IMG/VR virus record: IMGVR_UViG_3300034104_001590
Span: 1 to 64,000 of that record
Strand: one strand, 5' to 3'
Source: a virus
Length of the DNA stretch: 64,000 nucleotides
Shown here: piece by piece, positions 1-64,000 of the stretch
How positions within the stretch are numbered: position 1 is the first letter of the stretch
How the letters are laid out: each line of letters begins with the position of its first letter
Program-made: the position numbers and the translations under genes
Notes under the pieces: model-generated
Told to the model about the DNA's origin: nothing
What the model saw: the letters and a program-made list of their open reading frames with translations, nothing else
Database searches by the model: none

Positions 1-897
1 TCAACTTTGGAAAAATACCCGACCAATAGTTCCTGATGTTACTGCTGTTGTTCCTACTGTAATTCCAGTAGATATAGCTTTATTTTTCCAAAGTTGAGTA
101 GCACTTTCATAAACTAAAGCATCATTGTTAGCTAATGTTCCACTATTGATATAAACATTATGAAGCTCATCAAGCTCCCACCCGTTCATTATCTTAACGT
201 AGATTTTCCCGTGAACCGCGTGTGCATATTCAACGTAACCAATTACTACGATGTGACCCGTTGCGCCTGTTGGTTTAACATTGGTTAATGCGCCTGGTGT
301 TGTAGGCGATAAATATAAAACATCGCCATCTGTCCACGTTTCAGATTGTAAACTTCCAGTTGTGTTTATGTCTTCTAATTGACCAACCGTTATAATAAAC
401 CCCTCTTGATTCGTTGCTATTGTTTCTGTAACAAGTCCGATTGTATCTGCTGAGTTGTTATCGTTGTTAGCTTGTGCATATGCAATGGCTAATTTTTGAC
501 CTTGCGCACCCGAAACTCTAACAGCTTGATATGCGGCTTTTGTTAATGTAGCATTAGGTGTAACTTTGTTTACTACTCTTGCGACTAAGTCAACGCCATT
601 TTTAAGAATAACGCTTCCGCCTTTTAGCGTAGTTTCTGAACTTCCTAATGTATTGTTCCAACGTGTTGTTCCAACCGCAGCTGTTCCCGTTGGCGATGTG
701 TCTAATGTTAATTGACCCGCTTTTAGTTCATATTCACCCAAATCAGCATTTTGTGTTGCTCCAGTATACGGTATGTAACCACTTAAACTTGGAACGTCTG
801 ATATTGTGGCAAATACATTAGAAGCAGATGGATTGTTAGCTCCTATAGCTGCTTCATATTCATCATTTGGTAAATCTCTTTTTATATAATTTCCCAT
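1..897 (-). CDS. Putative tail fibre / structural protein
   Basis: This 298-residue protein is complete: the stop codon is at the very left edge and the ATG at 897. It is rich in Gly, Thr, Asn and Ala, has no obvious catalytic motif, and contains the phrase YTGAT near residue 43, which is common in Bacteroidota phage fibre proteins. It is the last gene of a run of fibre-like genes on the minus strand, 3 nt after the previous stop. I infer a receptor-binding or fibre-accessory role from composition and position only. Confidence 0.6.
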   Translation of the reverse strand: MGNYIKRDLPNDEYEAAIGANNPSASNVFATISDVPSLSGYIPYTGATQNADLGEYELKAGQLTLDTSPTGTAAVGTTRWNNTLGSSETTLKGGSVILKNGVDLVARVVNKVTPNATLTKAAYQAVRVSGAQGQKLAIAYAQANNDNNSADTIGLVTETIATNQEGFIITVGQLEDINTTGSLQSETWTDGDVLYLSPTTPGALTNVKPTGATGHIVVIGYVEYAHAVHGKIYVKIMNGWELDELHNVYINSGTLANNDALVYESATQLWKNKAISTGITVGTTAVTSGTIGRVFFQS

Positions 898-900
898 TTC

Positions 901-1914
901 TTAAGAATTGTATGTTACTATAATTGATGCTCCTACTGCTATTGTGCTTCCAATAACAAATATATTTGAAGGATAAGTATTTTGAACTCCACCAGCATCC
1001 ATGGTGATACTTATTCCAGCAGGAATTGACGCAGTCGTTGTTCCACCATCGATAGATATATTAACTAAAGTAGATCCGTTATTAAAAAATGTTATTGAAT
1101 AAACTGGAACTGTAATTGTTGTAGCTGGATCACCAGAAGAAATTAAAATATTTGGTGTTCTTGAGAGCCCTACTACATTAACATCAAGGGCTGTTATTAA
1201 TCCAGTACTTGTGCTTGTTATTGCATTAGTTCCTGCTCCATCGTATGTATTTGATTGAAAAGAACTTGGAAAAGTTACTGATGCTGTTACAGGTAATGGA
1301 TTTGTAGTATTTACATTAACGGGCCCTAAACCATCATTAAATTGCAATTCTACTGCTCCATCAACAGTAATTGAATTACCTCCATCATTTACAGCTACAG
1401 CACCATTGGCATTAACAGCTATAGGAGAATAATCACCATTGGCAGATGTCATAGAAGTATTAGAATCATTTCTAACACCCATTACAAACATACCAGAATT
1501 AGTAGAGGAGTGAGCTGAGTCTTCACCATATAAACCTTGAACAGCAACTTGACCATTAGCATTTACAAAAACAGGAGTCGGAGTAGATCCGTTATATCCA
1601 TAAATTCCAATGCTATCATTAGCAGCGTCTATGTCTACATCAATAACCTCACTCAACCAATCCCTAATGTCCTCTACAGCAGCAATAGCTCCAGCAGTAT
1701 CATTAGTCCATCCAACAGGAGATGTTACTAAATTAAGTGGAATCCTAACAGAATTGTTCTTATCATTAGCAATAAAATTTAAAGCTATATAATGATTACC
1801 AGAAGCATCAACAGCTCTGCTTACAGACTTAATAGTCTTAACATTATAAACATCTAAAACTCCATTTGTTATGATGTTTAATTGATTGTCTGTATTATTT
1901 ACTTGAACACTCAT
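901..1914 (-). CDS. Putative tail/fibre structural protein
   Basis: This 337-residue protein is dominated by short beta-prone segments rich in Asn, Thr, Ser, Val and Gly, and has no recognisable enzyme motif. The phrase VNANG(Q/A)VAV occurs twice (about residues 117 and 167), which suggests short structural repeats. It lies between other fibre-like genes with only a few bases of spacing, so it is probably co-transcribed and part of the adsorption apparatus. The specific function is not recognised. Confidence 0.55.
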   Translation of the reverse strand: MSVQVNNTDNQLNIITNGVLDVYNVKTIKSVSRAVDASGNHYIALNFIANDKNNSVRIPLNLVTSPVGWTNDTAGAIAAVEDIRDWLSEVIDVDIDAANDSIGIYGYNGSTPTPVFVNANGQVAVQGLYGEDSAHSSTNSGMFVMGVRNDSNTSMTSANGDYSPIAVNANGAVAVNDGGNSITVDGAVELQFNDGLGPVNVNTTNPLPVTASVTFPSSFQSNTYDGAGTNAITSTSTGLITALDVNVVGLSRTPNILISSGDPATTITVPVYSITFFNNGSTLVNISIDGGTTTASIPAGISITMDAGGVQNTYPSNIFVIGSTIAVGASIIVTYNS

Positions 1915-1929
1915 TTTAATTTATTTTAA

Positions 1930-2679
1930 TTATTTGGTTTTTTGAATTGAAAGATAACTTACATCTGTTACACCTGATGTGTAATTGAATCCGCTCTCAT
2001 TTATTACCTTTAAACATAATTGAGCTCCAGCGGTTAAATAAACACCATTAATACAACCAGTCATATCAGCATATCTTTGGATTGTAGTAGCAGAAAAAGT
2101 AGACCCTACATAAATACTATTCAGATTAGGATGAACAATTCCAGCTCTTATCATACTACCATCTTCCGCATTGAACCAACCAGTTCCAATATTTCTAGTC
2201 ATATGAACGTAAAAACTAATATCATATCTTCCTGTAGTAGGACAAGTCCAAATTCCAGTTGAATCATCATAAGAATTTGAATCATCATAGATTTCATTAA
2301 GTATCTGAATAGTTCCATCAGTCCAATCTGTACTCATACCAGGAACAATAGCTGAAACACTATTTGTAGCACTCTTTGCAAGAATTCCACTTGGACAATT
2401 AAGATTACTAATAGCATCAACTATTTGCTGAAGAGAATAAGTCCCAGCTGGTAAACCAAAACAATTATCCCCAGAAACAACAGCAGATGTCATATCAGAC
2501 AACTCATTAACCATATTGGTTGTGTAAGCTTCTAATAATTGAATTACATCACATAATGAAGCATCACAAGGTATTTCAATTACATTTAATGGACAATCAA
2601 ATACCGTAATATCGGAAGCCTTATTAGGGCAATTGTCCGAACAAGTACAATTTGATTTATTACAATTAGTACAACTCAT
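1930..2679 (-). CDS. Cys-rich tail protein with C1q-like C-terminal domain
   Basis: This 249-residue protein starts with a cluster of cysteines (CTNC, CTCSDNC within the first 20 residues), followed by a helical middle. The C-terminal ~110 residues have the look of a C1q/TNF-type jelly roll: a GxWxCPxxGxYDISFYV strand near residue 145, then alternating hydrophobic strands ending in SYLSIQK. C1q-like domains usually trimerise and are found at the tips of phage fibres. Receptor binding is an inference. It sits 3 nt downstream of the next Cys-rich gene, so the two are probably co-translated. Confidence 0.6.
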   Translation of the reverse strand: MSCTNCNKSNCTCSDNCPNKASDITVFDCPLNVIEIPCDASLCDVIQLLEAYTTNMVNELSDMTSAVVSGDNCFGLPAGTYSLQQIVDAISNLNCPSGILAKSATNSVSAIVPGMSTDWTDGTIQILNEIYDDSNSYDDSTGIWTCPTTGRYDISFYVHMTRNIGTGWFNAEDGSMIRAGIVHPNLNSIYVGSTFSATTIQRYADMTGCINGVYLTAGAQLCLKVINESGFNYTSGVTDVSYLSIQKTK

Positions 2680-2682
2680 ATC

Positions 2683-3642
2683 TTAACAATTACAATTTTC
2701 ATTTAAGTTATTTATCAAACACTGCTCCTCATCATCACATAAGACACCATAAGGTAAGCACCACAATACATCAAAGATTAAATGCTTCTTGAATAAATAA
2801 TCCCATTCCGATCCACACTTAATACCAAATATCTCTCTATTTTTTATTGAAGATATTTCTTCTACAAATATAGCTTTCTTTTTCTTTAGTAAATTTCTAT
2901 TCCTTGGCACGTAGTAATCACAGCAATCAAAACATTCTCCTCTTACCCAGAATCTTTCAAAAGGTTTATTAGGGAAGTAAAATCCATAAGGACACTCAGA
3001 AGTAGTAATATAAGCTGTATAAACAGGATAAGAAGGATTACCTTCTAAATAAAGAGAATTAGTTAATATCCATCTTGTGTTATCAAACAATAAGTAATAA
3101 GTGTAATCTACACCTCCTATGTTTAAAACAAAAGAATAATATCTTTTTTGATTTACAATTAATTCAATCCCATACTCATCTACAACTACACCAGCGAATA
3201 TATTAAATTCCTCTCCATCATTATATGTAGCATGAGTAATAGTAAGAGTCAATCCATCAGTACAACATTCGCACTCAATTAGTCTTGTCTTAAATGTATA
3301 ATCAACGGAAGGAACCCAACTACATAAAGATAAAGGACAGTTACTTGAGCTTGTGAACGATGTAACTAAATATGGTAACGAATCACCATCAACTTGATAC
3401 CATAATCCCCATGCACCAGAATTGTATTCAAAATACAAGTTTCCACCAGACTCAGGAGCAACAGGATATACAGTGCTATCTAAAAAGTAAAATCTTAAAT
3501 TATTTACAGGCTCTAAATAACCTCCGCTATCTAATGTCTCTATAAGGTTTCCTTGATCATCGTATATATCCAAATAGATACCACATAAACAACTTATTGT
3601 AGTATCAGGACATTGATTAGGTGTAGGGCAGTTACAGCTCAT
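2683..3642 (-). CDS. Cys-rich tail-associated protein
   Basis: This 319-residue protein begins with MSCNCPTPNQCP and contains further Cys pairs throughout (CECC near residue 125, CFDCC near residue 240, and a Cys-rich tail ending CNC). The central part is rich in Tyr and Phe with beta-strand patterns. Its stop abuts the next gene and its start overlaps the upstream gene's stop, so it belongs to one operon. The even scatter of cysteines suggests metal or disulfide stabilisation of a fibre or baseplate component. No family is recognised. Confidence 0.5.
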   Translation of the reverse strand: MSCNCPTPNQCPDTTISCLCGIYLDIYDDQGNLIETLDSGGYLEPVNNLRFYFLDSTVYPVAPESGGNLYFEYNSGAWGLWYQVDGDSLPYLVTSFTSSSNCPLSLCSWVPSVDYTFKTRLIECECCTDGLTLTITHATYNDGEEFNIFAGVVVDEYGIELIVNQKRYYSFVLNIGGVDYTYYLLFDNTRWILTNSLYLEGNPSYPVYTAYITTSECPYGFYFPNKPFERFWVRGECFDCCDYYVPRNRNLLKKKKAIFVEEISSIKNREIFGIKCGSEWDYLFKKHLIFDVLWCLPYGVLCDDEEQCLINNLNENCNC

Positions 3643-4430
3643 TAGTTACAACAACAAAGTGATTTTAAAACATCTATATGATCTTGAGCACTTACCCAAT
3701 CAAATCCACAAGAAGCAAATTCTAATCCATCCATTACTACTCTCATTTTCATTGCTTTCATAAAAGCTTTATTCTCACACATATCTTTACAAGGAGCCTT
3801 CTGCATTCCACAGAACGCATCTGCTACAGCCTTACGATAACAATCCATAATAGATATACACAATACAACTATCTTCTGCGTATTACAGTAACGAGTATCA
3901 CTACAGGCAGAAGTATCAGTATATAGAGTCCAATAAACACCAGATGTGTCGCTCTCAGGGTTAACATTAGTAGAAGATGTAACAGCTTTATAAAGCTTGC
4001 CGTTAAACAATACAATCGGTTGTAGAAACGCTTGATAATAAACATCTGAACGCCAGTTTGGATAAGTGCATAATTCAACAGAATAAATACCATCTGAATC
4101 AGTCCCTATAAATGAATAAGAAAATGTGTTGTTGGAAACAGCGTGAGAAGGAATAATAGTATATGTAATGCCTTGCTTATCTAATGGATATGTAACAGGA
4201 TCATTTACTCTAATATCAGCTGTGATATAAGTGAATGTTGTCCCATCTCCTTTGGTGATAGTGATTTTTCTGCTTGTAAAGTCATCACTCTCGTGGCCTG
4301 GTAAATCGTTTGTAGTATAGTTAGAAGTATCTTTAAACGTAATCTTTTTACAATCACAAGATAATTCTAATGAACTACAGCCATCCGTTAGTAATGAAGC
4401 TTTAAATGGGTTATTTATTGGTGTTGCCAT
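3642..4430 (-). CDS. Putative tail/baseplate protein, first gene of fibre operon
   Basis: This 262-residue protein has an N-terminal beta-rich half with the phrase CDCKKITFKDTSNYT, a type of opening seen in Bacteroidota phage tail proteins. The C-terminal half is helical and Cys-rich (CRKAVADAFCGM, CKDMCENK, and a terminal CCCN). It is the first gene after a TAAATTTG promoter-like element at 4445-4452, which makes it the head of the five-gene fibre operon running to the left edge. The function is inferred from context. Confidence 0.5.
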   Translation of the reverse strand: MATPINNPFKASLLTDGCSSLELSCDCKKITFKDTSNYTTNDLPGHESDDFTSRKITITKGDGTTFTYITADIRVNDPVTYPLDKQGITYTIIPSHAVSNNTFSYSFIGTDSDGIYSVELCTYPNWRSDVYYQAFLQPIVLFNGKLYKAVTSSTNVNPESDTSGVYWTLYTDTSACSDTRYCNTQKIVVLCISIMDCYRKAVADAFCGMQKAPCKDMCENKAFMKAMKMRVVMDGLEFASCGFDWVSAQDHIDVLKSLCCCN

Positions 4431-4444
4431 TTTATTTATAGTTA

Positions 4445-4452
4445 CAAATTTA
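4445..4452 (-). promoter_or_regulatory. Promoter -7 element (TAAATTTG)
   Basis: On the minus strand this reads TAAATTTG, matching the Bacteroidota -7 consensus TAnnTTTG. It lies 15 bases upstream of the start codon at 4430, in the 45-bp gap after the 1537-residue gene. I could not see a clear upstream TTTG element. Confidence 0.5.
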
Positions 4453-4475
4453 AACTTTTATTCAATACTTATTTT

Positions 4476-7400
4476 TTAATCGAACTTAAATTCATCTTCA
4501 AATTCTTTTTGGAAATCAAAATCTTCTTTAAATTCATCTCCAAATTCTTCCATTAATGAAGAATCAGACTCGATTTTTGGTTCCTTAGGAGTAATATTTT
4601 GAACTCCAATACCATTTATACTCATTAGGGTTAAAAATGTAGTCATTCCAGCTCCATGATCTTTAGATAGCTTTTTAATATCTTGCAAGTATAATGGAAC
4701 AGTCAAATCAATAAACATAGATTTTAAGTCATCCTCTCCTTCTTTCTCTCCTTCTTCTTTTCTAGCTTCTTTTTCTGGTTCAGATAACCAAAGTGATTTA
4801 TACCCTATTGATGCTGTAGGCGAAAGTTTATTTGTAAAGAAAGTAGTAATTACATCGCCTCTTGTTTGACCTCCATATTTTTTCCCTAATTCTTCTAGTT
4901 TACCTGTTGCTATATTTTTCTTTTCTCCTACTACAGCTTGAGCTAATGTTCTATATACTTGTTGAGTTCCAGCTAAAATATCAATTCTAGTATTTCCAAT
5001 TCTTATTTTTGCAAAATCAGAACTTCTAGGATCTAGTTCAACCTTTGTATCATCATCATCATCTAAACTAAGTAAAAATGCAGTTATTCCTAATATTGTA
5101 GATGCTGCTCCAAAAAATCCTAATGTTCTTTTAATTGCTTGTTTTCTTGCTGTAGGACTCATTCTAACATACATCGATGGATTAACTCCAGTTATATTGA
5201 GTCTCGACCATAAAAACCTTGGAGAAAAGAATACGGCTGATAAAGCTGGAGCTGAAACTTCAAATGCTGTGCCTACTTTATTTTTACTACCTGTTCCTCG
5301 GCCTGTAGCATTATTAACATAATCAGCCCAGGATTTATATTCATCTATGTTTGTTTTTGGAGATATTCCAGAATCAGCCATTTTTTCAGCAACATCTAAA
5401 AATGCTTGAACTCTTAAGTTATTTAAAAACCCAGTATAAGCTCTTTCAGCTCTTCCATAAATATCAGCTCCCCATAATTTTTTACCAGATTTAAAAACTT
5501 TAGTTTTACCAAATAATGGTATTTTACTCATAAAGTTAGTCATGAATGCTTCTTCAGCAGCGGTTAATTTAGCGTTTTCTTCAGCTATATAGAGTCCACT
5601 AGCTTTCATTAATGGATAATATTCAGAAGATTTAACTCCGCTAAGCCATTCATTATAGCTTTTTTCACTCCACCAAAATTTAAACTGATTACCTAATTGT
5701 GAAAGTGTTTTTTTAGGATTCTGAGTTAAAACAAATATAGCACCCTGTCTAAATGGAGCAGAAAAGTCTAATGAAGCAATCAATCCTTTTGGAGCAGATA
5801 TACTTCTAATAAGACCTTCATAAAATTTTTGTTTCCAGTCTTTATTTCTTTCTTGTGCTTTTTCGTATTCTAAGTCAAACTTGAATTTAATTTCTTCTCT
5901 TTTAGCTTTTAATTTAGCCGCCTCAGCATCTAATTCCAATAATGGAGATCTTTTTTTCTTATCAAAATCACCAGAACTTATTTTCTTTTCGAAATCTCTA
6001 ATGCTTTGTTCTGTTCTTTTTTTAAGGTTAGATAATTTTTCAGCTTGTATATCTGCTATCTCTTCATCAGTTAATGGAATCTTAGATAGTTCTTCTTTTA
6101 TTTGCTCTTTTAATTCTCTTTCTTTTTCAGTAAGCGCATCTCTTTTAACCTTATTCTTTGTTTTCTTTATTCCATTTTGAACATCTTCTAATTTAGAAAG
6201 GAGTCTTCCGACTCTTTTCATTTCGTTTATTTTCTTCTGTATTTCATCTTTAGACTGAGATTGACTTCTGCCATAATTTGTAATAGCATCTCTTATTTGT
6301 CTATCTGTTGCGTTGGGAAATTGTTTTTTAACTAAATCTCTAACAGCATCTACTACTTCATCAATAGTATTTGCACCATTTAATACAGCTTTTTTAATTT
6401 CAGATGTAGGTATTTTAATTTTTCCATCTTTAGATACAGCAGATGTTTTATTGCTGGATTCTTTTGTGTCTTTTATGTTCTTTACTACTTCTTCACTTTC
6501 AGCAGCGTTTCTTTTCTTTTCTAGTTCACTAAGTTTAGCATTTACCTCTCTTAATTCTTTATCTAATTCATTTAATCGCTTCTCTACATCGGCTGGTATT
6601 TTACCACCATATTGAGCTTTAATTTTAGCTTTTTGTTTAACTAAATCATATTCTGAATTAAGCATCATAGATCGAAGTCTTAAAGACAAACCTTGCTGAT
6701 AACCAGTAATATTTGCCATAACTTCATATTCAGCTATTTTATCTTGCAATCTAGCTATCTCAGCTTTAGCGTCAGCTTCAGATATTGAATCATTTAAACT
6801 TAACGCTTTATTTAGCTTTTCATATTCAGAAGCTAAATCATTATCAAGATTTGCTTTATAATAAACCATAGCAGCCGTTTCAACAGCACTTAATGGTCTA
6901 CCTTTCACATTTATAATTGAATTTATTAATTTATCTGGAACTACTTCCCCGCTTTCTATCGCGTTTTGACCAGCATCTAAAGCTTCTTTAATAGTCATTT
7001 TTTCAATCGCTTCAGCAGCTATTTCTTTTGACTCCTCAGAAGTTAATCCCTTTTTAATTCCAGATACTCTTTCTTGACCTTCAGCAGCTTCTTTTGCTTT
7101 TTCTATAAACTCGCCATTATTTGCATAGTTTACATAATCTTTTATTTCATTTGCTTCTTTGTCAGTTATTTCATTTTTAGCCTTTGCGTTTTTAACAACT
7201 TGATCTACAGCTTGCTTAACAGCTACAGTAACATCAAGTCCTGCAAGAACTAAATTTTTAGCTCCTTCAATTATTGCATTATAAATTCCAGGTGGAATAG
7301 GAATAGACAGTGCTTTTCCTTTTGGATCTATTTTAAGGCTATCAAATGCCTTTTCAATCTTCTCCCTTGTCTTAGCTCTATTCTCTCTTTCTCTAGCATT

Positions 7401-9089
7401 TCTATCTTCTTTCTGTTGTTCCTTAAATGCTTCTTCAGCTCTTTTAGCTTGGTCTTCTGTTGCTTTAACTCTTTTTCCGTTTACTATTGTTTCCCACGGA
7501 ATTTCGCCTTCTTTAGCTCTATTATTCTTAGTAAACTCAACTTCTTGATTAAATCGAGTTATAATAGGCATACCTCTGTCATCTAACTTAGGTTTGCTTG
7601 ACAGTATTTTAACTGTAGCTCTTTTAGTTTCAGCTTCTTTTTTAGGAGCTTCTGTCTTAGCTTCTGGAGCTCCTTTAACTTTATCAATGTAAACTCTAGT
7701 TTCGCTTGAAGTTTCCACATAGCGATTACCATTAGAGTCTGTCCTTATAGGAAGATTAGGTATTTTAGGATTTGTTGCCTCTCCTCCGAATGGTGCTTCA
7801 GCAGTAGACTGAACAGTAGCTGTTTTACCATCAGATGATACCTCAGCCTTGTAAGTTACCTTAGTTCCACGTTTAGTTTCGGCTTCTACTTCTACTGGCC
7901 CTTTACGCTCTACTTTCTCAGTAGTTGGTTTAGTTTCAGTTTTAGCTTCGGAAGTTTTAGTAATATCAGTTAATTCGCCTATGCCCATTCTTGAGATGCT
8001 ACCATAAGCAAAATTGTTCATAGACAATGTATTATCTCCTGCTTTTAAATTAGCTATTTGAGAATCAGAAAAATATTTCTTGAATACAGGAGTATTTTTA
8101 ATTCTTTTAACTTCTCCTTCTGTTAGTTTTAAAGATACTTTTTTTATATTTCTTTTTGCTCCTTCTTCAGTAGTTGGTTTAGTTTCAGTAACAGACTTGG
8201 CTTCTGTTTTAGTTTCTGTTTTAGGTTGTTTAATTTTAGCTAATAAATCAGGAGCTTCTTCAAATTTATTAGTTTCGTTGTTATATCTCCAAACTTTAGT
8301 TACATTTGATTTATCAGCGGTAGAACCTTTTGACATATTCTCTCCGCCTTCTATTTTTATTCCCCCAAACTCAACCATTACAGCTCCTTTCTTACCAAAC
8401 TTAGCAGCGGATTCTGGAACACCAGCTATCCAATTGCCACGTTTAGGAGCGCCGCCTTCATAAGTTTTTTCACCAGAAGCCAAAGAATCAAATTCTTTTT
8501 CATCCATCGTTCTCCATCCATATTCTTCATTATTTAAAAGTTCTGGAGTGCTAATTAAATTGTCTGATGGATTAAATTTACTAGGCTTTGTTTTAGTTTT
8601 ATCTACTTTCGGTAATAATTCCTTTTCTACAACGTCTATTAATTTATTTTCATTCTCAGTTCTTTCTGATTCTGGTTTTGATTTAGCTGAATTATAAGCA
8701 GCCGCAATATTTGTGCTAGGATTACCATATTTTAATTCCTCACTAGGTATCAAATCATAAGCCTTAAAATAAATATCTTGATTTTCTTTATTCTTATTGT
8801 CTATATCAATAGAATTTATTTCACGAGCTAAATCTACTGTTGGTTTAGCTTCAGCAGTTGGTTGTTGAGTTGGTACTTCAGTAGGAGTTACTTCTGCTTG
8901 TGGAGCAGTTTCGGTAACAGGAGTTCTAAATTTCTCAGCAGTAGTAACATCTGGCTTGAAATTTCTTACCGCTATCTTATCATCAATAGCAAACTTATCT
9001 AATAAACCATCAGCTAATGATTTCTTAAACTCATCTTCAGACATCCACGTGTCTTGCCCTGGTAATCTATAACGACAAGGTTTAGCCAT
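4476..9089 (-). CDS. Very large virion/cargo protein, possibly a polyvalent protein
   Basis: This 1537-residue protein opens with MAKPCRYRLPGQDTWMSEDEF and then has long low-complexity stretches of Lys, Glu, Thr and Pro (residues 60-500) separating small globular blocks. One block near residues 190-290, with WRTMDEKEFD and GNWIAGVP, looks like a discrete domain. The middle (600-1080) is coiled-coil-like, and residues 1100-1440 look globular with a hydrophobic stretch before an Asp run (LLSLDDDDD). The C-terminus is very acidic. Beads-on-a-string architecture is typical of injected polyvalent or internal virion proteins. I saw no DFDxD RNA-polymerase motif and no lytic-transglycosylase signature. 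Virion location is inferred from neighbours. Confidence 0.55.
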   Translation of the reverse strand: MAKPCRYRLPGQDTWMSEDEFKKSLADGLLDKFAIDDKIAVRNFKPDVTTAEKFRTPVTETAPQAEVTPTEVPTQQPTAEAKPTVDLAREINSIDIDNKNKENQDIYFKAYDLIPSEELKYGNPSTNIAAAYNSAKSKPESERTENENKLIDVVEKELLPKVDKTKTKPSKFNPSDNLISTPELLNNEEYGWRTMDEKEFDSLASGEKTYEGGAPKRGNWIAGVPESAAKFGKKGAVMVEFGGIKIEGGENMSKGSTADKSNVTKVWRYNNETNKFEEAPDLLAKIKQPKTETKTEAKSVTETKPTTEEGAKRNIKKVSLKLTEGEVKRIKNTPVFKKYFSDSQIANLKAGDNTLSMNNFAYGSISRMGIGELTDITKTSEAKTETKPTTEKVERKGPVEVEAETKRGTKVTYKAEVSSDGKTATVQSTAEAPFGGEATNPKIPNLPIRTDSNGNRYVETSSETRVYIDKVKGAPEAKTEAPKKEAETKRATVKILSSKPKLDDRGMPIITRFNQEVEFTKNNRAKEGEIPWETIVNGKRVKATEDQAKRAEEAFKEQQKEDRNARERENRAKTREKIEKAFDSLKIDPKGKALSIPIPPGIYNAIIEGAKNLVLAGLDVTVAVKQAVDQVVKNAKAKNEITDKEANEIKDYVNYANNGEFIEKAKEAAEGQERVSGIKKGLTSEESKEIAAEAIEKMTIKEALDAGQNAIESGEVVPDKLINSIINVKGRPLSAVETAAMVYYKANLDNDLASEYEKLNKALSLNDSISEADAKAEIARLQDKIAEYEVMANITGYQQGLSLRLRSMMLNSEYDLVKQKAKIKAQYGGKIPADVEKRLNELDKELREVNAKLSELEKKRNAAESEEVVKNIKDTKESSNKTSAVSKDGKIKIPTSEIKKAVLNGANTIDEVVDAVRDLVKKQFPNATDRQIRDAITNYGRSQSQSKDEIQKKINEMKRVGRLLSKLEDVQNGIKKTKNKVKRDALTEKERELKEQIKEELSKIPLTDEEIADIQAEKLSNLKKRTEQSIRDFEKKISSGDFDKKKRSPLLELDAEAAKLKAKREEIKFKFDLEYEKAQERNKDWKQKFYEGLIRSISAPKGLIASLDFSAPFRQGAIFVLTQNPKKTLSQLGNQFKFWWSEKSYNEWLSGVKSSEYYPLMKASGLYIAEENAKLTAAEEAFMTNFMSKIPLFGKTKVFKSGKKLWGADIYGRAERAYTGFLNNLRVQAFLDVAEKMADSGISPKTNIDEYKSWADYVNNATGRGTGSKNKVGTAFEVSAPALSAVFFSPRFLWSRLNITGVNPSMYVRMSPTARKQAIKRTLGFFGAASTILGITAFLLSLDDDDDTKVELDPRSSDFAKIRIGNTRIDILAGTQQVYRTLAQAVVGEKKNIATGKLEELGKKYGGQTRGDVITTFFTNKLSPTASIGYKSLWLSEPEKEARKEEGEKEGEDDLKSMFIDLTVPLYLQDIKKLSKDHGAGMTTFLTLMSINGIGVQNITPKEPKIESDSSLMEEFGDEFKEDFDFQKEFEDEFKFD

Positions 9090-9090
9090 C

Positions 9091-9558
9091 TTACTTTCCT
9101 AATTCTTGATCTATTAAAATAGGCTCACTTGTTCTGCTCAAACGAGCAATTAAATCTCCATATTCACCAACGCTTTCTACTTGAAGCTCAATAAAGTGAT
9201 GTAATAGTGGTTTAAGTTTAGGACTAGATTTATCCCAAGCATCTTCATATTGGCCCAATAGATTCATCTCCATTTCTAATGCGTGCTCTAAGGCCTCCAT
9301 TAAATCATCAATGTCTACATTTACAGCTTGTATTGTGCGAACTTCTATTTGCTCGTTCATATCATTCATAAATGCTTCAAGCTTATTGAAGTGCTCTTTC
9401 TCGCTATTAGATTCATCCATGAAAAACTTCTCAGCTCCAAAGAATCCAATAGTCTTCATAGTATTTGATAAATGCAAATAAGTATGACTAGCAGTTAATT
9501 CCTCAACTCCTAATTTATTTATCATTTCTACTTCTTCTGGTGTAAGTAATCTTTTCAT
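9091..9558 (-). CDS. Ferritin-family protein
   Basis: This 155-residue protein matches the four-helix ferritin fold. Aligned by eye with E. coli FtnA, the ferroxidase ligands are present: E20 (in VEELTASHTY, equivalent to E17), E53 and H56 (in SEKEHFNKL, equivalent to E50 and H53), E97 (equivalent to E94) and Q126 (in IELQVES, equivalent to Q127). The E130 position is a Ser. Tyr27 corresponds to the conserved Tyr24. Ferritins oxidise Fe(II) and store iron in a 24-subunit shell. The gene lies between two giant cargo-type genes with gaps of 1 nt on each side, so it is co-expressed with virion proteins. Whether it is packaged is unknown. Bacterioferritin is less likely, because I see no haem-ligand Met context. 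Confidence 0.85.
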   Translation of the reverse strand: MKRLLTPEEVEMINKLGVEELTASHTYLHLSNTMKTIGFFGAEKFFMDESNSEKEHFNKLEAFMNDMNEQIEVRTIQAVNVDIDDLMEALEHALEMEMNLLGQYEDAWDKSSPKLKPLLHHFIELQVESVGEYGDLIARLSRTSEPILIDQELGK

Positions 9559-9559
9559 T

Positions 9560-12500
9560 TTAACACTCTTTTTCTATTAAGTTATTATTTTCTAGGTTCT
9601 TTACTATAGTAGCAAAGTTAGTATTTATGTTTGATACTTTTTTATACGACACTCCATGTTTTTCCTGGAATGCAGTTTCAGCGGCAGTTTTTTCTTGTTT
9701 ATTTCTTATCTTTTTAATATCAGATGCTTCACTAAACATTGTAGCTTCGGGAACAGCTACTACTTCTTCTGCTGCTTTTGTTTCAGTAATAGGAATTTCT
9801 TCTTGAATAGGAGTTTCTACTTTAGTTTCCGTAGTGATTGTTTCTTTAGGCTTATTTAATTCTTCTTTTCTTTTTTCTAAATCGGATACTTCTTGAAATT
9901 CTTTATCATTTAGAGATTTCATCTCTTCTAAAGTCTTATCTATTTCTTCTTCTAAAGATTTTATTTCTTTGTTTTTAGTGAAAAATATTGATTTTTCTCT
10001 TTGTCTATAAAGAGCATCACGCTTATCCATCAATGATTTAACCTTATTTGATAAATCAGTTCTTGCTCTGTCTGACTCAGTTCGAATATTTCTTATTTCA
10101 TCATCAATTTCTTCTTGACTTACTTTTTCTTCTTCTTGAACCACTCCACTAGGGCTAACCTCTTCTTGGCCTGGTTCAGCGACAGGTTGGGTTTCGATAG
10201 GTTCTTCCCCTTTTCGCTCTTCACCTGGTATCCCTGCTTGGTCTTCTTTATCATATTCTTCTAGTTTATCAAAATCAATAGGTTCAGTAAATGATGATGG
10301 TTCTTCTTTAGATTCAGCAACTACACTAGGTCTTCCTTCAGAAGCTTCCTTAATGCTTTCGGCATCAAATTCAATTTCACCTAAATCATTTGTTTTAGTT
10401 TCTTTTTGAGGTTCTTTTTCAAATAATTTTTCTTTCTCTATCTCCTCATCCTGTTCTTCAACGTAATTATCAACTTTATCATTTGCTGCATCAATATCTG
10501 CTTTTACAGAATTCAATACTTCATCTACTTGTTTTTTCTTTTCATCTGATAATGAGTTATAAGCTTCGCTTTTAGTATTTACACTTCCAATACCCATACC
10601 AATACCCATCATATAGGTAGATATAACAAACTCTTGAACAAAATCTAAATCTCCAAACTGTTCTTTAACAGCATCGAAGAATCCTTTGTCTCTTAGTTCA
10701 TCAGTATATATATTAGATAATTCATTACCAAATTCTTCAGCAACCTCCGTAGCTCCCCTTACATTTGCTTCTCCTGCCTTCTTAATTAAATTAACAGCTT
10801 GATCCGTTCTTCCACCAAATATTGATTGAACCATTGAATAAGCTCTATCTGCTGGTAGCTTAGACATAACAGCAGTAAATCCTTCAGATGCTAAACCTCC
10901 AGCAAATCCATTCAAAAAATATAATTCATCTTGAGTAGATCCAAACATTGTTCCTGCGGCCTCAAATTGTAAACCAGTTTTGATTGGATTGTATATGTAT
11001 TTACCGTATCGAGTGCTTTTTAATGCGCCTTCAAATATGTTGTCAGCTCTCTTTATATATGTCGCAAGTTTCTCGGCATTCTTAGTTTTAGTAACTAAAT
11101 TCTCCATTCTTGACACAGTCCTTAGAGAAGCAGATCCTACTTTTTTAGTTAGAATTAATGGAATAATAACACCAACTGTTGTTCCAGTCATATTACCCCA
11201 TTGCTCACGACTCCAAAACTCTACATTTTGTTTTTCCTTTAAAGCGTTTAAGTAGTTCTCATCTACTACATCATCTTTGTCAAATCCTTCTTCTGCAAGT
11301 TTTTCTTGTATAGTTCTAGCAGCATCAGATTGAGAAAAGTAATTATCAGCCTTACTTGTTTTAGGAAACAGAAATGAAGACACTCCATTTATAAATGACT
11401 CATAGAATCCTCCACTTGATTGTGTGAATCCATAATCATTATTAAAATAAAGAGGAGCTAGTTTATTAAGAGTCTCTTTATTCTTTAACCATTCCTTTTC
11501 TGCATCAGTTAAAGAAAAATAACCTCCCCAATCTAATAAGTCTACAGCAGCTCTTTTAAATTGATCGTATAAGCTTTCACCTATTTTATTTTTACTAGCT
11601 ATCTGATTATTCTTCTCTTGTAATTGACTATAAAATAAATCAAACTTTTGCTTAGGAGATATTTCCTTTGGAATAGCATTAAATATATTCTTAGCTGATT
11701 CAGTTGTGTTTACACCTACAGCTGCTTTCTTCGGTTCCGTTAAAAATACAGTTGACTTTAAAGAAGTCTTATCTTTTATTTCCTTCTCTAAAGTTTTATT
11801 CTCTTGACTTAATTCATACCATTTAGAATACAAATCTTTATAAGCTTCGCTTCCTTTATTAACATCTTTAAGCCTTTCTTTAATTTCAGATATATTATCT
11901 AAGTTTTGTCTTAATTGATCTTTAGAGTCTCTTATCTCGCTATTTAAAGAAGAAAACTTCTCATCTTTAAGCGTATTATATTCTTTCAAGTATTTAGCAA
12001 GAGTTCCCTCATAATACTTTCTTTCAGTTTCAGTTATATTCGTAGAAAACTTATATCCTCCATTTTCTCTGTCATACAACATCTTACCATCTTCAATAGC
12101 ATCTTGAATGAAATCAGCCATCTTCAATGTAGCCTTGAAAGTATCATAAGTATAAGATTGAAAATCAGTCATCTTAGAGTATGTATTCAATGCTCTATCC
12201 AACTCTTTTCTCTTATCTTCTAAGGCAAGTCTATCTAAACTCATATCCTTAGAATAAGCCTCATTTATTCTTTCATTTATTATTTTTGATTGCTCAAAAA
12301 ACTCTCTTGAATCATTTAATATTTCATTTACAGCTTTACCTTTTAAATCATCATATTTTCCGTCTCCAATGATTTTCTTTATTTGTTTTTGCTGTTCTAA
12401 TAAGTTTAATATTTGATCTCCAGATAAACTGTTGTTCTTAGCGAACATCATCATTATATCTTTATCTGCGAAATTCTTAGCCTCTTCAAAAGCATTTCCT

Positions 12501-13894
12501 AATTCAGCTTTCTCAATTAGAGTAGAAATGCCTAAAGGATTAACTACGTTTGACAATAAATCATCAGCACTTTTTATTGTCTGTATTTTAAGAGGTTTAA
12601 TAGTAGAAGCTACATACTTAGATAAATCATCATTTGTTTGTATAGCCTGAGCTTCTAATGCTTTCTCTCTTTTCTCGACATCCCCTTTTGATAATGGAAC
12701 AAACTTTTTCCCTTTGCCACTTACATCTTTTAACCAATCTCCGTCTTTCTTTTGATACAAATCTGGACTTCCAGGAAACCTATAATATCCATCTGGTTTT
12801 TCTTTTTTAGAAGCATCTATTAAAGTTCTTTGTTCTTTTGTTGCATTAGCATAATTAGGATCGTATCCAAAGTTTATTTGACCGCTATTAGTATATCTAT
12901 CAGCTTTAGTAGGCTCATTAGACTTAGTTAACTCAGAGAAGTTTAATCCACGAGTTATTGCCGCGTCTCCATTAGCAGTTAATAATTGATTTTGATTGAA
13001 TTGATTTTGATTACCAAATGCGCTTGTTATTGCTTTCTCTGCCCCTTTCTGCGTTTTTGTTTTTTGGTCTTTTATCTTTATGGCATCTCTTTCTAATACA
13101 GCAATTCTAGCTTTAGCATTTTTAGTTATCTTGACAAAATTTCCTGTATTCTTTGCATCAACATACCAATCATTAGGCCCTTTTCTTTTGAATATAGCTC
13201 CAGGTCTATCTTTGTAAGTATAAAGTTCACCATCTGATTTTGGCTCCTCTACTTTCTTTTCTTTAGGCTTAATAACTACCTTGCCATCATTCTTGACTTG
13301 AACACGAGTGTTTTGATATTGTTTATTTACATTTTCTACTTTCTGCTTAACCTCAACGTCTTCTCCTTGAGGAACACCATCAATAGTAAATTGAGAGAGA
13401 TCTATTTTTTCTTCTGGCTCTTCTTCTTCTGTAACAGATACTTCAAATTCTTCTATTGGCTCTTCTTCTGCTGCCGAAAATTGAGGAGCACCATCAATAG
13501 TAAATCCACTTAAATCTAAATCAGAAATGCTTGGAGCAACGCTTAAATCTATTCCAGCTTTTTCTGGAGTGAATACAGAATAGTTTTCATCACTTAAAGG
13601 AACCTCTGTGCCTACTTCAGCAGTTACAGATGGTTTCTCTTTATCTCCTTCTTGAACTTCAACATTTGGTAATTCTCCAATATTCTCTTCAACTTTTGTT
13701 TCTACCGTTGGCAATGTAGGTTCAATCTTAGATTCTTCTTCGGTTGGAACTGTCGCTACTTGAGGCGCAGGCTCACTATCAACTATGGGTTTAATTTTTA
13801 CATCAAATTGATCTGGGGTAGTTTGAACTTCTGGCTGAATCTGTATTGTTTCTCCTTCCCCTCCTGTTTGTGTATTCATTAAATCTTGAGCCAT
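9560..13894 (-). CDS. Very large virion/cargo protein
   Basis: This 1444-residue protein has an acidic, Pro/Glu/Val-rich N-terminal third with two related phrases (LSGFTIDGAPQ and LSQFTIDGVPQ, near residues 125 and 165) that look like short repeats. The centre (450-760) is strongly helical and coiled-coil-like. Two Gly-rich hydrophobic segments (near residues 905 and 1100) could be membrane-active. The C-terminus is again charged and low-complexity. This fits an internal virion protein ejected with DNA, but no enzymatic domain is recognised. It is separated by 1 nt from the ferritin gene. Confidence 0.5.
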   Translation of the reverse strand: MAQDLMNTQTGGEGETIQIQPEVQTTPDQFDVKIKPIVDSEPAPQVATVPTEEESKIEPTLPTVETKVEENIGELPNVEVQEGDKEKPSVTAEVGTEVPLSDENYSVFTPEKAGIDLSVAPSISDLDLSGFTIDGAPQFSAAEEEPIEEFEVSVTEEEEPEEKIDLSQFTIDGVPQGEDVEVKQKVENVNKQYQNTRVQVKNDGKVVIKPKEKKVEEPKSDGELYTYKDRPGAIFKRKGPNDWYVDAKNTGNFVKITKNAKARIAVLERDAIKIKDQKTKTQKGAEKAITSAFGNQNQFNQNQLLTANGDAAITRGLNFSELTKSNEPTKADRYTNSGQINFGYDPNYANATKEQRTLIDASKKEKPDGYYRFPGSPDLYQKKDGDWLKDVSGKGKKFVPLSKGDVEKREKALEAQAIQTNDDLSKYVASTIKPLKIQTIKSADDLLSNVVNPLGISTLIEKAELGNAFEEAKNFADKDIMMMFAKNNSLSGDQILNLLEQQKQIKKIIGDGKYDDLKGKAVNEILNDSREFFEQSKIINERINEAYSKDMSLDRLALEDKRKELDRALNTYSKMTDFQSYTYDTFKATLKMADFIQDAIEDGKMLYDRENGGYKFSTNITETERKYYEGTLAKYLKEYNTLKDEKFSSLNSEIRDSKDQLRQNLDNISEIKERLKDVNKGSEAYKDLYSKWYELSQENKTLEKEIKDKTSLKSTVFLTEPKKAAVGVNTTESAKNIFNAIPKEISPKQKFDLFYSQLQEKNNQIASKNKIGESLYDQFKRAAVDLLDWGGYFSLTDAEKEWLKNKETLNKLAPLYFNNDYGFTQSSGGFYESFINGVSSFLFPKTSKADNYFSQSDAARTIQEKLAEEGFDKDDVVDENYLNALKEKQNVEFWSREQWGNMTGTTVGVIIPLILTKKVGSASLRTVSRMENLVTKTKNAEKLATYIKRADNIFEGALKSTRYGKYIYNPIKTGLQFEAAGTMFGSTQDELYFLNGFAGGLASEGFTAVMSKLPADRAYSMVQSIFGGRTDQAVNLIKKAGEANVRGATEVAEEFGNELSNIYTDELRDKGFFDAVKEQFGDLDFVQEFVISTYMMGIGMGIGSVNTKSEAYNSLSDEKKKQVDEVLNSVKADIDAANDKVDNYVEEQDEEIEKEKLFEKEPQKETKTNDLGEIEFDAESIKEASEGRPSVVAESKEEPSSFTEPIDFDKLEEYDKEDQAGIPGEERKGEEPIETQPVAEPGQEEVSPSGVVQEEEKVSQEEIDDEIRNIRTESDRARTDLSNKVKSLMDKRDALYRQREKSIFFTKNKEIKSLEEEIDKTLEEMKSLNDKEFQEVSDLEKRKEELNKPKETITTETKVETPIQEEIPITETKAAEEVVAVPEATMFSEASDIKKIRNKQEKTAAETAFQEKHGVSYKKVSNINTNFATIVKNLENNNLIEKEC

Positions 13895-13911
13895 TACTTG
13901 TGTATTTTATA

Positions 13912-13919
13912 CAAATATA
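13912..13919 (-). promoter_or_regulatory. Promoter -7 element (TATATTTG)
   Basis: On the minus strand this reads TATATTTG, matching TAnnTTTG, in the 39-bp gap between the 782- and 1444-residue genes and 17 bases upstream of the ATG at 13894. No clear upstream TTTG is visible. Confidence 0.5.
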
Positions 13920-13933
13920 AGGATTGTATAGGT

Positions 13934-16282
13934 TTATTCATTTTCTAAGCTAGAACTAGAACTCCAAGACTCATAAGGATCTCCACCCCCTAATCCAAAG
14001 CCTTCTTCAGATTTTAATCCTTGGCCCCAATTTTTATCATTTGAGTTTATTCCAGATTCACTTGAGAATTCACTAGAGAAATAAGCTGTTCCAGGCAATG
14101 TTACAGGAGCCGCTTTTCCTTCATCATTTACTATGTAATAACTAAGTCTACCAACTGACTTTTTGGTAAATACCATTTTGTTAGGATTGAAATAATCTAT
14201 ATTATCACCATTGATATTAGTTATATCATTTCTATCTTTTGGATTAGGCATACCATAAGCTATTTCGTATTGATTAGTTTTAAACTTAGATCTATTCAAT
14301 TCCATTGCTTTTTTGAATTTTGATTGAACATCTTTTGTTAAAGGAACTCCATCATCAAAATAATATTTTTTACCAGATAAATCAAGCCCTGGTAAATCTA
14401 CAGCTCTAACAGTAGTTTGAACAGTTTTACCATTTTTATCTTTATATTTTAATTTATATCGAACAGACGCGTTATTAACACTTACTGGATTTTTTTCTTC
14501 GTAACTTGAAGCTTTTTCTCTAATAACTACTGAATTAGTATAAGGATCTATTGTGGCATTTGTAATACCATTTCTTCTCATTATACTAAGTATTTGATTA
14601 TTGAACTTATCTCCTTTGATTCCTTTTTTCTTTAAGTCATCCATTATCTGAGCCATTGACTTGCCTGTTTGCTTATCAATAAAGTTCATCTGCTCATTTC
14701 TAGCTTGCCAGTGAGTTTTTCCTTCTTGAATTTTTCTATTATAATCCAAGTCAAATTGTCTTCTTCTTTCAGCTAATGCTTCTCTATCGAATGCTTTAGT
14801 TCCAAGTATCTTAGTGTCAAAGTCAACTTGCTCTTGTAATTGACCAGCAAAATAATCTAATGCAGCCTCTCTTTGCTCCTCGCTATATTTACCGCTTTCT
14901 ATTAATCCATCAATTATTTGCTCATAGTCTCCAGTAAAGTATTTCTTAAATCCAGTTATAAATCCAACATGATCTATATCTCCTACATTTACTTTATTGA
15001 TGAAATCAGCAGCTTCTTTCTTAAATGATTCTTTATCGTATTCTCCACCTGTTTTTAAATTAATAGGTGATTTACCCATTCTTTCAGCGGCTAACACTTG
15101 TTTAGTAACTTCATCAATCTGAGGAATTATGTTTTGATAAACTTTAGCCTTAGCAAATAAAGGCCCTAAATCAATTTTTCCAGATACTACATCATCAGCA
15201 TTATTAACTAAAGCGGATTTTATTTGACCTGCAACATCAATCATTTCCTTAGTGACATATTTTTTTTCATCAGCAGCGTCCTTAAGTAATGATTCAGACC
15301 ATCCAGAGTAATGAGTTAATTCTTTAGCCAATCCTTTTCTTCTTGCATATTCTCTTCTAACTTCTGGATCTTTTAAAAACGCATCAGAATTACCTTTGTG
15401 TTTATTATATAAATTATCATTCATCCAGTCCATTATGCTAACATTGAACTTCTCTTGATATTGAGGCGCAGTCTCTATTAAGTCAAAGTATTTATCAACG
15501 GCTGCTTGTTTGTCTTTTGCAGCTTGGGCTAATGCTCTTTTCCTAGCGTCATACAACCCCATAGGTAATAATGCTCCAGCTCCAGAGTAAATAGTTTGAC
15601 TACCTATTCTGCTACCTGTAAATGTTCCTACGGCTATATCTCTTCCAACTTGAGGATAATAATCTTGAACTCCTAACTTTTCAATTACAGCACTAGGAAC
15701 GTAACCCATTTGATTACTAGCATCATCGATTATTTTTTTGTCAATATCATCCTTAGTTCCTTGATCTCCAATATACGAAGGAGATCCTCCTTGTTCATTT
15801 CCAATATTATATAGAAGATTTGATTGAGCATTTATTTTTTCTTTCTCCTCTTCTTCTTTTGCTTTTTTAGCTAAAATTTCAACCTCATCTAACTCCTCAA
15901 GACTCTCTGCACTTTTAGTTCCTTTATCTAATATTTCATTTGAAGCGTCAGTAGCCCTATCATTTAAAATGTTTTGTAGCGCAGGACTATTAGCTACTTG
16001 TTCAGCTGTATATGTAGTTGTTTTTTGTTCAGGTGAACCTTCTGTGTCCTCTTTTCCTGGAGTAGATGACCAAAATGAACTAGGCTCAGCTCCTTCAACA
16101 ATAGTTAATCCTGGCTGCTGCTTAGACTCCATCACTCTTTGTCTTTCCGTTTCTTCATTGAATGACGGTATACTAGCTTGTCTTTCAGCAGTTTTCTTCT
16201 CTATCTCTGAAGCTCTAGCCTCAGCTCTTTTCATTATTTCTTCTTCCTCGGAAGTAGCTTTAACCCTTCTATTTTTTGCCAT
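13934..16282 (-). CDS. Large helical virion/cargo protein
   Basis: This 782-residue protein is Lys/Glu/Gln-rich. Its N-terminal coiled-coil-like region (1-160) is followed by a mixed region with a Gly/Ala-rich stretch near residue 230. Residues 500-600 contain a helical block (RRRQFDLDYNRKIQ, then THWQARNEQMNF) and are followed by a beta-rich C-terminal third. It begins 2 nt after the stop of the preceding Gly-rich gene. Its order after the tail protein parallels internal core or cargo proteins of podoviruses. The function is inferred from context. Confidence 0.5.
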   Translation of the reverse strand: MAKNRRVKATSEEEEIMKRAEARASEIEKKTAERQASIPSFNEETERQRVMESKQQPGLTIVEGAEPSSFWSSTPGKEDTEGSPEQKTTTYTAEQVANSPALQNILNDRATDASNEILDKGTKSAESLEELDEVEILAKKAKEEEEKEKINAQSNLLYNIGNEQGGSPSYIGDQGTKDDIDKKIIDDASNQMGYVPSAVIEKLGVQDYYPQVGRDIAVGTFTGSRIGSQTIYSGAGALLPMGLYDARKRALAQAAKDKQAAVDKYFDLIETAPQYQEKFNVSIMDWMNDNLYNKHKGNSDAFLKDPEVRREYARRKGLAKELTHYSGWSESLLKDAADEKKYVTKEMIDVAGQIKSALVNNADDVVSGKIDLGPLFAKAKVYQNIIPQIDEVTKQVLAAERMGKSPINLKTGGEYDKESFKKEAADFINKVNVGDIDHVGFITGFKKYFTGDYEQIIDGLIESGKYSEEQREAALDYFAGQLQEQVDFDTKILGTKAFDREALAERRRQFDLDYNRKIQEGKTHWQARNEQMNFIDKQTGKSMAQIMDDLKKKGIKGDKFNNQILSIMRRNGITNATIDPYTNSVVIREKASSYEEKNPVSVNNASVRYKLKYKDKNGKTVQTTVRAVDLPGLDLSGKKYYFDDGVPLTKDVQSKFKKAMELNRSKFKTNQYEIAYGMPNPKDRNDITNINGDNIDYFNPNKMVFTKKSVGRLSYYIVNDEGKAAPVTLPGTAYFSSEFSSESGINSNDKNWGQGLKSEEGFGLGGGDPYESWSSSSSLENE

Positions 16283-16284
16283 GA

Positions 16285-16926
16285 TTAACCTTGTTGTCCG
16301 TAAAATTTGCCACCACCCAAAGAAGCTAATAAGTTTTGCTGGCCAGCTTGCATTTGATTTTCTGCTTGAGCAGATTTTCTAGCAGATCTCAATAAAGCTA
16401 AATCTCTTGATACATCAGCCATTTTAGAAACTTGCTCTTGCTCCATTCCTAATGTCTGACCAACTTGCTGTCCATATTGACTAGATATATTAGCCATTCC
16501 TTGATTTAATAATTGAGCTAATATTCCAGTATTTACTTGCCCTCCTGCTCGAAAAGCTCCTTGACCATATTGTCTAGCCATTTGCTTAATAGCTGATCTA
16601 GCAGCAGTAGCATCAGTTCCAGTCTCTCCAGCTCTTCTTCTTCTACGAATCGTATTCAAAAGTTGACGCTCCATTGGACTTTCCGAAGGAGGCAACATGG
16701 CATCTGCTTTTTTTCTATTGATAGCTCCAGCAACCATCTGACCAACAGCAAATCCTGTTTGTGCAATTTTACCTAAGCCTCCAGCACCTTTAACTAGTCC
16801 TCCGATTTTACTTCCGATTCCCCCTCCAGAACCAGAGCCTCCTTCAGCTCCACTTGAATCTGATCCTTTATTTTTGGATAATGATGACGCTACTTGAGCT
16901 GCTTTCATAATAGTTATTGGATCCAT
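16285..16926 (-). CDS. Gly/Ala-rich internal virion-type protein
   Basis: This 213-residue protein has a glycine-rich N-terminal third (a GSGSGGGIGSKIGG-type segment) and an alanine/valine hydrophobic patch. A run of arginines (TIRRRRRAG near residue 92) and a Gln-rich C-terminus follow. Small Gly/Ala-rich proteins of this kind precede the larger internal proteins in many podoviruses (comparable to T7 gp14), where they help DNA ejection. This assignment rests on composition and gene order. Confidence 0.5.
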   Translation of the reverse strand: MDPITIMKAAQVASSLSKNKGSDSSGAEGGSGSGGGIGSKIGGLVKGAGGLGKIAQTGFAVGQMVAGAINRKKADAMLPPSESPMERQLLNTIRRRRRAGETGTDATAARSAIKQMARQYGQGAFRAGGQVNTGILAQLLNQGMANISSQYGQQVGQTLGMEQEQVSKMADVSRDLALLRSARKSAQAENQMQAGQQNLLASLGGGKFYGQQG

Positions 16927-16941
16927 GATATATTATTTTTT

Positions 16942-16949
16942 CAAATTTA
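16942..16949 (-). promoter_or_regulatory. Promoter -7 element (TAAATTTG)
   Basis: On the minus strand this reads TAAATTTG in the short gap between the 1528-residue tail gene and the Gly-rich gene. It lies 15 bases from the ATG at 16926. A transcript from here would have a very short leader. Confidence 0.4.
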
Positions 16950-16953
16950 ACAA

Positions 16954-19900
16954 TTATTTCAATGCCTTGTATTGCACCCCAGTGCTAGTTACTAAAAACT
17001 CTTCATCAGCACTACTTACAATCTTAAATATCAATACTCTTCCTTGATTTCTATAATGCGGTGCAACTACTGAGCGAGGTATATAACATTCATATCCAAA
17101 GTAATTTTTAATGCTTAATGGAACAGCTAAAGCATCTACTACAGAATCATAAGTATCAGTTTTATAATCATTAAATGATTTGTAGAAATAAATCTGTTCT
17201 GGCTTGCTATTAGAGTTAACTCTTATTCGAATAAACTCTTTATCAGCAATAATCACAGCATCAGATAATCCAGTTAAATAACAAGGAATATCATTTCCAT
17301 TTATTATATTTCCTATTCCTAATTCAAACGTTCCATTATAATCTCCTTGATTCTTCATTCCAAAGAAATGGTTTTTATAATATAAATACTTATCGTAGTT
17401 ATAAGTGCTTTGACATTGTAATGAGGCTTGCTGAGTTCCAAATATTAACGTATTAAATTCTGGAAATTCATTTCTTGTGCATACATTCATAACGTATTCT
17501 TTAGTAAGCACATTGAATCCACCACTTAATTTAGCTTCATATCCTTGACCAATTAAACTATTAAATCTTCTATTTAGTAATTCAAAGAATCCAGTCTTAG
17601 ATATGTCTGTAAGCTGATTATCACCAAATGTATAAGCAGCAATTCCATTACAGAAAAACAATACATTTGAATATTCAGCCCAACTTCTCCACGTTTCATC
17701 ATGCATACCAATGGTCTTATCTATCCAAATCTGATTAAGTATTCCTCCAGCATCAGATCCTACGGTAGCCAATTCATTAGCATTTATCTCTGTAACTACC
17801 CGTTTATCAACCATTAGCAAACAAACTCCGCTATCTGTTAATGCATAAAGATTATTTCCTTTATCGGAAGATAGTCCACTCCAAGCAAACTTAATCTCAC
17901 CAGTATCATCTGAAATATCAAAATAAGCACTAGGTAAAAATGTCTTTACAGATGGAGTATCTTGAGAGTTGATAGGTCTTTTTAATGACCATATAATCCT
18001 AGTGCAGAAATCAGTTTCCTCTGTAAAGCCTACAGCTGGAATACTCGTAAATAATTCAGTAGTTTGACTTTTAGAGTAATCAATATTTACCTGTGGTGTA
18101 AATCTAAATCCACCATACACCCATAAGTTCCACTCATAACCATAATCATCAAAGTATTCAGTTATTAAATTATTATCATTTTCAAAAGTAGTTCTATCGG
18201 ATGGATTGTCATTATTCCATTTATAAGGCCTTGGAATATAATTTATAAGAGGAAAGAATTGATCGCTATTAGCTTTATCTGGAGCCTCATTATTAAAAGC
18301 AAAAGATAAATTAATTCTTGTTTCAGCAGTCCACATAGTAATGAGCTGTCTTATTGTAGCTGCATCAAGCCCTAAATTATCACAGAATTGGAATCCATAC
18401 CCATATTCATAATTCCAAGCATCTGAATTTTCCCAAACTGGATAAGTATCTACAAAATCATAACTTTTTAATGGGAATGGAGCATTCATAAAGAATTCAT
18501 TTGTAGAATCTTTAGGATCTCCATTTTTATCATATTCATTATCCAATACAGCCCAAATAGACTCATTGATATATGTATCTCCTCCAAATACCCTTACTGG
18601 TATTCTATTGTCATATTTAACATAAACTTTCGATCCTGGAGCTGGAACAGTAAAATCTGTGTATCCAGGAGTTTCATTGAAATTTAATGTGAATACTTGA
18701 CATATCCCGTCTACATCACCACTTGACTGAGTGCTTGTGTAAATTCCATAAATATCAAATCCATCCGTTACAACAGCGTCATTATAAACGCCAAATGTAT
18801 TTAACGCAGTTAAGATAGTAGTAATAGTAGGCCCAGATTCAAATGATACATTCATCCATCTTCGTTCTATTTCATCTGTTCCGACTACATAAACAAATCT
18901 TTTTAAAGCTCCATAAGTAGATAATCCATTTATTTGACTAGTAATTTGAGGAATACAATCTTCCCATCTCTCAGATACAAGTGTAGCAGTCTGTCCATTA
19001 GATCCGTTAGACTCTAATACAAGTGATTTAAACTTGATATAATTTCCAGTGTATTTATATTCAGTAGTTAAACCAGGGTTTATATTTGAATCTTTAATTA
19101 GGTTTATAACATACATTGGCTCTCTCCACTCTAAAACCCCATCGTTAGTAGCATCATTATGACCTAAAATAGGATTAGAATGTCCATTCATTCCAAGCTC
19201 ATTGTATATACTCTCTGTTAATTGTATTCTAAAGTAAGTTTGTCTTGTTGAATTTGTAGTTACATCATTTACCTCCAATATAGTGAATTCGTGATTACCA
19301 CTTCCATTAGATGGAAACTCTGGAGCATCTGGAGTTATAGAATTAGTAAATCTTCCATAAGCTACATATCTATTGACAAGTAATGGATCGTGAACTACAT
19401 CATCTTGTATTCCAGAATAATTACCTAGAACTGGATTTATTTGCTCTGTTGCTGTAGTTGTAAATTTATCTTTTATAACTCGCGCATAAGTGATAATATC
19501 AGCTCCTTTTCTTTTGTTTTCCAACTCTGGTTTTCTCGTGTTATAAACTTCAGAGAAATAACCTAAAGGAGAAACACACTGAATCTTATATCCAGCTCCA
19601 TTATTATTTACTAAATCTTCAGCAATCTCTGGAGTTAACAATTCTAAATCAGGAAAATAAGCCCAAAATGAATCTACTTCTTTTTGAGTATCAGTTCCAA
19701 GGCCAGGATCAGCTTCAATTAAAGAATAGAATCCTAATCCTTGAGCTACAACTCTATTTGCTGGATCCGTTTGAACAACTGAAAATCCATCAGCCCAATC
19801 AGGATAAGTATCAATTCCTTTTAACGCAAATCCTTGAGCATAATAATTAGGCCCAAAAGCAGGAGGCGTATAATCATCCCAAAGTGGGAAATCAGCAGAT

Positions 19901-21540
19901 TCTGAATTTATTGACACTCTGTTGTTAACAGCTTTATTTAAATCACTTGTCGTATCATTTTGAGAAGTAGGATTCATAGCGTGATAACCGTCACCTCCAC
20001 CATCTCGGTAATTGTATCTTAATGGATCACCTGGTCTCTCCTCATCTTGACCTGTTTTTGAGACAGCATCTTCTAAGTCAAATACTTCATGAGTCCAAGA
20101 TACTTCACCTTCTGTATTAGCAGCTCTTACAACTCCTTTGTATGATGAATCATAAGCCTCACCACCTTCATCCATTAATCCTCTTCTTTCTGGAAATTGA
20201 AAGTTTGTAAAGTTAGGGACTTCAACAGCATAAGAGGCACTACTATTTTTATCGAACAAAACAACTCCAAATCCAGTTTTTTCACCACGCATATTACTTT
20301 TATGCATAGCAGCATTATAAACGTGTTTATGACCAGGCTTTCCTAAATTCTCTATAGTAGCAAACCCTGCGTCATTCTCATCAACAAAAGTAATCTCATT
20401 AGATATGTCTTTTTGATAATACCCTATATTCATAAGGTATAACTTCTGATTGAAATATCTTATTGATTTAGCTCTTCTAATTGGGGATAAATCAGTTGAT
20501 TGTTCTTCTAGTGTCAATATGGTAGCTCCAATAAAATTAGCTTCAGCTCTATCGAAAACATCAATTACATTCATTCCATTTATTATAGGAATCGTAGCTA
20601 TAATTTCAGATACAGGCGGATTAGTTAATGGATCCCCAGCATACCAAGAGTCTCTTCTTAATTCTATTGATACAAACTCAACATAGTTCTCATATCTCAA
20701 TCGGATATGATTTCCATAAATAGTGCTAGATGAAATATCTGGATTACTTGAAAATGTTTGTTGATGTGGGTAAGAATACAATGTAGCACTACTATTTTTT
20801 CTTACAACAGGTATTAGTTCAGTAATAGGAGAAAAATTAGTTCTTTCACCTTGTGCGTCTACCATTCTATAAGAATAAGAGTAACTACCTACACATAATC
20901 CAGATGTTCCAACTACATAATCATATCCAGCATAAGATACATCTTGCTTAATAAATGCTGGCTTATGAAGTGTAGCAGATGGAGTAATGACATAAGCATC
21001 AATATTAAATGATTCAAAATACTTTTCAGTACATTCAAATCCATCTATCATCCCAGAGTTCTCCATTAAATCTTTAATAGAGAATACCATAGGAGTTGTA
21101 TTGTTGTTAGTTACATATATCTCTCCACCTATACAGCTCTCATTTTTATCATATTGTAATGGATGAAAAATATCGATTGGAAAATCTTCGCTATATAACA
21201 CAATCTGACCATCTATACGCATAAATGGAAATTCGCCAACAACAGATGAAGCCCATATCTCTACAATATGACCATTTACTTCTTGAGCCATCATGCACTC
21301 ATATCCAGCGAATGTCATACTTCCATCACCAAGACATCTGTTGTCAATTAATGGATATAATGATTCTTCTCCTTTTATTTTTTTCTTAGCGTAATTATCT
21401 CCATCCATAGAAATACTACGCATATTCAATGCATCTACGTGCTCTCCTTCTTCGGAGTTTCCAAGTATCTCTTTATTGGTATCAGAATTAATTCCTTTCT
21501 GATAAGTCTTAATATCTTGTGGATGATGTTGTTGCTTCAT
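16954..21540 (-). CDS. Large tail protein (muzzle/stabilisation-like)
   Basis: This 1528-residue protein is beta-rich with abundant Tyr, Asn and Asp, few long helices and no low-complexity regions. It opens with a KTYQKGINSDTNKEILG phrase followed by HVDALNMR. The same pattern (a short N-terminal 'GINxD...' motif, then 'xxALNxR') begins the large tail stabilisation or muzzle proteins of crAss-like and related Bacteroidota podoviruses. It follows the connector genes and precedes the cargo genes, as expected for the main tail-tube body. No enzyme motif is seen. Confidence 0.6.
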   Translation of the reverse strand: MKQQHHPQDIKTYQKGINSDTNKEILGNSEEGEHVDALNMRSISMDGDNYAKKKIKGEESLYPLIDNRCLGDGSMTFAGYECMMAQEVNGHIVEIWASSVVGEFPFMRIDGQIVLYSEDFPIDIFHPLQYDKNESCIGGEIYVTNNNTTPMVFSIKDLMENSGMIDGFECTEKYFESFNIDAYVITPSATLHKPAFIKQDVSYAGYDYVVGTSGLCVGSYSYSYRMVDAQGERTNFSPITELIPVVRKNSSATLYSYPHQQTFSSNPDISSSTIYGNHIRLRYENYVEFVSIELRRDSWYAGDPLTNPPVSEIIATIPIINGMNVIDVFDRAEANFIGATILTLEEQSTDLSPIRRAKSIRYFNQKLYLMNIGYYQKDISNEITFVDENDAGFATIENLGKPGHKHVYNAAMHKSNMRGEKTGFGVVLFDKNSSASYAVEVPNFTNFQFPERRGLMDEGGEAYDSSYKGVVRAANTEGEVSWTHEVFDLEDAVSKTGQDEERPGDPLRYNYRDGGGDGYHAMNPTSQNDTTSDLNKAVNNRVSINSESADFPLWDDYTPPAFGPNYYAQGFALKGIDTYPDWADGFSVVQTDPANRVVAQGLGFYSLIEADPGLGTDTQKEVDSFWAYFPDLELLTPEIAEDLVNNNGAGYKIQCVSPLGYFSEVYNTRKPELENKRKGADIITYARVIKDKFTTTATEQINPVLGNYSGIQDDVVHDPLLVNRYVAYGRFTNSITPDAPEFPSNGSGNHEFTILEVNDVTTNSTRQTYFRIQLTESIYNELGMNGHSNPILGHNDATNDGVLEWREPMYVINLIKDSNINPGLTTEYKYTGNYIKFKSLVLESNGSNGQTATLVSERWEDCIPQITSQINGLSTYGALKRFVYVVGTDEIERRWMNVSFESGPTITTILTALNTFGVYNDAVVTDGFDIYGIYTSTQSSGDVDGICQVFTLNFNETPGYTDFTVPAPGSKVYVKYDNRIPVRVFGGDTYINESIWAVLDNEYDKNGDPKDSTNEFFMNAPFPLKSYDFVDTYPVWENSDAWNYEYGYGFQFCDNLGLDAATIRQLITMWTAETRINLSFAFNNEAPDKANSDQFFPLINYIPRPYKWNNDNPSDRTTFENDNNLITEYFDDYGYEWNLWVYGGFRFTPQVNIDYSKSQTTELFTSIPAVGFTEETDFCTRIIWSLKRPINSQDTPSVKTFLPSAYFDISDDTGEIKFAWSGLSSDKGNNLYALTDSGVCLLMVDKRVVTEINANELATVGSDAGGILNQIWIDKTIGMHDETWRSWAEYSNVLFFCNGIAAYTFGDNQLTDISKTGFFELLNRRFNSLIGQGYEAKLSGGFNVLTKEYVMNVCTRNEFPEFNTLIFGTQQASLQCQSTYNYDKYLYYKNHFFGMKNQGDYNGTFELGIGNIINGNDIPCYLTGLSDAVIIADKEFIRIRVNSNSKPEQIYFYKSFNDYKTDTYDSVVDALAVPLSIKNYFGYECYIPRSVVAPHYRNQGRVLIFKIVSSADEEFLVTSTGVQYKALK

Positions 21541-21713
21541 TACTTTTTCTTAAATGGAAATCTTTTATTCAAAGTGTCTTGTCTTTCAGAACAGCCGCAA
21601 TCTTCTTTTCCAGCTGCCTTAGCTACAAATTTAGCAACTTTATCCATAGTAGTCAATTTAGCTACTTTAGCAATTACATCTCCAAGACCTCTAAGCTCTT
21701 GTTTTTGATTCAT
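21540..21713 (-). CDS. Small conserved phage protein, Cys-containing
   Basis: This is a 57-residue protein. It starts at ATG 21713, which overlaps the stop of the upstream gene by one base (TGATG), and its own stop overlaps the next gene's ATG by one base. The second half carries the phrase DCGCSERQDTLNKRFP, which recurs in small proteins beside podovirus tail genes as I remember them. The tight overlaps on both sides strongly support it being real. Function unknown. Confidence 0.7.
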   Translation of the reverse strand: MNQKQELRGLGDVIAKVAKLTTMDKVAKFVAKAAGKEDCGCSERQDTLNKRFPFKKK

Positions 21714-21985
21714 CACCACTTAACTTTATTGGCCCAAAAGGCCGCACTTAATTTACCCTTAGCTATATTCTTAGCGTGACGAGACTTAAATCTTTTTCTT
21801 CTATTTGCATAAGCTTCAGATTCTCCTTCTTTCTTTGGAGATCCTTTAACTCCTTGCTGTCCAAATCGAATTATTTTCTCAGTTCCACCAGAACAAGCCT
21901 TAACAATATGAGATTTCTTAGGGTGACTAGGTGTGCTCTTTGGAGAGTTACACTTCATTGCTTTTTTATTTACTCTTTCAGCCAT
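21713..21985 (-). CDS. Small basic virion-module protein
   Basis: This 90-residue, Lys/Arg-rich protein has a well-ordered core (KIIRFGQQGVKGSPKKEG, then RRKRFKSRHAKN and an ANKVKW ending). This family is widespread in phages of diverse hosts, near tail and capsid genes, and has no established function. It overlaps the following gene by one base. The basic composition would fit DNA binding or packaging, which is an inference. Confidence 0.65.
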   Translation of the reverse strand: MAERVNKKAMKCNSPKSTPSHPKKSHIVKACSGGTEKIIRFGQQGVKGSPKKEGESEAYANRRKRFKSRHAKNIAKGKLSAAFWANKVKW

Positions 21986-21990
21986 TTTAT

Positions 21991-22623
21991 CTATTGGTTT
22001 TTGTTTTTAAATTCAGTCATATAAAGATAATCAGTTTCGTAATTACTTTTATTTTCAATTGAATAAACAGTCATATCTATTTTATAACCAGGATTAGATT
22101 CTATTCTATTAAATGTCCAAGCATTATCATTCCATATAATTCTATTGTTAGGATATATAAAGAAGTTGCCATTGTCCATTTTAAATACATGACCGCATTT
22201 GTGCTCTGGAGTTTCAGAAAAATTAGTATCTAACATATTTCTATTCTCATGCGCCCAATCCAAAGTGAACATATAAGTTCCTCTTCTTTTAACTCCCGAT
22301 ATTGATATTAGATCAGCACTTAAACCAAATAATCGCTCTCTAATTTGAACATCTATATAATTTGAAAAACAATCCCAATAGACATATTCTGTCAATGGTA
22401 ATTTTTCAGCATTCTTCTTCCATACAAAAGCGTTTATAGGCCTTCTTGTCCAATTTACACCATTCTCTAAAAAAGCTTCAAATAAAGGAACTCTCTTTTG
22501 AATTGACGCAACAGAATGAACATCTGCTAAAGTAAATTCATCATGACCTTTCTCGTGATTGAATAAGAACTCATTTTTTATATAACAAGTTATTGTTGGA
22601 ATATTTGCATTCAAATAACTCAT
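21991..22623 (-). CDS. Conserved phage protein of unknown function
   Basis: This 210-residue protein has an orderly mixed alpha/beta sequence. It includes INAFVWKK near residue 63, a WDCFS phrase near residue 84, a GTYMFTLDWAH strand near residue 115, and a FFIYPNNRIIWNDNAW segment. I recognise it as a type found in many large phages next to structural genes, but I know of no assigned role. Its start overlaps the stop of the upstream gene, so it belongs to the structural operon. Confidence 0.6.
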   Translation of the reverse strand: MSYLNANIPTITCYIKNEFLFNHEKGHDEFTLADVHSVASIQKRVPLFEAFLENGVNWTRRPINAFVWKKNAEKLPLTEYVYWDCFSNYIDVQIRERLFGLSADLISISGVKRRGTYMFTLDWAHENRNMLDTNFSETPEHKCGHVFKMDNGNFFIYPNNRIIWNDNAWTFNRIESNPGYKIDMTVYSIENKSNYETDYLYMTEFKNKNQ

Positions 22624-23015
22624 TAACTTCTATATTTAGCAGTTTTTTCTCTTATCTTCTTCGGCTGAGGCACAAATTGTTTACCCATGGCCTTACCAAT
22701 TCTTTTAGCTCTAGTTGTTGCTGCATATTCTTGAGGTGTTAATGCTTCTCTCGCTGCTTTAGGTAAATATCTTTCTCCAGTTTCAGAACTCTTCTTTCCG
22801 CTCTTAGTTCCCCATTTCTCTTTAGTCCATTTAGCCAAACTATTGCTAGATGACTTTTTACCTACATATCCTCCGCCTTGTTCTTTATATTTAGCTACAG
22901 CTAACTGAGCCTTTCTAGCAGACCATTGTCCAGGATTACCACCCTTGCTTCCAGCTTTAACAGAAGCAACAATTCGGCTCCATAAACCAGGATTCTTTTT
23001 CTTAGATACACTCAT
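22623..23015 (-). CDS. DUF5872-like basic protein
   Basis: The start was set at ATG 23013-23015, giving 130 residues. A longer reading would run upstream through the promoter at 23030-23037 and is unlikely. The sequence contains KKNPGLWSRIVASVKAG, AVAKYKEQGGGYVGKK and LAKWTKEKWGTKSG, all typical of the small DUF5872-like proteins seen in phages and large DNA viruses. It is strongly basic. It begins the transcription unit that continues leftwards into the tail genes. Confidence 0.65.
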   Translation of the reverse strand: MSVSKKKNPGLWSRIVASVKAGSKGGNPGQWSARKAQLAVAKYKEQGGGYVGKKSSSNSLAKWTKEKWGTKSGKKSSETGERYLPKAAREALTPQEYAATTRAKRIGKAMGKQFVPQPKKIREKTAKYRS

Positions 23016-23029
23016 TAGTAAAATAATAA

Positions 23030-23037
23030 CAAATATA
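23030..23037 (-). promoter_or_regulatory. Promoter -7 element (TATATTTG), leftward
   Basis: On the minus strand this reads TATATTTG, 14 bases upstream of the ATG at 23015. It is arranged back to back with the plus-strand element at 23051-23058, so the two polymerase sites overlap and should compete. Confidence 0.6.
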
Positions 23038-23050
23038 CGATAATTATTAT

Positions 23051-23058
23051 TACATTTG
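23051..23058 (+). promoter_or_regulatory. Promoter -7 element (TACATTTG), rightward
   Basis: TACATTTG matches TAnnTTTG. The predicted transcription start (about 6 bases on) falls exactly at the base of the first hairpin of the leader that precedes the HNH gene. No clear upstream TTTG is seen. Confidence 0.55.
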
Positions 23059-23062
23059 TTTT

Positions 23063-23144
23063 TGTCGAGTGGTAGCGACATTTAAGAAATTTGAAAAATC
23101 CCTATAATGAAGAGACTACCACCTCGGATTTATAGGGTTTTTTA
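23063..23144 (+). promoter_or_regulatory. Leader A: 5' hairpin plus intrinsic terminator with complementary loops
   Basis: The 5' hairpin is TGTCG/CGACA (23063-23067 with 23076-23080), with loop AGTGGTAG. It is followed by an intrinsic terminator: stem CCCTATAA/TTATAGGG (23100-23107 with 23130-23137) and a run of six T. The terminator loop contains CTACCAC (23116-23122), which is complementary to seven bases of the first loop (23069-23075). The terminator ends just before the HNH start codon, so read-through must be controlled. The same design occurs at 33.28 and 50.51 kb with different sequences. Confidence 0.65.
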
Positions 23145-23146
23145 TT

Positions 23147-23698
23147 ATGGAAGAAATTTGGAAAGAAGTAATTGGATACGAAGGACTATATGAAGTATCT
23201 AATATGGGTAGAGTTAGAAGTGTTGACAGATATGTTAATTCTGGTGGATTAGGAGATAAAGATAGACTATCTCTCAAAAAAGGAAAGATATTAAATTGTA
23301 GCCCAACAAAAAGGGGATATACTAGAGTTAATCTATCAAGAGAATCAAAAATAAAACAAGAATATATACATAGATTAGTTGCTGTTGCATTTTTAAAGGA
23401 TATAAAAGGAAAAGAAAATGTTAATCATATAAATGGAATAAAGAAAGATAATAGAGCTTGTAATTTAGAATTTGTAAATCAAAGAGAAAATGTATTACAC
23501 GCTAAAATATATAATGTAAATAAAAATTGTCCATTTGTATCATATCTTAAAAAATATAATAGATACGAATCATCTATAATCATAAATGGAAAACCAAAGA
23601 AATTAGGTAGATTTAAAACAGAAGAAGAAGCATTTAATTCTTATGTTAAGGCATTAGAAGAGAATGGACTTGAAAATAAATACATTCTGCATAGATAG
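23147..23698 (+). CDS. HNH homing endonuclease with NUMOD4 domain
   Basis: This 183-residue protein has an N-terminal NUMOD4 motif (EEIWKEVIGYEGLYEVSNMG, residues 2-21). An HNH core follows (IHRLVAVAF, then VNHINGIKKDNRACNLEFV around residues 85-120). A C-terminal stretch resembles the DNA-binding AP2-type module found in such enzymes. These are selfish DNA-cutting genes. It stands alone on the plus strand between two minus-strand virion genes, with its own promoter and leader. The convergent stop is 2 bases from the neighbour's stop. This placement is typical of a freestanding homing gene. Confidence 0.85.
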   Translation: MEEIWKEVIGYEGLYEVSNMGRVRSVDRYVNSGGLGDKDRLSLKKGKILNCSPTKRGYTRVNLSRESKIKQEYIHRLVAVAFLKDIKGKENVNHINGIKKDNRACNLEFVNQRENVLHAKIYNVNKNCPFVSYLKKYNRYESSIIINGKPKKLGRFKTEEEAFNSYVKALEENGLENKYILHR

Positions 23699-23700
23699 CA

Positions 23701-24471
23701 TTATTTATGGAACATACTCGAGATATACTCGTTCATTGAATCCTTTTGTTTAGAATCCATTGACTTGATACGTTTTCTAGCTTTGTTCCAGCTTCCATTA
23801 GTTAAGTCATTTAACTTCTGATAAGCATCAGTCCACAATGGTCTATACATTCTAGGATCTCTAGCTTTCATAGCATTATAGAACTTTTCTTCAACATAGT
23901 CAACTACAGCTCTTTCAAAAAAACGTGGGATAATAGGCATATCGCCATTCTCTACTCCCATTCCATTATATACGATTCTTAAATAAGGAAACATTCCTGT
24001 TTCTTTACTAAGCATAATAAGTCCATTTTGAACATTATAATAGAACTTCGGGCCATAATAACCTTGCATATTTCCAGTATATGTTCTTTGATTAGGTTGG
24101 TAAATATCAGCTCCATTACTACCATCATCTTTCACCTGTGCTGTATATCCATTTCCGTCACTCGTATTATTGAATAATCGTTTCCAATAAATAACTTGAC
24201 TCCTCATTGGATTACACAAAGTTCCATTGTAACCATAGATTTCACGAATGTTAAATACATTCTTAGGCATTTGATGCTGATGATTTGTAGGCATTTCAAT
24301 ATCCTCTTGAATTGTCAACCAGAATGTATCAAAAGATAATTCTTGCATAGCATCTTGTATACGAGAGATATACCACCCTTTTGGAAATCCTTTCTTATAA
24401 TCAGTATCATTCACAGTTGCTACAATTTCAGCAAGTAAATGGTCTATGGATACAAAATCGTTAGCTGTCAT
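23701..24471 (-). CDS. Putative connector/tail ring protein
   Basis: This 256-residue protein is one of three consecutive genes of similar size downstream of the capsid gene. It starts with helices suited to ring packing (SIDHLLAEIVATVND), contains a beta-rich middle (VFNIREIYGYNG) and ends in basic helices (NKARKRIKSMDSKQK). Its stop overlaps nothing, but its start overlaps the stop of the upstream gene by one base. Position and size fit a head-to-tail ring or tail tubular protein. Confidence 0.55.
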   Translation of the reverse strand: MTANDFVSIDHLLAEIVATVNDTDYKKGFPKGWYISRIQDAMQELSFDTFWLTIQEDIEMPTNHQHQMPKNVFNIREIYGYNGTLCNPMRSQVIYWKRLFNNTSDGNGYTAQVKDDGSNGADIYQPNQRTYTGNMQGYYGPKFYYNVQNGLIMLSKETGMFPYLRIVYNGMGVENGDMPIIPRFFERAVVDYVEEKFYNAMKARDPRMYRPLWTDAYQKLNDLTNGSWNKARKRIKSMDSKQKDSMNEYISSMFHK

Positions 24472-25196
24472 TATTGTTGTTGTGTTTGTTGAGTATCAGG
24501 TAAATTAACTGCCCTATTAGCATACATAGAAGTATTTAATTGAGCTTCATCTTCACCTTCATTTGCATTTTCTTTAGGCATAAGCATAATGAATTTACCT
24601 AATTGTAATACTTGCATCATTAAATCTTGAATCATCTCATCTGGCAATGGAATCTCTTCATCTATATTACATAGCTTTTTAGGATCCAAACTAGAACGAA
24701 CTGCTATCTCTACATCCTTAACAGGAGCACATTCAATACCTAATAAGTAAAGTCTGTTTACTCCAGTTCCATTAACTTCGTGTCCTATTCGATAGAAATA
24801 AGGATTCTTTGAACTAGGCTTCGTGTATTCATCACCATATAGATTTTGAACACTTCCAATGTTTACTGGTTGAAACCATACTTGAGCAAATGAAGGGCCT
24901 TCACAACTACAAGTTTCCTCGTTGTATGTAATGTAAATTACCCCACCATTGTTAGGTAAATCCATTACTTGCGTTGGTAAATCAATATACTTTCTTCCTT
25001 TAGCGTCAGCGTGAACTGGAATGCTATCAAATGTTGAAGTAAATAAATCAGATCCAGTAGCCAATACTTGCTGGATTCTAATTCTATTAGCGACAACCAT
25101 TACCCAATAAAGAACTTGATTAAATGTGAAATCAGCATCATCAAATGTTGCATTGAAGTTCTTCTGTAAATCGTAAACTACATATCTATACGTCAT
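24471..25196 (-). CDS. Putative connector/tail ring protein
   Basis: This 241-residue protein starts MTYRYVVYDLQKNFNATFDDADFT. It has a beta-rich middle with two Cys (ETCSCEG), a helical segment rich in Met (DLMMQVLQLGKFIMLM) and a Gln-rich tail. It lies between two other connector-like genes and its start is one base from the upstream stop. I infer a role in the head-tail connector; there is no specific family signature. Confidence 0.55.
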   Translation of the reverse strand: MTYRYVVYDLQKNFNATFDDADFTFNQVLYWVMVVANRIRIQQVLATGSDLFTSTFDSIPVHADAKGRKYIDLPTQVMDLPNNGGVIYITYNEETCSCEGPSFAQVWFQPVNIGSVQNLYGDEYTKPSSKNPYFYRIGHEVNGTGVNRLYLLGIECAPVKDVEIAVRSSLDPKKLCNIDEEIPLPDEMIQDLMMQVLQLGKFIMLMPKENANEGEDEAQLNTSMYANRAVNLPDTQQTQQQ

Positions 25197-25197
25197 C

Positions 25198-25956
25198 TTA
25201 CAATACTGTTAATAGTTGTTGAATGTCTTGAGCAGAAACACCATATAGATTTGTTTGATCTCCTTGCTTATATGAAATGTAATTCAATGCTTTATCGAAT
25301 AACAATTGAAATACACTATGAGGGAAATTAATCTCATCCGCTAATGATGTAACTTGTGTAGGCTTTTTAGCCCAAAATATCGTAACCTCTTCATTCGGCA
25401 CAGATGGTCTTATTTCCAATTCCTGCGTCAAATAAGAAGTTGAAGTTCCTTGATAATTAATAGGAGTCAAATAAGCATATAATTTTAACTCATCACATAT
25501 TTGATTTCCTTGATAACCAGCTTCAAATGGATTGTCATAGTTAACAGCCCATTCTTCTAGGTTAAGTCTCTTACAAGATAATTGAGATGACAAATGAAGT
25601 TTATTAGGTAAATAATAACTTCTTGTATTGTCTGGAGTAGGAGGAACAGGAACTCCTGTTATCTGCCTTGTTACTGGCTTTGGGTATACAGCCAATATAG
25701 ACCATACTTCACTTGGAAATACAGTCAGGGAAACCCTGGAGGTGTCGCTAGCACGAAACACCCCCGAAGTTGAAAGTTCCCTAAAAAATTCTTCGCCAAT
25801 TTTATCCTGTCCATAAGCAGCGTTAACTACGGAAGTAAGCCATTTAACAGAAGCATTAATAGATGGAATAATATCCATATCATCTCTATAATGATCTGAA
25901 TTCTCAGCATCTAATGCAAATCTTATTTGATCTCTTAATTCCTGGACAGTAATCAT
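25198..25956 (-). CDS. Putative head-tail adaptor/ring protein
   Basis: This 252-residue protein opens with VQELRDQIRFALDAENSDHY, a helical start resembling head-completion and adaptor proteins. It then has beta segments (LELRP-like, EEVTIFWAKKP) and a C-terminal helix (QLLFDKALNYISYKQGD). It is the gene nearest the capsid block in the connector trio, the usual place for the first adaptor ring. The assignment is by context and general pattern. Confidence 0.55.
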   Translation of the reverse strand: MITVQELRDQIRFALDAENSDHYRDDMDIIPSINASVKWLTSVVNAAYGQDKIGEEFFRELSTSGVFRASDTSRVSLTVFPSEVWSILAVYPKPVTRQITGVPVPPTPDNTRSYYLPNKLHLSSQLSCKRLNLEEWAVNYDNPFEAGYQGNQICDELKLYAYLTPINYQGTSTSYLTQELEIRPSVPNEEVTIFWAKKPTQVTSLADEINFPHSVFQLLFDKALNYISYKQGDQTNLYGVSAQDIQQLLTVL

Positions 25957-25958
25957 AA

Positions 25959-26765
25959 TTAAGCAATTGTTTTTTCAATAATAGTTCTATCAGTGCTTTT
26001 ATCAATAGTGGCTTTTTTCAAGCCTCCGTAAAGCAAACGTTCATGTTGAGCAATAGCTCTCTTGGCTGTTAACTCAACCAATTCTCTACGCATTCTTTCT
26101 GGACTTTGACTAACTGAAATACCTTCTTGTTTAGCTCTCGCTATAATCTGCATATCAGATAATCTTCCAATAGACTGTTGTGCTTCAACCATTTTCTGAG
26201 CCCAAGTAGAATCAATATTCATGGCTGACTCCATGTTCTCGTAAAATGCAATCCCATATTGAGAATGATTACGTAAATAATCAACAACCTCTTGAGATTG
26301 AACTTTTACAGATGAAACAGAAACAACTTGTATTTCTTTTCCGCTTTTTCTTTTAGTTCTAATCAGTGGTTGGAATTTAATAGGCCCGTGTGGTGGCTCT
26401 GATTCAATTCCTCTTTTCTTGTCACCATGAATAGAAAAGTTAAATGAGAAAGCAAAGAATACTACTGGTTGCTCTAACCAATCATCTTCTAAGTCACTCA
26501 CATACTCTAAATCATCATCAAGCTCTCTCTTAGCTGTAGCTGTCTTTAATTTGTTGATTTGAGCAGTAAACTTCTCTTCCATCTCTCTCATCATTTTTTC
26601 AACGAATGATAATGGAATAGATTCTTCTTTTACTTCTTGCTTTACTTCTTCTTTCTTCGGTTCCTCAATTTCAAATGAAATACCAGATTCTTCTGCGTTC
26701 AATCCTTCAAATACTGATTCTTCAGCTTGAGGGGTAACGTCTTTATTTTCTTTTTTGATTGCCAT
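25959..26765 (-). CDS. Capsid-module structural protein
   Basis: This 268-residue protein has an acidic, Lys/Glu-rich disordered start (residues 1-90) with a helix containing MMREMEEKFTAQINKL. A beta-containing core (VVFFAFSFNFSIHGDKK) and a helical C-terminus rich in Arg and Gln follow. It lies directly downstream of the major capsid gene, beyond that gene's terminator. It could be an auxiliary capsid or connector protein. No family is recognised. Confidence 0.45.
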   Translation of the reverse strand: MAIKKENKDVTPQAEESVFEGLNAEESGISFEIEEPKKEEVKQEVKEESIPLSFVEKMMREMEEKFTAQINKLKTATAKRELDDDLEYVSDLEDDWLEQPVVFFAFSFNFSIHGDKKRGIESEPPHGPIKFQPLIRTKRKSGKEIQVVSVSSVKVQSQEVVDYLRNHSQYGIAFYENMESAMNIDSTWAQKMVEAQQSIGRLSDMQIIARAKQEGISVSQSPERMRRELVELTAKRAIAQHERLLYGGLKKATIDKSTDRTIIEKTIA

Positions 26766-26777
26766 TTTTATAAATTT

Positions 26778-26813
26778 AATAATTAAATAAAGGGGGAGAT
26801 TTTAGCCTCCCCC
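26778..26813 (-). terminator. Intrinsic terminator after the major capsid gene
   Basis: On the minus strand a perfect 7-bp G/C stem (GGGGGAG with CTCCCCC, loop of 8) lies 16 bases past the capsid stop codon. It is followed by a T-rich tract. It should make most transcripts end after the capsid gene and lower expression of the genes further left. Confidence 0.85.
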
Positions 26814-26828
26814 AATATGTTGTGGATC

Positions 26829-28064
26829 TTAGTTAATATCCAACCATGCACAAGCAAGTGGGTTATGGAATTTAACACCCATGTTACAGTCAACCCAAAT
26901 GTCACCGTAACGCTTAGGAACTCCATCCTCCAATTTAAGAGTATCACCAGAACGCTCACCCCATAATTGTGTTCTCTTGATGTTTTTCATATCAAGGATA
27001 ACAATACGGTTAGCATAAGCACCAGGGAAAGATGCTGTATCTTCAAAACGCTTGAATGGTACAAGAACGATTCTAGAAGAACCTAAGTTAACTTCTTGAA
27101 GATTCAACAATGCGATCTCATCATTAGGAGCGTAACGAGTTAATTGCTCTTTGTAAGCCAAAGATAATGCACGGTGAACACGTGGAGTCATGAACGCCAT
27201 ACGAGCTTGACCATAATCACCATATTCAGAAGATAATACCATATCCTCAAATGCATCAACTAAAGTAGCAGATGTAGCAAGAGCGTTAGGAGAACCAGCT
27301 TCCAACATAGATGTAAATACACCACCAGTTGTTTTAGCAGGAGTACCGTTAGCTGTGATAACCTCACCTTTTTGTCCTGTCCAGAATGCGTTAGAAAGGT
27401 CAATTCTGTGTTGGTTGAACATTGCAGTTCTTTCCATTTCTAAGAAGTTAGAAGTAGTACCCATGTTTTTCAACTTGTGTAATTCAACTTCAGAGTAACG
27501 GATAGCTTTGTTGAACAACTGGATGTAGTTGTTACGCTCGATTGTAGAAGCGCGGAAGTACTGAGCGAAACCGTCAGAACCATCGTGATCTACAGAAGAT
27601 ACGTTAGCTAATACATCATCAGCCAATACAGCTGGTAAAGTATCACCATTGTAAGGAGATACAGTGATTTGTAATAACGAAGTATCTACATTAGTAACAC
27701 TACCTTTTTGTCCGTTAGGATAAGAGATAATTGTGTTAGTTGAAATGTTATCAGTAGAAGCTACAGAAATAACTTGTGTAGTTGGGAAAGATACAGCAGC
27801 AGAAGCAGCAGTAGCCAAAAGAGGCTCTCTTTGGTAACCCATCTCCTGATAGAAGAATTCGTCAGAGTTAACTTGCTCAGCAGCAACCATATTCAACAAT
27901 TTCAAATCCATGAACTGTTGTGGAGCAGCATCAAAGATAGCTCGGTTAGTTAATTTTTGGACTAACAATGAAATGTCATGTCCATACAACGCAGCATACT
28001 CCGAACCTACGGAGTTAAAGTTCTGGTTTAAAAACTTAGAACTTGGATCATTATATAACGCCAT
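26829..28064 (-). CDS. Major capsid protein
   Basis: This 411-residue protein starts MALYNDPSSKFLNQNFNSVGSEY and lies next to the probable scaffold, with portal beyond it and a strong terminator behind it. It has HK97-like hallmarks: a long N-terminal arm, a helix with QQFMDLKLLNMVAAEQ, a region YFRASTIERNNYIQLFNKAIR, and a C-terminal domain ending IWVDCNMGVKFHNPLACAWL. The gene is visibly less A/T-biased than its neighbours, with more CGT and GTT-type codons, as expected for the most abundant virion protein. Length and position fit Bacteroidota podovirus capsid proteins. Confidence 0.85.
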   Translation of the reverse strand: MALYNDPSSKFLNQNFNSVGSEYAALYGHDISLLVQKLTNRAIFDAAPQQFMDLKLLNMVAAEQVNSDEFFYQEMGYQREPLLATAASAAVSFPTTQVISVASTDNISTNTIISYPNGQKGSVTNVDTSLLQITVSPYNGDTLPAVLADDVLANVSSVDHDGSDGFAQYFRASTIERNNYIQLFNKAIRYSEVELHKLKNMGTTSNFLEMERTAMFNQHRIDLSNAFWTGQKGEVITANGTPAKTTGGVFTSMLEAGSPNALATSATLVDAFEDMVLSSEYGDYGQARMAFMTPRVHRALSLAYKEQLTRYAPNDEIALLNLQEVNLGSSRIVLVPFKRFEDTASFPGAYANRIVILDMKNIKRTQLWGERSGDTLKLEDGVPKRYGDIWVDCNMGVKFHNPLACAWLDIN

Positions 28065-28101
28065 TTTTTCTTTAATTTAAGCGGTTTGTAAATAAACTAT
28101 T

Positions 28102-29280
28102 TTATGCGTAAGGATCATTTCTAAACATTCCACTCAAGTGACCTACCGCTTCTTTATTTAATCCTCCGCCTGGGCTAGAAGATTTTTGCTTACGAAGCTG
28201 CTTAGGACTTGAATCGACTATTTTTTGATTCGCCTCACTTTCACCTTGCCTTTTAGCTGCTCCTTTTACGGAATCCAACATTTTCTTGCCATACATAGCG
28301 TATGCAACTAATTCAGCTGCATCATCCTTATATGTTCCATCAGCATTCATAAACAGATTATCTACTTTTCCCTCAACCAAGAGAGTCCTAATTTTAGAAA
28401 CTTCGGACTTACTGAAGTTAGGGTAAGCCTTACCTAGATTTTCTACGGAAAGGAGTGCTGTCTTCTTCATATTCTGAAATTCAGACTTCTGTCGTTCCAA
28501 GAACTCCTCACGCTCTTTCTCTAGTGCTTGTTTGTCTTCACTAAATAATCGTTTTGTTGAACTAGCTAAAAGCTTTATCCTATTATCAAACTCGCTTTCT
28601 GATATGTCACCATCCTCTAATTCGGACACTAACTCATCATATTGCTCGCCAAAATAATGCTGAACAAGGCTCTCAGTATTTTGATTTTTAAAATCTGCTG
28701 AGAAGTCCAGTCTTTCTGAAGCGTTAAAAGCTTTTGTATAATCCTCTCCGTTGGCCCACATCTGAACCATCATACGAATATCTTGAGGCATAGCCTGTAA
28801 ATCATTCGTTAGAGCATCATACTCTTTCTTTATCTCACTTCCTTCTTGTGCTTGCGATCTCCAAGTATCTACAGATGAAAAGAATTTAGAAGCATCGTTA
28901 ACCCCAAACTTTGATGATATTAAATCAATCATTTCTTTTGGTGGCTCAAAATTCAACTTAAATTCTTTTGCCTTCTTAGGAGCTGACATAATCCCAAAGA
29001 TGTCCTCAATCTGATTGTCATCTTCTTCACTATCATCATCTTCCTCCTCTTCGTAATCCTCATCCTCATCATCTTCCGATGCTTGGCTGCTTGACTTTAC
29101 CAAGCTATTAACCAAGTCTTGATACTCCTTAGAGTTCGCAAAGCTAGGATCCATACTAGCCAACGATTCAATTTGTCTTAGCTGCTCCTGCATCTCTGGC
29201 TCTAAGTTCTCAACCACTGGCTGATTCATTAAATCCTGTGATGCAGACTCAAACTCTTTTTCAAAGTTGTTATCACTCAT
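28102..29280 (-). CDS. Probable scaffolding protein
   Basis: This 392-residue protein lies between portal and major capsid genes, the usual scaffold position. It carries an extreme acidic stretch (residues about 70-95, nearly all Asp and Glu) and long helical segments (RLFSEDKQALEKEREEFLERQK near residue 245). The C-terminus is basic (KQLRKQKSSSPGGG), which in scaffolds often contacts the coat protein. An internal promoter-like element precedes it. A protease domain was looked for and not seen. Confidence 0.7.
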   Translation of the reverse strand: MSDNNFEKEFESASQDLMNQPVVENLEPEMQEQLRQIESLASMDPSFANSKEYQDLVNSLVKSSSQASEDDEDEDYEEEEDDDSEEDDNQIEDIFGIMSAPKKAKEFKLNFEPPKEMIDLISSKFGVNDASKFFSSVDTWRSQAQEGSEIKKEYDALTNDLQAMPQDIRMMVQMWANGEDYTKAFNASERLDFSADFKNQNTESLVQHYFGEQYDELVSELEDGDISESEFDNRIKLLASSTKRLFSEDKQALEKEREEFLERQKSEFQNMKKTALLSVENLGKAYPNFSKSEVSKIRTLLVEGKVDNLFMNADGTYKDDAAELVAYAMYGKKMLDSVKGAAKRQGESEANQKIVDSSPKQLRKQKSSSPGGGLNKEAVGHLSGMFRNDPYA

Positions 29281-29297
29281 AACTATTTATTTAGGTT

Positions 29298-29305
29298 CAA
29301 ATTTA
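29298..29305 (-). promoter_or_regulatory. Promoter -7 element (TAAATTTG)
   Basis: On the minus strand this reads TAAATTTG in the 30-bp gap between portal and scaffold, 18 bases from the scaffold ATG at 29280. It could boost scaffold and capsid expression relative to portal. Confidence 0.45.
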
Positions 29306-29310
29306 ACAAA

Positions 29311-31521
29311 TTATTGAATACCTTGATTTTTAATAATATCTCTCTCAGTTTTAGCTCCTTCTTTAAGTGCTATTTTCTCCATGTCTTGCTGATGTTGTAA
29401 ATCCATCATTCCAACTTCTTGAGCTTGCTGATCTTGTTGAACTTGCTGAAGTTGTTGAATCATATCTGCTTGTTGAACTCTTCCTTGTGCCATTCCTTCA
29501 TTAGCAGCTTTATCAGCCATTTGTTGAGCCATCATCTTGTCTCTACTGAACTTGCGTAATGCATCAGCAACTAAATCTGGACTAGCTCTATTGAATAGAT
29601 TAGCAAAGATTGTTTGATCTATCAATCCAGCTTGTAACAACGTAAACAACAATTGGTTTGCAGAAGCTACCCCTTGCTCTGGAGTTTCAGAACGCTTAAT
29701 GAATATTCTATAGTCTTGTAATAAATGATCTTTAGTAATTTCTATCCTTGACATTCCTTCATCACCAACCATCATAGCTAACTTTCTTGGATTGTCGTGG
29801 TAGATAGCTTTACCAACCGTTGCCATGTGTTCGTATGCTTGCTTCAATATAGAAGTTAAGGCCCAATAGAATGGTTCTTGAACTAATGAACCTCTTTGAA
29901 TCTGAGCTTCAATTACACCTACAAGAACATCACTACCTCCCTGGGTTCCAGTCATTGCTTCATTTACACCAGTAACATCTTGAATAGATTGCTGAACAGC
30001 TTGGATAACCTGGAACATCTGTAGAGTTCCGCCTCCAATGTTAGTTCCATAAGTTCCAATAGCATTCTGAACGGAACCTACTCTGTCTGTATCTACAAAT
30101 ATTGGCTTAGAAGAGTTTATGTTTCTAGTAATATCGGCTTCACCATCTCTGTCATCTACAGCAGATTTAGAAATAACTGTTCCTGTTCCACGCATATTAG
30201 CCATATGAGATTCAACAACAGATAATGTTCTGTTTAAGAAACGCTGTGGATCAATTACATCATCTAGTGGAGTTAATACTTCCCCTCTATCGTAGATATA
30301 CGTGTAACACTTGTAAGGAAACTTAACATTTGCAGGATCATAAAGATTCTTTTCTTGGTAAGGTAAAATACCATACTCTAGAATTATATCTCCAGAACCA
30401 TGACCTATCTCCTCTTGTGGAATTATGATACAATAACGAATTACATCAACATAAATGGTATGCTTCTTCTTATCGCCTAATTCTTCTTTATGTTTTTCAG
30501 TTACTGGCTCAATTAAATCTTTGTCTGTATATGGTGAATCAGGATTATTTACCATAGTATAGTATGGATAACCATATTCATCTACAACCCAACCATATTC
30601 TCTTTTCTCAATATCTTTCCAATAAACTTCGTAAACAGGAACTTTTCCACCAGGAATTGTGTATATCCCATTTACAATTTTATGCATTGAGTTTTGAGTA
30701 TTAGAATTTGAATAGTTTTCAATCAATTCTCTTTCCTCTGGAGTTATCTTTTGATACTTCTCAAAGATACTTGGAGAATCCATATAATACCAATCATGCA
30801 TAAATTCAGCATCGGATAAGTCAGGCTTCTTAGCAGACATATCCCAACCAAAGAACAATGGGTTCACTGACTCGGCAACATAATTATCTCCAGCCTCATA
30901 ACCTTTATAGATTCCTAAACCGCAAATAGCTAAGTTTCTAGTAATCTGAACTTTTAACTCATCCATATTGACTTCATTAGATATGAATTCAATCAGGTTG
31001 TTTATGTCTTTTTCGTATGTTTCAACGAATGTATTGTAGAATAGCTCTTCTGTTTCTAATTCTGTATCTTCGATTGGAGCAAAGTTCTTAATAATATCCT
31101 TAAAGAAAGGCATAGCCTCAGCAACTTTTTGAAGAGCCTTCAATTTAGCTAGTTCTTCTTCTCTTTTATTGATTACGAAATCAGAAATACATTTAGCTTT
31201 AGCGTCATAAGAAAGTCGAATAGCATTACCAACATACTGCTGAACCATTGGCTTGATAACGTTCTTTGTCCATTTTAATCGGTTACGAACATCTCCAGAT
31301 TCATCTAAGAAGAATGCTTCAATATCCTCATCAAATATCCACTGCCCGTCTTGACCTTTATAGAATGACCAGTTGATTAAGCATCTGTTTATAAATCTTC
31401 TGTAAATGTAATTACTCATAGAAGACAAACAGAATTTAGCATATTCTCTGTGGTAGTGCTTATCCTTCTTTGAAGTTAACTTGTTAGGTCTTATTCGACC
31501 TGTGCTAAACATAAAACTCAT
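29311..31521 (-). CDS. Portal protein
   Basis: This 736-residue protein has the architecture of podovirus portals. Helical N-terminal segments are followed by QYVGNAIRLSYDAKAKCI near residue 95, a beta wing region (AESVNPLFFGWDM near residue 220) and the stem/crown region. Residues 425-535 contain PLDDVIDPQRFLNRTLSVVESHMAN and TGTQGGSDVLVG. The C-terminus is very Gln-rich (QMADKAANEGMAQGRVQQ), forming a barrel-like tail. It forms the dodecameric DNA entry ring. Size and location beside scaffold and capsid genes support the call. Confidence 0.85.
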   Translation of the reverse strand: MSFMFSTGRIRPNKLTSKKDKHYHREYAKFCLSSMSNYIYRRFINRCLINWSFYKGQDGQWIFDEDIEAFFLDESGDVRNRLKWTKNVIKPMVQQYVGNAIRLSYDAKAKCISDFVINKREEELAKLKALQKVAEAMPFFKDIIKNFAPIEDTELETEELFYNTFVETYEKDINNLIEFISNEVNMDELKVQITRNLAICGLGIYKGYEAGDNYVAESVNPLFFGWDMSAKKPDLSDAEFMHDWYYMDSPSIFEKYQKITPEERELIENYSNSNTQNSMHKIVNGIYTIPGGKVPVYEVYWKDIEKREYGWVVDEYGYPYYTMVNNPDSPYTDKDLIEPVTEKHKEELGDKKKHTIYVDVIRYCIIIPQEEIGHGSGDIILEYGILPYQEKNLYDPANVKFPYKCYTYIYDRGEVLTPLDDVIDPQRFLNRTLSVVESHMANMRGTGTVISKSAVDDRDGEADITRNINSSKPIFVDTDRVGSVQNAIGTYGTNIGGGTLQMFQVIQAVQQSIQDVTGVNEAMTGTQGGSDVLVGVIEAQIQRGSLVQEPFYWALTSILKQAYEHMATVGKAIYHDNPRKLAMMVGDEGMSRIEITKDHLLQDYRIFIKRSETPEQGVASANQLLFTLLQAGLIDQTIFANLFNRASPDLVADALRKFSRDKMMAQQMADKAANEGMAQGRVQQADMIQQLQQVQQDQQAQEVGMMDLQHQQDMEKIALKEGAKTERDIIKNQGIQ

Positions 31522-31522
31522 A

Positions 31523-32089
31523 TCACCTTAGTATGTCATTAATTCCTATTAAAACCTTCTTCTTTGTTTTTCTCTCTACAGCTTTTACTCCGTAAGAAGA
31601 CTCTAAAGTTTTTACCATATCTGGAAGCTCCGAATAAACCTTCACAACCAAATCTGTATATTTTTTCTTTTCATCAATATCCATCGTAGCAAGAGTCTGT
31701 GAATCTAACATAATCATATCATTTAAAATCTCAAACATATACTGACTCATCAACTTTGCTCTAAGCCTGTATTCTGGATTAAATGATTCCATCTTTTTGA
31801 TTCCAGCTACAATTTCATCTGGCACGTTTCCTTCAATCATCTCAACCAAATCTTTCCTTTGATCGTAACTCTTTCCATAAACAAGCTCCAATGCTTTGTG
31901 CAGCCTTTCTCTCTTGTTGCTCAGTTTGTAGATAGGACTTGTTCTATTTCCTAACAACCAACAGAGTCTTAATTGTTTTGGCTGAAGAGATTTAAACTCA
32001 TCTATTTCAGCTAACTCTGGATACTCAATCCTTAAATCACCATCTCCCTCTAACCCAAAAATAGTAATCTCTACTTCTTTTTTCTCCAT
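31523..32089 (-). CDS. Capsid-module protein of unknown function
   Basis: The start was set at ATG 32087-32089 (188 residues), because upstream in-frame codons fall in the terminator hairpin at 32105-32132. The protein is helical, with GLEGDGDLRIEYPELAEIDEF near the start, LQPKQLRLCWLLGNRTSP, and a basic end (VERKTKKKVLIGI). Its stop is one base from the portal start. It may be a small packaging or portal-associated factor. Not recognised. Confidence 0.55.
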   Translation of the reverse strand: MEKKEVEITIFGLEGDGDLRIEYPELAEIDEFKSLQPKQLRLCWLLGNRTSPIYKLSNKRERLHKALELVYGKSYDQRKDLVEMIEGNVPDEIVAGIKKMESFNPEYRLRAKLMSQYMFEILNDMIMLDSQTLATMDIDEKKKYTDLVVKVYSELPDMVKTLESSYGVKAVERKTKKKVLIGINDILR

Positions 32090-32094
32090 AAAAT

Positions 32095-32132
32095 TATAAA
32101 AAAATAGGGTAGGCAATTTTATACCTACCCTA
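32095..32132 (-). terminator. Intrinsic terminator after the 267-residue virion protein
   Basis: On the minus strand a perfect 9-bp stem (TAGGGTAGG with CCTACCCTA, 10-base loop) is followed by seven T. It ends the transcript of the upstream gene and stands between it and the portal operon. Confidence 0.9.
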
Positions 32133-32140
32133 CAAAGATA
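32133..32140 (-). promoter_or_regulatory. Promoter -7 element (TATCTTTG) abutting the terminator
   Basis: On the minus strand this reads TATCTTTG immediately before the 5' arm of the terminator stem. A transcript starting about 6 bases further on would lack part of that arm and so escape termination, whereas transcripts from upstream would form the full hairpin and stop. Confidence 0.5.
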
Positions 32141-32152
32141 ATCAAATTTTAA

Positions 32153-32956
32153 TTAGACAGCAGGACATCCTAAGTAGTTAGCTACAGTAGCCCAAGATCC
32201 ATCAAGGATAGAAGTCAACTTAGTAACTGTTGCAGCAGTTCCAGCATCACCAGAGTTCAAATAAACAATAGCTTGTACTGGACGAACAACTTGAAGACCA
32301 TTTACGATATTGTTACGAAGAAATCTTCTGTAAGTAATGATGTATCGGTTGTAAGTTCCTGTAACCAATGCAGCATTAGGAATATACTGAAGAACCTCAT
32401 TAGTTGTTCCTACAGGAGAAGCCCAAGCAGTAAAATCAGCAACAGTTGCACCAGCAGGAGCATTAACTGTCAATGGACCAAATCCAGCAGCATCAGCTGT
32501 AATACGAACAACGTCACCAGCTTGAGATGTAGCGGTAAAATAAGCATTAACATCAGCGTTGATACGAGCGATAAATGCAGCTTGTAATTCAGCAACTGTA
32601 GCAGTAGCATCCAAAGAAACTGTGTAAGTTCTTGTTTGGAAAATAGCACCAGACTCTTGACCTCCTCCGAAGAAGCTTTGTACGTATGGAGCATAAACAG
32701 TTAACACATAAATTCCGTTGTTAAGGATTGTAACACCAGTTAAATCTACATCAACTACGTTAGCTGTACCAGCAGAATAAGCATTGTAGTCAAAGTTGAT
32801 TAAGTCAGAAGCTTTAAGCACAAGAGCAGCAGCACCTGATTCATCTTTAACAGTTAATACTCCGTTAGCCAATACTACATCTGTAGCAGCTACAGGCGTG
32901 TTTAGCAATAATGCTGAATCAGCATTGATTGTTGGTAATTGAAAAGTAATTGCCAT
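32153..32956 (-). CDS. Abundant virion protein (decoration, head fibre or tail tube type)
   Basis: This 267-residue protein is Ala/Val/Thr/Asn-rich and beta-strand-patterned throughout, with VYAPYVQSFFGGGQ near the middle and few charged residues. It has its own promoter (33036-33043) and strong terminator. Like the capsid gene, it is less A/T-biased than its neighbours, which suggests very high expression. Its position before the portal is not diagnostic. Candidates are a capsid decoration protein, head fibre or tail tube protein. Confidence 0.5.
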   Translation of the reverse strand: MAITFQLPTINADSALLLNTPVAATDVVLANGVLTVKDESGAAALVLKASDLINFDYNAYSAGTANVVDVDLTGVTILNNGIYVLTVYAPYVQSFFGGGQESGAIFQTRTYTVSLDATATVAELQAAFIARINADVNAYFTATSQAGDVVRITADAAGFGPLTVNAPAGATVADFTAWASPVGTTNEVLQYIPNAALVTGTYNRYIITYRRFLRNNIVNGLQVVRPVQAIVYLNSGDAGTAATVTKLTSILDGSWATVANYLGCPAV

Positions 32957-33035
32957 AATAAATTGTTTTAATACACTGAACTAAGTTCTGTGTGGTAGTT
33001 AATAAAAATAACATCACCTCACTGTGAATATTTGG

Positions 33036-33043
33036 CAAATATA
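33036..33043 (-). promoter_or_regulatory. Promoter -7 element (TATATTTG) for the virion module
   Basis: On the minus strand this reads TATATTTG, 80 bases upstream of the ATG at 32956. The predicted leader contains the hairpin ACAC-A-GAAC/GTTC-A-GTGT near 32982-33000, with a mismatched A pair. This is the rightmost leftward promoter and probably the main late promoter. Confidence 0.6.
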
Positions 33044-33059
33044 GTAAAAAAATTAAACG

Positions 33060-33240
33060 AAAATTTTTGGGTTTGGGTTGTTTCTTTTTTTTTCTTTTCT
33101 TTTTGAGTAGTGTATATGAGATATATATATTTATATATATCGAAATATATACTACGTTTTTCTTTCTTTCTTTTGGTTCTTTTCTTTCTTTCTTTGCTTT
33201 TTCTTTTCTTTTTTTTTCTTTATTAAATTTTTTATCAAAA
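33060..33240 (+). repeat. Polypyrimidine low-complexity tracts between divergent operons
   Basis: Two T/C-only stretches (about 33080-33105 and 33155-33230) are made of irregular TTTC and TTTTC units. They flank the A/T palindrome at 33112-33152. Reading frames here are Phe/Ser/Leu homopolymers and are not convincing genes. The whole 33044-33265 interval is non-coding and separates leftward virion genes from a rightward operon. It is a candidate unwinding or origin region. Confidence 0.6.
33112..33152. repeat. A/T-rich inverted repeat, cruciform-capable
   Basis: The inner arms are GATATATAT (33120-33128) and ATATATATC (33133-33141) with a 4-base loop. The outer arms are GTATAT (33112-33117) and ATATAC (33147-33152). 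The palindrome lies between two polypyrimidine tracts. Confidence 0.7.
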
Positions 33241-33243
33241 ATG

Positions 33244-33273
33244 TTTGGAATTTAAAAAACATTTCTAACTTTG
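33244..33273 (+). promoter_or_regulatory. Full Bacteroidota-type promoter (TTTG, 18 bp, TAACTTTG)
   Basis: TTTG at 33244-33247 and TAACTTTG at 33266-33273 are spaced by 18 bp, close to the TTTG/N19/TAnnTTTG consensus. It drives leader B and the three-gene exonuclease operon. Confidence 0.75.
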
Positions 33274-33277
33274 TAGA

Positions 33278-33361
33278 GCGATGGAAATGACACAAAAAAA
33301 ATTTATTGGTTAACAAAAATTAGCACCCCATCTTTTTTCATCGCACCAGGGGTGCTTTTTT
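33278..33361 (+). promoter_or_regulatory. Leader B: terminator whose loop pairs with the transcript 5' end
   Basis: An intrinsic terminator has stem AGCACCCC/GGGGTGCT (33322-33329 with 33349-33356) and then six T. Its 19-base loop contains TTTTCATCGC (33335-33344), which can pair over 10 positions, one of them G-U, with GCGATGGAAA (33278-33287) at the predicted start of the transcript. The first start codon of the operon lies 11 bases beyond the T-run, so this terminator must be bypassed for the operon to be expressed. Confidence 0.65.
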
Positions 33362-33373
33362 ATTTTGAGTAAT

Positions 33374-33655
33374 ATGGAACAGTTTAGAGTTGTTTGCGTA
33401 AACGACAAAGCTAAACCAACTGGATATGTTGGAGAGTGGCTTGAACAAGGTGAAGTCTACACGGTGATAGATGCTAAGTATCTTATGCGTCAAAGAATGA
33501 CCATTGGATACAAGCTAGCTGAGATAGATATGGATCCTAATTCTGAATATCAATACTTTTTAAGTAACCGATTCAGACCTTATACAGATGAAGACGCTAT
33601 GATGGAAGTGGCTCTTGAAGAATTACTTGAAGAAACTTATGCTGAAACGCTGTGA
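33374..33655 (+). CDS. Small protein of unknown function, first gene of exonuclease operon
   Basis: The start was set at ATG 33374 rather than an upstream TTG at 33365. The protein has 93 residues. The N-terminal half is beta-rich (FRVVCVNDKAKPTGYVGEWL, with a GEVYTVID strand) and the C-terminal tail is acidic and helical (EVALEELLEETYAE). The fold pattern suggests a small beta-barrel. Its TGA overlaps the GTG start of the exonuclease (GTGA), so the two are translationally coupled. Not recognised. Confidence 0.65.
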   Translation: MEQFRVVCVNDKAKPTGYVGEWLEQGEVYTVIDAKYLMRQRMTIGYKLAEIDMDPNSEYQYFLSNRFRPYTDEDAMMEVALEELLEETYAETL

Positions 33656-34401
33656 TTGAAGTATTTGAAGAATTAGATAAGTTTAGCGGTATTGTCTTCA
33701 ACGAAGATGCACACACCTATCATTACGATGGGACATTATGCACTTCTGTAACTACAGTTATCGGAAGATACAAAGAGCCTTTTGATACTCAAAAGATAGC
33801 TACAGCATACGCAGTGAAACGTGGGTTAAGTGTTTTTGATGTAATTGAAGAGTGGGAAAAGAAAAAGAATGATGCGGCAACTAAAGGAACTCACGCACAC
33901 AAATATGCTGAATTAAAGTTTGCTTCTAAACAATATGGTGTAACAGAAGGATTAACAGAATTGTCAGAAATATTACACAGATTGTTTAATATGATTGACA
34001 CATTTCATCGCGACTGCAAGGGCAGATTGATTCCTATAAAGTCTGAAATGATTGTTGGAGACAAGAATAGGCGTATATGTGGAATGATAGATCAATTATT
34101 TTATAATGTCAGGGCCAAAGAGTTTCAGATATGGGATTATAAGACTAATAAAGCTATAAATAAATCCAACAATTACAAGAAGAAGATGACTAATGGTTTA
34201 TGGCATCTAGATGAGTGTGAGTTCAATACATATTCATTACAGCTCGGCTTGTATAAGAAAATAATTGAAGAGAACACAAATATTAAAATCGGAAATTCAT
34301 ATATTTGTTGGATTAATGAGAATAATCATACATATAAGCCGATGAAAGTAGCTGATATGCATACGGAAGTTAATCATATTTGGAGTTCTTTAGCCGCGTG
34401 A
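33652..34401 (+). CDS. PD-(D/E)XK exonuclease, RecB/Cas4-like
   Basis: This 249-residue protein starts with GTG inside the previous stop. It carries the RecB-family nuclease motifs: an early SVTTVIGRYKEPFD segment, THAHKYAELKF with a conserved His-Glu context near residue 85, GMID near residue 146, an IWDYKT core (D-x-K near residue 163), and the Q-x-x-x-Y helix (YSLQLGLYKKII near residue 197). Phage enzymes of this class trim DNA ends to give 3' overhangs for a single-strand annealing protein. That partner here is probably the Rad52-type protein at 52.9 kb. Confidence 0.85.
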   Translation: MIEVFEELDKFSGIVFNEDAHTYHYDGTLCTSVTTVIGRYKEPFDTQKIATAYAVKRGLSVFDVIEEWEKKKNDAATKGTHAHKYAELKFASKQYGVTEGLTELSEILHRLFNMIDTFHRDCKGRLIPIKSEMIVGDKNRRICGMIDQLFYNVRAKEFQIWDYKTNKAINKSNNYKKKMTNGLWHLDECEFNTYSLQLGLYKKIIEENTNIKIGNSYICWINENNHTYKPMKVADMHTEVNHIWSSLAA

Positions 34402-34748
34402 GCACATCGTCTAAATACTCAAGCAATAAGTTAAAGCAGGTTATAGAAAATAACACTCAGCATTTCATTATTAGATCTTATGTTTCAGCTGCCTTTGAGT
34501 ATGATCGAAAAGTATATGAATACCATCTTTATTGGTATAATGCAAACAAAGGAAAATTTGAAGATATGCATTGCTACCAATGTATGTCATTTAAACAACT
34601 AAATAGAAAAGAAATCAAATACTTCAAATCCATATTAGACGAATACAATAAAGTAGTTGACAATAAATATGGCTGTATATGGGAAAATAAAAAACTAGGA
34701 TTTAATAAAACCCTAGTTCATATTAATCAATTAAAATTTGACTTTTAA
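34398..34748 (+). CDS. Small protein of unknown function, last gene of exonuclease operon
   Basis: The start was taken as GTG at 34398, overlapping the exonuclease stop (GTGA); this gives 116 residues. It is rich in Lys, Asn and Tyr, with a beta hairpin (HFIIRSYVSAAFEYDRKVYEYHLYWY) followed by a helix (FKQLNRKEIKYFKSILDEYN). It ends one base before the convergent fibre gene. Its coupling to the exonuclease suggests a DNA-processing helper. Not recognised. Confidence 0.6.
   Translation: MSTSSKYSSNKLKQVIENNTQHFIIRSYVSAAFEYDRKVYEYHLYWYNANKGKFEDMHCYQCMSFKQLNRKEIKYFKSILDEYNKVVDNKYGCIWENKKLGFNKTLVHINQLKFDF
34686..34718 (-). terminator. Intrinsic terminator for the S74 fibre operon
   Basis: On the minus strand AACTAGG and CCTAGTT form a stem with an 11-12 base loop, followed by a T-rich tract. 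It lies inside the 3' end of the convergent plus-strand gene and ends transcription of the fibre genes. Confidence 0.65.
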
Positions 34749-35705
34749 TTATTTAGCTTCTAAAGCTTCAACTTTAGCAGAAAGATCTTGGATAGCTTTA
34801 ACAAGAATAGGAATTAATTTACCATAGCTTGCCTCAAGTTTCTCTGGATTCTCTTCATAAACAAGTTTAAGAACTTCTGCTTTTTCAGCATCTTCTTGTG
34901 CTTTCTTTAAATCTTGTGCTATGAATCCGAAATCAGCTATATCATGTCTACCATTTTCATCTCTATCGTTCCATACAAATTCAACTGGTCTAAGCGCTTC
35001 CACAAACTCTAAACCTGTACTTAAATCTTTGATGTCTTTTTTATCGCGCTCATCAGAAAGAGATGTTATAGTTGTTACAGCAGCACGAATTACAGTATGC
35101 GATGAATTACCTAGTGTGATAGCATTACTTGCGGAAGATGTAGCTGGCCTAGAATTAGCACCTATTAAAACGTTATTATTACCAGATGTTTGAAATGTAA
35201 AAGGAGCAATAAAAGAAGCCCCAGCTCCTGCACCGATAAATACATTATCATCCCCACTTGCTAATGATCTTCCAGCTCTAGATCCAAAATAAACATTTCT
35301 ATTTCCAGAAGTTGTTAAACTTCCTGCGCTATCTCCAACAGAAGAATTATCATCTCCTGTTGCTAATTGATCGTTAGCAGCAACACCTACTGCTACATTA
35401 TGCTCTCCATCTGTTAAATAATACAAAGAGCCTATTCCTACAGCAACATTTGACTGAACACTAGAATTAACCGCTTCATGAAGAGATTCTTGACCAATAG
35501 CAACATTATAGCTAGTATCTTCTGCTTTATTCATGGCTTCAAATCCTAAAACAGTATTTTGTTGACCTGAAGTTATAGCTTGACCAGCACTTTCTCCTAT
35601 AATAGTGTCTTTTATATTTGGAGAACTAATATCAACTCCATTCACTTTTACGGCTGTTAAAGATTGAGGATATATATTATCCACATAAAAATCTGATGTT
35701 GGCAT
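34749..35705 (-). CDS. Tail fibre with adhesin-like repeats and peptidase S74 chaperone domain
   Basis: This is a 318-residue protein. Residues 30-190 carry many (N)VAIG- and VFIGAGAG-type repeats like the left-handed heads of YadA-type trimeric adhesins. From about residue 210 it has an intramolecular chaperone (peptidase S74) domain. The self-cleavage dyad is visible in LSDERDKK: Ser, followed by Asp, and Lys five residues later, the same spacing as S911 and K916 of endosialidase. The rest of the domain (FGFIAQDLKK, EKLEASYGKLIPILVKAIQDL, terminal coiled coil) is intact. After trimer assembly the C-terminal ~105 residues should be released. Confidence 0.85.
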   Translation of the reverse strand: MPTSDFYVDNIYPQSLTAVKVNGVDISSPNIKDTIIGESAGQAITSGQQNTVLGFEAMNKAEDTSYNVAIGQESLHEAVNSSVQSNVAVGIGSLYYLTDGEHNVAVGVAANDQLATGDDNSSVGDSAGSLTTSGNRNVYFGSRAGRSLASGDDNVFIGAGAGASFIAPFTFQTSGNNNVLIGANSRPATSSASNAITLGNSSHTVIRAAVTTITSLSDERDKKDIKDLSTGLEFVEALRPVEFVWNDRDENGRHDIADFGFIAQDLKKAQEDAEKAEVLKLVYEENPEKLEASYGKLIPILVKAIQDLSAKVEALEAK

Positions 35706-35706
35706 T

Positions 35707-36744
35707 TTATTTTGATTTTAAAGTTTGTAATTCTTCTGATAACTCTTGAATTGCTTTTACAAGAATAGGGATTAGTTTTCCGTAGCTTGCCTCTAACTTC
35801 TCTGGATTCTCTTCGTAAACTAACTTCAATGTTTCAGCTAATCCTGCATCTTCTTGACACTTCTTTAAATCTTGAGCAATGAAACCAAAGTCTTTAATGT
35901 CACGTCTACCATTGTCATCACGTTCATTCCACACAAATTTAACTGGTTTCAATTTTTTCACAAAATCAAGGCCTATAGGTAGTTCTTCAACTTCTTTTTT
36001 ATCCCTAATATCAGATAATGATGTAATACTTGTTACAGCACATCTAAGAATATTATGTGAAGAATTACCTAATGTAATTGAGTCACTTGCTGTAAGTGAC
36101 GCTTTTAAAGCATCTGTTCCTATTTGAATATTATTATTTCCTGTTATTTGGCCAGCATAAGATATAGAAAATTTACCTAATATTACATTATTATTACCAC
36201 CTGAAAAAGCCCAACCCGCATCTTTACCAACAAATGTATTATCATTTCCGCTACCTCCTGAAAATGCATATCCAGTACTATTACCAACAATTACATTACC
36301 ATCTCCCGTACTTGTAAATTGACTTCCAGCTCCAAGCCCTACAAATGTATTTCTTGTACCACTTAGTAAATTTCCTCCTGCATTTGCTCCAAGAGCCGTA
36401 TTAAAATTACCAGTTGTTATTTGTAATAAAGAGTAAGCTCCAAATGCATCATTTAGAATACAGTTTGTTGCATCTTTTAAAGCCCAAGAACCTACAGCTG
36501 TATTTGCACTACCTGCATTAAGTTCTAAAGCTTGATGTCCTACAGCAACATTATCTGTTTCAGTTGTAACTGTTTTTAAACTTAAATTTCCCAATGAAAC
36601 ATTACGAATTGCAGTTGTAATTGCTTGACCTGAATCTTCTCCTAAATTAACATTATTTGTTCCATTAGTTGAAATTTCAATATCATTTACTTTTACTATA
36701 TTTCCAGTTATAGGATATATATTATTTATATAAAAATCACTCAT
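35707..36744 (-). CDS. Tail fibre with adhesin-like repeats and peptidase S74 chaperone domain
   Basis: This 345-residue paralogue of the neighbouring gene has repeats such as NVSLG, NVAVG, NTAVG, NTFVGLGAG and NVIVG in residues 30-210. The S74 domain begins near residue 240 with LSDIRDKKEV, so the Ser-Asp and Lys dyad is kept. The last 60 residues are nearly identical to those of the downstream paralogue, whereas the repeat regions differ. This suggests duplication with divergence of the host-contact part. It is separated by 1 nt from the next gene. Confidence 0.85.
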   Translation of the reverse strand: MSDFYINNIYPITGNIVKVNDIEISTNGTNNVNLGEDSGQAITTAIRNVSLGNLSLKTVTTETDNVAVGHQALELNAGSANTAVGSWALKDATNCILNDAFGAYSLLQITTGNFNTALGANAGGNLLSGTRNTFVGLGAGSQFTSTGDGNVIVGNSTGYAFSGGSGNDNTFVGKDAGWAFSGGNNNVILGKFSISYAGQITGNNNIQIGTDALKASLTASDSITLGNSSHNILRCAVTSITSLSDIRDKKEVEELPIGLDFVKKLKPVKFVWNERDDNGRRDIKDFGFIAQDLKKCQEDAGLAETLKLVYEENPEKLEASYGKLIPILVKAIQELSEELQTLKSK

Positions 36745-36764
36745 TTTATTTTATTTTTAATTAT

Positions 36765-37055
36765 TTATACTACTGTTAAAGTTGTACCTACAGGCACTGT
36801 TATACTAGCTCCTACACATATTGATAAAGGGCCCGTATATTCAATATTTGCGTTTTCTGGAAGAACAATATCTTCACCAATACAACCAACGATTCTGAAT
36901 CCGTTAGCCCATATAGATGTTCCTAATACTTGCTGATTACCACCAGCATTTGATTCATTTACTAAGTAAGTAATATCCTCAATGATATTAGTCTCCATTG
37001 AATTATCCTTATTACCAAACTTTTTGAAATAGGATTTTTGAATGTAATTTGACAT
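36765..37055 (-). CDS. Small fibre-associated protein
   Basis: This 96-residue protein lies between two S74 fibre genes, 1 nt after the upstream one. The N-terminus is polar (YIQKSYFKKFGNKD) and the rest is beta-rich, ending in a hydrophobic series (LSICVGASITVPVGTTLTVV). It has no S74 domain and no AIG-type repeats. It may be a fibre adaptor or a remnant of another fibre. Function unknown. Confidence 0.5.
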   Translation of the reverse strand: MSNYIQKSYFKKFGNKDNSMETNIIEDITYLVNESNAGGNQQVLGTSIWANGFRIVGCIGEDIVLPENANIEYTGPLSICVGASITVPVGTTLTVV

Positions 37056-37056
37056 T

Positions 37057-37959
37057 TTATTTTGATTTTAAAAGTTTTACTTCTTCTGATAACTCTTGAA
37101 TTGCTTTAACCAATACAGGAATTAATCTACCATAACTAGCTTCTAATTTTTCAGGATTCTCATCATATACTAATCCTAAATAATCATCATCTACTTCTTT
37201 TAAGTCTTGTGCTATAAAACCTAAATCTTTAATATCTTTCTTAGCACCATCTCTAGTTTCCCACTCAAATGTAACAGGTTTAAGAGATTCAACTAAATCA
37301 AGACCATATTTAGATTCTTCAATATTTTTTTTATCTCTAGCATCAGAAAGAGAAGTGATTGTAGTAACAGCAGCACGAAGAACAGATATACTAGAGTTAC
37401 CCAAAGTAATAGAATTAGATGCTGTTGCACTAGCTTTAGTAGCCATAGATCCTATTACAATATTATTATCTCCAGAAGTGGATGAAAAAGCCGAACTTAC
37501 TCCAATAGATATATTATCATTACCTGATGAAGATCCACCAGATGTAGCCCCAATACCTACATTTGAATCCCCTGATGAATTACCTAAAGAATTATATCCA
37601 ATAGCAGTATTGTTAACTCCTGATATATTAGTAAGTAAAGAAGCGACACCTATAGCTGTATTATACTCTCCTGTTGTGTTATCTCTTAACGCATTAGTTC
37701 CAAAAGCTGAATTAGCTGTTCCCGTAGCATTATTCAATGCGTTAACACCTACAGAAGTTGAAAAACTACCAATAGAAGTACTTAATCCGCTTCCTTCATG
37801 AATTTTTATTGTGCTTGCAATAGGTGAATCAATAGAAACACCCGAAACGATAACGCTTGTTCCAAGGTTAGGATTTATAACATCTGACTTAATTTGATTT
37901 AAGAACTTAACATTGCCTGTTGACTGTGTTCCAATTTCATCAACGAAAAATTGACTCAT
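37057..37959 (-). CDS. Tail fibre with adhesin-like repeats and peptidase S74 chaperone domain
   Basis: This 300-residue protein is the first and most divergent of the three S74 paralogues. Repeats such as NSAFG, NTAIG, NVGIG, NISIG and NIVIG occupy residues 65-190. The S74 domain starts at LSDARDKK near residue 203 with the Ser and Lys in place. Compared with its paralogues it lacks a short insert before LVYDENPEKLEASYG. A TATATTTG promoter element lies 22 bases upstream. Confidence 0.85.
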   Translation of the reverse strand: MSQFFVDEIGTQSTGNVKFLNQIKSDVINPNLGTSVIVSGVSIDSPIASTIKIHEGSGLSTSIGSFSTSVGVNALNNATGTANSAFGTNALRDNTTGEYNTAIGVASLLTNISGVNNTAIGYNSLGNSSGDSNVGIGATSGGSSSGNDNISIGVSSAFSSTSGDNNIVIGSMATKASATASNSITLGNSSISVLRAAVTTITSLSDARDKKNIEESKYGLDLVESLKPVTFEWETRDGAKKDIKDLGFIAQDLKEVDDDYLGLVYDENPEKLEASYGRLIPVLVKAIQELSEEVKLLKSK

Positions 37960-37980
37960 AATTATTTATTTAATTTTTTA

Positions 37981-37988
37981 CAAATATA
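37981..37988 (-). promoter_or_regulatory. Promoter -7 element (TATATTTG) for the S74 fibre operon
   Basis: On the minus strand this reads TATATTTG in the 38-bp gap between terminase and the first fibre gene, which would let fibre genes be transcribed independently of terminase. Confidence 0.55.
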
Positions 37989-37997
37989 CATTAAATA

Positions 37998-40061
37998 TTA
38001 ATCCATAATTTTAAGGATCTTCCCTGTATTCTTATCTACTCTAGCCAACTTCATTCTATAATTCGTTTCCTTCGATTGAACATATCGCATAACTACTTGC
38101 TTCTCTCCTTCATTACCTCTTATATTCTCTGGTTCATATCTAGCGTGAGCCTGTGCGTTGATATACGCAAAAGTTATAGCGAATATAGCATCATCATAGT
38201 CATATCTGGTATCTGCTGCCTGGTATCTTGTCTGCCTATGGCTAGTAGAACTCTTCAGATCTTTCTCTACAAAGGTTTTTAGCTGTTCCCATATCCAAGG
38301 AACATCAATATTATTTGCATAAGAGTCAATCATCTCTTCCGCTTTAGCAATAATACGTGGAGCAGTGTTAGCTTTGTTAGAAATTCCAAACCATTTACCT
38401 CCATACGTCTGAAAATACTCTGGCAATTGGGTATTTGCAGTGAATTTCATCTTAAATCCATGTATCTCCTGGAAATCTACGTGCATATCACCGATATTAT
38501 TCTCTACAAGCTCCTTAACCCCTCCTCTTCTCTGCTGATCGTAATATAAACTCTGTAATAACACCTGTAAATAGGTGTATTTAAACTTTTTATCCCTATG
38601 GAATACTACTGAAGATACAGAATTTGTAAGCGCATCCCATATTGCACTACACATCATAGAGTGTCCAGTCTCAGAGTTGATGGGATCGGTTCCTTGATAC
38701 CACCTATTCTTCCAAACTTCGTTATCTGGTGGATGATGTATGACAACAGCCGTAGTAGAAATGTCTTCCCTTCCCGTTGTGGGAACCCATCTAGCTCCAA
38801 TTATACGATATTCCGTTATTAAATCAGGAGTTGGTTGTGAATGATCCATTATAGGTTCAAAATATCCATACTCAATAGGAACATCTTTACTGTATATGTC
38901 GTTTAATCGTTGGTTACAGGTATGTATCGGCACAAGAGTTCTTGCTTTCCGTAGGAACATATCATCAATTGTGATTGGATAATGTTGGTGAAACTGCACT
39001 TTAGCAATTTCTCCTTTTTTGGTTCCCTCAAGTGCCAAATAGGCTTTACGCTCGTTGTTGATGTGCTCATCATTAACTCCTCTTCGTGCGTATGCGTTGA
39101 AAAATAACGGTATGATTCCATATTCATAGTTCTTTTCTTTCCATTGTGATAGACACATTTTAAATTCTGCCTCAAATACAGATCCTCCCTTATCCATTTC
39201 CCCTCCAGTTCCCCAAGCGATAAACTGCTGTTGCATCGTCATCTTCTTAGTTTCTGGGTTATACTTAAATAAAGCAGGTCTACCTTCCCTCATCATCTCG
39301 CCAAATATGTCAAATAGACCAATCTCATCGATAAATACTGCTGATGGAGATCCACCATTGATAGCATCTACCTGTGGGCTATCTACCTGGAAGCGCGAAG
39401 CACCCCCATCATCTCTACCTTTTTTATCTCCTTTCTTATCAAAGGACATTACTTGATCTGTCCAGTTCTTTACTTCTTGAGCTAGGTAATCTGGAATCTT
39501 TGTATATGTCCACTTTACCTTATCTCTAAAGATTTCTATCCCCTTATCTTTTGAGTGAGTAACGAATTTAATGAAGTATGATTTGTTGAGGTTTACTCGC
39601 TTCATTCCTGCAAGACACATTGTCGTAGTAAAACCAATCTGTCGGGCCTTACCTATCATCATAGAATATCCGCAATCAAACAAATATAACAGAACTCTTT
39701 GAGCTTCCCAGGCTTGATACCTAAGCATACCGTGATCTGCCTTATCTTCCTTTATCCATCCGTATTTATTACAGAAGTAAAGTGTGTTATCGTTGCATCT
39801 GGTAATTTCACGAGATAGGAAATCATACTGATCCTCTTCATTGTCGAAGTCAGTAATGAGTGTATCATCTTCTAGCCATTGTCTGGCTTGTTCGCAATAA
39901 AGCTCAAAGCTCCTGTATTTAATCTTGTTCTGCCAACCAGAGTTTATAGAGTCAATCCAATCTACAAATTCCTTTGGATAATCAAACTCAGCGTGATTAG
40001 GCTTCCATTGAGATGTCTTTACGAGCTTTGTAACTCTATCGTCTTTTTCTTTAAGACGCAT
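37998..40061 (-). CDS. terL: Terminase large subunit
   Basis: This 687-residue protein has the ATPase and nuclease halves of a DNA-packaging motor. The Walker A variant is IGKARQIGFTT near residue 135, and the Walker B motif is AVFIDEIGLF near residue 243. The RNase H-like nuclease region has an Asp in WYQGTDPINSETG near residue 455 and a C-terminal acidic pair in YDYDDAIFAI near residue 640. It cuts concatemers and drives DNA through the portal. No recognisable small terminase gene is adjacent; one of the tiny Lys-rich genes upstream is possible but unproven. Confidence 0.95.
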   Translation of the reverse strand: MRLKEKDDRVTKLVKTSQWKPNHAEFDYPKEFVDWIDSINSGWQNKIKYRSFELYCEQARQWLEDDTLITDFDNEEDQYDFLSREITRCNDNTLYFCNKYGWIKEDKADHGMLRYQAWEAQRVLLYLFDCGYSMMIGKARQIGFTTTMCLAGMKRVNLNKSYFIKFVTHSKDKGIEIFRDKVKWTYTKIPDYLAQEVKNWTDQVMSFDKKGDKKGRDDGGASRFQVDSPQVDAINGGSPSAVFIDEIGLFDIFGEMMREGRPALFKYNPETKKMTMQQQFIAWGTGGEMDKGGSVFEAEFKMCLSQWKEKNYEYGIIPLFFNAYARRGVNDEHINNERKAYLALEGTKKGEIAKVQFHQHYPITIDDMFLRKARTLVPIHTCNQRLNDIYSKDVPIEYGYFEPIMDHSQPTPDLITEYRIIGARWVPTTGREDISTTAVVIHHPPDNEVWKNRWYQGTDPINSETGHSMMCSAIWDALTNSVSSVVFHRDKKFKYTYLQVLLQSLYYDQQRRGGVKELVENNIGDMHVDFQEIHGFKMKFTANTQLPEYFQTYGGKWFGISNKANTAPRIIAKAEEMIDSYANNIDVPWIWEQLKTFVEKDLKSSTSHRQTRYQAADTRYDYDDAIFAITFAYINAQAHARYEPENIRGNEGEKQVVMRYVQSKETNYRMKLARVDKNTGKILKIMD

Positions 40062-40071
40062 AAGTCAGACC

Positions 40072-40203
40072 TTAATACTTTTTCATTGATTTAGTCTGCT
40101 TAACTTTCAATGATTTTCCTTTTGGCATTTTTTCCATTTTCTTTTCTGCCATCATCATTTCTTTTTTCTTCATGGCCGCAGCCAACTTTTCTTTTAGATT
40201 CAT
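40072..40203 (-). CDS. Small Lys/Met-rich protein upstream of terminase
   Basis: This 43-residue protein is about one third lysine with eight methionines (for example KKKEMMMAEKKMEKM). Its ATG overlaps the upstream stop by four bases (ATGA), and terminase starts 10 bases after its stop. This supports a genuine translated gene. It is likely a helix that binds nucleic acid. No family is recognised. Confidence 0.6.
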   Translation of the reverse strand: MNLKEKLAAAMKKKEMMMAEKKMEKMPKGKSLKVKQTKSMKKY

Positions 40204-40367
40204 GATTTCTTCTTTTTAAATTTAGACATAAACTTTTCTTTGGCTTCCATCTTTTTAGATTCGCCTTTCTCGTGTTTCATTTTATCTTTCTTAGAAGAGT
40301 ATTTCTCTTCTGCTTCCGAGCCACCATATTCCATGATAGCTTTTTTAAGTGCCATTCCTCTTTTCAT
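40200..40367 (-). CDS. Small basic protein
   Basis: This 55-residue protein starts MKRGMALKKAIMEYGGSEAE and ends in a lysine cluster (KFMSKFKKKKS). It overlaps the preceding stop by one base (TAATG) and the next start by four bases. The sequence contains the phrase MEYGGSEA followed by charged helices, which I recall from small Bacteroidota phage proteins. Function unknown. Confidence 0.6.
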   Translation of the reverse strand: MKRGMALKKAIMEYGGSEAEEKYSSKKDKMKHEKGESKKMEAKEKFMSKFKKKKS

Positions 40368-40543
40368 TAGTCGCAGTATTTTTTATCTTTAGTATTCTTA
40401 TACATCAACTTAAAAGGAACCTTAGAAGTTGGTGCTTCATCTTTAAGGTCAGCAGCAGCAGGTGGTCGACCTTCTACCCTTCCCTTGTCTACATAGCTTC
40501 CATTCTTTTTAGGATTAGAAGCGTAATACTTATCAGTTTTCAT
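40367..40543 (-). CDS. Small basic protein, first of the terminase operon
   Basis: This 58-residue protein begins MKTDKYYASNPKKNGSYVD and has the ordered core GRVEGRPPAAADLKDEAPTS, then a Lys/Tyr-rich tail. It follows the TATATTTG element at 40556-40563 with a short leader. It is the first of three overlapping small genes leading into terminase. Function unknown. Confidence 0.6.
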   Translation of the reverse strand: MKTDKYYASNPKKNGSYVDKGRVEGRPPAAADLKDEAPTSKVPFKLMYKNTKDKKYCD

Positions 40544-40555
40544 AATCTTTTTTTA

Positions 40556-40563
40556 CAAATATA
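40556..40563 (-). promoter_or_regulatory. Promoter -7 element (TATATTTG) for the terminase operon
   Basis: On the minus strand this reads TATATTTG, 13 bases upstream of the ATG at 40543. It is the fourth of four such elements within 460 bp. Confidence 0.6.
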
Positions 40564-40588
40564 AGTAATTTTAATTACCAATTATTAT

Positions 40589-40647
40589 AAACACAAAACC
40601 CTGGGCTTTCAACTCCAGGGCCTTATGCATAAACCTTTAAATATGAA
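40589..40647 (-). ncRNA. Putative small non-coding RNA 3
   Basis: This interval runs from just after the TATATTTG element at 40653-40660 to a terminator. The terminator stem is CCCTGG/CCAGGG (40599-40604 with 40615-40620), followed by a T-rich tract. The 5' part contains the perfect palindrome TTATGCATAA. There is no credible reading frame. The start is estimated from the promoter position. Confidence 0.5.
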
Positions 40648-40652
40648 CGATA

Positions 40653-40660
40653 CAAATATA
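40653..40660 (-). promoter_or_regulatory. Promoter -7 element (TATATTTG) of RNA 3
   Basis: On the minus strand the element directly follows the T-run of the previous terminator, forming the joint sequence TTTTTTATTATATTTG. The same junction recurs at the next unit. Confidence 0.55.
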
Positions 40661-40661
40661 A

Positions 40662-40903
40662 TAAAAAACCCTAACAGTCTGCGGTAGCTAATCGCACTTA
40701 TTAGGGGTTGTTACTAGTTATATGGTTGTTTATGAAGGCAACGTCTTGCACCCATAAAGCAAGTCCACTTTCCCAGTAACCAAAAAGTCCAGTGTAGTGA
40801 GCAGATCTTACGGTATGCTGTCTGGAACTTGGCCTATGTCTATCTCAACACAGGGGGGAATAAGTTATTCTGAGCGCGCAGTTCTAATGAGATGCGGAAT
40901 AAC
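40662..40903 (-). ncRNA. Putative structured non-coding RNA 2 (about 240 nt)
   Basis: The region lies between a TATATTTG element and an intrinsic terminator and has no credible open frame. Read on the minus strand it forms successive hairpins. H1 at the predicted 5' end is GTTATTC/GAATAAC with inner CGCA/TGCG (40864-40903). H2 is AAG-TCCAG/CTGGACTT with a bulge and inner AGCA/TGCT (40785-40830). H3 is TTTATG/CATAAA with inner GCAA/TTGC (40729-40758). The terminator is AACCCCTAA/TTAGGGTT with inner TGCG/CGCA (40667-40709), then six T. The predicted start coincides with the base of H1. It matches no RNA family I can name. Confidence 0.6.
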
Positions 40904-40909
40904 AATAAG

Positions 40910-40917
40910 CAAATATA
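40910..40917 (-). promoter_or_regulatory. Promoter -7 element (TATATTTG) of RNA 2
   Basis: On the minus strand this TATATTTG starts two bases after the T-rich tail of terminator 1. The predicted start site is 40903-40904, exactly where hairpin H1 begins. Confidence 0.6.
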
Positions 40918-40918
40918 A

Positions 40919-41000
40919 TAAAAAAAGGTAGCTATTAACTACCTTCCGACCAGGGTTACCCCAATCCATTTGTTTGAATCAAACGATTCTTTGTTAGTGA
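40919..41000 (-). ncRNA. Putative small non-coding RNA 1
   Basis: This RNA of about 80 nt would follow the TATATTTG element at 41006-41013. On the minus strand it contains GAATC/GATTC and GGG/CCC hairpins. It ends in a perfect terminator AAGGTAG/CTACCTT (40925-40945) followed by seven T. It could instead be the 3' untranslated tail and terminator of the RepL-like gene, whose stop codon is at 41015. Confidence 0.45.
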
Positions 41001-41005
41001 GAATA

Positions 41006-41013
41006 CAAATATA
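41006..41013 (-). promoter_or_regulatory. Promoter -7 element (TATATTTG) of RNA 1
   Basis: On the minus strand this reads TATATTTG immediately after the stop codon of the RepL-like gene. It is the first of four spaced elements of identical sequence. Confidence 0.5.
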
Positions 41014-41014
41014 A

Positions 41015-41566
41015 TTAAATTTCTATATTATCATAATATTCTTCCAAATCTATATTCCTCCTAGGCATTCGATCAAATTCCTTTACGCAATAGAACATCT
41101 TTTTTATCGTGCCCTTATAGAAGTATATAGGGTTAATCATATAAGTCCTCCTATTCTTATCCATAGTAAACCGAATGACATCGTGCGCACACAGCTCAGA
41201 TACACTCTTCATTACATAACGCATACTCATATCCGTCAACTGCTGAATATCCCTTAAGCTATAATTCTTTAAAGCATTCCCATAGTTCATTTGTTTAACA
41301 AAGAACCGAAGCATTTTATTTGTCGCTGGCTTTAGCTTATCCATAATATCCAGAGACTCAGAGAAGGCCACCATATACCTCATCTTCTTTCTTCTAAATA
41401 AGTTTTCTATCAGGACATCTACTTCTGAATTATACGCCTCGGCCAACTGATTGAACTGCCCTTTCTCATCTTTGTAGTATAAGTCAAAGTGTTTAATCTT
41501 CTTGGCTAATACCCTATCAGCTTCTAGTAACAGTAAATCAAATACAATGTTATTCTTCTCCTTCAT
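41015..41566 (-). CDS. RepL-like winged-helix protein
   Basis: This 183-residue protein has a helical N-terminal half. It is followed by a winged-helix segment with the order seen in RepL-type plasmid initiators: TNKMLRFFVKQMNYGNALKNYSLRDIQQLTDMS (residues 88-120), then a recognition-helix region, then RRTYMINPIYFYKG near residue 150. RepL proteins start plasmid replication. In phages the same fold may also act as a regulator. It overlaps the upstream gene by 17 bases. Confidence 0.6.
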   Translation of the reverse strand: MKEKNNIVFDLLLLEADRVLAKKIKHFDLYYKDEKGQFNQLAEAYNSEVDVLIENLFRRKKMRYMVAFSESLDIMDKLKPATNKMLRFFVKQMNYGNALKNYSLRDIQQLTDMSMRYVMKSVSELCAHDVIRFTMDKNRRTYMINPIYFYKGTIKKMFYCVKEFDRMPRRNIDLEEYYDNIEI

Positions 41567-41759
41567 TATTTTCTTTTAATGTGTCATTGTAAATCAATCC
41601 TAATTCGTGTTGACAATCACATAAGTAATATGCGTGAGATTCGCTCATAACAATTAATCCGTTTTTAAATACATCAACGCATATTCCACATTCACAAATA
41701 TTGTTTTCGCGATAAATCTTTTTACCTACCCTATCAATAAACCATTGTAAATCTTTCAT
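41550..41759 (-). CDS. Small Cys-containing protein
   Basis: This 69-residue protein contains CECGIC near residue 22 and CDC near residue 47, a spacing that suggests a small metal-binding or disulfide fold. It ends in an acidic tail. It overlaps both neighbours by a few bases (4 at the start, 17 at the stop). This pattern of small Cys-bearing early phage protein is common, but no function is known. Confidence 0.55.
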   Translation of the reverse strand: MKDLQWFIDRVGKKIYRENNICECGICVDVFKNGLIVMSESHAYYLCDCQHELGLIYNDTLKENNEGEE

Positions 41760-41968
41760 TCTTCTGATTTTAAATTTATAAATCCTTCGAAGTCTAATAA
41801 AGGAAGGTTATTCCTATCACAATGGACACAGAACTCAGCATACTCCTGGGCCTGTTTAATCTCCATTTTTTGAGCACTCTCAATATCATTCAATAGCAGA
41901 ACTCCACATTGATTAATGTGTTTCTCGACTAGCCAATCAATAGCTGTTTGATTATTTTTTTCTTTCAT
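41756..41968 (-). CDS. Small helical protein
   Basis: This 70-residue protein starts MKEKNNQTAIDWLVEKHINQ. It shares its first six residues with the RepL-like protein two genes downstream, although the rest differs. A central helix (ESAQKMEIKQAQEYAEFCVHC) is followed by an acidic tail. It resembles widely distributed small Bacteroidota phage proteins beginning with TAI/VxWLVE. Function unknown. Confidence 0.55.
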   Translation of the reverse strand: MKEKNNQTAIDWLVEKHINQCGVLLLNDIESAQKMEIKQAQEYAEFCVHCDRNNLPLLDFEGFINLKSEE

Positions 41969-42254
41969 CGATAATCTTCTCTACGTTTAACTTTATTTTT
42001 TTTAAATTAGAGAGATTCATCTTATGCCTGCTGTGCTCATAGAAGATCATACCATTCAACGCCCTGCTAAACTCTACCACATTCATACTCCCCTTCAACT
42101 TATTACAATCCCCGCAACATGGTACCTTATTAGCATTACTCAATACCCCACCACGACTCTTAGGATACAAATGATCCACAGTCCTACTATAATCATCTAA
42201 CTGCGTCTTACAATACGCACAGACAGATAAATCAACCCCTCCCTTACTAATCAT
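41952..42254 (-). CDS. HNH endonuclease with zinc-ribbon Cys pairs
   Basis: The start was set at ATG 42252-42254, giving 100 residues. It has a CxxC pair (CAYC), the HNH core TVDHLYPKSRGG (H and D in place), a second Cys pair in CCGDCN, and a helix with KLKGSMNVVEF. It belongs to the compact HNH family (McrA/phage type) that cuts DNA. In phages such enzymes may be homing nucleases or packaging cofactors. It sits far from the terminase ATPase, so homing or host-DNA attack is as likely. It is the first gene of its four-gene operon. Confidence 0.75.
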   Translation of the reverse strand: MISKGGVDLSVCAYCKTQLDDYSRTVDHLYPKSRGGVLSNANKVPCCGDCNKLKGSMNVVEFSRALNGMIFYEHSRHKMNLSNLKKIKLNVEKIIDERKK

Positions 42255-42260
42255 ATCCAA

Positions 42261-42268
42261 CAAAGATA
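42261..42268 (-). promoter_or_regulatory. Promoter -7 element (TATCTTTG), near the HNH start codon
   Basis: On the minus strand TATCTTTG ends 7 bases before the HNH ATG. Transcription would start at or next to the start codon, implying a leaderless or near-leaderless mRNA. Two GGTGGTAACAA repeats lie just upstream and could bind a regulator. Confidence 0.4.
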
Positions 42269-42286
42269 ATAAATAATCCTAATACT

Positions 42287-42325
42287 TTGTTACCACCTCT
42301 ATGCGTAAACAACTTGTTACCACCT
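42287..42325. repeat. Direct repeats of TTGTTACCACCT
   Basis: TTGTTACCACCT occurs at 42287-42298 and 42314-42325, with TATGCGTAAAC between them. They lie 19-57 bases upstream of the HNH operon's promoter element, a suitable place for operator sites. Confidence 0.7.
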
Positions 42326-42680
42326 ATAACCAACTAAAATCCCTATCCCCATTGACTTCTAACAAAATCCTCTATATACTGTTTATCCCTAAAGATATAA
42401 GCAAGAAAATCAATGATTAGTTTATAATACTAAGTTATGTCGGTTATGTAATAAACGATATTACTTATTATGCGTAAACGTAGCTCACCATCCCATAGTA
42501 CTATTACCCCTCCCATATCCTAATTCCCCTACACCAGATATAAGTATTTCATCTATTATCCCTCCTGGTTTTTTAATTATCCACTGGTCGTATCAAAAAT
42601 AAATCTGTATTCTTCAAGGACTTATACGTAGTAACCTATCCCCTCCCTATTCTCAAAGGAAAGTCAATCTCAACAATCAC

Positions 42681-42708
42681 TTGCATTGACTTAACTTAAC
42701 TATCTTTG
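42681..42708 (+). promoter_or_regulatory. Promoter (TTG, 17 bp, TATCTTTG)
   Basis: TATCTTTG at 42701-42708 has a TTG 17 bases upstream (42681-42683). It points rightwards towards the early genes 0.85 kb away. Confidence 0.55.
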
Positions 42709-43047
42709 TTTCAGTTAGTTACATTCACTTTGTTAGTGCTTGGATCCCCTTTATTTTTGCTCTTATTTATTGCTAACTTATTAATTTTCAGTGCGTTATA
42801 TATTCTTGATGATATGCTGAGAATAATAATTGCACACTTTTATTCATTAATTATGAACATACCCACCTAAAATATGGTTTAATCTTGCATAAAAATATGG
42901 TAACAATACGTCATTTAATATCTACTATTTCACTGCAAAAGTCACGTTTTTTGTGCTGAAATCAATAATTTTTAGTGTTATTTAAATCATTGATTATCAG
43001 TTAGTTAGCTAATTTATATCTAATTATTTTTAATTATTTTTAAATTT

Positions 43048-43081
43048 TTTGTTATCAATTCAAAATTTATATATATGTTTG
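43048..43081 (+). promoter_or_regulatory. Promoter (TTTG, 22 bp, TATGTTTG) for the early operon
   Basis: TTTG at 43048-43051 and TATGTTTG at 43074-43081 are spaced by 22 bp, within the range of Bacteroidota promoters. It follows a very A/T-rich stretch and would give a leader of about 475 nt for the gene at 43563. Confidence 0.6.
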
Positions 43082-43112
43082 TATCGTCATCATTGGTTAA
43101 CGAACTACTAAA

Positions 43113-43142
43113 ATGAATGACACACACGAAAAGACTAGTTAA
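43113..43142 (+). CDS. Possible 9-residue leader peptide
   Basis: The frame encodes MNDTHEKTS and then TAA. It lies about 25 bases after the predicted transcript start, and an A-rich sequence precedes the ATG. It overlaps CACACACG, which can pair with the loop of the downstream hairpin at 43201-43244. It may be chance; a short ORF in this place could couple translation to leader folding. Confidence 0.25.
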   Translation: MNDTHEKTS

Positions 43143-43200
43143 CATATATTCTTGTTAATCTCGAAGTTTACTAGTTGTTTAGGTTAATCCTAATTAGTTC

Positions 43201-43244
43201 CTATCTTATAGGCGTGTGAAGTTCTTTGTTTATTGATAAGATAG
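43201..43244 (+). promoter_or_regulatory. Hairpin in the early leader with 5'-complementary loop
   Basis: CTATCTTAT (43201-43209) and ATAAGATAG (43236-43244) form a perfect 9-bp stem. The loop contains CGTGTG (43213-43218), complementary to CACACG (43123-43128) near the transcript start. The layout resembles leaders A-C, but the stem is not followed by a T-run, so it is not a standard terminator. Confidence 0.45.
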
Positions 43245-43334
43245 CGTGTAAAAAATTAAATTTTAACGGGTAGACGCTGCACCTAGTCCATGCAAGTTAA
43301 CACTAGTAGAACGTTGTGAAACGTGGCTATAAAC

Positions 43335-43446
43335 TAACATAGGGATATGTTATGGTCTATTGCTTTGAAAGAAAGTATGCATCTAATCGCGTATATGTAT
43401 GGGGGTAAACTATGTTTACTCAGAACGCTATTAATATAAATTAATA
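43335..43446 (+). promoter_or_regulatory. Series of short hairpins in the early leader
   Basis: Three perfect hairpins follow each other: TAACATA/TATGTTA with a GGGA loop (43335-43352), GTAAAC/GTTTAC with a TAT loop (43405-43419), and TATTAAT/ATTAATA with a 4-base loop (43429-43446). They lie within the predicted 5' untranslated region of the gene at 43563. Confidence 0.45.
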
Positions 43447-43562
43447 AACGAAGATAGGTTAACACCTTGAAATAGAATAGAAAAAAAATTCGCCTTGTTT
43501 ACTATGAGTAATTAACTTCGAGCGAAACGAAGCGAGGCACTAACCAATTAATAAACACAAAA

Positions 43563-43943
43563 ATGAAAAACAAAACAATGGGTGCATCTACACAAGTAAA
43601 GAAAGTTGTTAGAGTAACGGCAACAAAGAAAGCTATTCAAGTGACTAGCAAAAAAGAAAAAGTAACCTACTTATCTGAAGGGGTAACGGGCAAACAAATG
43701 ATGACTGCTATTTATGACGCAAATAATCGCCATAAAAAAGACTTAGGGTCATTGAGTCAATGTTTGAAGAGAGCTATTGAATTCGGCAAAGATGATTTTA
43801 CCAAAACAATAAAAGGTTTTAATGTAAAAGACTGCACCCCGAAAAACTTAGTGCCGTTGCGAAGTGCAAAGAATGCTTCTAAAGAAACGTTTAGCGTTTA
43901 CGAAGTGTTAATGTTAATCAAGAAATACTACCAAACAAAATAA
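43563..43943 (+). CDS. Basic early protein of unknown function
   Basis: This 126-residue protein is Lys-rich at the N-terminus (VKKVVRVTATKKAIQVTSKKEK). The remainder is mostly helical (KQMMTAIYDANNRHKKDLGSLSQCLKRAIEFG) and it ends with YEVLMLIKKYYQTK. It is the first gene after the long structured leader and is followed by its own terminator. This suggests separate regulation and strong early expression. A nucleic-acid-binding role is possible from the charge; not recognised. Confidence 0.6.
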   Translation: MKNKTMGASTQVKKVVRVTATKKAIQVTSKKEKVTYLSEGVTGKQMMTAIYDANNRHKKDLGSLSQCLKRAIEFGKDDFTKTIKGFNVKDCTPKNLVPLRSAKNASKETFSVYEVLMLIKKYYQTK

Positions 43944-43962
43944 TTAATTACTAACTTTTATC

Positions 43963-43996
43963 AAGCCTGTAGGGATTCCTATGGGCTTTTTTGTTT
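43963..43996 (+). terminator. Intrinsic terminator after the first early gene
   Basis: An 11-bp stem (AAGCC-TG-TAGG paired with CC-TA-TG-GGCTT, with G-U pairs and a GATT loop, 43963-43988) is followed by six T. Confidence 0.85.
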
Positions 43997-44013
43997 TACC
44001 TAAATTAATAAAA

Positions 44014-44259
44014 ATGAAAGCAAAATTTCACAAAAACTTTAGCTTGTCTGGATTTCAAGCTAACAAAACTTATATCATTAAACAATCGGGCAAAATAGAA
44101 TTTAACAAGTTCGTGCCTTTGAGTTTACTAACTAAACTATTCGATGACATCGAACAAATATTATATTCAAACGATACGATAACTATCGAGGGGGAAAATG
44201 ACGAGCTATTCGTGGGTTCATACGTGAATATAGGAACGACAAAAAAACTAGGAGCGTAA
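44014..44259 (+). CDS. Small protein of unknown function
   Basis: The start was set at ATG 44014 (81 residues). An upstream in-frame ATG at 43981 lies in the terminator stem and is unlikely. The protein is mixed alpha/beta (KFHKNFSLSGFQANKTYIIK, then LLTKLFDDIEQILYSN and NDELFVGSYVNIG). Its stop overlaps the next ATG by one base. Not recognised. Confidence 0.55.
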   Translation: MKAKFHKNFSLSGFQANKTYIIKQSGKIEFNKFVPLSLLTKLFDDIEQILYSNDTITIEGENDELFVGSYVNIGTTKKLGA

Positions 44260-44426
44260 TGGATAGGAGCGTATTTTGTGTAGTGGTTAACGCGAGAGGA
44301 ACGGAACACGTATGCGAAGTGTATGCGTGTTCTATCTTCCACGCAATCGAAATACTATACAATGAGAAAAATTACAGGGATATTCAGCCCGATCGAACAA
44401 AGTATAAACAATTTAAAAGAAAATAA
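44259..44426 (+). CDS. Small protein of unknown function
   Basis: This 55-residue protein has an ATG that shares one base with the preceding stop (TAATG). It contains the phrase FCVVVNARGTEHVCEVYAC, followed by a helix (IFHAIEILYNEKNY) and a basic tail. The pattern of short beta hairpin plus helix recurs in small early phage proteins. Function unknown. Confidence 0.5.
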   Translation: MDRSVFCVVVNARGTEHVCEVYACSIFHAIEILYNEKNYRDIQPDRTKYKQFKRK

Positions 44427-44427
44427 A

Positions 44428-44502
44428 ATGGGAACTTTTGTATACCTACTAGTGCTCTATTCAGTAGTAGCAACATTGAAAATTATTTACCTAAAAAAAT
44501 AA
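44428..44502 (+). CDS. Tiny single-span membrane peptide
   Basis: This 24-residue peptide is almost entirely a hydrophobic segment (VYLLVLYSVVATLKIIYL) ending in KK. It starts one base after the previous stop and is followed by the next gene 5 bases later. It may be a real inner-membrane micropeptide, but at this length coding is uncertain. Confidence 0.35.
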   Translation: MGTFVYLLVLYSVVATLKIIYLKK

Positions 44503-44507
44503 GAGAG

Positions 44508-44834
44508 ATGAAATACGTAAGAATGAAAATCGAAAATGAATTTATGAGTAACGCTAATTATGAGGCATGGATTCATTATTCAGATAACGGAAAAGCGCAA
44601 AAGATATTTGCTAGAATAAATGGTATAGATGAGAATGGATACTTTCAAGACCTATTAGGTAGAAATCAAGAGAGTATTATTCAAAAAGAATTTGAAACGA
44701 TTACGGAAGCTTTTGATTGGCTAGAAGATAAATGTAAAGAATTAGTTATCGAAGAGCTTACACACGTATCACGTAGAGGTAAATGGGCACAAGAAAAAAT
44801 AGACTGCATAAATGATATGGGATTTCAATTATAA
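44508..44834 (+). CDS. Early protein of unknown function
   Basis: This 108-residue protein is an alpha/beta type, with NYEAWIHYSDNGKAQKIFARI near residue 15, EAFDWLEDKCKELVIEELTHV near residue 65, and a conserved-looking ending (KIDCINDMGFQL). It lies in a chain of co-directional early genes with short gaps. I cannot assign a function. Confidence 0.55.
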   Translation: MKYVRMKIENEFMSNANYEAWIHYSDNGKAQKIFARINGIDENGYFQDLLGRNQESIIQKEFETITEAFDWLEDKCKELVIEELTHVSRRGKWAQEKIDCINDMGFQL

Positions 44835-44840
44835 AATAAA

Positions 44841-45023
44841 ATGGATATAGTTCACGTCAAAGTTACATTTGAAGATACATTCTCAGGTGCAACAACTACT
44901 AAGGTAGTAACACGAAGCAAAGAAACATTTGAAAAGATGAAGAAAGGAATCGGATCCATAGTATCTGTATTCGAAAACAATATTCATTGGGATTGGAAAG
45001 TAATTAAAGTTGAACAAGCATAA
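44841..45023 (+). CDS. Small early protein of unknown function
   Basis: This 60-residue protein starts MDIVHVKVTFEDTFSGATTTKVV and ends HWDWKVIKVEQA, suggesting a small beta-sheet with one helix (KETFEKMKKGIG). It begins 6 bases after the previous stop. Not recognised. Confidence 0.5.
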   Translation: MDIVHVKVTFEDTFSGATTTKVVTRSKETFEKMKKGIGSIVSVFENNIHWDWKVIKVEQA

Positions 45024-45033
45024 ATAAAGTAAG

Positions 45034-45390
45034 ATGGAAATAGATATAACACCACTAAAAATGTTTAGGTGGAAAGCAAATGACTTCGGAAACAATGATG
45101 ATTACTGCTCTTATTATGCAAGGGATTGCATATATTGCATAGATAAGGGAGCTTCATCTTCAATAACCGAACAGCAATTAACGGAAAGATTTATTCAAGA
45201 AAGTATGCGTGTACTTAAGTGGAAAGAAGAATCCAACGGTGAAAAATTAACTTGGAAATTAATTAAACATAAAGATGGAGAGTACTCAATTGAATATTGT
45301 TGTGTTGACTACATAGATGATTGGGAGCGAAACGCTTCAACTTTAACAACACTAGAGTTTACAAATGAAAATGTTTTTCACATAATATAA
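45034..45390 (+). CDS. Early protein of unknown function
   Basis: This 118-residue protein is rich in Tyr, Cys and Trp (NDDYCSYYARDCIYCIDKG near residue 22, and EYCCVDYIDDWERN near the end). The start is preceded by an A-rich ribosome-binding region. The Cys pattern (C-x5-C-x2-C, then CC) could bind metal. No family is recognised. Confidence 0.5.
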   Translation: MEIDITPLKMFRWKANDFGNNDDYCSYYARDCIYCIDKGASSSITEQQLTERFIQESMRVLKWKEESNGEKLTWKLIKHKDGEYSIEYCCVDYIDDWERNASTLTTLEFTNENVFHII

Positions 45391-45400
45391 AAAAAGCAAG

Positions 45401-45604
45401 ATGACATTTATAATCTATTTAATAGTAACGGCAACAATTGTTTTTGTTCCGTACTACATAGGGAAATTAGCTAACAAAGTATTTCCATTAACAAACGATT
45501 GGTATGGGCACTGGTATATAGGCTTAATGTATTGTTTTATGGTATCGGGCGTAGTAACATTTATAATCATAACATCTAACGGAGTAATCAACTTAATTAA
45601 ATAA
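45401..45604 (+). CDS. Small inner-membrane protein, two predicted spans
   Basis: This 67-residue protein has an N-terminal hydrophobic segment (FIIYLIVTATIVFVPYYIG) and a second one in the C-terminal half (YIGLMYCFMVSGVVTFIIIT), joined by a short polar loop. It is one of several small membrane proteins in the early region. It could be an envelope-active early protein; its role is unknown. Confidence 0.55.
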   Translation: MTFIIYLIVTATIVFVPYYIGKLANKVFPLTNDWYGHWYIGLMYCFMVSGVVTFIIITSNGVINLIK

Positions 45605-45610
45605 AGTAAT

Positions 45611-45736
45611 ATGTATAAACTAATCTGGAAAGGCGAAGAAATTGACACCGCAGACACAATGAAAGAAGCTATCTCTCTACAAAGAGAATATCAGATGGCT
45701 TATGGTGGAATAGTAACTATTAAAAAGTCAAGATGA
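45611..45736 (+). CDS. Tiny protein of unknown function
   Basis: This 41-residue protein starts MYKLIWKGEEIDTADTMKEA, a pattern often seen in small phage proteins with a short beta hairpin and a helix. Its stop overlaps the next ATG by four bases (ATGA), which supports translation. Confidence 0.45.
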   Translation: MYKLIWKGEEIDTADTMKEAISLQREYQMAYGGIVTIKKSR

Positions 45737-45819
45737 CAACAAGTCAAAAAATCATCACTATCATTTTGCCCGTAGCTATTGGAGTTACGGGTTTTTTATT
45801 AACCAATATACTAAAATAA
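45733..45819 (+). CDS. Tiny single-span membrane peptide
   Basis: This 28-residue peptide is coupled to the preceding gene by an ATGA overlap. It has one hydrophobic segment (IITIILPVAIGVTGFLLT). It lies just before the amidoligase gene. Confidence 0.4.
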   Translation: MTTSQKIITIILPVAIGVTGFLLTNILK

Positions 45820-45826
45820 ACTAATT

Positions 45827-47347
45827 ATGAACACGATTGCAAAAGAACTAAGAGACTTACTGCCTCAATCATTCGTTATCAAGGCAGAACTTGACCATCC
45901 ACAATGGAAAATGTATATTAACTTTATTAATTCCGTTGGAGGTAGCTACAACGGAGACTCAGCAGAACTATACTATGGTTTGAAATATGTGCCTGATCTA
46001 TCAGCAACATACACAGTATCATACAATGAATGCGAATCATTTGATAGCACTATAATAACAATGAGCGAGCTATTAAAAATAGTGGGTATAGAAGAAATAC
46101 TACCAGAAATGGTGACTACCTACGATGGCGAAGAACATCCAAAACATAAATGTGTTCAGATACACGAAGATAGCCCACGTCACGCAGAAGAATGGGCATT
46201 AATAGAAGAATGCACATACGCAAATATAAATGGTGGATACGCATTACACGATCACGTTATTCATGTTCGCGGTGGAGATGTAGTAATAGAAGGAACTGAA
46301 GATATAAATTGTATTGTATGGAGTGGATTCGAAGAAGAATATTTAGATCAGGATAGTTCTGATGTATTATTCGGTTATGTAACGGATAGAAGAGGAACTA
46401 CATACGAAGACTATTTCATTCGCATATACGATACTTGTGAGATGGATGGGGATTATTATAGATGTAATGATTCACTCAGAAATCAAGGCTATATGTATTC
46501 AGAAAGACAAGATGAATGGGTGCATGAGAATTATTGGGATTCAGATATTCACGAGTATCAAGATGAAGATGACGAGGCTAACAATGCTGGATATCATTCG
46601 CTACCTAGACAAACTAGATTCGATTCATCTGCAAAGTTCACTGTTGGATTCGAGATTGAGAAAGAAGATTCAGATATGGCAGACCTTGACTATGATAGAC
46701 TATATAGAAACACAGGTTGGATAAAAGAAAAAGATGCCTCACTAGATGATAGCACTGGATACGAGCTTGTATCTCCTGCATTCAATCTATTCGATGACAA
46801 AATGGAAATCGAGATAGGCAAGAGTCAGGAGTTACGTGACCTTATCAATGCAGAACATTCATCTGATTGCGGTGGGCATATCAATCTAGGTTCAACAATA
46901 TACACTACCGAACAACTATTCGAAGGTATATCTGGATTCTTTCCATTGTTCTATTCAATGTATGAACATAGAATTGATAAGGACTATTCTAAAGCTAAGA
47001 AGAAACACGAATACTATAACAGAGACAAGTATTCATCTATCTATATCAAGCCAAATGTGGTAGAGATTAGAATTCCTTCAGCTGTTAGAAGCGTTAACAA
47101 TCTACTATGGCGAAGAGACTTAATGAGAATCATTGTCGACAACTTCAACAAGTCTGAAATGCAAGTGCTTAGAATGTTAGCTAATACAAAGTCTAAGCTA
47201 CACATTCACCTTAGACAAGTATATTCTTTGGATCAAATGATTCAGAAGATAGAAAAGTTTATCAAGTATTCAGACCAATTCAATAACAAGAAATTACCTA
47301 ATGTAAATACAGCTAAGCTAGTAGATAAGAAATCATTAGCAGCTTAA
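45827..47347 (+). CDS. Amidoligase-family enzyme (glutamine-synthetase-like fold)
   Basis: This is a 506-residue protein. The first ~260 residues are a separate acidic domain with its own Cys/His features (YDTCEMDGDYYRCNDSLRNQGYMYS near residue 205). From about residue 270 the amidoligase_2 pattern appears: FTVGFEIEKED (metal-binding Glu pair), DASLDDSTGYELVSPAF near residue 302, and SSDCGGHINLG near residue 344. The RIPSAVRSVNNLLWRRDLMR region follows. Such enzymes use ATP to form amide bonds between a carboxylate and an amine. The next gene is a glutamine amidotransferase, a partnership described for this family. The substrate is unknown. Confidence 0.75.
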   Translation: MNTIAKELRDLLPQSFVIKAELDHPQWKMYINFINSVGGSYNGDSAELYYGLKYVPDLSATYTVSYNECESFDSTIITMSELLKIVGIEEILPEMVTTYDGEEHPKHKCVQIHEDSPRHAEEWALIEECTYANINGGYALHDHVIHVRGGDVVIEGTEDINCIVWSGFEEEYLDQDSSDVLFGYVTDRRGTTYEDYFIRIYDTCEMDGDYYRCNDSLRNQGYMYSERQDEWVHENYWDSDIHEYQDEDDEANNAGYHSLPRQTRFDSSAKFTVGFEIEKEDSDMADLDYDRLYRNTGWIKEKDASLDDSTGYELVSPAFNLFDDKMEIEIGKSQELRDLINAEHSSDCGGHINLGSTIYTTEQLFEGISGFFPLFYSMYEHRIDKDYSKAKKKHEYYNRDKYSSIYIKPNVVEIRIPSAVRSVNNLLWRRDLMRIIVDNFNKSEMQVLRMLANTKSKLHIHLRQVYSLDQMIQKIEKFIKYSDQFNNKKLPNVNTAKLVDKKSLAA

Positions 47348-47373
47348 TTATTAACTAAATAAAACTAAATAAA

Positions 47374-48249
47374 ATGTGTATAGCAATTCTTAATACAAAA
47401 CAAACTACTCTTAAAAAACAATTACTTAAAAATTGTTGGGAGAACAATGGCGATGGTGCAGGTATGTTGTATATCGACAACGACAATCAACTTAAAGTAT
47501 TCAAAGAAATGAAGAGCTTTAATACGTTCTATAACAACTACATAGACATCAAGCAAAAGTATGGTAAGCGTAACATTGTATTGCACTTCCGTATCTCTAC
47601 TCACGGCAAGATTAACAAAACAAATTGTCACCCATTCCTTGTTGATGACAACTTAGGATTCGTTCATAATGGTATGATATACAATGCACCTACGAGCACT
47701 GAGTATTCAGATACATATATGTTCAATGAAACAATACTCAAGAAGTTCAAGCCTGGATTCGAATACGATGATGACATACTAGACTTATTAGCTGAGTATA
47801 TCGGCAATGGTAGTAAGTTAGTATTCCTCAATTCAAATGATGAGTGGGCTATTGTTAATGAGGCAGCAGGACATTGGAATATGGGCTGTTGGTTTTCTAA
47901 CTCTTCATACAAGCAAGTCAATGATTGGTATGACTTCGGAGGTATCAAGAAGCAAAAGTCTACTGCTAAGAAAACTACTCCTACATTCGATAGAACATTC
48001 CATTGGACAAGTAATGAGAACTATATCAGTGCTCACCAATCACAATACTGCACAGGCTGCGATATGATGCTTAGTGGCTTGAAAGAAATAGAAGATGGTA
48101 TGTGTGCTTGGTGCAAGGAAGAAGAATCAATTAGAGAGCTAGAAGATATGACATTGGATTGTGAACTATGTGATGGCACTAATGGTAAATACAATCACTA
48201 TTACAATGCTTTCACTTGCGAGGAATGCGATAAGTATCTAGGAGCATAA
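47374..48249 (+). CDS. Class II glutamine amidotransferase-like protein with C-terminal zinc-ribbon-like region
   Basis: This 291-residue protein begins MCIAIL, so Cys2 can act as the N-terminal nucleophile after Met removal, as in Ntn-type glutamine amidotransferases. NNGDGAGMLYID, VLHFRISTHG, NCHPF and GFVHNGMI (residues 25-100) match the glutaminase domain core. The C-terminal ~70 residues have four Cys pairs (CTGC, CAWC, CELC, CEEC) resembling one or two zinc ribbons. It would release ammonia from glutamine. It sits 26 bases after the amidoligase, so the two probably work together. Confidence 0.75.
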   Translation: MCIAILNTKQTTLKKQLLKNCWENNGDGAGMLYIDNDNQLKVFKEMKSFNTFYNNYIDIKQKYGKRNIVLHFRISTHGKINKTNCHPFLVDDNLGFVHNGMIYNAPTSTEYSDTYMFNETILKKFKPGFEYDDDILDLLAEYIGNGSKLVFLNSNDEWAIVNEAAGHWNMGCWFSNSSYKQVNDWYDFGGIKKQKSTAKKTTPTFDRTFHWTSNENYISAHQSQYCTGCDMMLSGLKEIEDGMCAWCKEEESIRELEDMTLDCELCDGTNGKYNHYYNAFTCEECDKYLGA

Positions 48250-48277
48250 ATCACTATCCACAAATAAATAAATAATT

Positions 48278-48832
48278 ATGGCAAACAACTGTTGGAATTA
48301 CGCAGTCTTATCGGGTGATAAGGCTGCATTAGATGAGATTCAAGAACGATTCTCTAAGTATGATGACACAAATTACTTCACTGAGTTTGGAGATATTGTG
48401 CTTAAAAAAGAAATGAAAGAAGACTATTCATCATTAAGCTTCGATGAATACTACCAATACGGAACAAAGTGGTGGGATTTCAACATAGATGAAAGAACAG
48501 ACAATACGTTAATCATATCAGGAGATAGTGCTTGGAGTCCACCTCTAGAATTACTACGTCAAATATCAGAAGTGTATAACGTAACAATAGAGGGCGAATA
48601 CAATGAATGTGGAATGGGCTTCGGAGGATTCTTTGTGTGTGAAGATGGTATCTTATCAGATAATGAAATGACTTACTTTGAATATCAATTAGAATCAGAT
48701 AGAGAATGGGCTATCGATGAAGTTATCAATAACTTACAAGATTGGGATGAAGAGTTTGATGAAGATGCTTACCCTCAGCTTACTCAACAAGAGAAAGAAT
48801 ATATTAAAGAACAATTAAAGAAAGAAGTATGA
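48278..48832 (+). CDS. Api92/YubB-like ferredoxin-fold protein
   Basis: This 184-residue protein shows the pattern of the Api92/YubB-like domain. The start is MANNCWNYAVLSGDKAALDEI, the middle YQYGTKWWDFNID, and then a SGDSAWSPPLELLRQISEVYNV motif near residue 87, followed by EGEYNECGMGFGGFF. It is found on plasmids and in phages and has no established activity. It overlaps the next gene by four bases and follows the amidotransferase by 28 bases, so it may belong to the same functional unit. Confidence 0.65.
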   Translation: MANNCWNYAVLSGDKAALDEIQERFSKYDDTNYFTEFGDIVLKKEMKEDYSSLSFDEYYQYGTKWWDFNIDERTDNTLIISGDSAWSPPLELLRQISEVYNVTIEGEYNECGMGFGGFFVCEDGILSDNEMTYFEYQLESDREWAIDEVINNLQDWDEEFDEDAYPQLTQQEKEYIKEQLKKEV

Positions 48833-49047
48833 AAACATATTATGTAGTTCAGTATAACGATTGCTACGGCAACGGAGATACTCAATTAGAGGTAATTGTA
48901 GAAAGCCACGAAGATTTTATTAAGTGGTTAGAAATTCATAACAAAGAAAGAGCAGACTTACAAGACATAGATGTTGATGATGATGACTTTTGTTATGAGG
49001 GTGAAGATGAATTCGATTTAATACCATTAACATTATATAAAGCATGA
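48829..49047 (+). CDS. Small acidic conserved phage protein
   Basis: This 72-residue protein starts MKTYYVVQYNDCYGNGDTQLE and contains an EDFIKWLEIHNKERAD helix. It ends with an acidic stretch and the phrase FDLIPLTLYKA. This small family is common in Bacteroidota phages and mobile elements. It is coupled by ATGA overlaps at both ends. Function unknown. Confidence 0.6.
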   Translation: MKTYYVVQYNDCYGNGDTQLEVIVESHEDFIKWLEIHNKERADLQDIDVDDDDFCYEGEDEFDLIPLTLYKA

Positions 49048-49220
49048 AAGACTTATTTGAGACACCAGAACTAATACCTAATAATGTAATGAGTATCCTA
49101 GAAACATTCGAAGATAATACATACGATGAATGCGATAGAATACAAAATGAATTAGAGCATATAGGATATACATTCGACTACTACCTAGATGCTGAACCTT
49201 TTAATCTTAGAAAGTTATGA
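49044..49220 (+). CDS. Small conserved phage protein
   Basis: This 58-residue protein ends with the recognisable pattern LEHIGYTFDYYLDAEPFNLRK, which I recall from many small phage proteins of unknown role. It is coupled to both neighbours by ATGA overlaps. Confidence 0.6.
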   Translation: MKDLFETPELIPNNVMSILETFEDNTYDECDRIQNELEHIGYTFDYYLDAEPFNLRKL

Positions 49221-49369
49221 CAAATGAAATGAGATTAGATGCTATCGAATTAGCATTGAAAGTTAAAAGAATTGAATTAGATAGACACCTACTGCAAGCA
49301 GTAGTTCAAATCGTAGACTTAGTAAATGAAAAAGGATACAAATTAACTATTAAAGATTTAAAGCCATGA
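49217..49369 (+). CDS. Small helical protein
   Basis: This 50-residue protein is predicted mostly helical (RLDAIELALKVKRIELDRHLLQ), with a beta-like end (KLTIKDLK). ATGA overlaps on both sides support it. Function unknown. Confidence 0.5.
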   Translation: MTNEMRLDAIELALKVKRIELDRHLLQAVVQIVDLVNEKGYKLTIKDLKP

Positions 49370-49581
49370 CAGAACAAGAAGCTAAAGAAGTATTACGCAA
49401 GGCAGGATACTTTGTGGATAATCTATGGCATATAGATGACGTAGACTTAGATGGGGCAAGCAATGAAGATAAAATGCAGATACTAGATGATGTATTTTCT
49501 AGTAGACATCTTATCTCAATGATATTCGAATCTATTGCAGATGCTAAAGACTATTATAAATTCAAAAAACAAAACAAATGA
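49366..49581 (+). CDS. Small protein of unknown function
   Basis: This 71-residue protein begins with a helix (TEQEAKEVLRKAGYFVDNLWHI), then has acidic segments and a final helix. The opening resembles small Bacteroidota phage proteins starting with EAxxxLRxAGYFVDNLW. ATGA overlaps link it to both neighbours. Confidence 0.6.
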   Translation: MTEQEAKEVLRKAGYFVDNLWHIDDVDLDGASNEDKMQILDDVFSSRHLISMIFESIADAKDYYKFKKQNK

Positions 49582-49733
49582 GACAACAATTAATTTATAT
49601 CATTGAAACTTATTCAAATGATGATTTAACAATTAATGATTGGGTTGAGATTGCTATGGAATCAGAAACACAATTAATATCTAGAGTTCACAAAATATTA
49701 GAATATTACTTTAACGAAAATCAAACAATATGA
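49578..49733 (+). CDS. Small protein of unknown function
   Basis: This 51-residue acidic helical protein (SNDDLTINDWVEIAMESETQ, then ISRVHKILEYYF) is coupled by ATGA overlaps at both ends. It is not recognised. Confidence 0.5.
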   Translation: MRQQLIYIIETYSNDDLTINDWVEIAMESETQLISRVHKILEYYFNENQTI

Positions 49734-49882
49734 AAACATACCACATTTGCTATCTAATCGGAAATGAATTATGCTCAGGGATAAATATCTTAGCAGAGAA
49801 TTACATTCACGCAATCGTAGAGTTCCAGGATAGATTTAAAAATAAGAAAATCATTTATGTAACAGAACTATTAGGCGCATGA
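49730..49882 (+). CDS. Small protein of unknown function
   Basis: This 50-residue protein starts MKTYHICYLIGNELCSG. The layout is beta hairpin, helix (ENYIHAIVEFQDRF), beta strand (KIIYVTEL). It is linked to its neighbours by ATGA overlaps. It is not recognised. Confidence 0.5.
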   Translation: MKTYHICYLIGNELCSGINILAENYIHAIVEFQDRFKNKKIIYVTELLGA

Positions 49883-50037
49883 TACGATACATACAATCAA
49901 TATTATCATTGATACTAATATGGATAACGTTGAACACAAACGTAAATGCATTCGTCAAGGTAATGATAACAATCGTATGCTTAACTTATGTAGTAACATT
50001 ATTAATTTCATTATTAGTCAAAGGAAAAAACAATTAA
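49879..50037 (+). CDS. Small inner-membrane protein, two predicted spans
   Basis: This 52-residue protein contains two hydrophobic segments (SILSLILIWITL and VMITIVCLTYVVTLLISLLV) and a basic end (KGKNN). It is coupled to the previous gene by an ATGA overlap. It ends the chain of seven overlapping small genes that starts at 48829. Confidence 0.5.
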   Translation: MIRYIQSILSLILIWITLNTNVNAFVKVMITIVCLTYVVTLLISLLVKGKNN

Positions 50038-50048
50038 CTTAGTATAAA

Positions 50049-50444
50049 ATGACAGAAATGACAGTATTAGAATTATTACTCGACTATCTACCTTCAGATT
50101 ATGTAGACTGTATTGTAAATAATTTAGAAGATAGAAAAGTATTAGAAGATGATGCATACTCAATAGAAGGAGAGATGATGTCGCTATTTGATTGGGCCGA
50201 CTCAAAGGAAGGCTATGACTTCTGGAATCAAGTATTCCATTACGTATTAGGTAACTCAGAACTTCCTCCACTACCAATTGTAATAGACTATAAACCATCT
50301 TCCGTTATCTATGCAGATGATGTTATCTACGTTATGAATGTAGGCAGCACAAACATTAACATAAAGATGAATGTTGATCTTAAAGAACTGAATAAAGCCA
50401 CTAATCAGAAATCAAAAGCTGAGGTTTATTCCTGGTTAAATTAA
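50049..50444 (+). CDS. Acidic early protein of unknown function
   Basis: This 131-residue protein has an N-terminal helical, acidic half (LELLLDYLPSDYVDCIVNNLEDRKVLEDDA) and a beta-rich second half (PLPIVIDYKPSSVIYADDVIYVMNVG). It precedes the terminator-containing region at 50.5 kb and so ends the upstream early operon. Function unknown. Confidence 0.5.
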   Translation: MTEMTVLELLLDYLPSDYVDCIVNNLEDRKVLEDDAYSIEGEMMSLFDWADSKEGYDFWNQVFHYVLGNSELPPLPIVIDYKPSSVIYADDVIYVMNVGSTNINIKMNVDLKELNKATNQKSKAEVYSWLN

Positions 50445-50496
50445 ATCACTATCATCATTTTTTTTTACAAAAAACTTTTTTATTAAAAATCTTTTA

Positions 50497-50504
50497 TATA
50501 TTTG
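50497..50504 (+). promoter_or_regulatory. Promoter -7 element (TATATTTG)
   Basis: TATATTTG matches TAnnTTTG in an A/T-rich setting. The predicted start, about 6 bases on, is at the base of the first hairpin of leader C. Confidence 0.6.
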
Positions 50505-50606
50505 CTGTGTCGAACCTCAACTTCGATTACATTTAAAGTTGTTTATATACTCTTATCATATATATAAACTACCCTAGTCAAGTTGAGGAAGTGGCTAGGG
50601 TTTTTT
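50505..50606 (+). promoter_or_regulatory. Leader C: 5' hairpin plus terminator with fully complementary loops
   Basis: The 5' hairpin is TCGAA/TTCGA (50510-50514 with 50522-50526) with the 7-base loop CCTCAAC. About 45 bases on is an intrinsic terminator with stem ACCCTAG/CTAGGGT (50571-50577 with 50595-50601), followed by T. The terminator's 17-base loop contains GTTGAGG (50582-50588), the exact complement of the whole first loop. A kissing interaction or an antiterminating rearrangement is possible. It may alternatively be a free ~100-nt RNA. Confidence 0.7.
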
Positions 50607-50874
50607 ATTCCCTTTAAAAACAACGGAAGTCGATACGTTAAAACGGAACTGAATCAAGGTGTGTTTATTTTATCTTAAATGATGTAGATGGGTTTTCTTA
50701 ACTTGTTACCCGACATCAGCCTAAAACGAAATTGAGAACTCAACGGAAGTAAGTATGGTGATGAATAAGTTATCTTTCCTATACTTGAGGGGGAGGGGGA
50801 GATAACTTGTTTGTTATCACCTTAACTCTATATCGAATCTAACAAAAGTAAGTTATTAATTAATCATTGATTAT
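50607..50874. other. Non-coding interval with repeats and a strong hairpin
   Basis: The 268 bases between leader C and the gene at 50875 have no credible frame. ACGGAA occurs three times (near 50625, 50653 and 50741), followed by hairpins ending near 50821. This looks like a long structured 5' untranslated region. Confidence 0.5.
50757..50821 (+). promoter_or_regulatory. Two-step hairpin with G-rich loop
   Basis: The inner stem AAGTTATCT/AGATAACTT (50767-50775 with 50800-50808) is perfect. An outer stem GGTGAT/ATCACC (50757-50762 with 50816-50821) extends it. The 24-base loop has two runs of five G and includes TTGAGG (50785-50790), which could also pair with the CCTCAA loop of leader C. Confidence 0.6.
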
Positions 50875-51210
50875 ATGAAACACAAGTTTAGTATTAAAGA
50901 ACTAGAGCTATTAGTATTGTATGGTGGACTTATATATCCAGAAGATAAGAATGATCCTGATTACACAAAGAAACTTCAGCAAGAACAAGATGAATATTTA
51001 AAATCAGTTGGAGCCACCGATGAAGATTTAGATTTCAATCCTTTAGTTCACGAAGAATTTTGGTTCTATGCATCTGACTTAGTTATACAACTAGCCGAAG
51101 AGTTATTAGAAGAAAGACAAAGAAAATATGATTCTCTATTAGAACCAATAGAATACTTAGAAACAGAATTAAAAAATCTAAAAAGAAAAATAAAATCAAA
51201 CTTTAAATAA
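50875..51210 (+). CDS. Protein of unknown function
   Basis: This 111-residue protein starts with KHKFSIKELELLVLYGGLIYPEDK and has a long helical C-terminal part (ELLEERQRKYDSLLEPIEYLETELKNLKRKIKSNF) likely to form a coiled coil. It is the first gene after the long structured leader. Function unknown. Confidence 0.55.
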   Translation: MKHKFSIKELELLVLYGGLIYPEDKNDPDYTKKLQQEQDEYLKSVGATDEDLDFNPLVHEEFWFYASDLVIQLAEELLEERQRKYDSLLEPIEYLETELKNLKRKIKSNFK

Positions 51211-51240
51211 ATAATAAATAACAAATCAAAATCAATTAAC

Positions 51241-51660
51241 ATGAAAAAAGTAATTTTAAGCGTAGCATCTTTTATGATGCTTTCAATTAGTTATTCACAA
51301 ATCGTTGTTAAAGAAACAACAAAGGATAGCACAGTATGGTATAGCAAACTTACAGGCTTACCAAAGTTAACTCACTTTTATAGTAGTGAAAATAATTTTT
51401 ATGCTTTATACTACAAAAATCTTGAGTATCAATATATTACTGATATTGATTATATACATTTAGGATCTAAAGAAAGCACATTAGAGTTTTTTAATATCTT
51501 GAAGCAATCTTTAGTAGATAAGAAAGAGTTAACTTTTGATTTAGATGGAAAAACTTGGTTTTTAAAGACAGGATCCAATATGGCTATTATGTCTAGCTCA
51601 GGAACTAGTTTCTATCTTACCAATAAGAATTTAGATAAAATACTTGAATCTCTTAAATAA
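51241..51660 (+). CDS. Exported protein with Sec signal peptide
   Basis: This 139-residue protein has a clear Sec signal peptide: MKKVILSVASFMMLSISYSQ, with a likely cleavage after SYS or SYSQ as is usual in Bacteroidota. The mature part has beta strands and Tyr/Phe-rich segments and a helix near the middle (ESTLEFFNILKQSLVDK). It would act in the host periplasm or envelope. Superinfection exclusion or envelope modification is possible. No family is recognised, and there is no lipobox Cys. Confidence 0.65.
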   Translation: MKKVILSVASFMMLSISYSQIVVKETTKDSTVWYSKLTGLPKLTHFYSSENNFYALYYKNLEYQYITDIDYIHLGSKESTLEFFNILKQSLVDKKELTFDLDGKTWFLKTGSNMAIMSSSGTSFYLTNKNLDKILESLK

Positions 51661-51665
51661 TAAAT

Positions 51666-51917
51666 ATGAAAATTAAATTTGAATTAGTAGACAATGATGG
51701 AGAACCATTAATGATTATGGATGGACATAATTACAATCCAAATATAGGTGAGGATGTTATGTTTTGTGATGTAAAAAATAATATTCATATAGATGAATTA
51801 TCCAAGGTTATAGAAAAATTTTACCGCATTGATGAAGACACATTAACTATTGAGTGCGAGATTTATAATCAGCCAAATGATTATGGATTTTCACAATTTC
51901 AAAAGTATAACCAATAA
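51666..51917 (+). CDS. Small acidic protein
   Basis: This 83-residue protein has a beta-rich start (KIKFELVDNDGEPLMIMDG) and a C-terminal helix-strand unit (IDELSKVIEKFYRIDEDTLTIECEIYN). It starts 5 bases after the exported protein's stop, so they are co-expressed. Not recognised. Confidence 0.5.
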   Translation: MKIKFELVDNDGEPLMIMDGHNYNPNIGEDVMFCDVKNNIHIDELSKVIEKFYRIDEDTLTIECEIYNQPNDYGFSQFQKYNQ

Positions 51918-51928
51918 ATAAGAATAGA

Positions 51929-52015
51929 ATGAAAAACTACGAGAGAATGATGCTTATGTTCGCTGGCATAGGATTATGGGAATTAATAAAATACTTAATC
52001 GAAACCTATGTATGA
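51929..52015 (+). CDS. Tiny amphipathic or membrane peptide
   Basis: This 28-residue peptide (MKNYERMMLMFAGIGLWELI, then a short tail) has one moderately hydrophobic segment. The next frame starts within its last codons, an 8-base overlap. Confidence 0.35.
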   Translation: MKNYERMMLMFAGIGLWELIKYLIETYV

Positions 52016-52085
52016 AATAATAATAACACTTACTATATCAACAATAGTAGCATTAATAATAATCTATAAAATGGACAAAGAATAA
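52008..52085 (+). CDS. Tiny single-span membrane peptide
   Basis: This 25-residue peptide is nearly all hydrophobic (IIITLTISTIVALIIIY) with a KMDKE end. It overlaps the preceding gene and is followed one base later by the next start codon. Confidence 0.35.
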   Translation: MYEIIITLTISTIVALIIIYKMDKE

Positions 52086-52086
52086 T

Positions 52087-52275
52087 ATGGGAATCAGTAG
52101 AAAACAAAGAGAAGAATTATTCGAACAAGAATCATTCAATCCAGTTACAGATATGGATGAGATTAGAAGCATAGTGAACTACCTAGTTCCTACTCAAAAA
52201 AAATCGCCAATCTCAGATAGACTAATTGAAAAAGTAAATAAATATTTTGAAGAAGAAGAAAAAAATAAAAAATAA
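52087..52275 (+). CDS. Small charged helical protein
   Basis: This 62-residue protein (GISRKQREELFEQESFNPVTD, then MDEIRSIVNYLVPTQKK, ending in a Glu/Lys tail) has no recognised family. It precedes a promoter element, so it probably ends this early operon. Confidence 0.5.
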   Translation: MGISRKQREELFEQESFNPVTDMDEIRSIVNYLVPTQKKSPISDRLIEKVNKYFEEEEKNKK

Positions 52276-52309
52276 TTTGTTATTTGTATTAATAAAATAC
52301 ATATATTTG
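52276..52309 (+). promoter_or_regulatory. Promoter (TTTG, 22 bp, TATATTTG)
   Basis: TATATTTG at 52302-52309 is preceded by TTTG at 52276-52279 (22-bp spacing) and at 52283-52286 (15-bp spacing). It lies 18 bases upstream of the HTH-like gene and starts the recombination/replication operon. Confidence 0.65.
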
Positions 52310-52327
52310 TAATGAGATACTTTAATT

Positions 52328-52597
52328 ATGAACAATCAAAAAGGAATTATCGATTTAATGGAGGCTAAAAGATATAGGCCTAAGCATATAGCTGATGAAT
52401 TAATCAAGCACAACGTTCCAGGTAAATGGAATATATATCAAAACATTTACAACCTTATCAATGGTAAGGTAATACCCAAAGATGCATATATATACATCTT
52501 ATTTGCTGATCTACTTGATGTAGATTTAAGAACAATTCTTTACAGATACTCTGAGACTAGGACTACAAGTCTTATGAAAGAGGATCTTGAATGGTAA
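52328..52597 (+). CDS. Putative helix-turn-helix DNA-binding protein
   Basis: This 89-residue protein has a helical layout typical of Cro/XRE-type domains: YRPKHIADELIKHNVPG, then KWNIYQNIYNLINGKVIPKDAYIYILFADLLDVDLRTIL, where the IYNLINGK segment is the likely recognition helix and LFADLLDVD the closing helix. It is the first gene after a good promoter and could control the operon that follows, including itself. No operator has been identified. Confidence 0.55.
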   Translation: MNNQKGIIDLMEAKRYRPKHIADELIKHNVPGKWNIYQNIYNLINGKVIPKDAYIYILFADLLDVDLRTILYRYSETRTTSLMKEDLEW

Positions 52598-52619
52598 GTA
52601 ACCAATTAAATTTTAATAT

Positions 52620-52859
52620 ATGTCAGAAGAAAAAAATCTGTTTTCAATAACAGATACTGGAGAAGGTATCCAAATTAGATGCGAGGCCGAACCATTTGAA
52701 TTAATTAGAGCATTCTCATCTTTATACAGGTCATCTTATGTGTTTAGAGGTGTTATAAAAACATCTATAGAGATTGCTGAAGAAGAAGGAGAAACTGGCC
52801 TTGAAGAAGTTAAACACAGTGAGTATGTAATGCCAATTAAAACTAAAGGAAATGCGTAA
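52620..52859 (+). CDS. Small acidic protein of unknown function
   Basis: This 79-residue protein (EKNLFSITDTGEGIQIRCEAEPFELIRAF, then VFRGVIKTSIEIAEEEG) has a beta-helix-beta pattern and an acidic C-terminal half. It overlaps the next tiny gene by 8 bases. Not recognised. Confidence 0.5.
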   Translation: MSEEKNLFSITDTGEGIQIRCEAEPFELIRAFSSLYRSSYVFRGVIKTSIEIAEEEGETGLEEVKHSEYVMPIKTKGNA

Positions 52860-52935
52860 AGAAACAATTAACAAAATAGTAGAAGCACTAGGCTTCATAA
52901 CAGGATTTATTTCAATTTTATATTTATCATTATGA
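52852..52935 (+). CDS. Tiny membrane peptide
   Basis: This 27-residue peptide starts with a basic segment (MRKETINKIVEALG) followed by a hydrophobic one (FITGFISILYLSL). It overlaps the preceding gene by 8 bases, and its stop overlaps the Rad52-type gene's ATG (ATGA). Confidence 0.35.
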   Translation: MRKETINKIVEALGFITGFISILYLSL

Positions 52936-53993
52936 ATTTTTCAGAATTATCAAGACCACTAGATATTAGCGACATAGACTTCAGAGTTCAGTCAATTAAT
53001 AATGGTGGCTATGCTACAATACTAGCATATAAGTCAGCCCGAGTAGATATGGCAAGATTAGATGCAGCAGTTGGCCCACTTCATTGGCAACGTAAGCACG
53101 AACTAATTAGTGGTAATCTTTATTGTCACGTAGGAATATTCAATCCAGTAATCGCAGAATGGGTATGGAAATCAGATGTAGGTACTGAGTCAATGACTGA
53201 GGCTACCAAAGGTCAATCTTCTGATTCATTCAAGCGTGCTTGTTTCAATTGGGGTATAGGTCGTGAGCTTTATGACTATCCTTTCATATCTGTTAAGCTT
53301 AACGAGAATGAATGGGATAATAAGTCTGGTAAACCTAGACAAACATACAATCTGAAGATTAAGGATTGGAGATGGTATTCAGAGTTCACTGATGGTAGAC
53401 TATCTTTCTTAGCCGCTAAAGATGAGAATGGTAAGCTTCGATTCAAGTGGGGAGAAATGAAGCCTAAAGAAGTTGAGCCTGAGTATAAGCAAGCAGCGAA
53501 TGTTCAAGAAGTTGAACCAACTACAGAACCAATTGTAGAAACACCAATCAAAGAAGAAGGAGACGTTAAAGGTTTCTTAAAGAAAGAAGCTACGCCTTTA
53601 GATGAGATAGATGGTTCTAATGAAGAAAGAGAAAGAGCTGTTAATGAATACAAAGCTGTGTTTGGTAAGGCTCCTCACGGTAGAATGTCGACTGACAACA
53701 TCTTGAACTCAGTACAAGAAGAGTTAATGAAATTAAATAAGGAAGAAGAAACTGAAGAAGAAGTTGCTGATGTTCCAGAGATAGACTTAACTACCGAAGT
53801 AGAAGAAGAACAATTAGCATCTATCAAGGATATGTATTCTTCAATCGAGATGTTTAAGGATCCAAAAGATTTTGTTCCTTGGGCCAAAGATATTGTAGCT
53901 GCATTCCAAGAAACAGAATCAGCAGAGAACATCAAAGAGTTCCAGGAATTATGTAACGCACATTACGCACGAATTAAATCTAATAACAAATGA
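52932..53993 (+). CDS. Rad52/Rad22-family single-strand annealing protein
   Basis: This 353-residue protein matches the Rad52/Rad22 fold in its first ~170 residues: GYATILAYKSARVDMARLDAAVGPLHWQRKHE near residue 25, a CHVGIF strand, VWKSDVGTESMTEATKGQSSDSFKRACFNWGIGRELYD near residue 78, and a beta end. The rest is acidic, helical and low-complexity (PTTEPIVETPIKEEGD, EEETEEEVADVPE), usual for the C-terminal tail that contacts SSB. Such proteins anneal complementary strands during phage recombination. The presumed exonuclease partner is at 33.65 kb. Confidence 0.85.
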   Translation: MNFSELSRPLDISDIDFRVQSINNGGYATILAYKSARVDMARLDAAVGPLHWQRKHELISGNLYCHVGIFNPVIAEWVWKSDVGTESMTEATKGQSSDSFKRACFNWGIGRELYDYPFISVKLNENEWDNKSGKPRQTYNLKIKDWRWYSEFTDGRLSFLAAKDENGKLRFKWGEMKPKEVEPEYKQAANVQEVEPTTEPIVETPIKEEGDVKGFLKKEATPLDEIDGSNEERERAVNEYKAVFGKAPHGRMSTDNILNSVQEELMKLNKEEETEEEVADVPEIDLTTEVEEEQLASIKDMYSSIEMFKDPKDFVPWAKDIVAAFQETESAENIKEFQELCNAHYARIKSNNK

Positions 53994-54469
53994 TAGATAT
54001 ATTCAAAGAAGAAACGAATGGAATGGTATTATCCTTAGATAATTTGTCTAAGGAATACCTCCAATCGGTAGCTAGCGACATAGCTAAGTCAGTATATGAT
54101 GGTAATGAATATGCATTGCCTACATACATAAAAGCTAAAGGCTTGGAGGAAATTGCTAAGTCAATTCAAGAATCAATCAAAGAAGCAGCTATTGATGAAG
54201 CTCAAGACTATCGTAAAGATGAGAAAGTATTAGGATGTGAGTTTATAATTAAGTCTACTCCAACAACGTATGACTTCTCAAACAATGATGAATGGGTTAA
54301 TCTTAATAATGAAATCAATAGGCTCAAAGCATTACAGAAAGATATTGAAAAGCAAATGATACTAGCTACCACTGTATCTCAACTAGTTACTAACGATGGA
54401 GTTGTTATTCAACCTGCTCAGATAAAGAAGCCAGGTGGAGAAACAATCCAGATAAACATTCCGAAATAA
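53990..54469 (+). CDS. Protein of unknown function, recombination-linked
   Basis: This 159-residue protein has long helices (YLQSVASDIAKSVYDGNEYALPTYIKAKGLEEIAKSI and NNEINRLKALQKDIEKQMI) and a short C-terminal beta tail (GGETIQINIP). It overlaps the Rad52-type gene's stop (ATGA). Proteins of this layout commonly follow the annealing protein in Bacteroidota phages, but the role is unknown. Confidence 0.55.
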   Translation: MIDIFKEETNGMVLSLDNLSKEYLQSVASDIAKSVYDGNEYALPTYIKAKGLEEIAKSIQESIKEAAIDEAQDYRKDEKVLGCEFIIKSTPTTYDFSNNDEWVNLNNEINRLKALQKDIEKQMILATTVSQLVTNDGVVIQPAQIKKPGGETIQINIPK

Positions 54470-54654
54470 TGTCAGACGAAAAGAAATTTGCAATTGAATT
54501 AGTAGATAAGTTCTACATAGGCCTTGAGATTAAAGACTACAAGAAAGCTAGAAGCTGTGCTATCTTTACGGCACATCAACGCATACAAGAAACTATGGAT
54601 GTTGAGCGTATTAAATTCTTGAAGCAAGTCATAAATGAAATTGAGAAGCTATGA
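54469..54654 (+). CDS. Small helical protein
   Basis: This 61-residue helical protein (FAIELVDKFYIGLEIKDYKKARSCAIFTAHQRI) is of a type commonly seen in Bacteroidota phages and prophages. It overlaps both neighbours by one to four bases. Function unknown. Confidence 0.55.
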   Translation: MSDEKKFAIELVDKFYIGLEIKDYKKARSCAIFTAHQRIQETMDVERIKFLKQVINEIEKL

Positions 54655-55178
54655 AAGATAAAGAAGTAAAAGAAGTTAACTTAGACACCGTTCACTTACT
54701 TCGTAGTGTAATGAAAATATCTTCAGCCCTCAACGATCTAGACGCAATAGTAGATCAAAAGAAATACCATAAGTTTAGATTCAAGCAGCAAGCAGATAGA
54801 TGGGCTAAGTTTATGGAGCTACACACAGCACAGCTTATGAGTTCATTAGTGGAAGAAGATTCTACTTTACTTATGGAGATATACAATTCAATTGAAGAGT
54901 CTACTGACAAAGTTCAAATGGATACGCCAGAGAAAACATCTCTTATCATTTTCTATTGTAAATTGTCTAGCGCATTATACGATATTGATAAGATGGTTGA
55001 TAATAGAAGAACATTCTACCCTATGTTTATAGAACATCACACCAAGAATGTATTGAAAGAATTACAGAAGCAATACAAATCAATATTAGATGTAATCGAT
55101 TCGGAAGGAAGACCAGTGTCTCACATTGTCGATTTTTTTAATAACTTTGGTGAAAGAATAATGAGATACGATAATTAA
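54651..55178 (+). CDS. Helical protein of unknown function
   Basis: This 175-residue protein has two related halves: a segment around residues 10-40 (LRSVMKISSALNDLDAIVDQKKYH) and one around residues 100-130 (IFYCKLSSALYDIDKMVDNRRTFY) share the pattern K-x-S-S-A-L-x-D-(L/I)-D-x-(I/M)-V-D. This internal duplication suggests a two-repeat helical bundle. It is coupled to both neighbours. No family is recognised. Confidence 0.55.
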   Translation: MKDKEVKEVNLDTVHLLRSVMKISSALNDLDAIVDQKKYHKFRFKQQADRWAKFMELHTAQLMSSLVEEDSTLLMEIYNSIEESTDKVQMDTPEKTSLIIFYCKLSSALYDIDKMVDNRRTFYPMFIEHHTKNVLKELQKQYKSILDVIDSEGRPVSHIVDFFNNFGERIMRYDN

Positions 55179-55354
55179 TGGAATTTACAGATATGCTTCA
55201 CATAGTAATATGTTTAATAATGGTGATTGTCTGCGGAGCCTTTTCGGTAAACCTAACTGGTTACTATGAATTGGATATGCAAACAAAACTTATTAGAAGT
55301 GTATTTTTCATTATAGCAGTTATCTGTTCTATAATTATCGGAACAATCATCTAA
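55178..55354 (+). CDS. Small inner-membrane protein, two predicted spans
   Basis: This 58-residue protein has hydrophobic segments at both ends (MLHIVICLIMVIVCGAFSV and SVFFIIAVICSIIIGTII) around a short polar loop. Its ATG shares one base with the preceding stop. It sits in the replication operon, so holin function is unlikely; membrane anchoring is possible. Confidence 0.5.
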   Translation: MEFTDMLHIVICLIMVIVCGAFSVNLTGYYELDMQTKLIRSVFFIIAVICSIIIGTII

Positions 55355-55381
55355 CATTAGGTTCACCTAAAAACAAACAAA

Positions 55382-55717
55382 ATGAATTTAGAGGATAAAA
55401 CTCCTTGGGAAGCTTGGATACTATTGTCTGGTAACGCATTAACAAATGGCCCTCTAGATAAAATTGCTGAACTAGCTGTCTCAAGTTACAACCTTAAAAC
55501 AAAGGACAGATTCGAAGAATGTATGGATAGAAAACACTGTTTTATAATGTGGTGGGATAAAAACAGAAGTAGATTCATTAAGTATTCTACAGTAACAAGC
55601 TTAGCTAAATTACTTGATATGAATCACTCGACTATAATCCATCACATGAGAAGAAGAAAGAAATCATTTCGATTCAATGATAATGTCAAGTGTTTAGTAG
55701 ACTTTCTAACAAGTTAA
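55382..55717 (+). CDS. HTH protein resembling DnaA domain IV
   Basis: This is a 111-residue protein. The C-terminal half (SRFIKYSTVTSLAKLLDMNHSTIIHHMRRRKKSF) has the order of the DnaA C-terminal DNA-binding domain, where a D/N-H-S/T-T-I/V motif marks the recognition helix. It lies immediately upstream of genes for a possible helicase loader and DnaB. A role in recognising the phage origin is plausible but inferred. Confidence 0.5.
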   Translation: MNLEDKTPWEAWILLSGNALTNGPLDKIAELAVSSYNLKTKDRFEECMDRKHCFIMWWDKNRSRFIKYSTVTSLAKLLDMNHSTIIHHMRRRKKSFRFNDNVKCLVDFLTS

Positions 55718-55721
55718 CACT

Positions 55722-56138
55722 ATGAAATATAAACATTTAGAAGCGGAGCTAGATAAGATATTCGGCCCGTTTGCAGAAGAACGTACCTTAATTTTAAATG
55801 CAATAAAGAAAGATGAAGAGCTAGCAAACAGCATAACATCTGGAGATGATGCATCTAAAATAATTAATATCTTCAACGAAATATTCCAAAAGAAATCTCG
55901 TGTAATGACTAAGAAAGTCCTTAATAGATACAAGGAGATACTTAAATACTTTACCCTAGAGGATATTAAATCAGCAATGGAATCAGCTAAAGATGATGAC
56001 TTCCATACAGAAAACTCATATAAATACTGCACCGTTGAATACTTTTCTAGAATGGAGCAGATAGATAAATGGTTGAATGTTACCAAAGAAGAGAAGAAAT
56101 CAGATTTTATAATGCCAACATTTAATGTAAGAAGATAA
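55722..56138 (+). CDS. Possible replication/helicase-loading protein
   Basis: This 138-residue protein is helical (EELANSITSGDDASKIINIFNEIFQKK, then KKVLNRYKEILKYFTLEDIKSAME), with SYKYCTVEYFSRMEQIDKW near residue 100. The layout resembles C-terminal domains of phage replication proteins that place a helicase. It ends one base before the DnaB start codon. I base this on gene order and a general resemblance only. Confidence 0.4.
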   Translation: MKYKHLEAELDKIFGPFAEERTLILNAIKKDEELANSITSGDDASKIINIFNEIFQKKSRVMTKKVLNRYKEILKYFTLEDIKSAMESAKDDDFHTENSYKYCTVEYFSRMEQIDKWLNVTKEEKKSDFIMPTFNVRR

Positions 56139-56139
56139 G

Positions 56140-57537
56140 ATGGATAAGATACAATTACGTTCAGAACAATTAGTAATAAACTCCATCCTTACAGAACCTA
56201 CTTGTATCCATAAAGTTATGGCTAGAGTCAACATTGATATGTTTGAGCTACCTATGCACAAGCTCATATTCGAAAACATAACCAATTTATACCTCGACCA
56301 AAAGCCAATAAACTTAATTAGCGTCTATAAAAGCATTCAGCAAGATAAGTCAATGTATTCTAAGACAGCTGTAGCTGAGTTATCAGGACTACACGCTATG
56401 TTTCATTCACAAGAAAGAAACGAACTAGAAAGCGCAATACTTGTGCTAACAGCAGAAAGCATTAGACACGAACACATTGAACTAGGAAATAAGATTATAC
56501 AACTATCCAATTCACAATCCTACGATCCACAAAAAGCATTAGAGATAATACAATCTCATATCTCAGACAATAAATTCAAGACTCTTCTAAACAAAAAAGA
56601 ATTTACTAATGAAGACCTATTGACTGAGCTTGATAAGCGTATGGCTGATGCCGCTACACACCAAGGTATTAGTGGGATAGAAACTGGATACAAAAGATTC
56701 GACCTAGTTACATCGGGTATGCATCCAACAAACTTTATTATTATAGCTGCTCGGCCTGCGATGGGTAAGACACAATATGCCCTAGGTATGATGAGACACG
56801 CTTCTATAAAGAACAATAAGATTGGATTGTTTATCTCGTGCGAAATGGATGAAGTTCAAGTTATGAAGAGAATCATTGCTGTTGATAGTGGAATCCCTGG
56901 ATACCACATAAAGCGTGGTAATCTAAAAACAGATGAAGTTATGCGATACGAGAAGTCACGCAAACGTATCATAGACTCAAATCTACGCATTGTAGCAGGT
57001 TCTTTTACTATCTCTGATGTGTTATCATTGATTTACAAAATGAAGCACTCTGAGGGCCTAGATTACGTTGTTGTGGATTACATTCAGAAGATTAGTTCTC
57101 CTGGTGCTCAAAATAGAACGAATGAAGTAGGTGATGTATCTCGCAGACTAAAGGACTTAGCAAATGAATTAAAGATTCCAATCGTTGCATTGGCTCAGTT
57201 GTCTAGAGCTGTTGAACATAGAAATGATAAAAAGCCTATGCTATCTGACTTGAGAGAATCTGGTGATATAGAACAAGACGCTGATATTGTTATGTTCTTA
57301 TATAGAGCAGGATACTATATGGATGTCAATGAAAGGGAAACCAATCCAATGGCAGATGATGGATACGCAATTATTGCAAAGCATAGAGATGGTGAGTTAG
57401 AGGATATTCAATTGAAGTTTGATTCTAACATTCCTGCTTGGAAGAATCCCGATGACAGAGATGACCACATAGAAGTATATCAACAAACTCAATTAAAACC
57501 AAATTATGATTTTGATTGGGATAAACCTTTTGGATAA
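56140..57537 (+). CDS. dnaB: Replicative DNA helicase, DnaB family
   Basis: This 465-residue protein has the N-terminal helical DnaB domain (residues 5-100) and a linker. The RecA-like motor carries Walker A in IIAARPAMGKTQ near residue 203, Walker B in LDYVVVDYIQ near residue 312, and PIVALAQLSR with the arginine-finger region HRNDKKPMLSDLRESGDIEQDADIVMFLYR near residue 355. It unwinds DNA ahead of the replication fork as a hexamer. Length is normal for the family. It is followed by an HNH gene. Confidence 0.95.
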   Translation: MDKIQLRSEQLVINSILTEPTCIHKVMARVNIDMFELPMHKLIFENITNLYLDQKPINLISVYKSIQQDKSMYSKTAVAELSGLHAMFHSQERNELESAILVLTAESIRHEHIELGNKIIQLSNSQSYDPQKALEIIQSHISDNKFKTLLNKKEFTNEDLLTELDKRMADAATHQGISGIETGYKRFDLVTSGMHPTNFIIIAARPAMGKTQYALGMMRHASIKNNKIGLFISCEMDEVQVMKRIIAVDSGIPGYHIKRGNLKTDEVMRYEKSRKRIIDSNLRIVAGSFTISDVLSLIYKMKHSEGLDYVVVDYIQKISSPGAQNRTNEVGDVSRRLKDLANELKIPIVALAQLSRAVEHRNDKKPMLSDLRESGDIEQDADIVMFLYRAGYYMDVNERETNPMADDGYAIIAKHRDGELEDIQLKFDSNIPAWKNPDDRDDHIEVYQQTQLKPNYDFDWDKPFG

Positions 57538-57557
57538 TAATTTTAAACAAATAAACT

Positions 57558-58010
57558 ATGACAAGAGAAGAAAGATGTCAATTAGCTATTAAAAGAGGAT
57601 TTAGCTACGATGCTCAAACTGGAGACATATTTAATAGATACGGCAAAAAATCAAAGCCAAACAAATCAAATGGATACCATGAAATTTGTATCACTGTAAA
57701 TAAAAAATCATTTAAAATTCAAGGCCATCAATTTGCTTGGTATTATGAATATAGAGATTGTGTAGCTGAATTAGATCATATTAATGGTTTAAGACACGAC
57801 AACAGAATTTGCAATCTAAGACCTGTAACTCACCAGCAAAATAGTTGGAATAGAGTAAATGCTAAAGGATACTATATGATTAAAGGTAGAGATAGATATA
57901 GGGCTGAAATAAAATTAAATAATAAAAAGATTTATTTAGGCTTTTATAAAACAGAACAAGAGGCAAGGAAAGCATATCTACAAGCAAAAGAAATTTATCA
58001 TAAAATATAA
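57558..58010 (+). CDS. HNH homing endonuclease with AP2-like domain
   Basis: This 150-residue protein has the HNH core GHQFAWYYEY, ELDHINGLRHDNRICNLRPVTHQQNSWNR (residues 54-100). Its C-terminal region, RYRAEIKLNNKKIYLGFYKTEQEARKAYLQA, matches the AP2-like DNA-binding module. It lies immediately after dnaB in the same direction, a typical place for homing genes. It differs from the enzyme at 23.1 kb in lacking the N-terminal NUMOD4 motif. Confidence 0.85.
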   Translation: MTREERCQLAIKRGFSYDAQTGDIFNRYGKKSKPNKSNGYHEICITVNKKSFKIQGHQFAWYYEYRDCVAELDHINGLRHDNRICNLRPVTHQQNSWNRVNAKGYYMIKGRDRYRAEIKLNNKKIYLGFYKTEQEARKAYLQAKEIYHKI

Positions 58011-58038
58011 TTAAAAAATAATAAGAAAAATAGAAGAA

Positions 58039-58260
58039 ATGAAAATAACAATTGAATTTAAAGATGAAAATGCCGCAGAAGATGCAAAATTAGCATTAGA
58101 TGGATGGCAATATAGAGCTGCAATCTGGGAGTTAGATCAACACTTGAGGGGTGAAATTAAGTATAATGAAAAACTTTCTGGTGAAGTGATGAAAGCTTAT
58201 GAAGGTTTAAGAGATAAAATTCGAGAGATTTTATCTGATAATAACCTAACAATGGAATAG
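58039..58260 (+). CDS. Small conserved phage protein
   Basis: This 73-residue protein (KITIEFKDENAAEDAKLALDGWQYRAAIWELDQHLRGEIKY) belongs to a small family common in phages and plasmids, with the pattern GWxY(R/K)xAIWxLDxxLR. It is helical and acidic. No function is known. Confidence 0.6.
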   Translation: MKITIEFKDENAAEDAKLALDGWQYRAAIWELDQHLRGEIKYNEKLSGEVMKAYEGLRDKIREILSDNNLTME

Positions 58261-58261
58261 G

Positions 58262-58441
58262 ATGAAGAAAAAAATAAGTTCTTATCAGAAGATGAAAGAT
58301 AAGTATCAAGCACAAATAAATGAAATTACTAACGATATAATTACATTAGTAGAAGAAAAAGATTTTGTTAAAACACATCAAGTAAAAATGAAATGGCAAA
58401 CAATGATTAATATTGATAAATCTATGTGGGCTGGAAAATAA
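58262..58441 (+). CDS. Small Lys-rich protein
   Basis: This 59-residue protein starts MKKKISSYQKMKDKYQAQIN and ends MINIDKSMWAGK. It begins one base after the preceding stop and is followed 7 bases later by another small gene. Helical and basic; not recognised. Confidence 0.5.
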   Translation: MKKKISSYQKMKDKYQAQINEITNDIITLVEEKDFVKTHQVKMKWQTMINIDKSMWAGK

Positions 58442-58448
58442 AATTAAA

Positions 58449-58580
58449 ATGAAGAATAGAAAGAAACCAAATGGATTTCAAACAGTCCACGATAAATACT
58501 ACCATCGTAACACATTAAAGTTCGTTAGAAGGATAATGAAACACTTTAAATCATATAGAAACGAAGAAGATGGAAACTGA
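58449..58580 (+). CDS. Tiny basic protein
   Basis: This 43-residue protein is rich in Lys, Arg and His (MKNRKKPNGFQTVHDKYYHR, then KFVRRIMKHF). Its 3' end overlaps the next start by 11 bases. Nucleic-acid binding is possible from charge alone. Confidence 0.4.
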   Translation: MKNRKKPNGFQTVHDKYYHRNTLKFVRRIMKHFKSYRNEEDGN

Positions 58581-58875
58581 AAAGCCACAGCCTAAAGTTT
58601 ATATTGCAGATGTAGTAGTAGAAGCTAAGATACCTGGAAGAAGCACTAAAAACAAAACATACGATATAAGAACGTTTAGATTGAATCAACATCCATTTAC
58701 TATGGTTGACGGAGATATTGCGACAGAGAGGCAGAAAAAGCGGTTATATAAAGCTATATACGATAGATTCATACATAAAGGAGATTATAACGAGGTTATA
58801 TTTAAGTTAAAAGAGATAAGTAACATAAAATTTATGTCAACATTATCGTATAGGTTTGACTATGAAAAAGATTAA
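58570..58875 (+). CDS. Protein of unknown function
   Basis: This 101-residue protein has a beta-rich start (PKVYIADVVVEAKIPGRSTKNKTYDIRTF) and a helical centre (TERQKKRLYKAIYDRFIHKGDY), ending in FMSTLSYRFDYEKD. It overlaps the preceding tiny gene by 11 bases. Not recognised. Confidence 0.55.
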   Translation: METEKPQPKVYIADVVVEAKIPGRSTKNKTYDIRTFRLNQHPFTMVDGDIATERQKKRLYKAIYDRFIHKGDYNEVIFKLKEISNIKFMSTLSYRFDYEKD

Positions 58876-58899
58876 TTTTATATTTGTAAAAAGGATTCA

Positions 58900-59511
58900 A
58901 TGGAAAAACAAATTTTAAGTGTAGTAAAGTTTCAAGAAGCATTCGGAATTAAAACTCCGACACAGCCAAAGATGCTTTCAAAGAAAAGAACATTGCTTAG
59001 ACAAAGACTCTTAGAAGAAGAAGTTAAAGAACTGAGGGATGCCAAAAACATTTTAGAAGTAGCTGATGCCCTATGTGACATTATGTATATTACAATAGGA
59101 ACAGCTCACGAATACGGATTATCAGATAGATTCGTTATGCTATTCGATGAAGTTCACTCTTCTAATATGACTAAGTTCCAGGATGGGAAAGCTATCTTTA
59201 GAGAAGATGGTAAAGTAATGAAGCCAGAAACTTATAGAGAGCCCAACCTTCGACCAATCATTGAAAGAGATTTCAGTATGTATAAAAACAGCGACCTAGC
59301 TAAAGAGATAGCCGAGATAGAAGCTAAGAAGACATCTGAGCTCATAAAGACAAAGATTAAATCAAAGCTTAACATATTTGATAAGTTCATTTTCTGGTTA
59401 TATAATAAGTTGGAATTGAACCTAAGCAAGAAAGTTGAAGTAATATATCCTCAGAGAGTTCACGATGATATTACAATCAGGATATACGATCAAGATCATT
59501 GCATAAGGTAA
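58900..59511 (+). CDS. MazG-like nucleotide pyrophosphohydrolase with C-terminal extension
   Basis: This 203-residue protein has the all-alpha NTP pyrophosphohydrolase pattern in its first ~120 residues. It includes LRQRLLEEEVKELRDAKN near residue 34 (E-E-E-x-x-E metal ligands) and EVADALCDIMYITIGTAHEYGL near residue 57 (D-A-x-x-D). The FDEVHSSNMTKF...REDGKV phrase follows. Phage enzymes of this type hydrolyse NTPs or dampen the host stringent response. The last ~80 residues form a separate helical and beta extension of unknown role. Confidence 0.8.
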   Translation: MEKQILSVVKFQEAFGIKTPTQPKMLSKKRTLLRQRLLEEEVKELRDAKNILEVADALCDIMYITIGTAHEYGLSDRFVMLFDEVHSSNMTKFQDGKAIFREDGKVMKPETYREPNLRPIIERDFSMYKNSDLAKEIAEIEAKKTSELIKTKIKSKLNIFDKFIFWLYNKLELNLSKKVEVIYPQRVHDDITIRIYDQDHCIR

Positions 59512-59879
59512 ATAAATATGGTAATAAAAAGATTGAGTCAAATAATTTAAAGTTTGATTCAAAGTTGGAGTTCTTCTGTTACGGACTTCTAACTGCGGCA
59601 GAAATTAAATTCGACTTTCAAGAAAAAATAACACTTATAGATAAGTTCACCTATAATGATGAGAAAATAAGGGCAACAACAATAGTAGTAGATTTCGTGT
59701 TACATTTAAAAGGAAGAACAGTCTACTTAGATACAAAGGGTTTACCTACGCCTGTGTCGATACTTAAATATAAGATGCTTAAACATCACTTGAAAGATGA
59801 ATTATTTACTGATGTAGTTTGGGTTAGGACTCAGAAAGAAACTCGTGAATATGTAAATAGTTTAATTAAAGAAAAGTAA
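59499..59879 (+). CDS. DUF1064-family endonuclease (PD-(D/E)XK fold)
   Basis: This 126-residue protein begins with a TTG codon, overlapping the previous gene by 13 bases; no ATG is available before the conserved NKYGNKK motif. It has KFDSKLEFFCYGLL near residue 20 (catalytic-helix Glu), VVDFVLHL near residue 66 (D), and VYLDTKG near residue 76 (D-x-K). These match DUF1064 enzymes, which are related to Holliday-junction or repair nucleases. Resolution of recombination intermediates is likely. Confidence 0.75.
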   Translation: MHKVNKYGNKKIESNNLKFDSKLEFFCYGLLTAAEIKFDFQEKITLIDKFTYNDEKIRATTIVVDFVLHLKGRTVYLDTKGLPTPVSILKYKMLKHHLKDELFTDVVWVRTQKETREYVNSLIKEK

Positions 59880-59880
59880 A

Positions 59881-60294
59881 ATGAACATTAACAAAGTAAT
59901 TTTGGCTGGGCGAGTAGGCACAGTAGAAGTAAAAGAATTTGCAACTGGAAAAATAATAGTCCAGATTAGTTTAGCTACAACAGATGGCTATAAGAAAAAT
60001 GATGAATGGGTTAACACAACTGAATGGCATAGACTTATCTTTGCTATGCCTAATTTAGCAGAGAAAGCTAAATCAATTGGTAAAGGTGATGTAATTTATG
60101 TTGAAGGATCTATTAACACAAACGAATGGACAACTAAGGAAGGAGAAAAGAAACAAATCAAAGAAATTTCTTGCACTTCCTTTAAAACATTCGCTAAAGC
60201 AAAAGGAGAACCTAAGGAATTTAATCAACCTAAGACAACAGTAAGTCAATCAATATCTAAACCAGCTGTTGAGGATGATAACATTCCATTTTGA
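59881..60294 (+). CDS. ssb: Single-stranded DNA-binding protein
   Basis: This 137-residue protein has the SSB oligonucleotide-binding fold: NKVILAGRVGTV, then VQISLATTDGY, the WVNTTEWHRLIF strand near residue 41, and GDVIYVEGSINTNEW near residue 70. It ends with the acidic tail DDNIPF, the usual partner-binding tip. It protects single strands and recruits repair proteins. It is followed by an intrinsic terminator and so ends the operon. Confidence 0.93.
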   Translation: MNINKVILAGRVGTVEVKEFATGKIIVQISLATTDGYKKNDEWVNTTEWHRLIFAMPNLAEKAKSIGKGDVIYVEGSINTNEWTTKEGEKKQIKEISCTSFKTFAKAKGEPKEFNQPKTTVSQSISKPAVEDDNIPF

Positions 60295-60310
60295 TAACTA
60301 ATTAATTAAC

Positions 60311-60338
60311 AGGGAGTTAATAGCTCCCTTTTTATTTT
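60311..60338 (+). terminator. Intrinsic terminator after ssb
   Basis: Stem AGGGAG/CTCCCT (60311-60316 with 60324-60329, 7-base loop) is followed by a T-rich tract. It lies 16 bases after the ssb stop. Confidence 0.85.
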
Positions 60339-60341
60339 ATT

Positions 60342-60533
60342 ATGAAAGACTTTTTATCATATATGCTATCTTGGATTAGTCAGAACTTGGCTATTCCATT
60401 CTGGACAATAGGACACATACACTTAGGTCTTAACATCTACGAAGATGTATATGAGATAATTGCTTCAGCAGGAATGAACATACTCGTTGGTATTGGATTC
60501 ATAAACGATTACATAAAACAAAAAAATGGATAA
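60342..60533 (+). CDS. Small membrane-associated protein
   Basis: This 63-residue protein has two hydrophobic segments (SYMLSWISQNLAIPFWTIGHIHL and IIASAGMNILVGIGFIND). It starts just after the ssb terminator, so it is expressed by read-through or an unseen promoter. It overlaps the next gene by 8 bases. It could be an early envelope protein or part of lysis. Uncertain. Confidence 0.5.
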   Translation: MKDFLSYMLSWISQNLAIPFWTIGHIHLGLNIYEDVYEIIASAGMNILVGIGFINDYIKQKNG

Positions 60534-60759
60534 GTATACATTAGATATTACACCACAAGATATTGGTGAAATGATTGAGATGATTAGAGTTCAGTATCTT
60601 AGAATACACGCTGAACCTTTTGCTCAAAAAATAAAAGTAAAAGAGAAATTACTTCTCACTACCGAAGAAGGTAGAGGGCCTCACGGAATCCTCCTACTTA
60701 AAAAAGTAAATGATACGTTTAAAAACGTTAGAGTGAAACTATTGGTAGAGATTGATTAA
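60526..60759 (+). CDS. Small protein of unknown function
   Basis: This 77-residue protein (YTLDITPQDIGEMIEMIRVQYLRIHAE, then PHGILLLKKVNDTFKNVRVKLLVEID) has a helix-beta layout. It ends in a 4-base convergent overlap with the minus-strand gene at 60756. Not recognised. Confidence 0.5.
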   Translation: MDKYTLDITPQDIGEMIEMIRVQYLRIHAEPFAQKIKVKEKLLLTTEEGRGPHGILLLKKVNDTFKNVRVKLLVEID

Positions 60760-60893
60760 CGGCCTTGACCGATATTTCTCTTCTTATAAAGCTTAGAAGT
60801 TTTAATCTTGCTAGTTTTTTTCTTAGCGTGAACACCTGGTCTTTTTTTCTTAGGTGTTTCTAATTTACCAATTGTAGATACTTGTTTTGCCAT
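60756..60893 (-). CDS. Small Lys/Arg-rich phage protein
   Basis: This 45-residue protein starts MAKQVSTIGKLETPKKKRPG and continues with lysine-rich VHAKKKTSKIKTSK. I recall it as a conserved small gene of Bacteroidota and marine phages. Its start overlaps the preceding stop by one base. It ends the leftward lysis operon. Confidence 0.6.
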   Translation of the reverse strand: MAKQVSTIGKLETPKKKRPGVHAKKKTSKIKTSKLYKKRNIGQGR

Positions 60894-61174
60894 TAGTTAA
60901 AGAATTGTCTTTTCTTATCTGCTCGATTCTTTGATTGAGATTGTTTCTTAGTTTTAGTCTTTGAAACATGGGCTTCATCCATACCATCTCCATTACCGTG
61001 CGTTCCCTTGTCTCTATTCAAAGCCTGTAATGCAGCTCTGTATTTCTTACGAGAAGGAGTAGAATGATACTCAGTATTATAAGCATCTTTCTTCTTCTTT
61101 GCATCTGGATTATCTTGGTAGTATTTAGCACTCTTAGATTTACCAGTCTTAGTACCAGCTAATCTATTTCTCAT
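60893..61174 (-). CDS. Small basic phage protein
   Basis: This 93-residue protein has an ordered series: RLAGTKTGKSKSAKYYQDNP, then YNTEYHSTPSRKKYRAALQALNRDKG, and GNGDGMDEAHVS. The family is widely found in phages near lysis or capsid genes and has no known function. It is strongly basic. It overlaps both neighbours by 1-4 bases. Confidence 0.6.
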   Translation of the reverse strand: MRNRLAGTKTGKSKSAKYYQDNPDAKKKKDAYNTEYHSTPSRKKYRAALQALNRDKGTHGNGDGMDEAHVSKTKTKKQSQSKNRADKKRQFFN

Positions 61175-61485
61175 TTTCTTCTTCTAAAGTTTCTAGAAAA
61201 GATTTTAACAACCTTGTTGCCAATAGCTCTCAATACATTATTCTCAGCTTGAACTTCAGCTTTGATCTCCCCATTCTCCTCAGTTACTACAACATCAAGT
61301 TTGTCAGTATCTAAAGTAAATTCTTTCTTAGTCTCATCTTTCTTTACAGATGCTCTAACTTTCTTAGTCTTAACCTCTGAATCTACATTCTTCCCTTCTT
61401 TCTTTACTTTAACGCTAGCTTTCTTAGTTTTAACTTCTACTTCGAAGTCTTCAACTTTCTTTTTTCTACCCATTTTATTGTTCAT
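61171..61485 (-). CDS. Lys-rich protein with short repeats
   Basis: This 104-residue protein contains repeats of a K-T-K-K-(A/V)-x-(A/V)-x-V-K-K type (three in the first half), then a beta-rich acidic part and a basic end (IFSRNFRRRK). A second start, ATG at 61473 (MGRKKKVEDF), is equally plausible and avoids an 11-base overlap with the endolysin gene. Function unknown. Confidence 0.5.
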   Translation of the reverse strand: MNNKMGRKKKVEDFEVEVKTKKASVKVKKEGKNVDSEVKTKKVRASVKKDETKKEFTLDTDKLDVVVTEENGEIKAEVQAENNVLRAIGNKVVKIFSRNFRRRK

Positions 61486-61993
61486 TAGTTGTTACTACTC
61501 CTTTAGGTTCTAATTTAACCTTTCTTACATTTGCAGGTTGTGCCACCTTCCAAGCTGTTCTACGTGCCTGGTTTAATCTTGACTTAGCAATACGTGAAAC
61601 ACTTACAGAATTGTTTTGGTTTCCACCTAATACATGATAATGTGTATTGTCTTCACCTACGTAAATTCCTACGTGACCTCCACCATTTCTTTTAAAAGTC
61701 AATATATCACCTAGCATTGGCTCATCTACCTTATTGCCATACTTATTCCAGTTCAATGCCCATAGCGGTCTTTCAACTACTTGTAGACCTTGAGCGTGAC
61801 AGCAATAAGCTACAAACAATCCACACCAAGGAATCTCATCATTGGTATAAACATTCTTCAATCCTGTAGCTTCAGCCCATCCAAGAATAACAGGGTTATG
61901 TGTAGGCCCTACAAACTCCTTAACGCCTAAATGCTTTACAGCTTCCACTAATAACTTAGGAGCTTTCTCTTCCTTTAACCAAGCGTAACTCAT
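61475..61993 (-). CDS. Endolysin, CHAP/TIGR02594-type peptidoglycan amidase
   Basis: This 172-residue protein has the pattern of cysteine-type cell-wall amidases: AVKHLGVKEFVGPTHNPVI near residue 18, the nucleophile Cys in IPWCGLFVAYC near residue 57, a GDILTF strand, the catalytic His in GGHVGIYVG near residue 105, and LGGNQNNSVSVS near residue 122. It cleaves peptidoglycan at lysis. It is next to the holin genes, overlapping the downstream end of the small membrane gene. Confidence 0.85.
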   Translation of the reverse strand: MSYAWLKEEKAPKLLVEAVKHLGVKEFVGPTHNPVILGWAEATGLKNVYTNDEIPWCGLFVAYCCHAQGLQVVERPLWALNWNKYGNKVDEPMLGDILTFKRNGGGHVGIYVGEDNTHYHVLGGNQNNSVSVSRIAKSRLNQARRTAWKVAQPANVRKVKLEPKGVVTTNEQ

Positions 61994-62217
61994 TTGTCTT
62001 CTGATTTAGAATCATCAACTGTTAATTGAGATACTGTAGCTATTGTAGCACTAACTGTTGCAACGTAAGTAGCTGTAGTAATCAATGCGGCTGGCAGTGC
62101 CACTGGTGCTGCTATAATTGCTCCTGCTACTGCTCCAGCAATGATAGCCCATCTTTGTGCTCTCTTCCAAAATTTAGGAGTCTTAGCATTCCATCTTTCT
62201 TTAAGTGTTTTTTCCAT
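61990..62217 (-). CDS. Small Ala-rich membrane protein, holin-like
   Basis: The start was set at ATG 62217 (MEKTLKERWNAK), giving 75 residues; a start at 62241 is also possible. A basic N-terminus is followed by a hydrophobic Ala/Ile-rich segment (WAIIAGAVAGAIIAAPVALPAALITTATYVATV) that would span the membrane once or twice. It lies between the phage holin and endolysin genes. It may be a second holin or a spanin-like partner. Confidence 0.55.
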   Translation of the reverse strand: MEKTLKERWNAKTPKFWKRAQRWAIIAGAVAGAIIAAPVALPAALITTATYVATVSATIATVSQLTVDDSKSEDK

Positions 62218-62746
62218 TTTTATTTGGTGTTTTAGGTTCATCCTTTACAAACTTAGCTAAATAATTTAAAACTGGTATATATTCTGACCAACCTAATCTC
62301 TTGAAATTCTCTAAGTTAGATGCAAATAAATTAAGAATAACATAGTTGTAGAACAATCCATGCATCCATTCATATACATTAAAGTTATATCCTAATACAC
62401 TTACCCCTTTTAAATTTAGGGCTAATGCGTGAGATACTCCGATCATTATCATATAAACAAATAACTTCAACCATCCCTTGCCAAATAACTCAGAATCAAA
62501 TTTCTTGCCTTCTTTTCTAGAAGCAGTAAGACCAGTATAGAATTCAAGTATAAACAAAACAAGAATGCATATACCTACTACAGCTTCTATTCCAAAAATC
62601 AGATTGAAATAATAACCAATACTTGCTAAACAACCACTAAATCCTAGACCAGCTAGAGCAATTTTAGGGTGAAATGTACTATTCATAAAATGGGGTAAAT
62701 CTTCATACCCTGCTGTCATTACAAATCTAGTAAGTATTGATTTCAT
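62201..62746 (-). CDS. Phage holin, holin-4 type
   Basis: This 181-residue protein has several membrane segments: IALAGLGFSGCLASIGYYF, AVVGICILVLFILEFYTGLTASRKEGKKFDS (the typical turn after the second span), LFVYMIMIGVSHALALNL, and FYNYVILNLFASNLENFKRLGW. This pattern matches the phage_holin_4 family. It forms holes that let the endolysin reach the wall. It lies directly upstream of the small membrane and endolysin genes. Confidence 0.75.
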   Translation of the reverse strand: MKSILTRFVMTAGYEDLPHFMNSTFHPKIALAGLGFSGCLASIGYYFNLIFGIEAVVGICILVLFILEFYTGLTASRKEGKKFDSELFGKGWLKLFVYMIMIGVSHALALNLKGVSVLGYNFNVYEWMHGLFYNYVILNLFASNLENFKRLGWSEYIPVLNYLAKFVKDEPKTPNKNGKNT

Positions 62747-62751
62747 TTTTA

Positions 62752-63066
62752 TTATAATGTAAGATCTATAATAACTTCATATCCTTGTTGCTCATAAGCT
62801 ATTTTAGCATACTTATGGGCGGTTTCTAATGATTGTACTTCACCCTCTTCAAGATTAGCTTGATAATTTCCAATAGGAACATCAGTATAAAGTATTTTAC
62901 CTTCTGCAAATGTTTCTGAATTAGCAAATGTTGCTACTTCACCTTGAATTGTAGTACCAGAATAATCTCCTAGAAATCTAATTCTACCATAAATCTCTGC
63001 TAACTCAATATCTGTTCCTGAGATTGTAATCTTTTTTTCTGCTGTTGCTTTAATTAAAATTGCCAT
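62752..63066 (-). CDS. Small structural protein, fibre-associated
   Basis: This 104-residue beta-rich protein (MAILIKATAEKKITISGTDIELAEIYGRIRF, then an EKxxYTDVPIGNY-like segment) resembles small Bacteroidota phage proteins located between tail fibres and lysis genes. It starts with the MAILIKA pattern seen in those proteins. It may be a tail tip or decoration component. The assignment is tentative. Confidence 0.5.
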   Translation of the reverse strand: MAILIKATAEKKITISGTDIELAEIYGRIRFLGDYSGTTIQGEVATFANSETFAEGKILYTDVPIGNYQANLEEGEVQSLETAHKYAKIAYEQQGYEVIIDLTL

Positions 63067-63098
63067 AATATATATTTTTTTGTGTAAAGATAATAATT

Positions 63099-64000
63099 TT
63101 ATGCTGGTGCAATAGTTGTAATCGTACCTGAACCTCCTCTAAATTTCAATGCTCCACCTTCAACATATAATTGACCAGCATTTGCTATTGTTGTTGCTGG
63201 TATAGTTCCATTATGAAGAGTTATTGTATTAGTGGCATTTGCATCAAAATGAGTTCCTGATGTTAGTGTATTATTTGTTCTAAATACTAAATTACTATTT
63301 TGATTTACAAAAAATGATCTAGTTGTTCTATTTATATATACACTAAATGAATCACCAATATCTAAAGTTGCGCCAGTTGTTGTTGCATTTCCTATTGCAT
63401 AAGCGTGATTAATAAAATTACCTCCTGTAAAATTGAATCCTAAAGCTATGCTATATCTTCCCGTATATCCACCAAAACTAATATCTGAACCTATTGCTAT
63501 TGTTCTATCTGTTTGACCAGTTGTAGTTGATTGACCAATAACTATACATTTAGACACAGTATTAGTAGTAGTTGCAGAAGTACCAATTGCAATATTATGA
63601 TTAACTGTAGCTGATGAAACACCACCAACGCTTGCTCCATTACCAATAGCAATACCACTACCATTAGAAGCTGAACTTTTTCCAATTGCAATTGGATAAC
63701 CAGAAAAACCACTATTAACAGCAGCGCTTTCACCGATAGATACAACAGTACCATTACCGCCAGAACCTGTTGTTACAGATGATCCTGATCCTAAAACGAT
63801 ATCACCAACACCATTTATATATCCTAAATCTAAACTATTAGCACTATTTCTAATTCTAAAAGCTAAATCTGTTGTTAATGCACCTTGGGCTCTTACGTCA
63901 AGTCTAACATTTGAAGCTGGCGTTGCACCTACTCCAAGCGTTGCATTAGCATTATCCCAAAATAAAGATGCTGATTGTTGTAATACATCTCCCGTTCCTT
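63099..64000 (-). CDS. Tail fibre with YadA-head-like repeats (N-terminus beyond window)
   Basis: The frame is open from the stop at 63099 to the right edge, about 300 residues, so the true start lies outside. The repeats are of the form (I/V)-(A/V)-I-G-x-x-(A/S), for example SGIAIGNGAS, NIAIGTSAT, CIVIGQST, TIAIGSD and YSIALGFN, as in trimeric adhesin heads. The upstream part has LGVGATPASNVRLDV and a beta-rich block. The C-terminus (LKFRGGSGTITTIAP) lacks an S74 chaperone domain. A GTG inside the repeats should not be taken as the start. It is probably a receptor-binding fibre. Confidence 0.75.
   Translation of the reverse strand, partial: GTGDVLQQSASLFWDNANATLGVGATPASNVRLDVRAQGALTTDLAFRIRNSANSLDLGYINGVGDIVLGSGSSVTTGSGGNGTVVSIGESAAVNSGFSGYPIAIGKSSASNGSGIAIGNGASVGGVSSATVNHNIAIGTSATTTNTVSKCIVIGQSTTTGQTDRTIAIGSDISFGGYTGRYSIALGFNFTGGNFINHAYAIGNATTTGATLDIGDSFSVYINRTTRSFFVNQNSNLVFRTNNTLTSGTHFDANATNTITLHNGTIPATTIANAGQLYVEGGALKFRGGSGTITTIAPA

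Follow-up and report, generated by a model that had tools for sequence, protein, structure and literature searches.

A predicted kissing-loop attenuator leader carried by a mobile HNH homing endonuclease gene of a phage

Purine and c-di-GMP-I riboswitches form a loop-loop contact in a 5' leader that also holds a terminator, with the aptamer separate from the terminator. In pT181-type plasmids and with the CI RNA of phage P4, antisense attenuation proceeds through kissing complexes. Attenuation by an antisense RNA through kissing complexes is also described for icsA and RnaG (PMC5394118). In the T4 group, the homing endonucleases I-TevI, I-TevII, I-TevIII, SegB and Aeh1 MobE are timed by RNA hairpins and by middle or late promoters (PMC2988022). 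The leader RNA putRNA of phage HK022 influences transcription in cis (PMC9378689).

The leader analyzed here, which we call element A, lies in a stretch of 64,000 nucleotides (the window), part of a 64,128-base IMG/VR virus record with a G+C content of 33.5%. The promoters of the window are of the TAnnTTTG type, which are those used by Bacteroidetes. A preliminary description of this DNA had proposed that an HNH gene is preceded by its own promoter and by a kissing-loop terminator leader, and this arrangement can be read directly from the letters (Table 1). The predicted terminator has a G+C-bearing stem with a U tract at once after it, as intrinsic terminators do, and the ATG of the HNH gene at 23147 follows 9 nt beyond the stem. 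Each of the two loops is composed of 8 nt, namely one unpaired base and seven that are complementary to the opposite loop. The seven-base pairing that had been proposed with CTACCAC is exact, with seven Watson-Crick pairs, and the relatives put the match beyond chance. The predicted fold has a minimum free energy of -22.0 kcal/mol, compared to a mean of -12.7 for shuffled sequences (z = -3.15), and beats 198 of 200 shuffles. When scanned for a promoter, a 5' complement and a terminator, the window returned two places (element A and 50505-50601), and six shuffles returned none. Rfam 15 cmscan gave no match at the gathering threshold for the window and 17 further loci, with the best sub-threshold scores far under threshold.

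Table 1. Features of the HNH cassette and of the two native leaders in the window
Feature	Position	Strand	Evidence
Whole inserted cassette (promoter, leader and ORF) at the junction of two late genes	23017..23699	+	Empty and occupied junctions in relatives
Bacteroidetes-type -7 promoter element TACATTTG, drives the HNH cassette	23051..23058	+	Sequence
5'-terminal hairpin H1, TGTCG-AGTGGTAG-CGACA, 5-bp stem, 8-nt loop A+GTGGTAG	23063..23080	+	Sequence, folding; stem covaries in relatives
Kissing sequence 1, GTGGTAG	23069..23075	+	7-nt complement of 23116-23122; covaries in relatives
Linker, 19 nt, from H1 to terminator	23081-23099	+	Sequence
Intrinsic terminator, 8-bp outer stem, T6 tract; order CCCTATAA-TGAA-GAG-ACTACCAC-CTC-GGAT-TTATAGGG-TTTTTT	23100..23143	+	Sequence, folding
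Terminator outer stem arms CCCTATAA and TTATAGGG; T6	23100-23107 and 23130-23137; 23138-23143	+	Sequence
Internal loop TGAA / GGAT inside the terminator	23108-23111 / 23126-23129 (within 23108..23129)	+	
3-bp inner stem GAG/CTC and apical loop A+CTACCAC (ACTACCAC) inside the terminator	within 23108..23129	+	Inner stem covaries
Kissing sequence 2, CTACCAC, terminator apical loop	23116-23122	+	
Free-standing HNH homing-endonuclease-like gene, NUMOD4 + HNH_3, antisense to the late operon	23147..23698	+	Pfam NUMOD4 3.8e-15, HNH_3 3.2e-08
Native leader B, GCGATG / CATCGC (6 nt), upstream of the gene starting at 33374	33266..33362	+	Same architecture
Native leader C, CCTCAACT / AGTTGAGG (8 nt)	50497..50606	+	Same architecture

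The loop-loop match is maintained while its sequence changes. The pair GTGGTAG/CTACCAC occurs in the window and in two other records (L035, L039), GTAGCAG/CTGCTAC in three (L012, L036, L120) and GTAGGAG/CTCCTAC in one (L059). In a MAFFT alignment of 26 leaders, all four helices, the kiss included, have changed on both sides. Such changes fill 118 cells, compared to 42 expected by shuffling (0 of 500 shuffles as high), and sliding controls stay far under the score. Since some rows of the alignment are out of register, this count is conservative. TGAA/GGAT is nearly invariant in the 26 leaders, most of the motif having been fixed by the retrieval pattern itself. When 37 tandem-GA leaders were parsed singly, with a parser that demanded a match of at least 6 nt, their own kiss measured 7.7 nt compared to 4.0 nt for swapped pairs (maximum 4.8 of 5000).

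Element A and the two native leaders B and C share, in their predicted structure, one broad design. Among relatives, loci B and C are hypervariable in sequence and keep their self-complementarity: the own match is on average 6.95 nt compared to 4.2 nt when swapped in 20 parsed relatives of leader B, and 7.2 compared to 3.7 nt in 14 parsed relatives of leader C (0 of 20000 permutations in both cases). In some relatives of locus B the complementarity or the leader is lost, and in one relative (G008) a UGAA/GGAU leader occupies locus C. The preliminary description had mentioned two other leaders, which we take to be loci B and C, and had held that element A differs from them and is not a recent local copy. 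Both leaders exist and their sequences do differ; because the UGAA/GGAU module of element A is absent from both, element A is no copy of the window's own leaders. The non-coding stretch that follows leader C (50607-50870) is recognisable in several relatives (L164, L165, L177) and may be a structured RNA some 250 nt long; it had no Rfam match.

The gene behind element A is predicted to encode a homing endonuclease: both the NUMOD4 and the HNH_3 motif are present, and its cassette is present at the site in some relatives and absent in others. The window's junction is empty in seven relatives (L013, L014, L022, L037, L044, L049, L050) and occupied in two (L012, G006). Among 48 relatives of the window phage, collected via the capsid protein, the HNH-type leader was found in six records including the window, and in all six the HNH gene is directly behind it. 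The five besides the window thus carry an HNH cassette with the same leader, and their loop pairs covary. The cassettes occupy two junctions, one between a 256-aa late gene and a DUF5872-like gene (G000, G001, G006) and one upstream of a 1528-aa gene (G007, G008, G009). Within the window family the leader was found only upstream of HNH genes in these cassettes, and relatives without the HNH gene at the two junctions show a bare junction, without the leader either. A covariance model (R1) found no leader in 30 further relatives; R1 detects the UGAA/GGAU class only, and its empty result is compatible with leaders bearing other modules.

That the leader moves with the gene had been raised as a possibility. 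It is borne out by the joint presence and absence at two junctions in the window family and by the leaders of the same architecture before HNH genes of unrelated phages. Related HNH genes without the leader, which had been named as evidence against the idea, do exist in part: they occur in three relatives (G003, G010, G040), and most of 80 sampled HNH loci lack this class. In the three relatives the HNH gene is co-directional with its neighbours. The leader therefore accompanies self-promoted cassettes rather than HNH genes in general. Leader and ORF may in addition be exchanged by recombination, since the HNH gene of G008 is closest, by inspection, to those of G007 and G009, and its loop code GTAGCAG is that of G001 and G006. 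The window has a second HNH-like gene (57558-58010), which matches the first at 40% over 80 aa, is co-directional with its neighbours and has no kissing leader. The late-gene junction of the window's cassette holds other short insertions in L029/L030 (14382-14658) and in L035 (14376-14755), and may therefore be a general insertion site.

The same leader design, with many different pairs of matching sequences, is found in many phages with Bacteroidetes-type promoters. The UGAA/GGAU terminator pattern occurs in 68 viral stretches, about 58 of which are real leaders by inspection. In small phage contigs this leader is present about once each, directly before the replication operon, and the operons behind leaders encode initiator-like proteins, DUF6291 and PrimPol/DUF3987. 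In some contigs (L083, L086, L114, L004, L106) an HNH gene lies between leader and primase gene, which suggests that a homing gene may first have gained a leader by landing behind a native one. A second scan of public viral contigs asked for a loop-E-like module, an inner stem and a T tract and left the loop free. It returned 101 stretches and 65 non-redundant viral leaders, all 65 with an upstream match of 7 nt (8 nt in one), in 21 codes, compared to an average of 4.1 nt for swapped pairs. The kissing sequence is enclosed by a hairpin stem of at least 4 in 55 of the 65, and a TAnnTTTG-like motif lies at most 30 nt upstream of it in 56. Among the 59 leaders with a readable ORF behind them, 17 precede an HNH gene by profile; further genes are GIY-YIG with NUMOD3, DUF723, other HNH, BRO/KilAC antirepressor and replication initiators. 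A pattern beginning with TGATAAGAC was too narrow and gave no matches.

Starting from the proteins, we fetched the 80 HNH loci and found a promoter, a terminator and a match of at least 7 nt in 16 of them by script and in about 24 by hand, most of the 80 having another leader or none. The window's portal protein had no match in 15 contigs that carry HNH leaders of this kind or sister leaders, which points to a spread across unrelated phages, within the limit that several of these contigs are fragments. An origin from a host element was considered and rejected: the type-I pattern had no matches in 257 Gb of genomes from bacteria and archaea, and the loop-E pattern had two matches in bacterial genomes, whose loops match over only 3 nt, do not kiss and serve as negative controls. 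Nothing was found in the plasmids searched.

Other leaders were seen before HNH genes. One class, seen in L188, L195, L223, L214 and Polaribacter phage P12002L (L370, where it precedes the HNH gene at 601), has a conserved AATTA..(T)GCAAAAGGTT core enclosed by a long helix between the 5' end and a segment further on, with a U-rich stretch behind. It looks riboswitch-like, and none of the three loci scanned matched an Rfam family. In a further class (L187, L260, L234, L200, L225, L242, L250), the 5' end (for example TGAGGA, GTGTGG or ATAGGGA) is complementary to a segment within a terminator-like hairpin. In L206 and L216, the first 12 nt or so of the leader (TGCAATGTTAAA in L206) match, as a complement, part of a downstream hairpin.

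Among cultured phages, Flavobacterium columnare phage FCV-1.01 has a GTAGTGC/GCACTAC leader with an AGUA/GAAA module before an HNH gene, in a stretch that is nearly unchanged in 65 phage records. F. columnare phage FCL-2 matches both flanks of this stretch and has neither the leader nor the HNH gene. A DNA similarity search for cultured phages with the leader returned nothing real. Scans of phi38:1, Maribacter phage Panino and half of crAss001 gave no convincing leader, the single matches in phi38:1 and crAss001 being judged chance.

Element A is probably a cis-acting transcription attenuator that travels in a mobile cassette made of promoter, leader and HNH ORF. Its architecture, the covarying complementarity, the movement with HNH genes and the use by replication operons and other endonucleases are apparent at the level of sequence. 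The terminator sits between promoter and ORF, the position of an attenuator leader, which makes attenuation the natural reading. Transcription would begin at the 5' hairpin H1. An intrinsic terminator is predicted about 25 nt downstream, and its apical loop would form a 7-bp kiss with the loop of H1. A conserved non-canonical module is predicted between the kissing hairpin and the terminator stem, with tandem G.A (UGAN/NGAU) here and a loop-E-like AGUA/GAA in sister leaders. The default product would be a terminated RNA of about 80 nt, and read-through would yield the endonuclease mRNA. Since the kiss involves the loop of the terminator and not its stem, the two can coexist, and the kiss would shape or strengthen the terminator with no competition between them. 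Termination would be regulated, with a kiss that forms in cis and favours it. In HNH cassettes of the element A class the start codon lies about 9-13 nt from the stem, so that the hairpin may also hinder translation initiation. Antitermination by stem competition was rejected: the upstream segment of element A is complementary to either terminator arm over at most 3 nt, and no antiterminator competitor is therefore evident. Pairing of the linker (AAGG) with the 5' arm of the terminator (CCTT), seen in many replication-operon leaders, was discarded as well, as it is absent in element A and 280 of 5000 permutations scored as high.

For read-through to occur, the folded leader RNA or the host polymerase that is elongating it would have to change in the course of infection. 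The preliminary description had made expression dependent on a phage regulator, and this finds no support, since the same architecture serves unrelated phages and unrelated genes. Such a distribution points to a host factor or to an intrinsic property of the RNA; action through a phage-specific regulator seems less likely.

The conservation of the module while the kissing codes vary freely is what would be expected if a shape, and not a sequence, were recognised, and two alternative modules occupy the same position. Kissing complex and module could then form a binding site, riboswitch-like or for a Rop-like protein, where binding sets termination. Such a sensing leader is possible but rather unlikely: the genes behind the leaders share no pathway, and we see no ligand and no conserved single-stranded core beyond the module. 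A simpler proposal takes the element as a plain insulating terminator with a hairpin, the complementarity being a folding aid with no regulatory role. A terminator in a cassette that runs antisense to late genes would protect either side, but the element lies between a promoter and its own ORF and the 7-nt complement is kept in 65 of 65 leaders, which leaves insulation highly improbable.

The leader precedes whole operons, and the 5' end of its RNA folds while the terminator is still incomplete. It might thus resemble HK022 putRNA, an RNA-only precedent (PMC9378689), in that the kissing fold would let polymerase pass its own and later terminators. We regard this as improbable, as the kissing partner is inside the terminator, so that the fold can be completed only when the terminator itself forms, and as the leader is also found before single HNH genes, where no additional terminator is evident for polymerase to pass. 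The terminated RNA of about 80 nt could also act in trans, controlling copy number or immunity by pairing through its loops with nascent leaders of other genome copies, in the way of plasmid attenuators or the P4 CI RNA. Intramolecular pairing should win over such contacts, and single-gene HNH cassettes have no obvious need of copy control. This makes a role in trans very improbable, even though the leader stands before replication genes in many phages and its codes diversify among close relatives and differ between the leaders of one genome, as in specificity groups.

We see the balance as even on whether the leader represents a hitherto undescribed class of RNA switches that act in cis and are specific to phages. 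In this class a 5'-terminal hairpin would kiss the apical loop of the terminator itself over about 7 bp, beside an interchangeable 3D module. The class would form a shared regulatory currency that times replication operons and is carried by unrelated HNH, GIY-YIG and DUF723 homing endonucleases. Were this true, selfish genes would arrive already connected to host transcription in whichever phage of the host group they enter, and the leader would be a widespread RNA regulator that Rfam lacks. Ordinary similarity searches miss the leader because it is recognisable by architecture and not by sequence. A cassette that brings both promoter and attenuator suggests a route to the controlled expression of a homing endonuclease antisense among late genes. 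The kiss stays at about 7 bp while its sequence varies freely; the reason for this is a testable question, with a cultured phage pair at hand.

As in the T4 group, where endonucleases are free-standing or in introns, the gene has its own promoter and would be held back by an RNA structure just before the start codon (PMC2988022). In the T4 group it is the ribosome site of early read-through transcripts that the structure masks (PMC2988022), whereas element A has an intrinsic terminator between promoter and ORF, with a loop that would kiss a 5' hairpin. Its structure is on the transcript from the gene's own promoter and the stem ends 9 nt before the ATG, unlike in a T4-type translational hairpin. 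The hairpin timing of T4 endonucleases thus provides a rationale for element A, with a different mechanism. HK022 putRNA differs in suppressing pausing and termination downstream (PMC9378689). Within a subset of the open-access literature, a search for a 5' hairpin that kisses a terminator loop found nothing. To our knowledge, the description of HK022 put has no hairpin that pairs with a terminator loop, and element A is set apart from it by description. Antisense attenuation through kissing complexes is similar in that loop-loop pairing governs premature termination, often at replication genes, but it pairs two RNAs in trans, whereas element A has both loops in one leader and one of them is the terminator loop. 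Kissing-loop riboswitches differ in that their aptamer is apart from the terminator, and element A has no Rfam match. By its predicted mechanism, element A would be an attenuator-type leader of a new variety.

Follow-up and report, generated by a model that had tools for sequence, protein, structure and literature searches.

Phage noncoding RNAs without an assigned role, such as GOLLD, ROOL and the RNAs of the T4 tRNA cluster, are a long-standing puzzle. The T4 stable RNAs (species 1 and 2) are small and lie in the tRNA cluster, and no function has been assigned to them; to our knowledge, they are not known as swappable cassettes with promoters of their own. A packaging RNA of the phi29 type would be expected to accompany the packaging genes throughout its family. 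GOLLD is a phage-encoded structured noncoding RNA that often lies near tRNA islands and combines a conserved 3' part with a variable 5' part, its function likewise not assigned (PMC12286853); family C, defined below, resembles it in each of these respects. ROOL RNAs occur in phages and prophages near tRNA islands and self-assemble via kissing loops (PMC12286853). Racrs are small phage RNAs that occur singly and have a promoter of their own, much as the units described here appear to, and the Racr hairpin binds host proteins (PMC10651486).

Here we analyse an array of small-RNA units in a virus genome. The window, i.e., the whole stretch of DNA analysed (64 kb), covers nearly all of a 64,128-bp IMG/VR virus record; loci compared with it carry L numbers. 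At the level of sequence, these comparisons establish the array, the structures and motif conservation of its RNAs, the turnover of cassettes and the co-occurrence of RNA families.

A promoter-terminator array before the terminase operon

The array is encoded on the minus strand; a RepL-like gene precedes it, and it is followed by a 58-aa gene with which the terminase operon begins. An RNA of a retron or diversity-generating retroelement would adjoin a reverse transcriptase gene; among the window genes scanned, those flanking the array encode the RepL-like protein, small proteins and TerL. The features of the array, in the direction of transcription, are as follows:

41015..41566, minus strand: upstream flanking gene for a winged-helix protein resembling RepL (Pfam RepL, 21.2 bits against a cut-off of 20.3)
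41006..41013, minus strand: promoter-like element 1, TATATTTG, directly 3' of the stop codon of the RepL-like gene
40922..41000, minus strand: unit 1 (family A), predicted RNA of ~79 nt, placed by fold z and array position
40947..40967, minus strand: motif A, GGATTGGGGTAACCCTGGTCG, an 8-bp hairpin with conserved wobble pairs
40923..40947, minus strand: intrinsic terminator of unit 1, strong
40910..40917, minus strand: promoter-like element 2, fused to the T-run of terminator 1
40662..40904, minus strand: unit 2 (family C), predicted RNA of ~240 nt, placed by covariance model (CM) and covariation
40653..40660, minus strand: promoter-like element 3, fused to the T-run of terminator 2
40592..40647, minus strand: unit 3 (family E), predicted RNA of ~56 nt, fold z -3.59, loop AGTTGAAAGC
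40556..40563, minus strand: promoter-like element 4, for the 58-aa gene and the terminase operon
40367..40543, minus strand: downstream flanking gene, conserved 58-aa protein (MKTDKYYASNPKKNG..), present in 55 loci
37998..40061, minus strand: terminase large subunit, TerL (phrog_5989, E 9e-9)

The first-pass annotation had reported four identical TATATTTG elements within 460 bp of the minus strand. They span 458 bp, with 5' ends at 41013, 40917, 40660 and 40563, and no more than two per 460 bp occurred in any of 100 order-3 Markov simulations. Across the 64 kb, the minus strand carries 14 copies, compared to about 4 in order-3 Markov sequence. The -7 element of Bacteroidota-type promoters is TAnnTTTG, and all four TATATTTG copies match this element of the Bacteroidota sigma-type promoter; for the -33 element (TTTG/TTG), a TTG near -33 was present at the fourth copy only. 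Elements of the TATATTTG type also occur directly upstream of the gene starts at 13919, 33043 and 37988, as expected of a Bacteroidota-type -7 promoter. The two repeated junctions of terminator and promoter were likewise recovered: the joint TTTTTTATTATATTTG, in which a T-run passes into the next promoter, occurs at 40925 and 40668, with no further copy in the rest of the window. On the plus strand, between two genes of the opposite block, the sequence at 60311-60340 forms another joint of terminator and promoter, with 87% identity over 30 bp to the unit 1 joint.

All three terminators had been described as clear. This held for terminators 1 and 2, of which the latter (~40709-40667) is a good hairpin followed by T6 that a simple scan overlooked because of its large apical part; for terminator 3 (hairpin at ~40627-40592), the word was too strong because the hairpin ends in a weak tail, TTTTGTGTTT. 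With a transcription start ~6 nt past TATATTTG, the RNAs would measure about 80, 240 and 55-60 nt, as predicted. Compared with dinucleotide shuffles, units 1 and 3 gave a better fold than 200 of 200 (z -3.64 and -3.59, respectively) and unit 2 a better one than 195 of 200 (z -2.2). ARAGORN called no tRNA or tmRNA in the window, and Rfam gave no tRNA match over the array units; hence we do not regard the units as transfer RNA or tmRNA. The proposal of three small-RNA units is upheld by a different line of evidence for each, namely covariation in unit 2, recurrence of the unit 1 motif at ~59 phage sites, and the presence of the unit 3 loop on different stems.

Structure and distribution of the RNA families

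Family C is defined in this analysis by an H2-H3-H4-H5 structure with apical GCATACCGTNAGATCTGCTC (motif C), and unit 2 has this structure. Its parts in the window are:

40858..40903, minus strand: exchangeable 5' domain (GTTATTC..CGCTCAGAATAAC), of a type like that in L105, L108 and L116
40833..40854, minus strand: helix H2, 98-100% of cells paired, compensatory changes
40785..40830, minus strand: helix H3, containing a bulged U; the invariant motif forms its cap
40798..40818, minus strand: motif C, GCATACCGTAAGATCTGCTCA, single copy in the window
40710..40780, minus strand: helix H4, with a variable insert hairpin
40669..40706, minus strand: helix H5 and terminator, apical loop with the palindrome TAGCTA

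A hand-drawn structure of 41 pairs was scored on an alignment of 30 full-length copies. Cells were paired in 94.0% of cases, compared to 33-45% when the partners were slid, and 127 cells had changed on both sides in a compensated manner, compared to 3-23 in the slid controls; in helix H5, 10 of the 14 pairs showed changes on both sides. RNAalifold independently arrived at nearly identical helices. The first-pass annotation had suggested a covariance-model search in related phages as a check; here, such a model recovered 16 additional full-length copies, at 99-167 bits, among loci that had been recruited by the short motif alone. The window's own unit 2 scored 204.6 bits (E 8e-59) with CM R1, as a member of the training set. 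The 5' domain varies, with another type in L007 and L009.

Motif C recurs far beyond this locus. The invariant apical motif GCATACCGTNAGATCTGCTC was found in more than 100 phage contigs, and the apical 20-mer CATACCGTNAGATCTGCTCA in 55 viral stretches. When the pattern was relaxed, at least 119 viral stretches matched, a few of them by chance (e.g., L144, L175, L186). Open frames over the motif C sites are mostly short, which argues against a protein-coding role, and the matches in long frames (again L144, L175 and L186) were taken as chance hits of the relaxed pattern. Across 84,980 bacterial and archaeal species genomes there was a single match, in a Nitrosomonas sequence that lacks the stem, which is about the number expected by chance; judged from these sequences, motif C is phage-restricted. 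Besides the full-length RNA, the motif sits on a smaller carrier, an RNA of ~75 nt with H2 and H3 only and TAnnTTTG 56-57 nt upstream of the motif, and on a third type of carrier in tRNA arrays. Comparison of the window with L007 or L009 gave 97.4% identity for the noncoding core of unit 2, above the 76-78% of the RepL gene and the 86-87% of TerL, consistent with either strong constraint or recent transfer. In three TerL relatives (L077:1569-1625, L079:4264-4319, L080:3354-3410), an H2-like hairpin and terminator lie right before TerL; these hairpins score 28 bits and lack motif C.

The motif of unit 1 is similarly widespread. Motif A has no other match in the window at up to three mismatches (0.01 expected), and its form GGAYTGGGGTRWCCCYGRTCG was found in 76 viral stretches, corresponding to ~59 distinct sites in phage contigs. 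It occurs right before terminators, within terminator stems, at three-way junctions and, once, in the D-loop of a tRNA-Ile gene. Its third pair (position 4 with 18) is U.G at 44 of the 59 sites, C.A at 13 and Watson-Crick at 2. Since U.G and C.A share a common wobble geometry, the geometry itself seems to be selected, and this pattern points to a wobble geometry that is recognised. In the tRNA-Ile case (L278), removing the motif restored the ARAGORN call, compared to 0 of 117 controls. By the same procedure of motif removal and a repeated ARAGORN run, insertion was confirmed at only 1 of 59 sites and is not a general rule. By eye, L246, L259 and L248 look similar to the insertion in L278.

Three further families accompany these RNAs. 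Family D has no copy in the window and is present in L009, with 33 good sites in all; its structure, based like that of family C on ~30 sequences, has 95.0% paired cells (28-45% in slid controls) and 94 compensated cells (1-8 in slid controls). In L013, L018 and L021, the family E loop AGTTGAAAGC sits on stems that differ from that of unit 3. V is a type of 5' domain of the C RNA; V and E, both identified with short regular expressions, are the less secure assignments. Members of A, V, C, D and E share 31 loci, unrelated ones among them, and their order differs: A-V-D-C in L103, L135 and L140, A-V-C-D in L083, A-D-V-C in L009 and A-C-E in the window. Each motif is present in a single copy per record (32 phage records, with zero matches for reversed-pattern controls), and a single motif can sit on several carriers, i.e., a terminator hairpin, a 3' region, a multi-hairpin RNA or, once, a tRNA D-loop. 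Upstream of 79 sites, TAnnTTTG gave 34 bin hits at 50-150 nt in the sense direction, compared to 3 antisense. All family and motif counts refer to contigs rather than independent events, and the invariance of the motifs is partly built in because the searches used exact patterns; the flanking helices lay outside the search patterns and provide safer evidence.

Cassette turnover and genomic setting

A search with TerL yielded 80 loci for comparison. Relatives share the 58-aa gene downstream and, where covered, the RepL-like gene upstream, with 0 to 4 units in between: none in L008 and L010, A+B in L006, A+C in L007, A+C+E in the window and A+B+D+C in L009. Further afield, L013, L018, L021 and others form a group with a single short unit, in some cases with loop AGTTGAAAGC on a different stem. 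As the units are joined by the T-run and promoter sequence, recombination at this joint would be the simplest reading of how cassettes are exchanged. The first-pass annotation had counted absence or randomness of the region in relatives as evidence against its reading; the content of the site does vary, but those cassettes that were examined more thoroughly are each conserved in further phages.

Away from the terminase site, a tRNA gene lies within 2 kb of 41 of 98 distinct motif C sites (~42%) and 18 of 59 motif A sites. The RNA sits in tRNA arrays or adjoins tail-fibre, ferredoxin, metallophosphoesterase or ATE_C-like genes, and among the neighbours tested in L094, L100, L102, L105, L118 and L131 no packaging gene, and no terminase, was recognised. 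Genes with an ATE_C domain (arginyl-tRNA-protein transferase) lie directly downstream of the unit-C RNA at L118:6338-7099 and L131:1185-1859. Downstream of motif C in L096, L110, L117 and L133 are odd tRNA-like stretches (TCAGGTGGCGGAA..GGTTCGAATCC), mostly uncalled by ARAGORN, which may be heavily inserted tRNAs.

The hosts are probably Bacteroidota, to judge from the promoter element and a gene with a Fib_succ_major domain. Neither megablast nor tblastn identified close isolates, and TerL gave only distant T4-like matches. Comparison of the RNAs with isolate phages by blastn gave short partial matches only, two of which led to Crassvirales carriers. These are intergenic elements of the gut Crassvirales cr6_1 and cr124_1 (L291:1190-1345 and L292:1150-1310), probably structured and unannotated in their records, which share carrier segments (GCCCTAAGTACACGGGATCG; CTACCACGC..GCGTACCAGGGTAG) with the motif RNAs and differ in their apical inserts.

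Three other regions of the window were recorded. On the plus strand, seven tiny genes of 50-72 aa stand in a row at 48829-50037 with a 4-bp overlap each, and a class-II glutamine amidotransferase domain at 47374-48249 adjoins a 506-aa gene, possibly in connection with DNA or nucleotide modification. Between divergent gene blocks, ~1.3 kb nearly without open reading frames (42264-43562) is perhaps an origin or control region.

Candidate functions and relation to known phage RNAs

Our preferred reading, which we put forward tentatively and rate at somewhat short of an even chance, is that three independent small-RNA genes make up a cassette array here, their products being trans-acting accessory RNAs that bind protein. 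Each cassette would comprise a promoter, a structured RNA and a terminator. Units 1 and 2 belong to the phage-encoded RNA families A and C, and unit 3 (E) is a predicted small hairpin RNA with a conserved loop. Given that neighbouring cassettes share the joint, recombination there could add, drop or swap whole cassettes. The apical hairpin would be the working part of an RNA ligand that the scaffold merely presents and stabilises, and the presence of a single-copy motif on differing carriers fits such a ligand. Once transcribed, the RNAs may act in trans by binding a conserved host protein, as a decoy or inhibitor that would benefit the phage in host takeover or counter-defence. Decoy or protein binding is the likeliest role, and the protein bound may instead belong to the phage itself or be an enzyme of tRNA processing. 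For a counter-defence decoy, a 20-nt motif that is invariant across phages of presumably different hosts is odd because defence targets vary. On a wider and more doubtful reading, Bacteroidota phages may draw on a common pool of interchangeable RNA parts, an RNA counterpart of accessory anti-host protein loci, in which a few single-copy hairpin motifs on many unrelated carriers would be traded as promoter-RNA-terminator cassettes.

Among the alternatives, we give most weight, while still considering it unlikely, to self-assembly of unit 2 into a dimer or larger particle by kissing of its palindromic loops, in the manner of GOLLD and ROOL. Those phage RNAs, also found near tRNA islands, oligomerise via kissing loops and A-minor contacts (PMC12286853). 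In unit 2, 19 of 22 distinct H5 segments carry loops that are perfect palindromes differing by phage (UGAUCA, UUGGCCAA, UUAGCUAA and, in the window, UAGCUA), and one class of H4 insert contains UGGUACCA or AGGUACCU. However, most of the palindromic H5 loops are UGAUCA, so that few independent changes have been seen; H5 variants with a GACG tetraloop and many short H4 inserts lack a palindrome, and the short motif C carriers of ~75 nt lack H4 and H5 altogether. The palindromic loops thus leave room for RNA-only assembly. A role in tRNA biology, in which the RNAs would be transcribed as parts of tRNA arrays and lure or guide enzymes that process or cleave tRNAs, appears improbable to us. It would accommodate the tRNA genes near many sites of both motifs, the motif A copy in a tRNA-Ile D-loop and the ATE-like genes that follow the RNA in L118 and L131, but the window has no tRNA gene, most sites lie away from tRNA genes, and tRNA islands are also frequent landing spots for accessory phage genes. 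We consider it similarly improbable that the units regulate phage or host mRNAs by base pairing. Small RNAs bounded by a promoter and a terminator are typical of such regulators, and open loops are present; yet the window contains no complement to motif A or C elsewhere at up to three mismatches, the motifs are invariant across unrelated phages, and the stems covary instead of staying fixed. Pairing with or mimicry of rRNA was also assessed, and similarity or complementarity to E. coli 16S and 23S rRNA was no better than for shuffled sequences.

The remaining alternatives have little probability. Transcriptional insulation by stacked terminators and promoters, with the RNA bodies as by-products, would suit the short third unit and the several relatives with a single short unit at the site. 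Nevertheless, the RNA bodies of C and D covary, their conservation reaches far beyond the locus, and in unit 2 the core exceeds the neighbouring genes in conservation; insulation is disfavoured for units 1 and 2, and for the array as a whole we regard it as very unlikely. Just as unlikely is that the units are RNA anti-CRISPRs, i.e., solitary repeat units that copy host CRISPR repeats. Like Racrs, they are solitary, promoter-driven in their layout, hairpin-forming and phage-encoded (PMC10651486), but the exact-pattern survey of 84,980 genomes, which included their CRISPR arrays, returned for motif C nothing beyond the one chance match. Least probable of all is a service in DNA packaging after the manner of phi29 pRNA, which the first-pass annotation had entertained and which the position of the array, right upstream of the terminase operon in the window and relatives, might suggest. 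This proposal is not supported: L008 and L010 have an equivalent terminase operon and no cassettes, and elsewhere the RNA occurs among genes not recognised as packaging genes.

The preferred reading of protein-binding cassette RNAs would, if host factors are bound, define a new class of exchangeable RNA effectors whose conserved hairpins would be usable as tools. The short covarying families, the single-copy motifs of ~20 nt and the natural variants that carry or lack cassettes at one locus make the targets directly searchable.

Against the described systems, the cassette RNAs stand apart in several respects. Rfam searches of the window and relatives at gathering and lax thresholds returned only tRNAs and chance matches, and neither GOLLD nor ROOL was matched by its covariance model at either threshold. 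GOLLD often exceeds 800 nt, whereas unit C spans ~160-240 nt, and the two differ in sequence and helices. ROOL (~660 nt) is unrelated to unit C in sequence and fold, and self-assembly of unit C is merely suggested by its palindromic loops. The solitary copy and own promoter of Racrs have parallels here, with one copy per genome and a promoter-like element upstream; however, Racrs copy host CRISPR repeats, and motif C has no counterpart in bacterial genomes by exact-pattern scan. In contrast to packaging RNAs of the phi29 type, the cassettes do not accompany the packaging genes throughout the family. The T4 species 1 and 2 RNAs, compared via Rfam only, resemble the units as small phage RNAs co-located with tRNA genes. 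In the literature outside subscription journals and preprints, no description of these families was found; families A, C and D are absent from Rfam and were previously unlisted. Phage RNAs near tRNA islands without an assigned role were already known from GOLLD and ROOL (PMC12286853). What is new, as far as we can tell, is the arrangement as a cassette array, together with a single motif being grafted onto many carriers.
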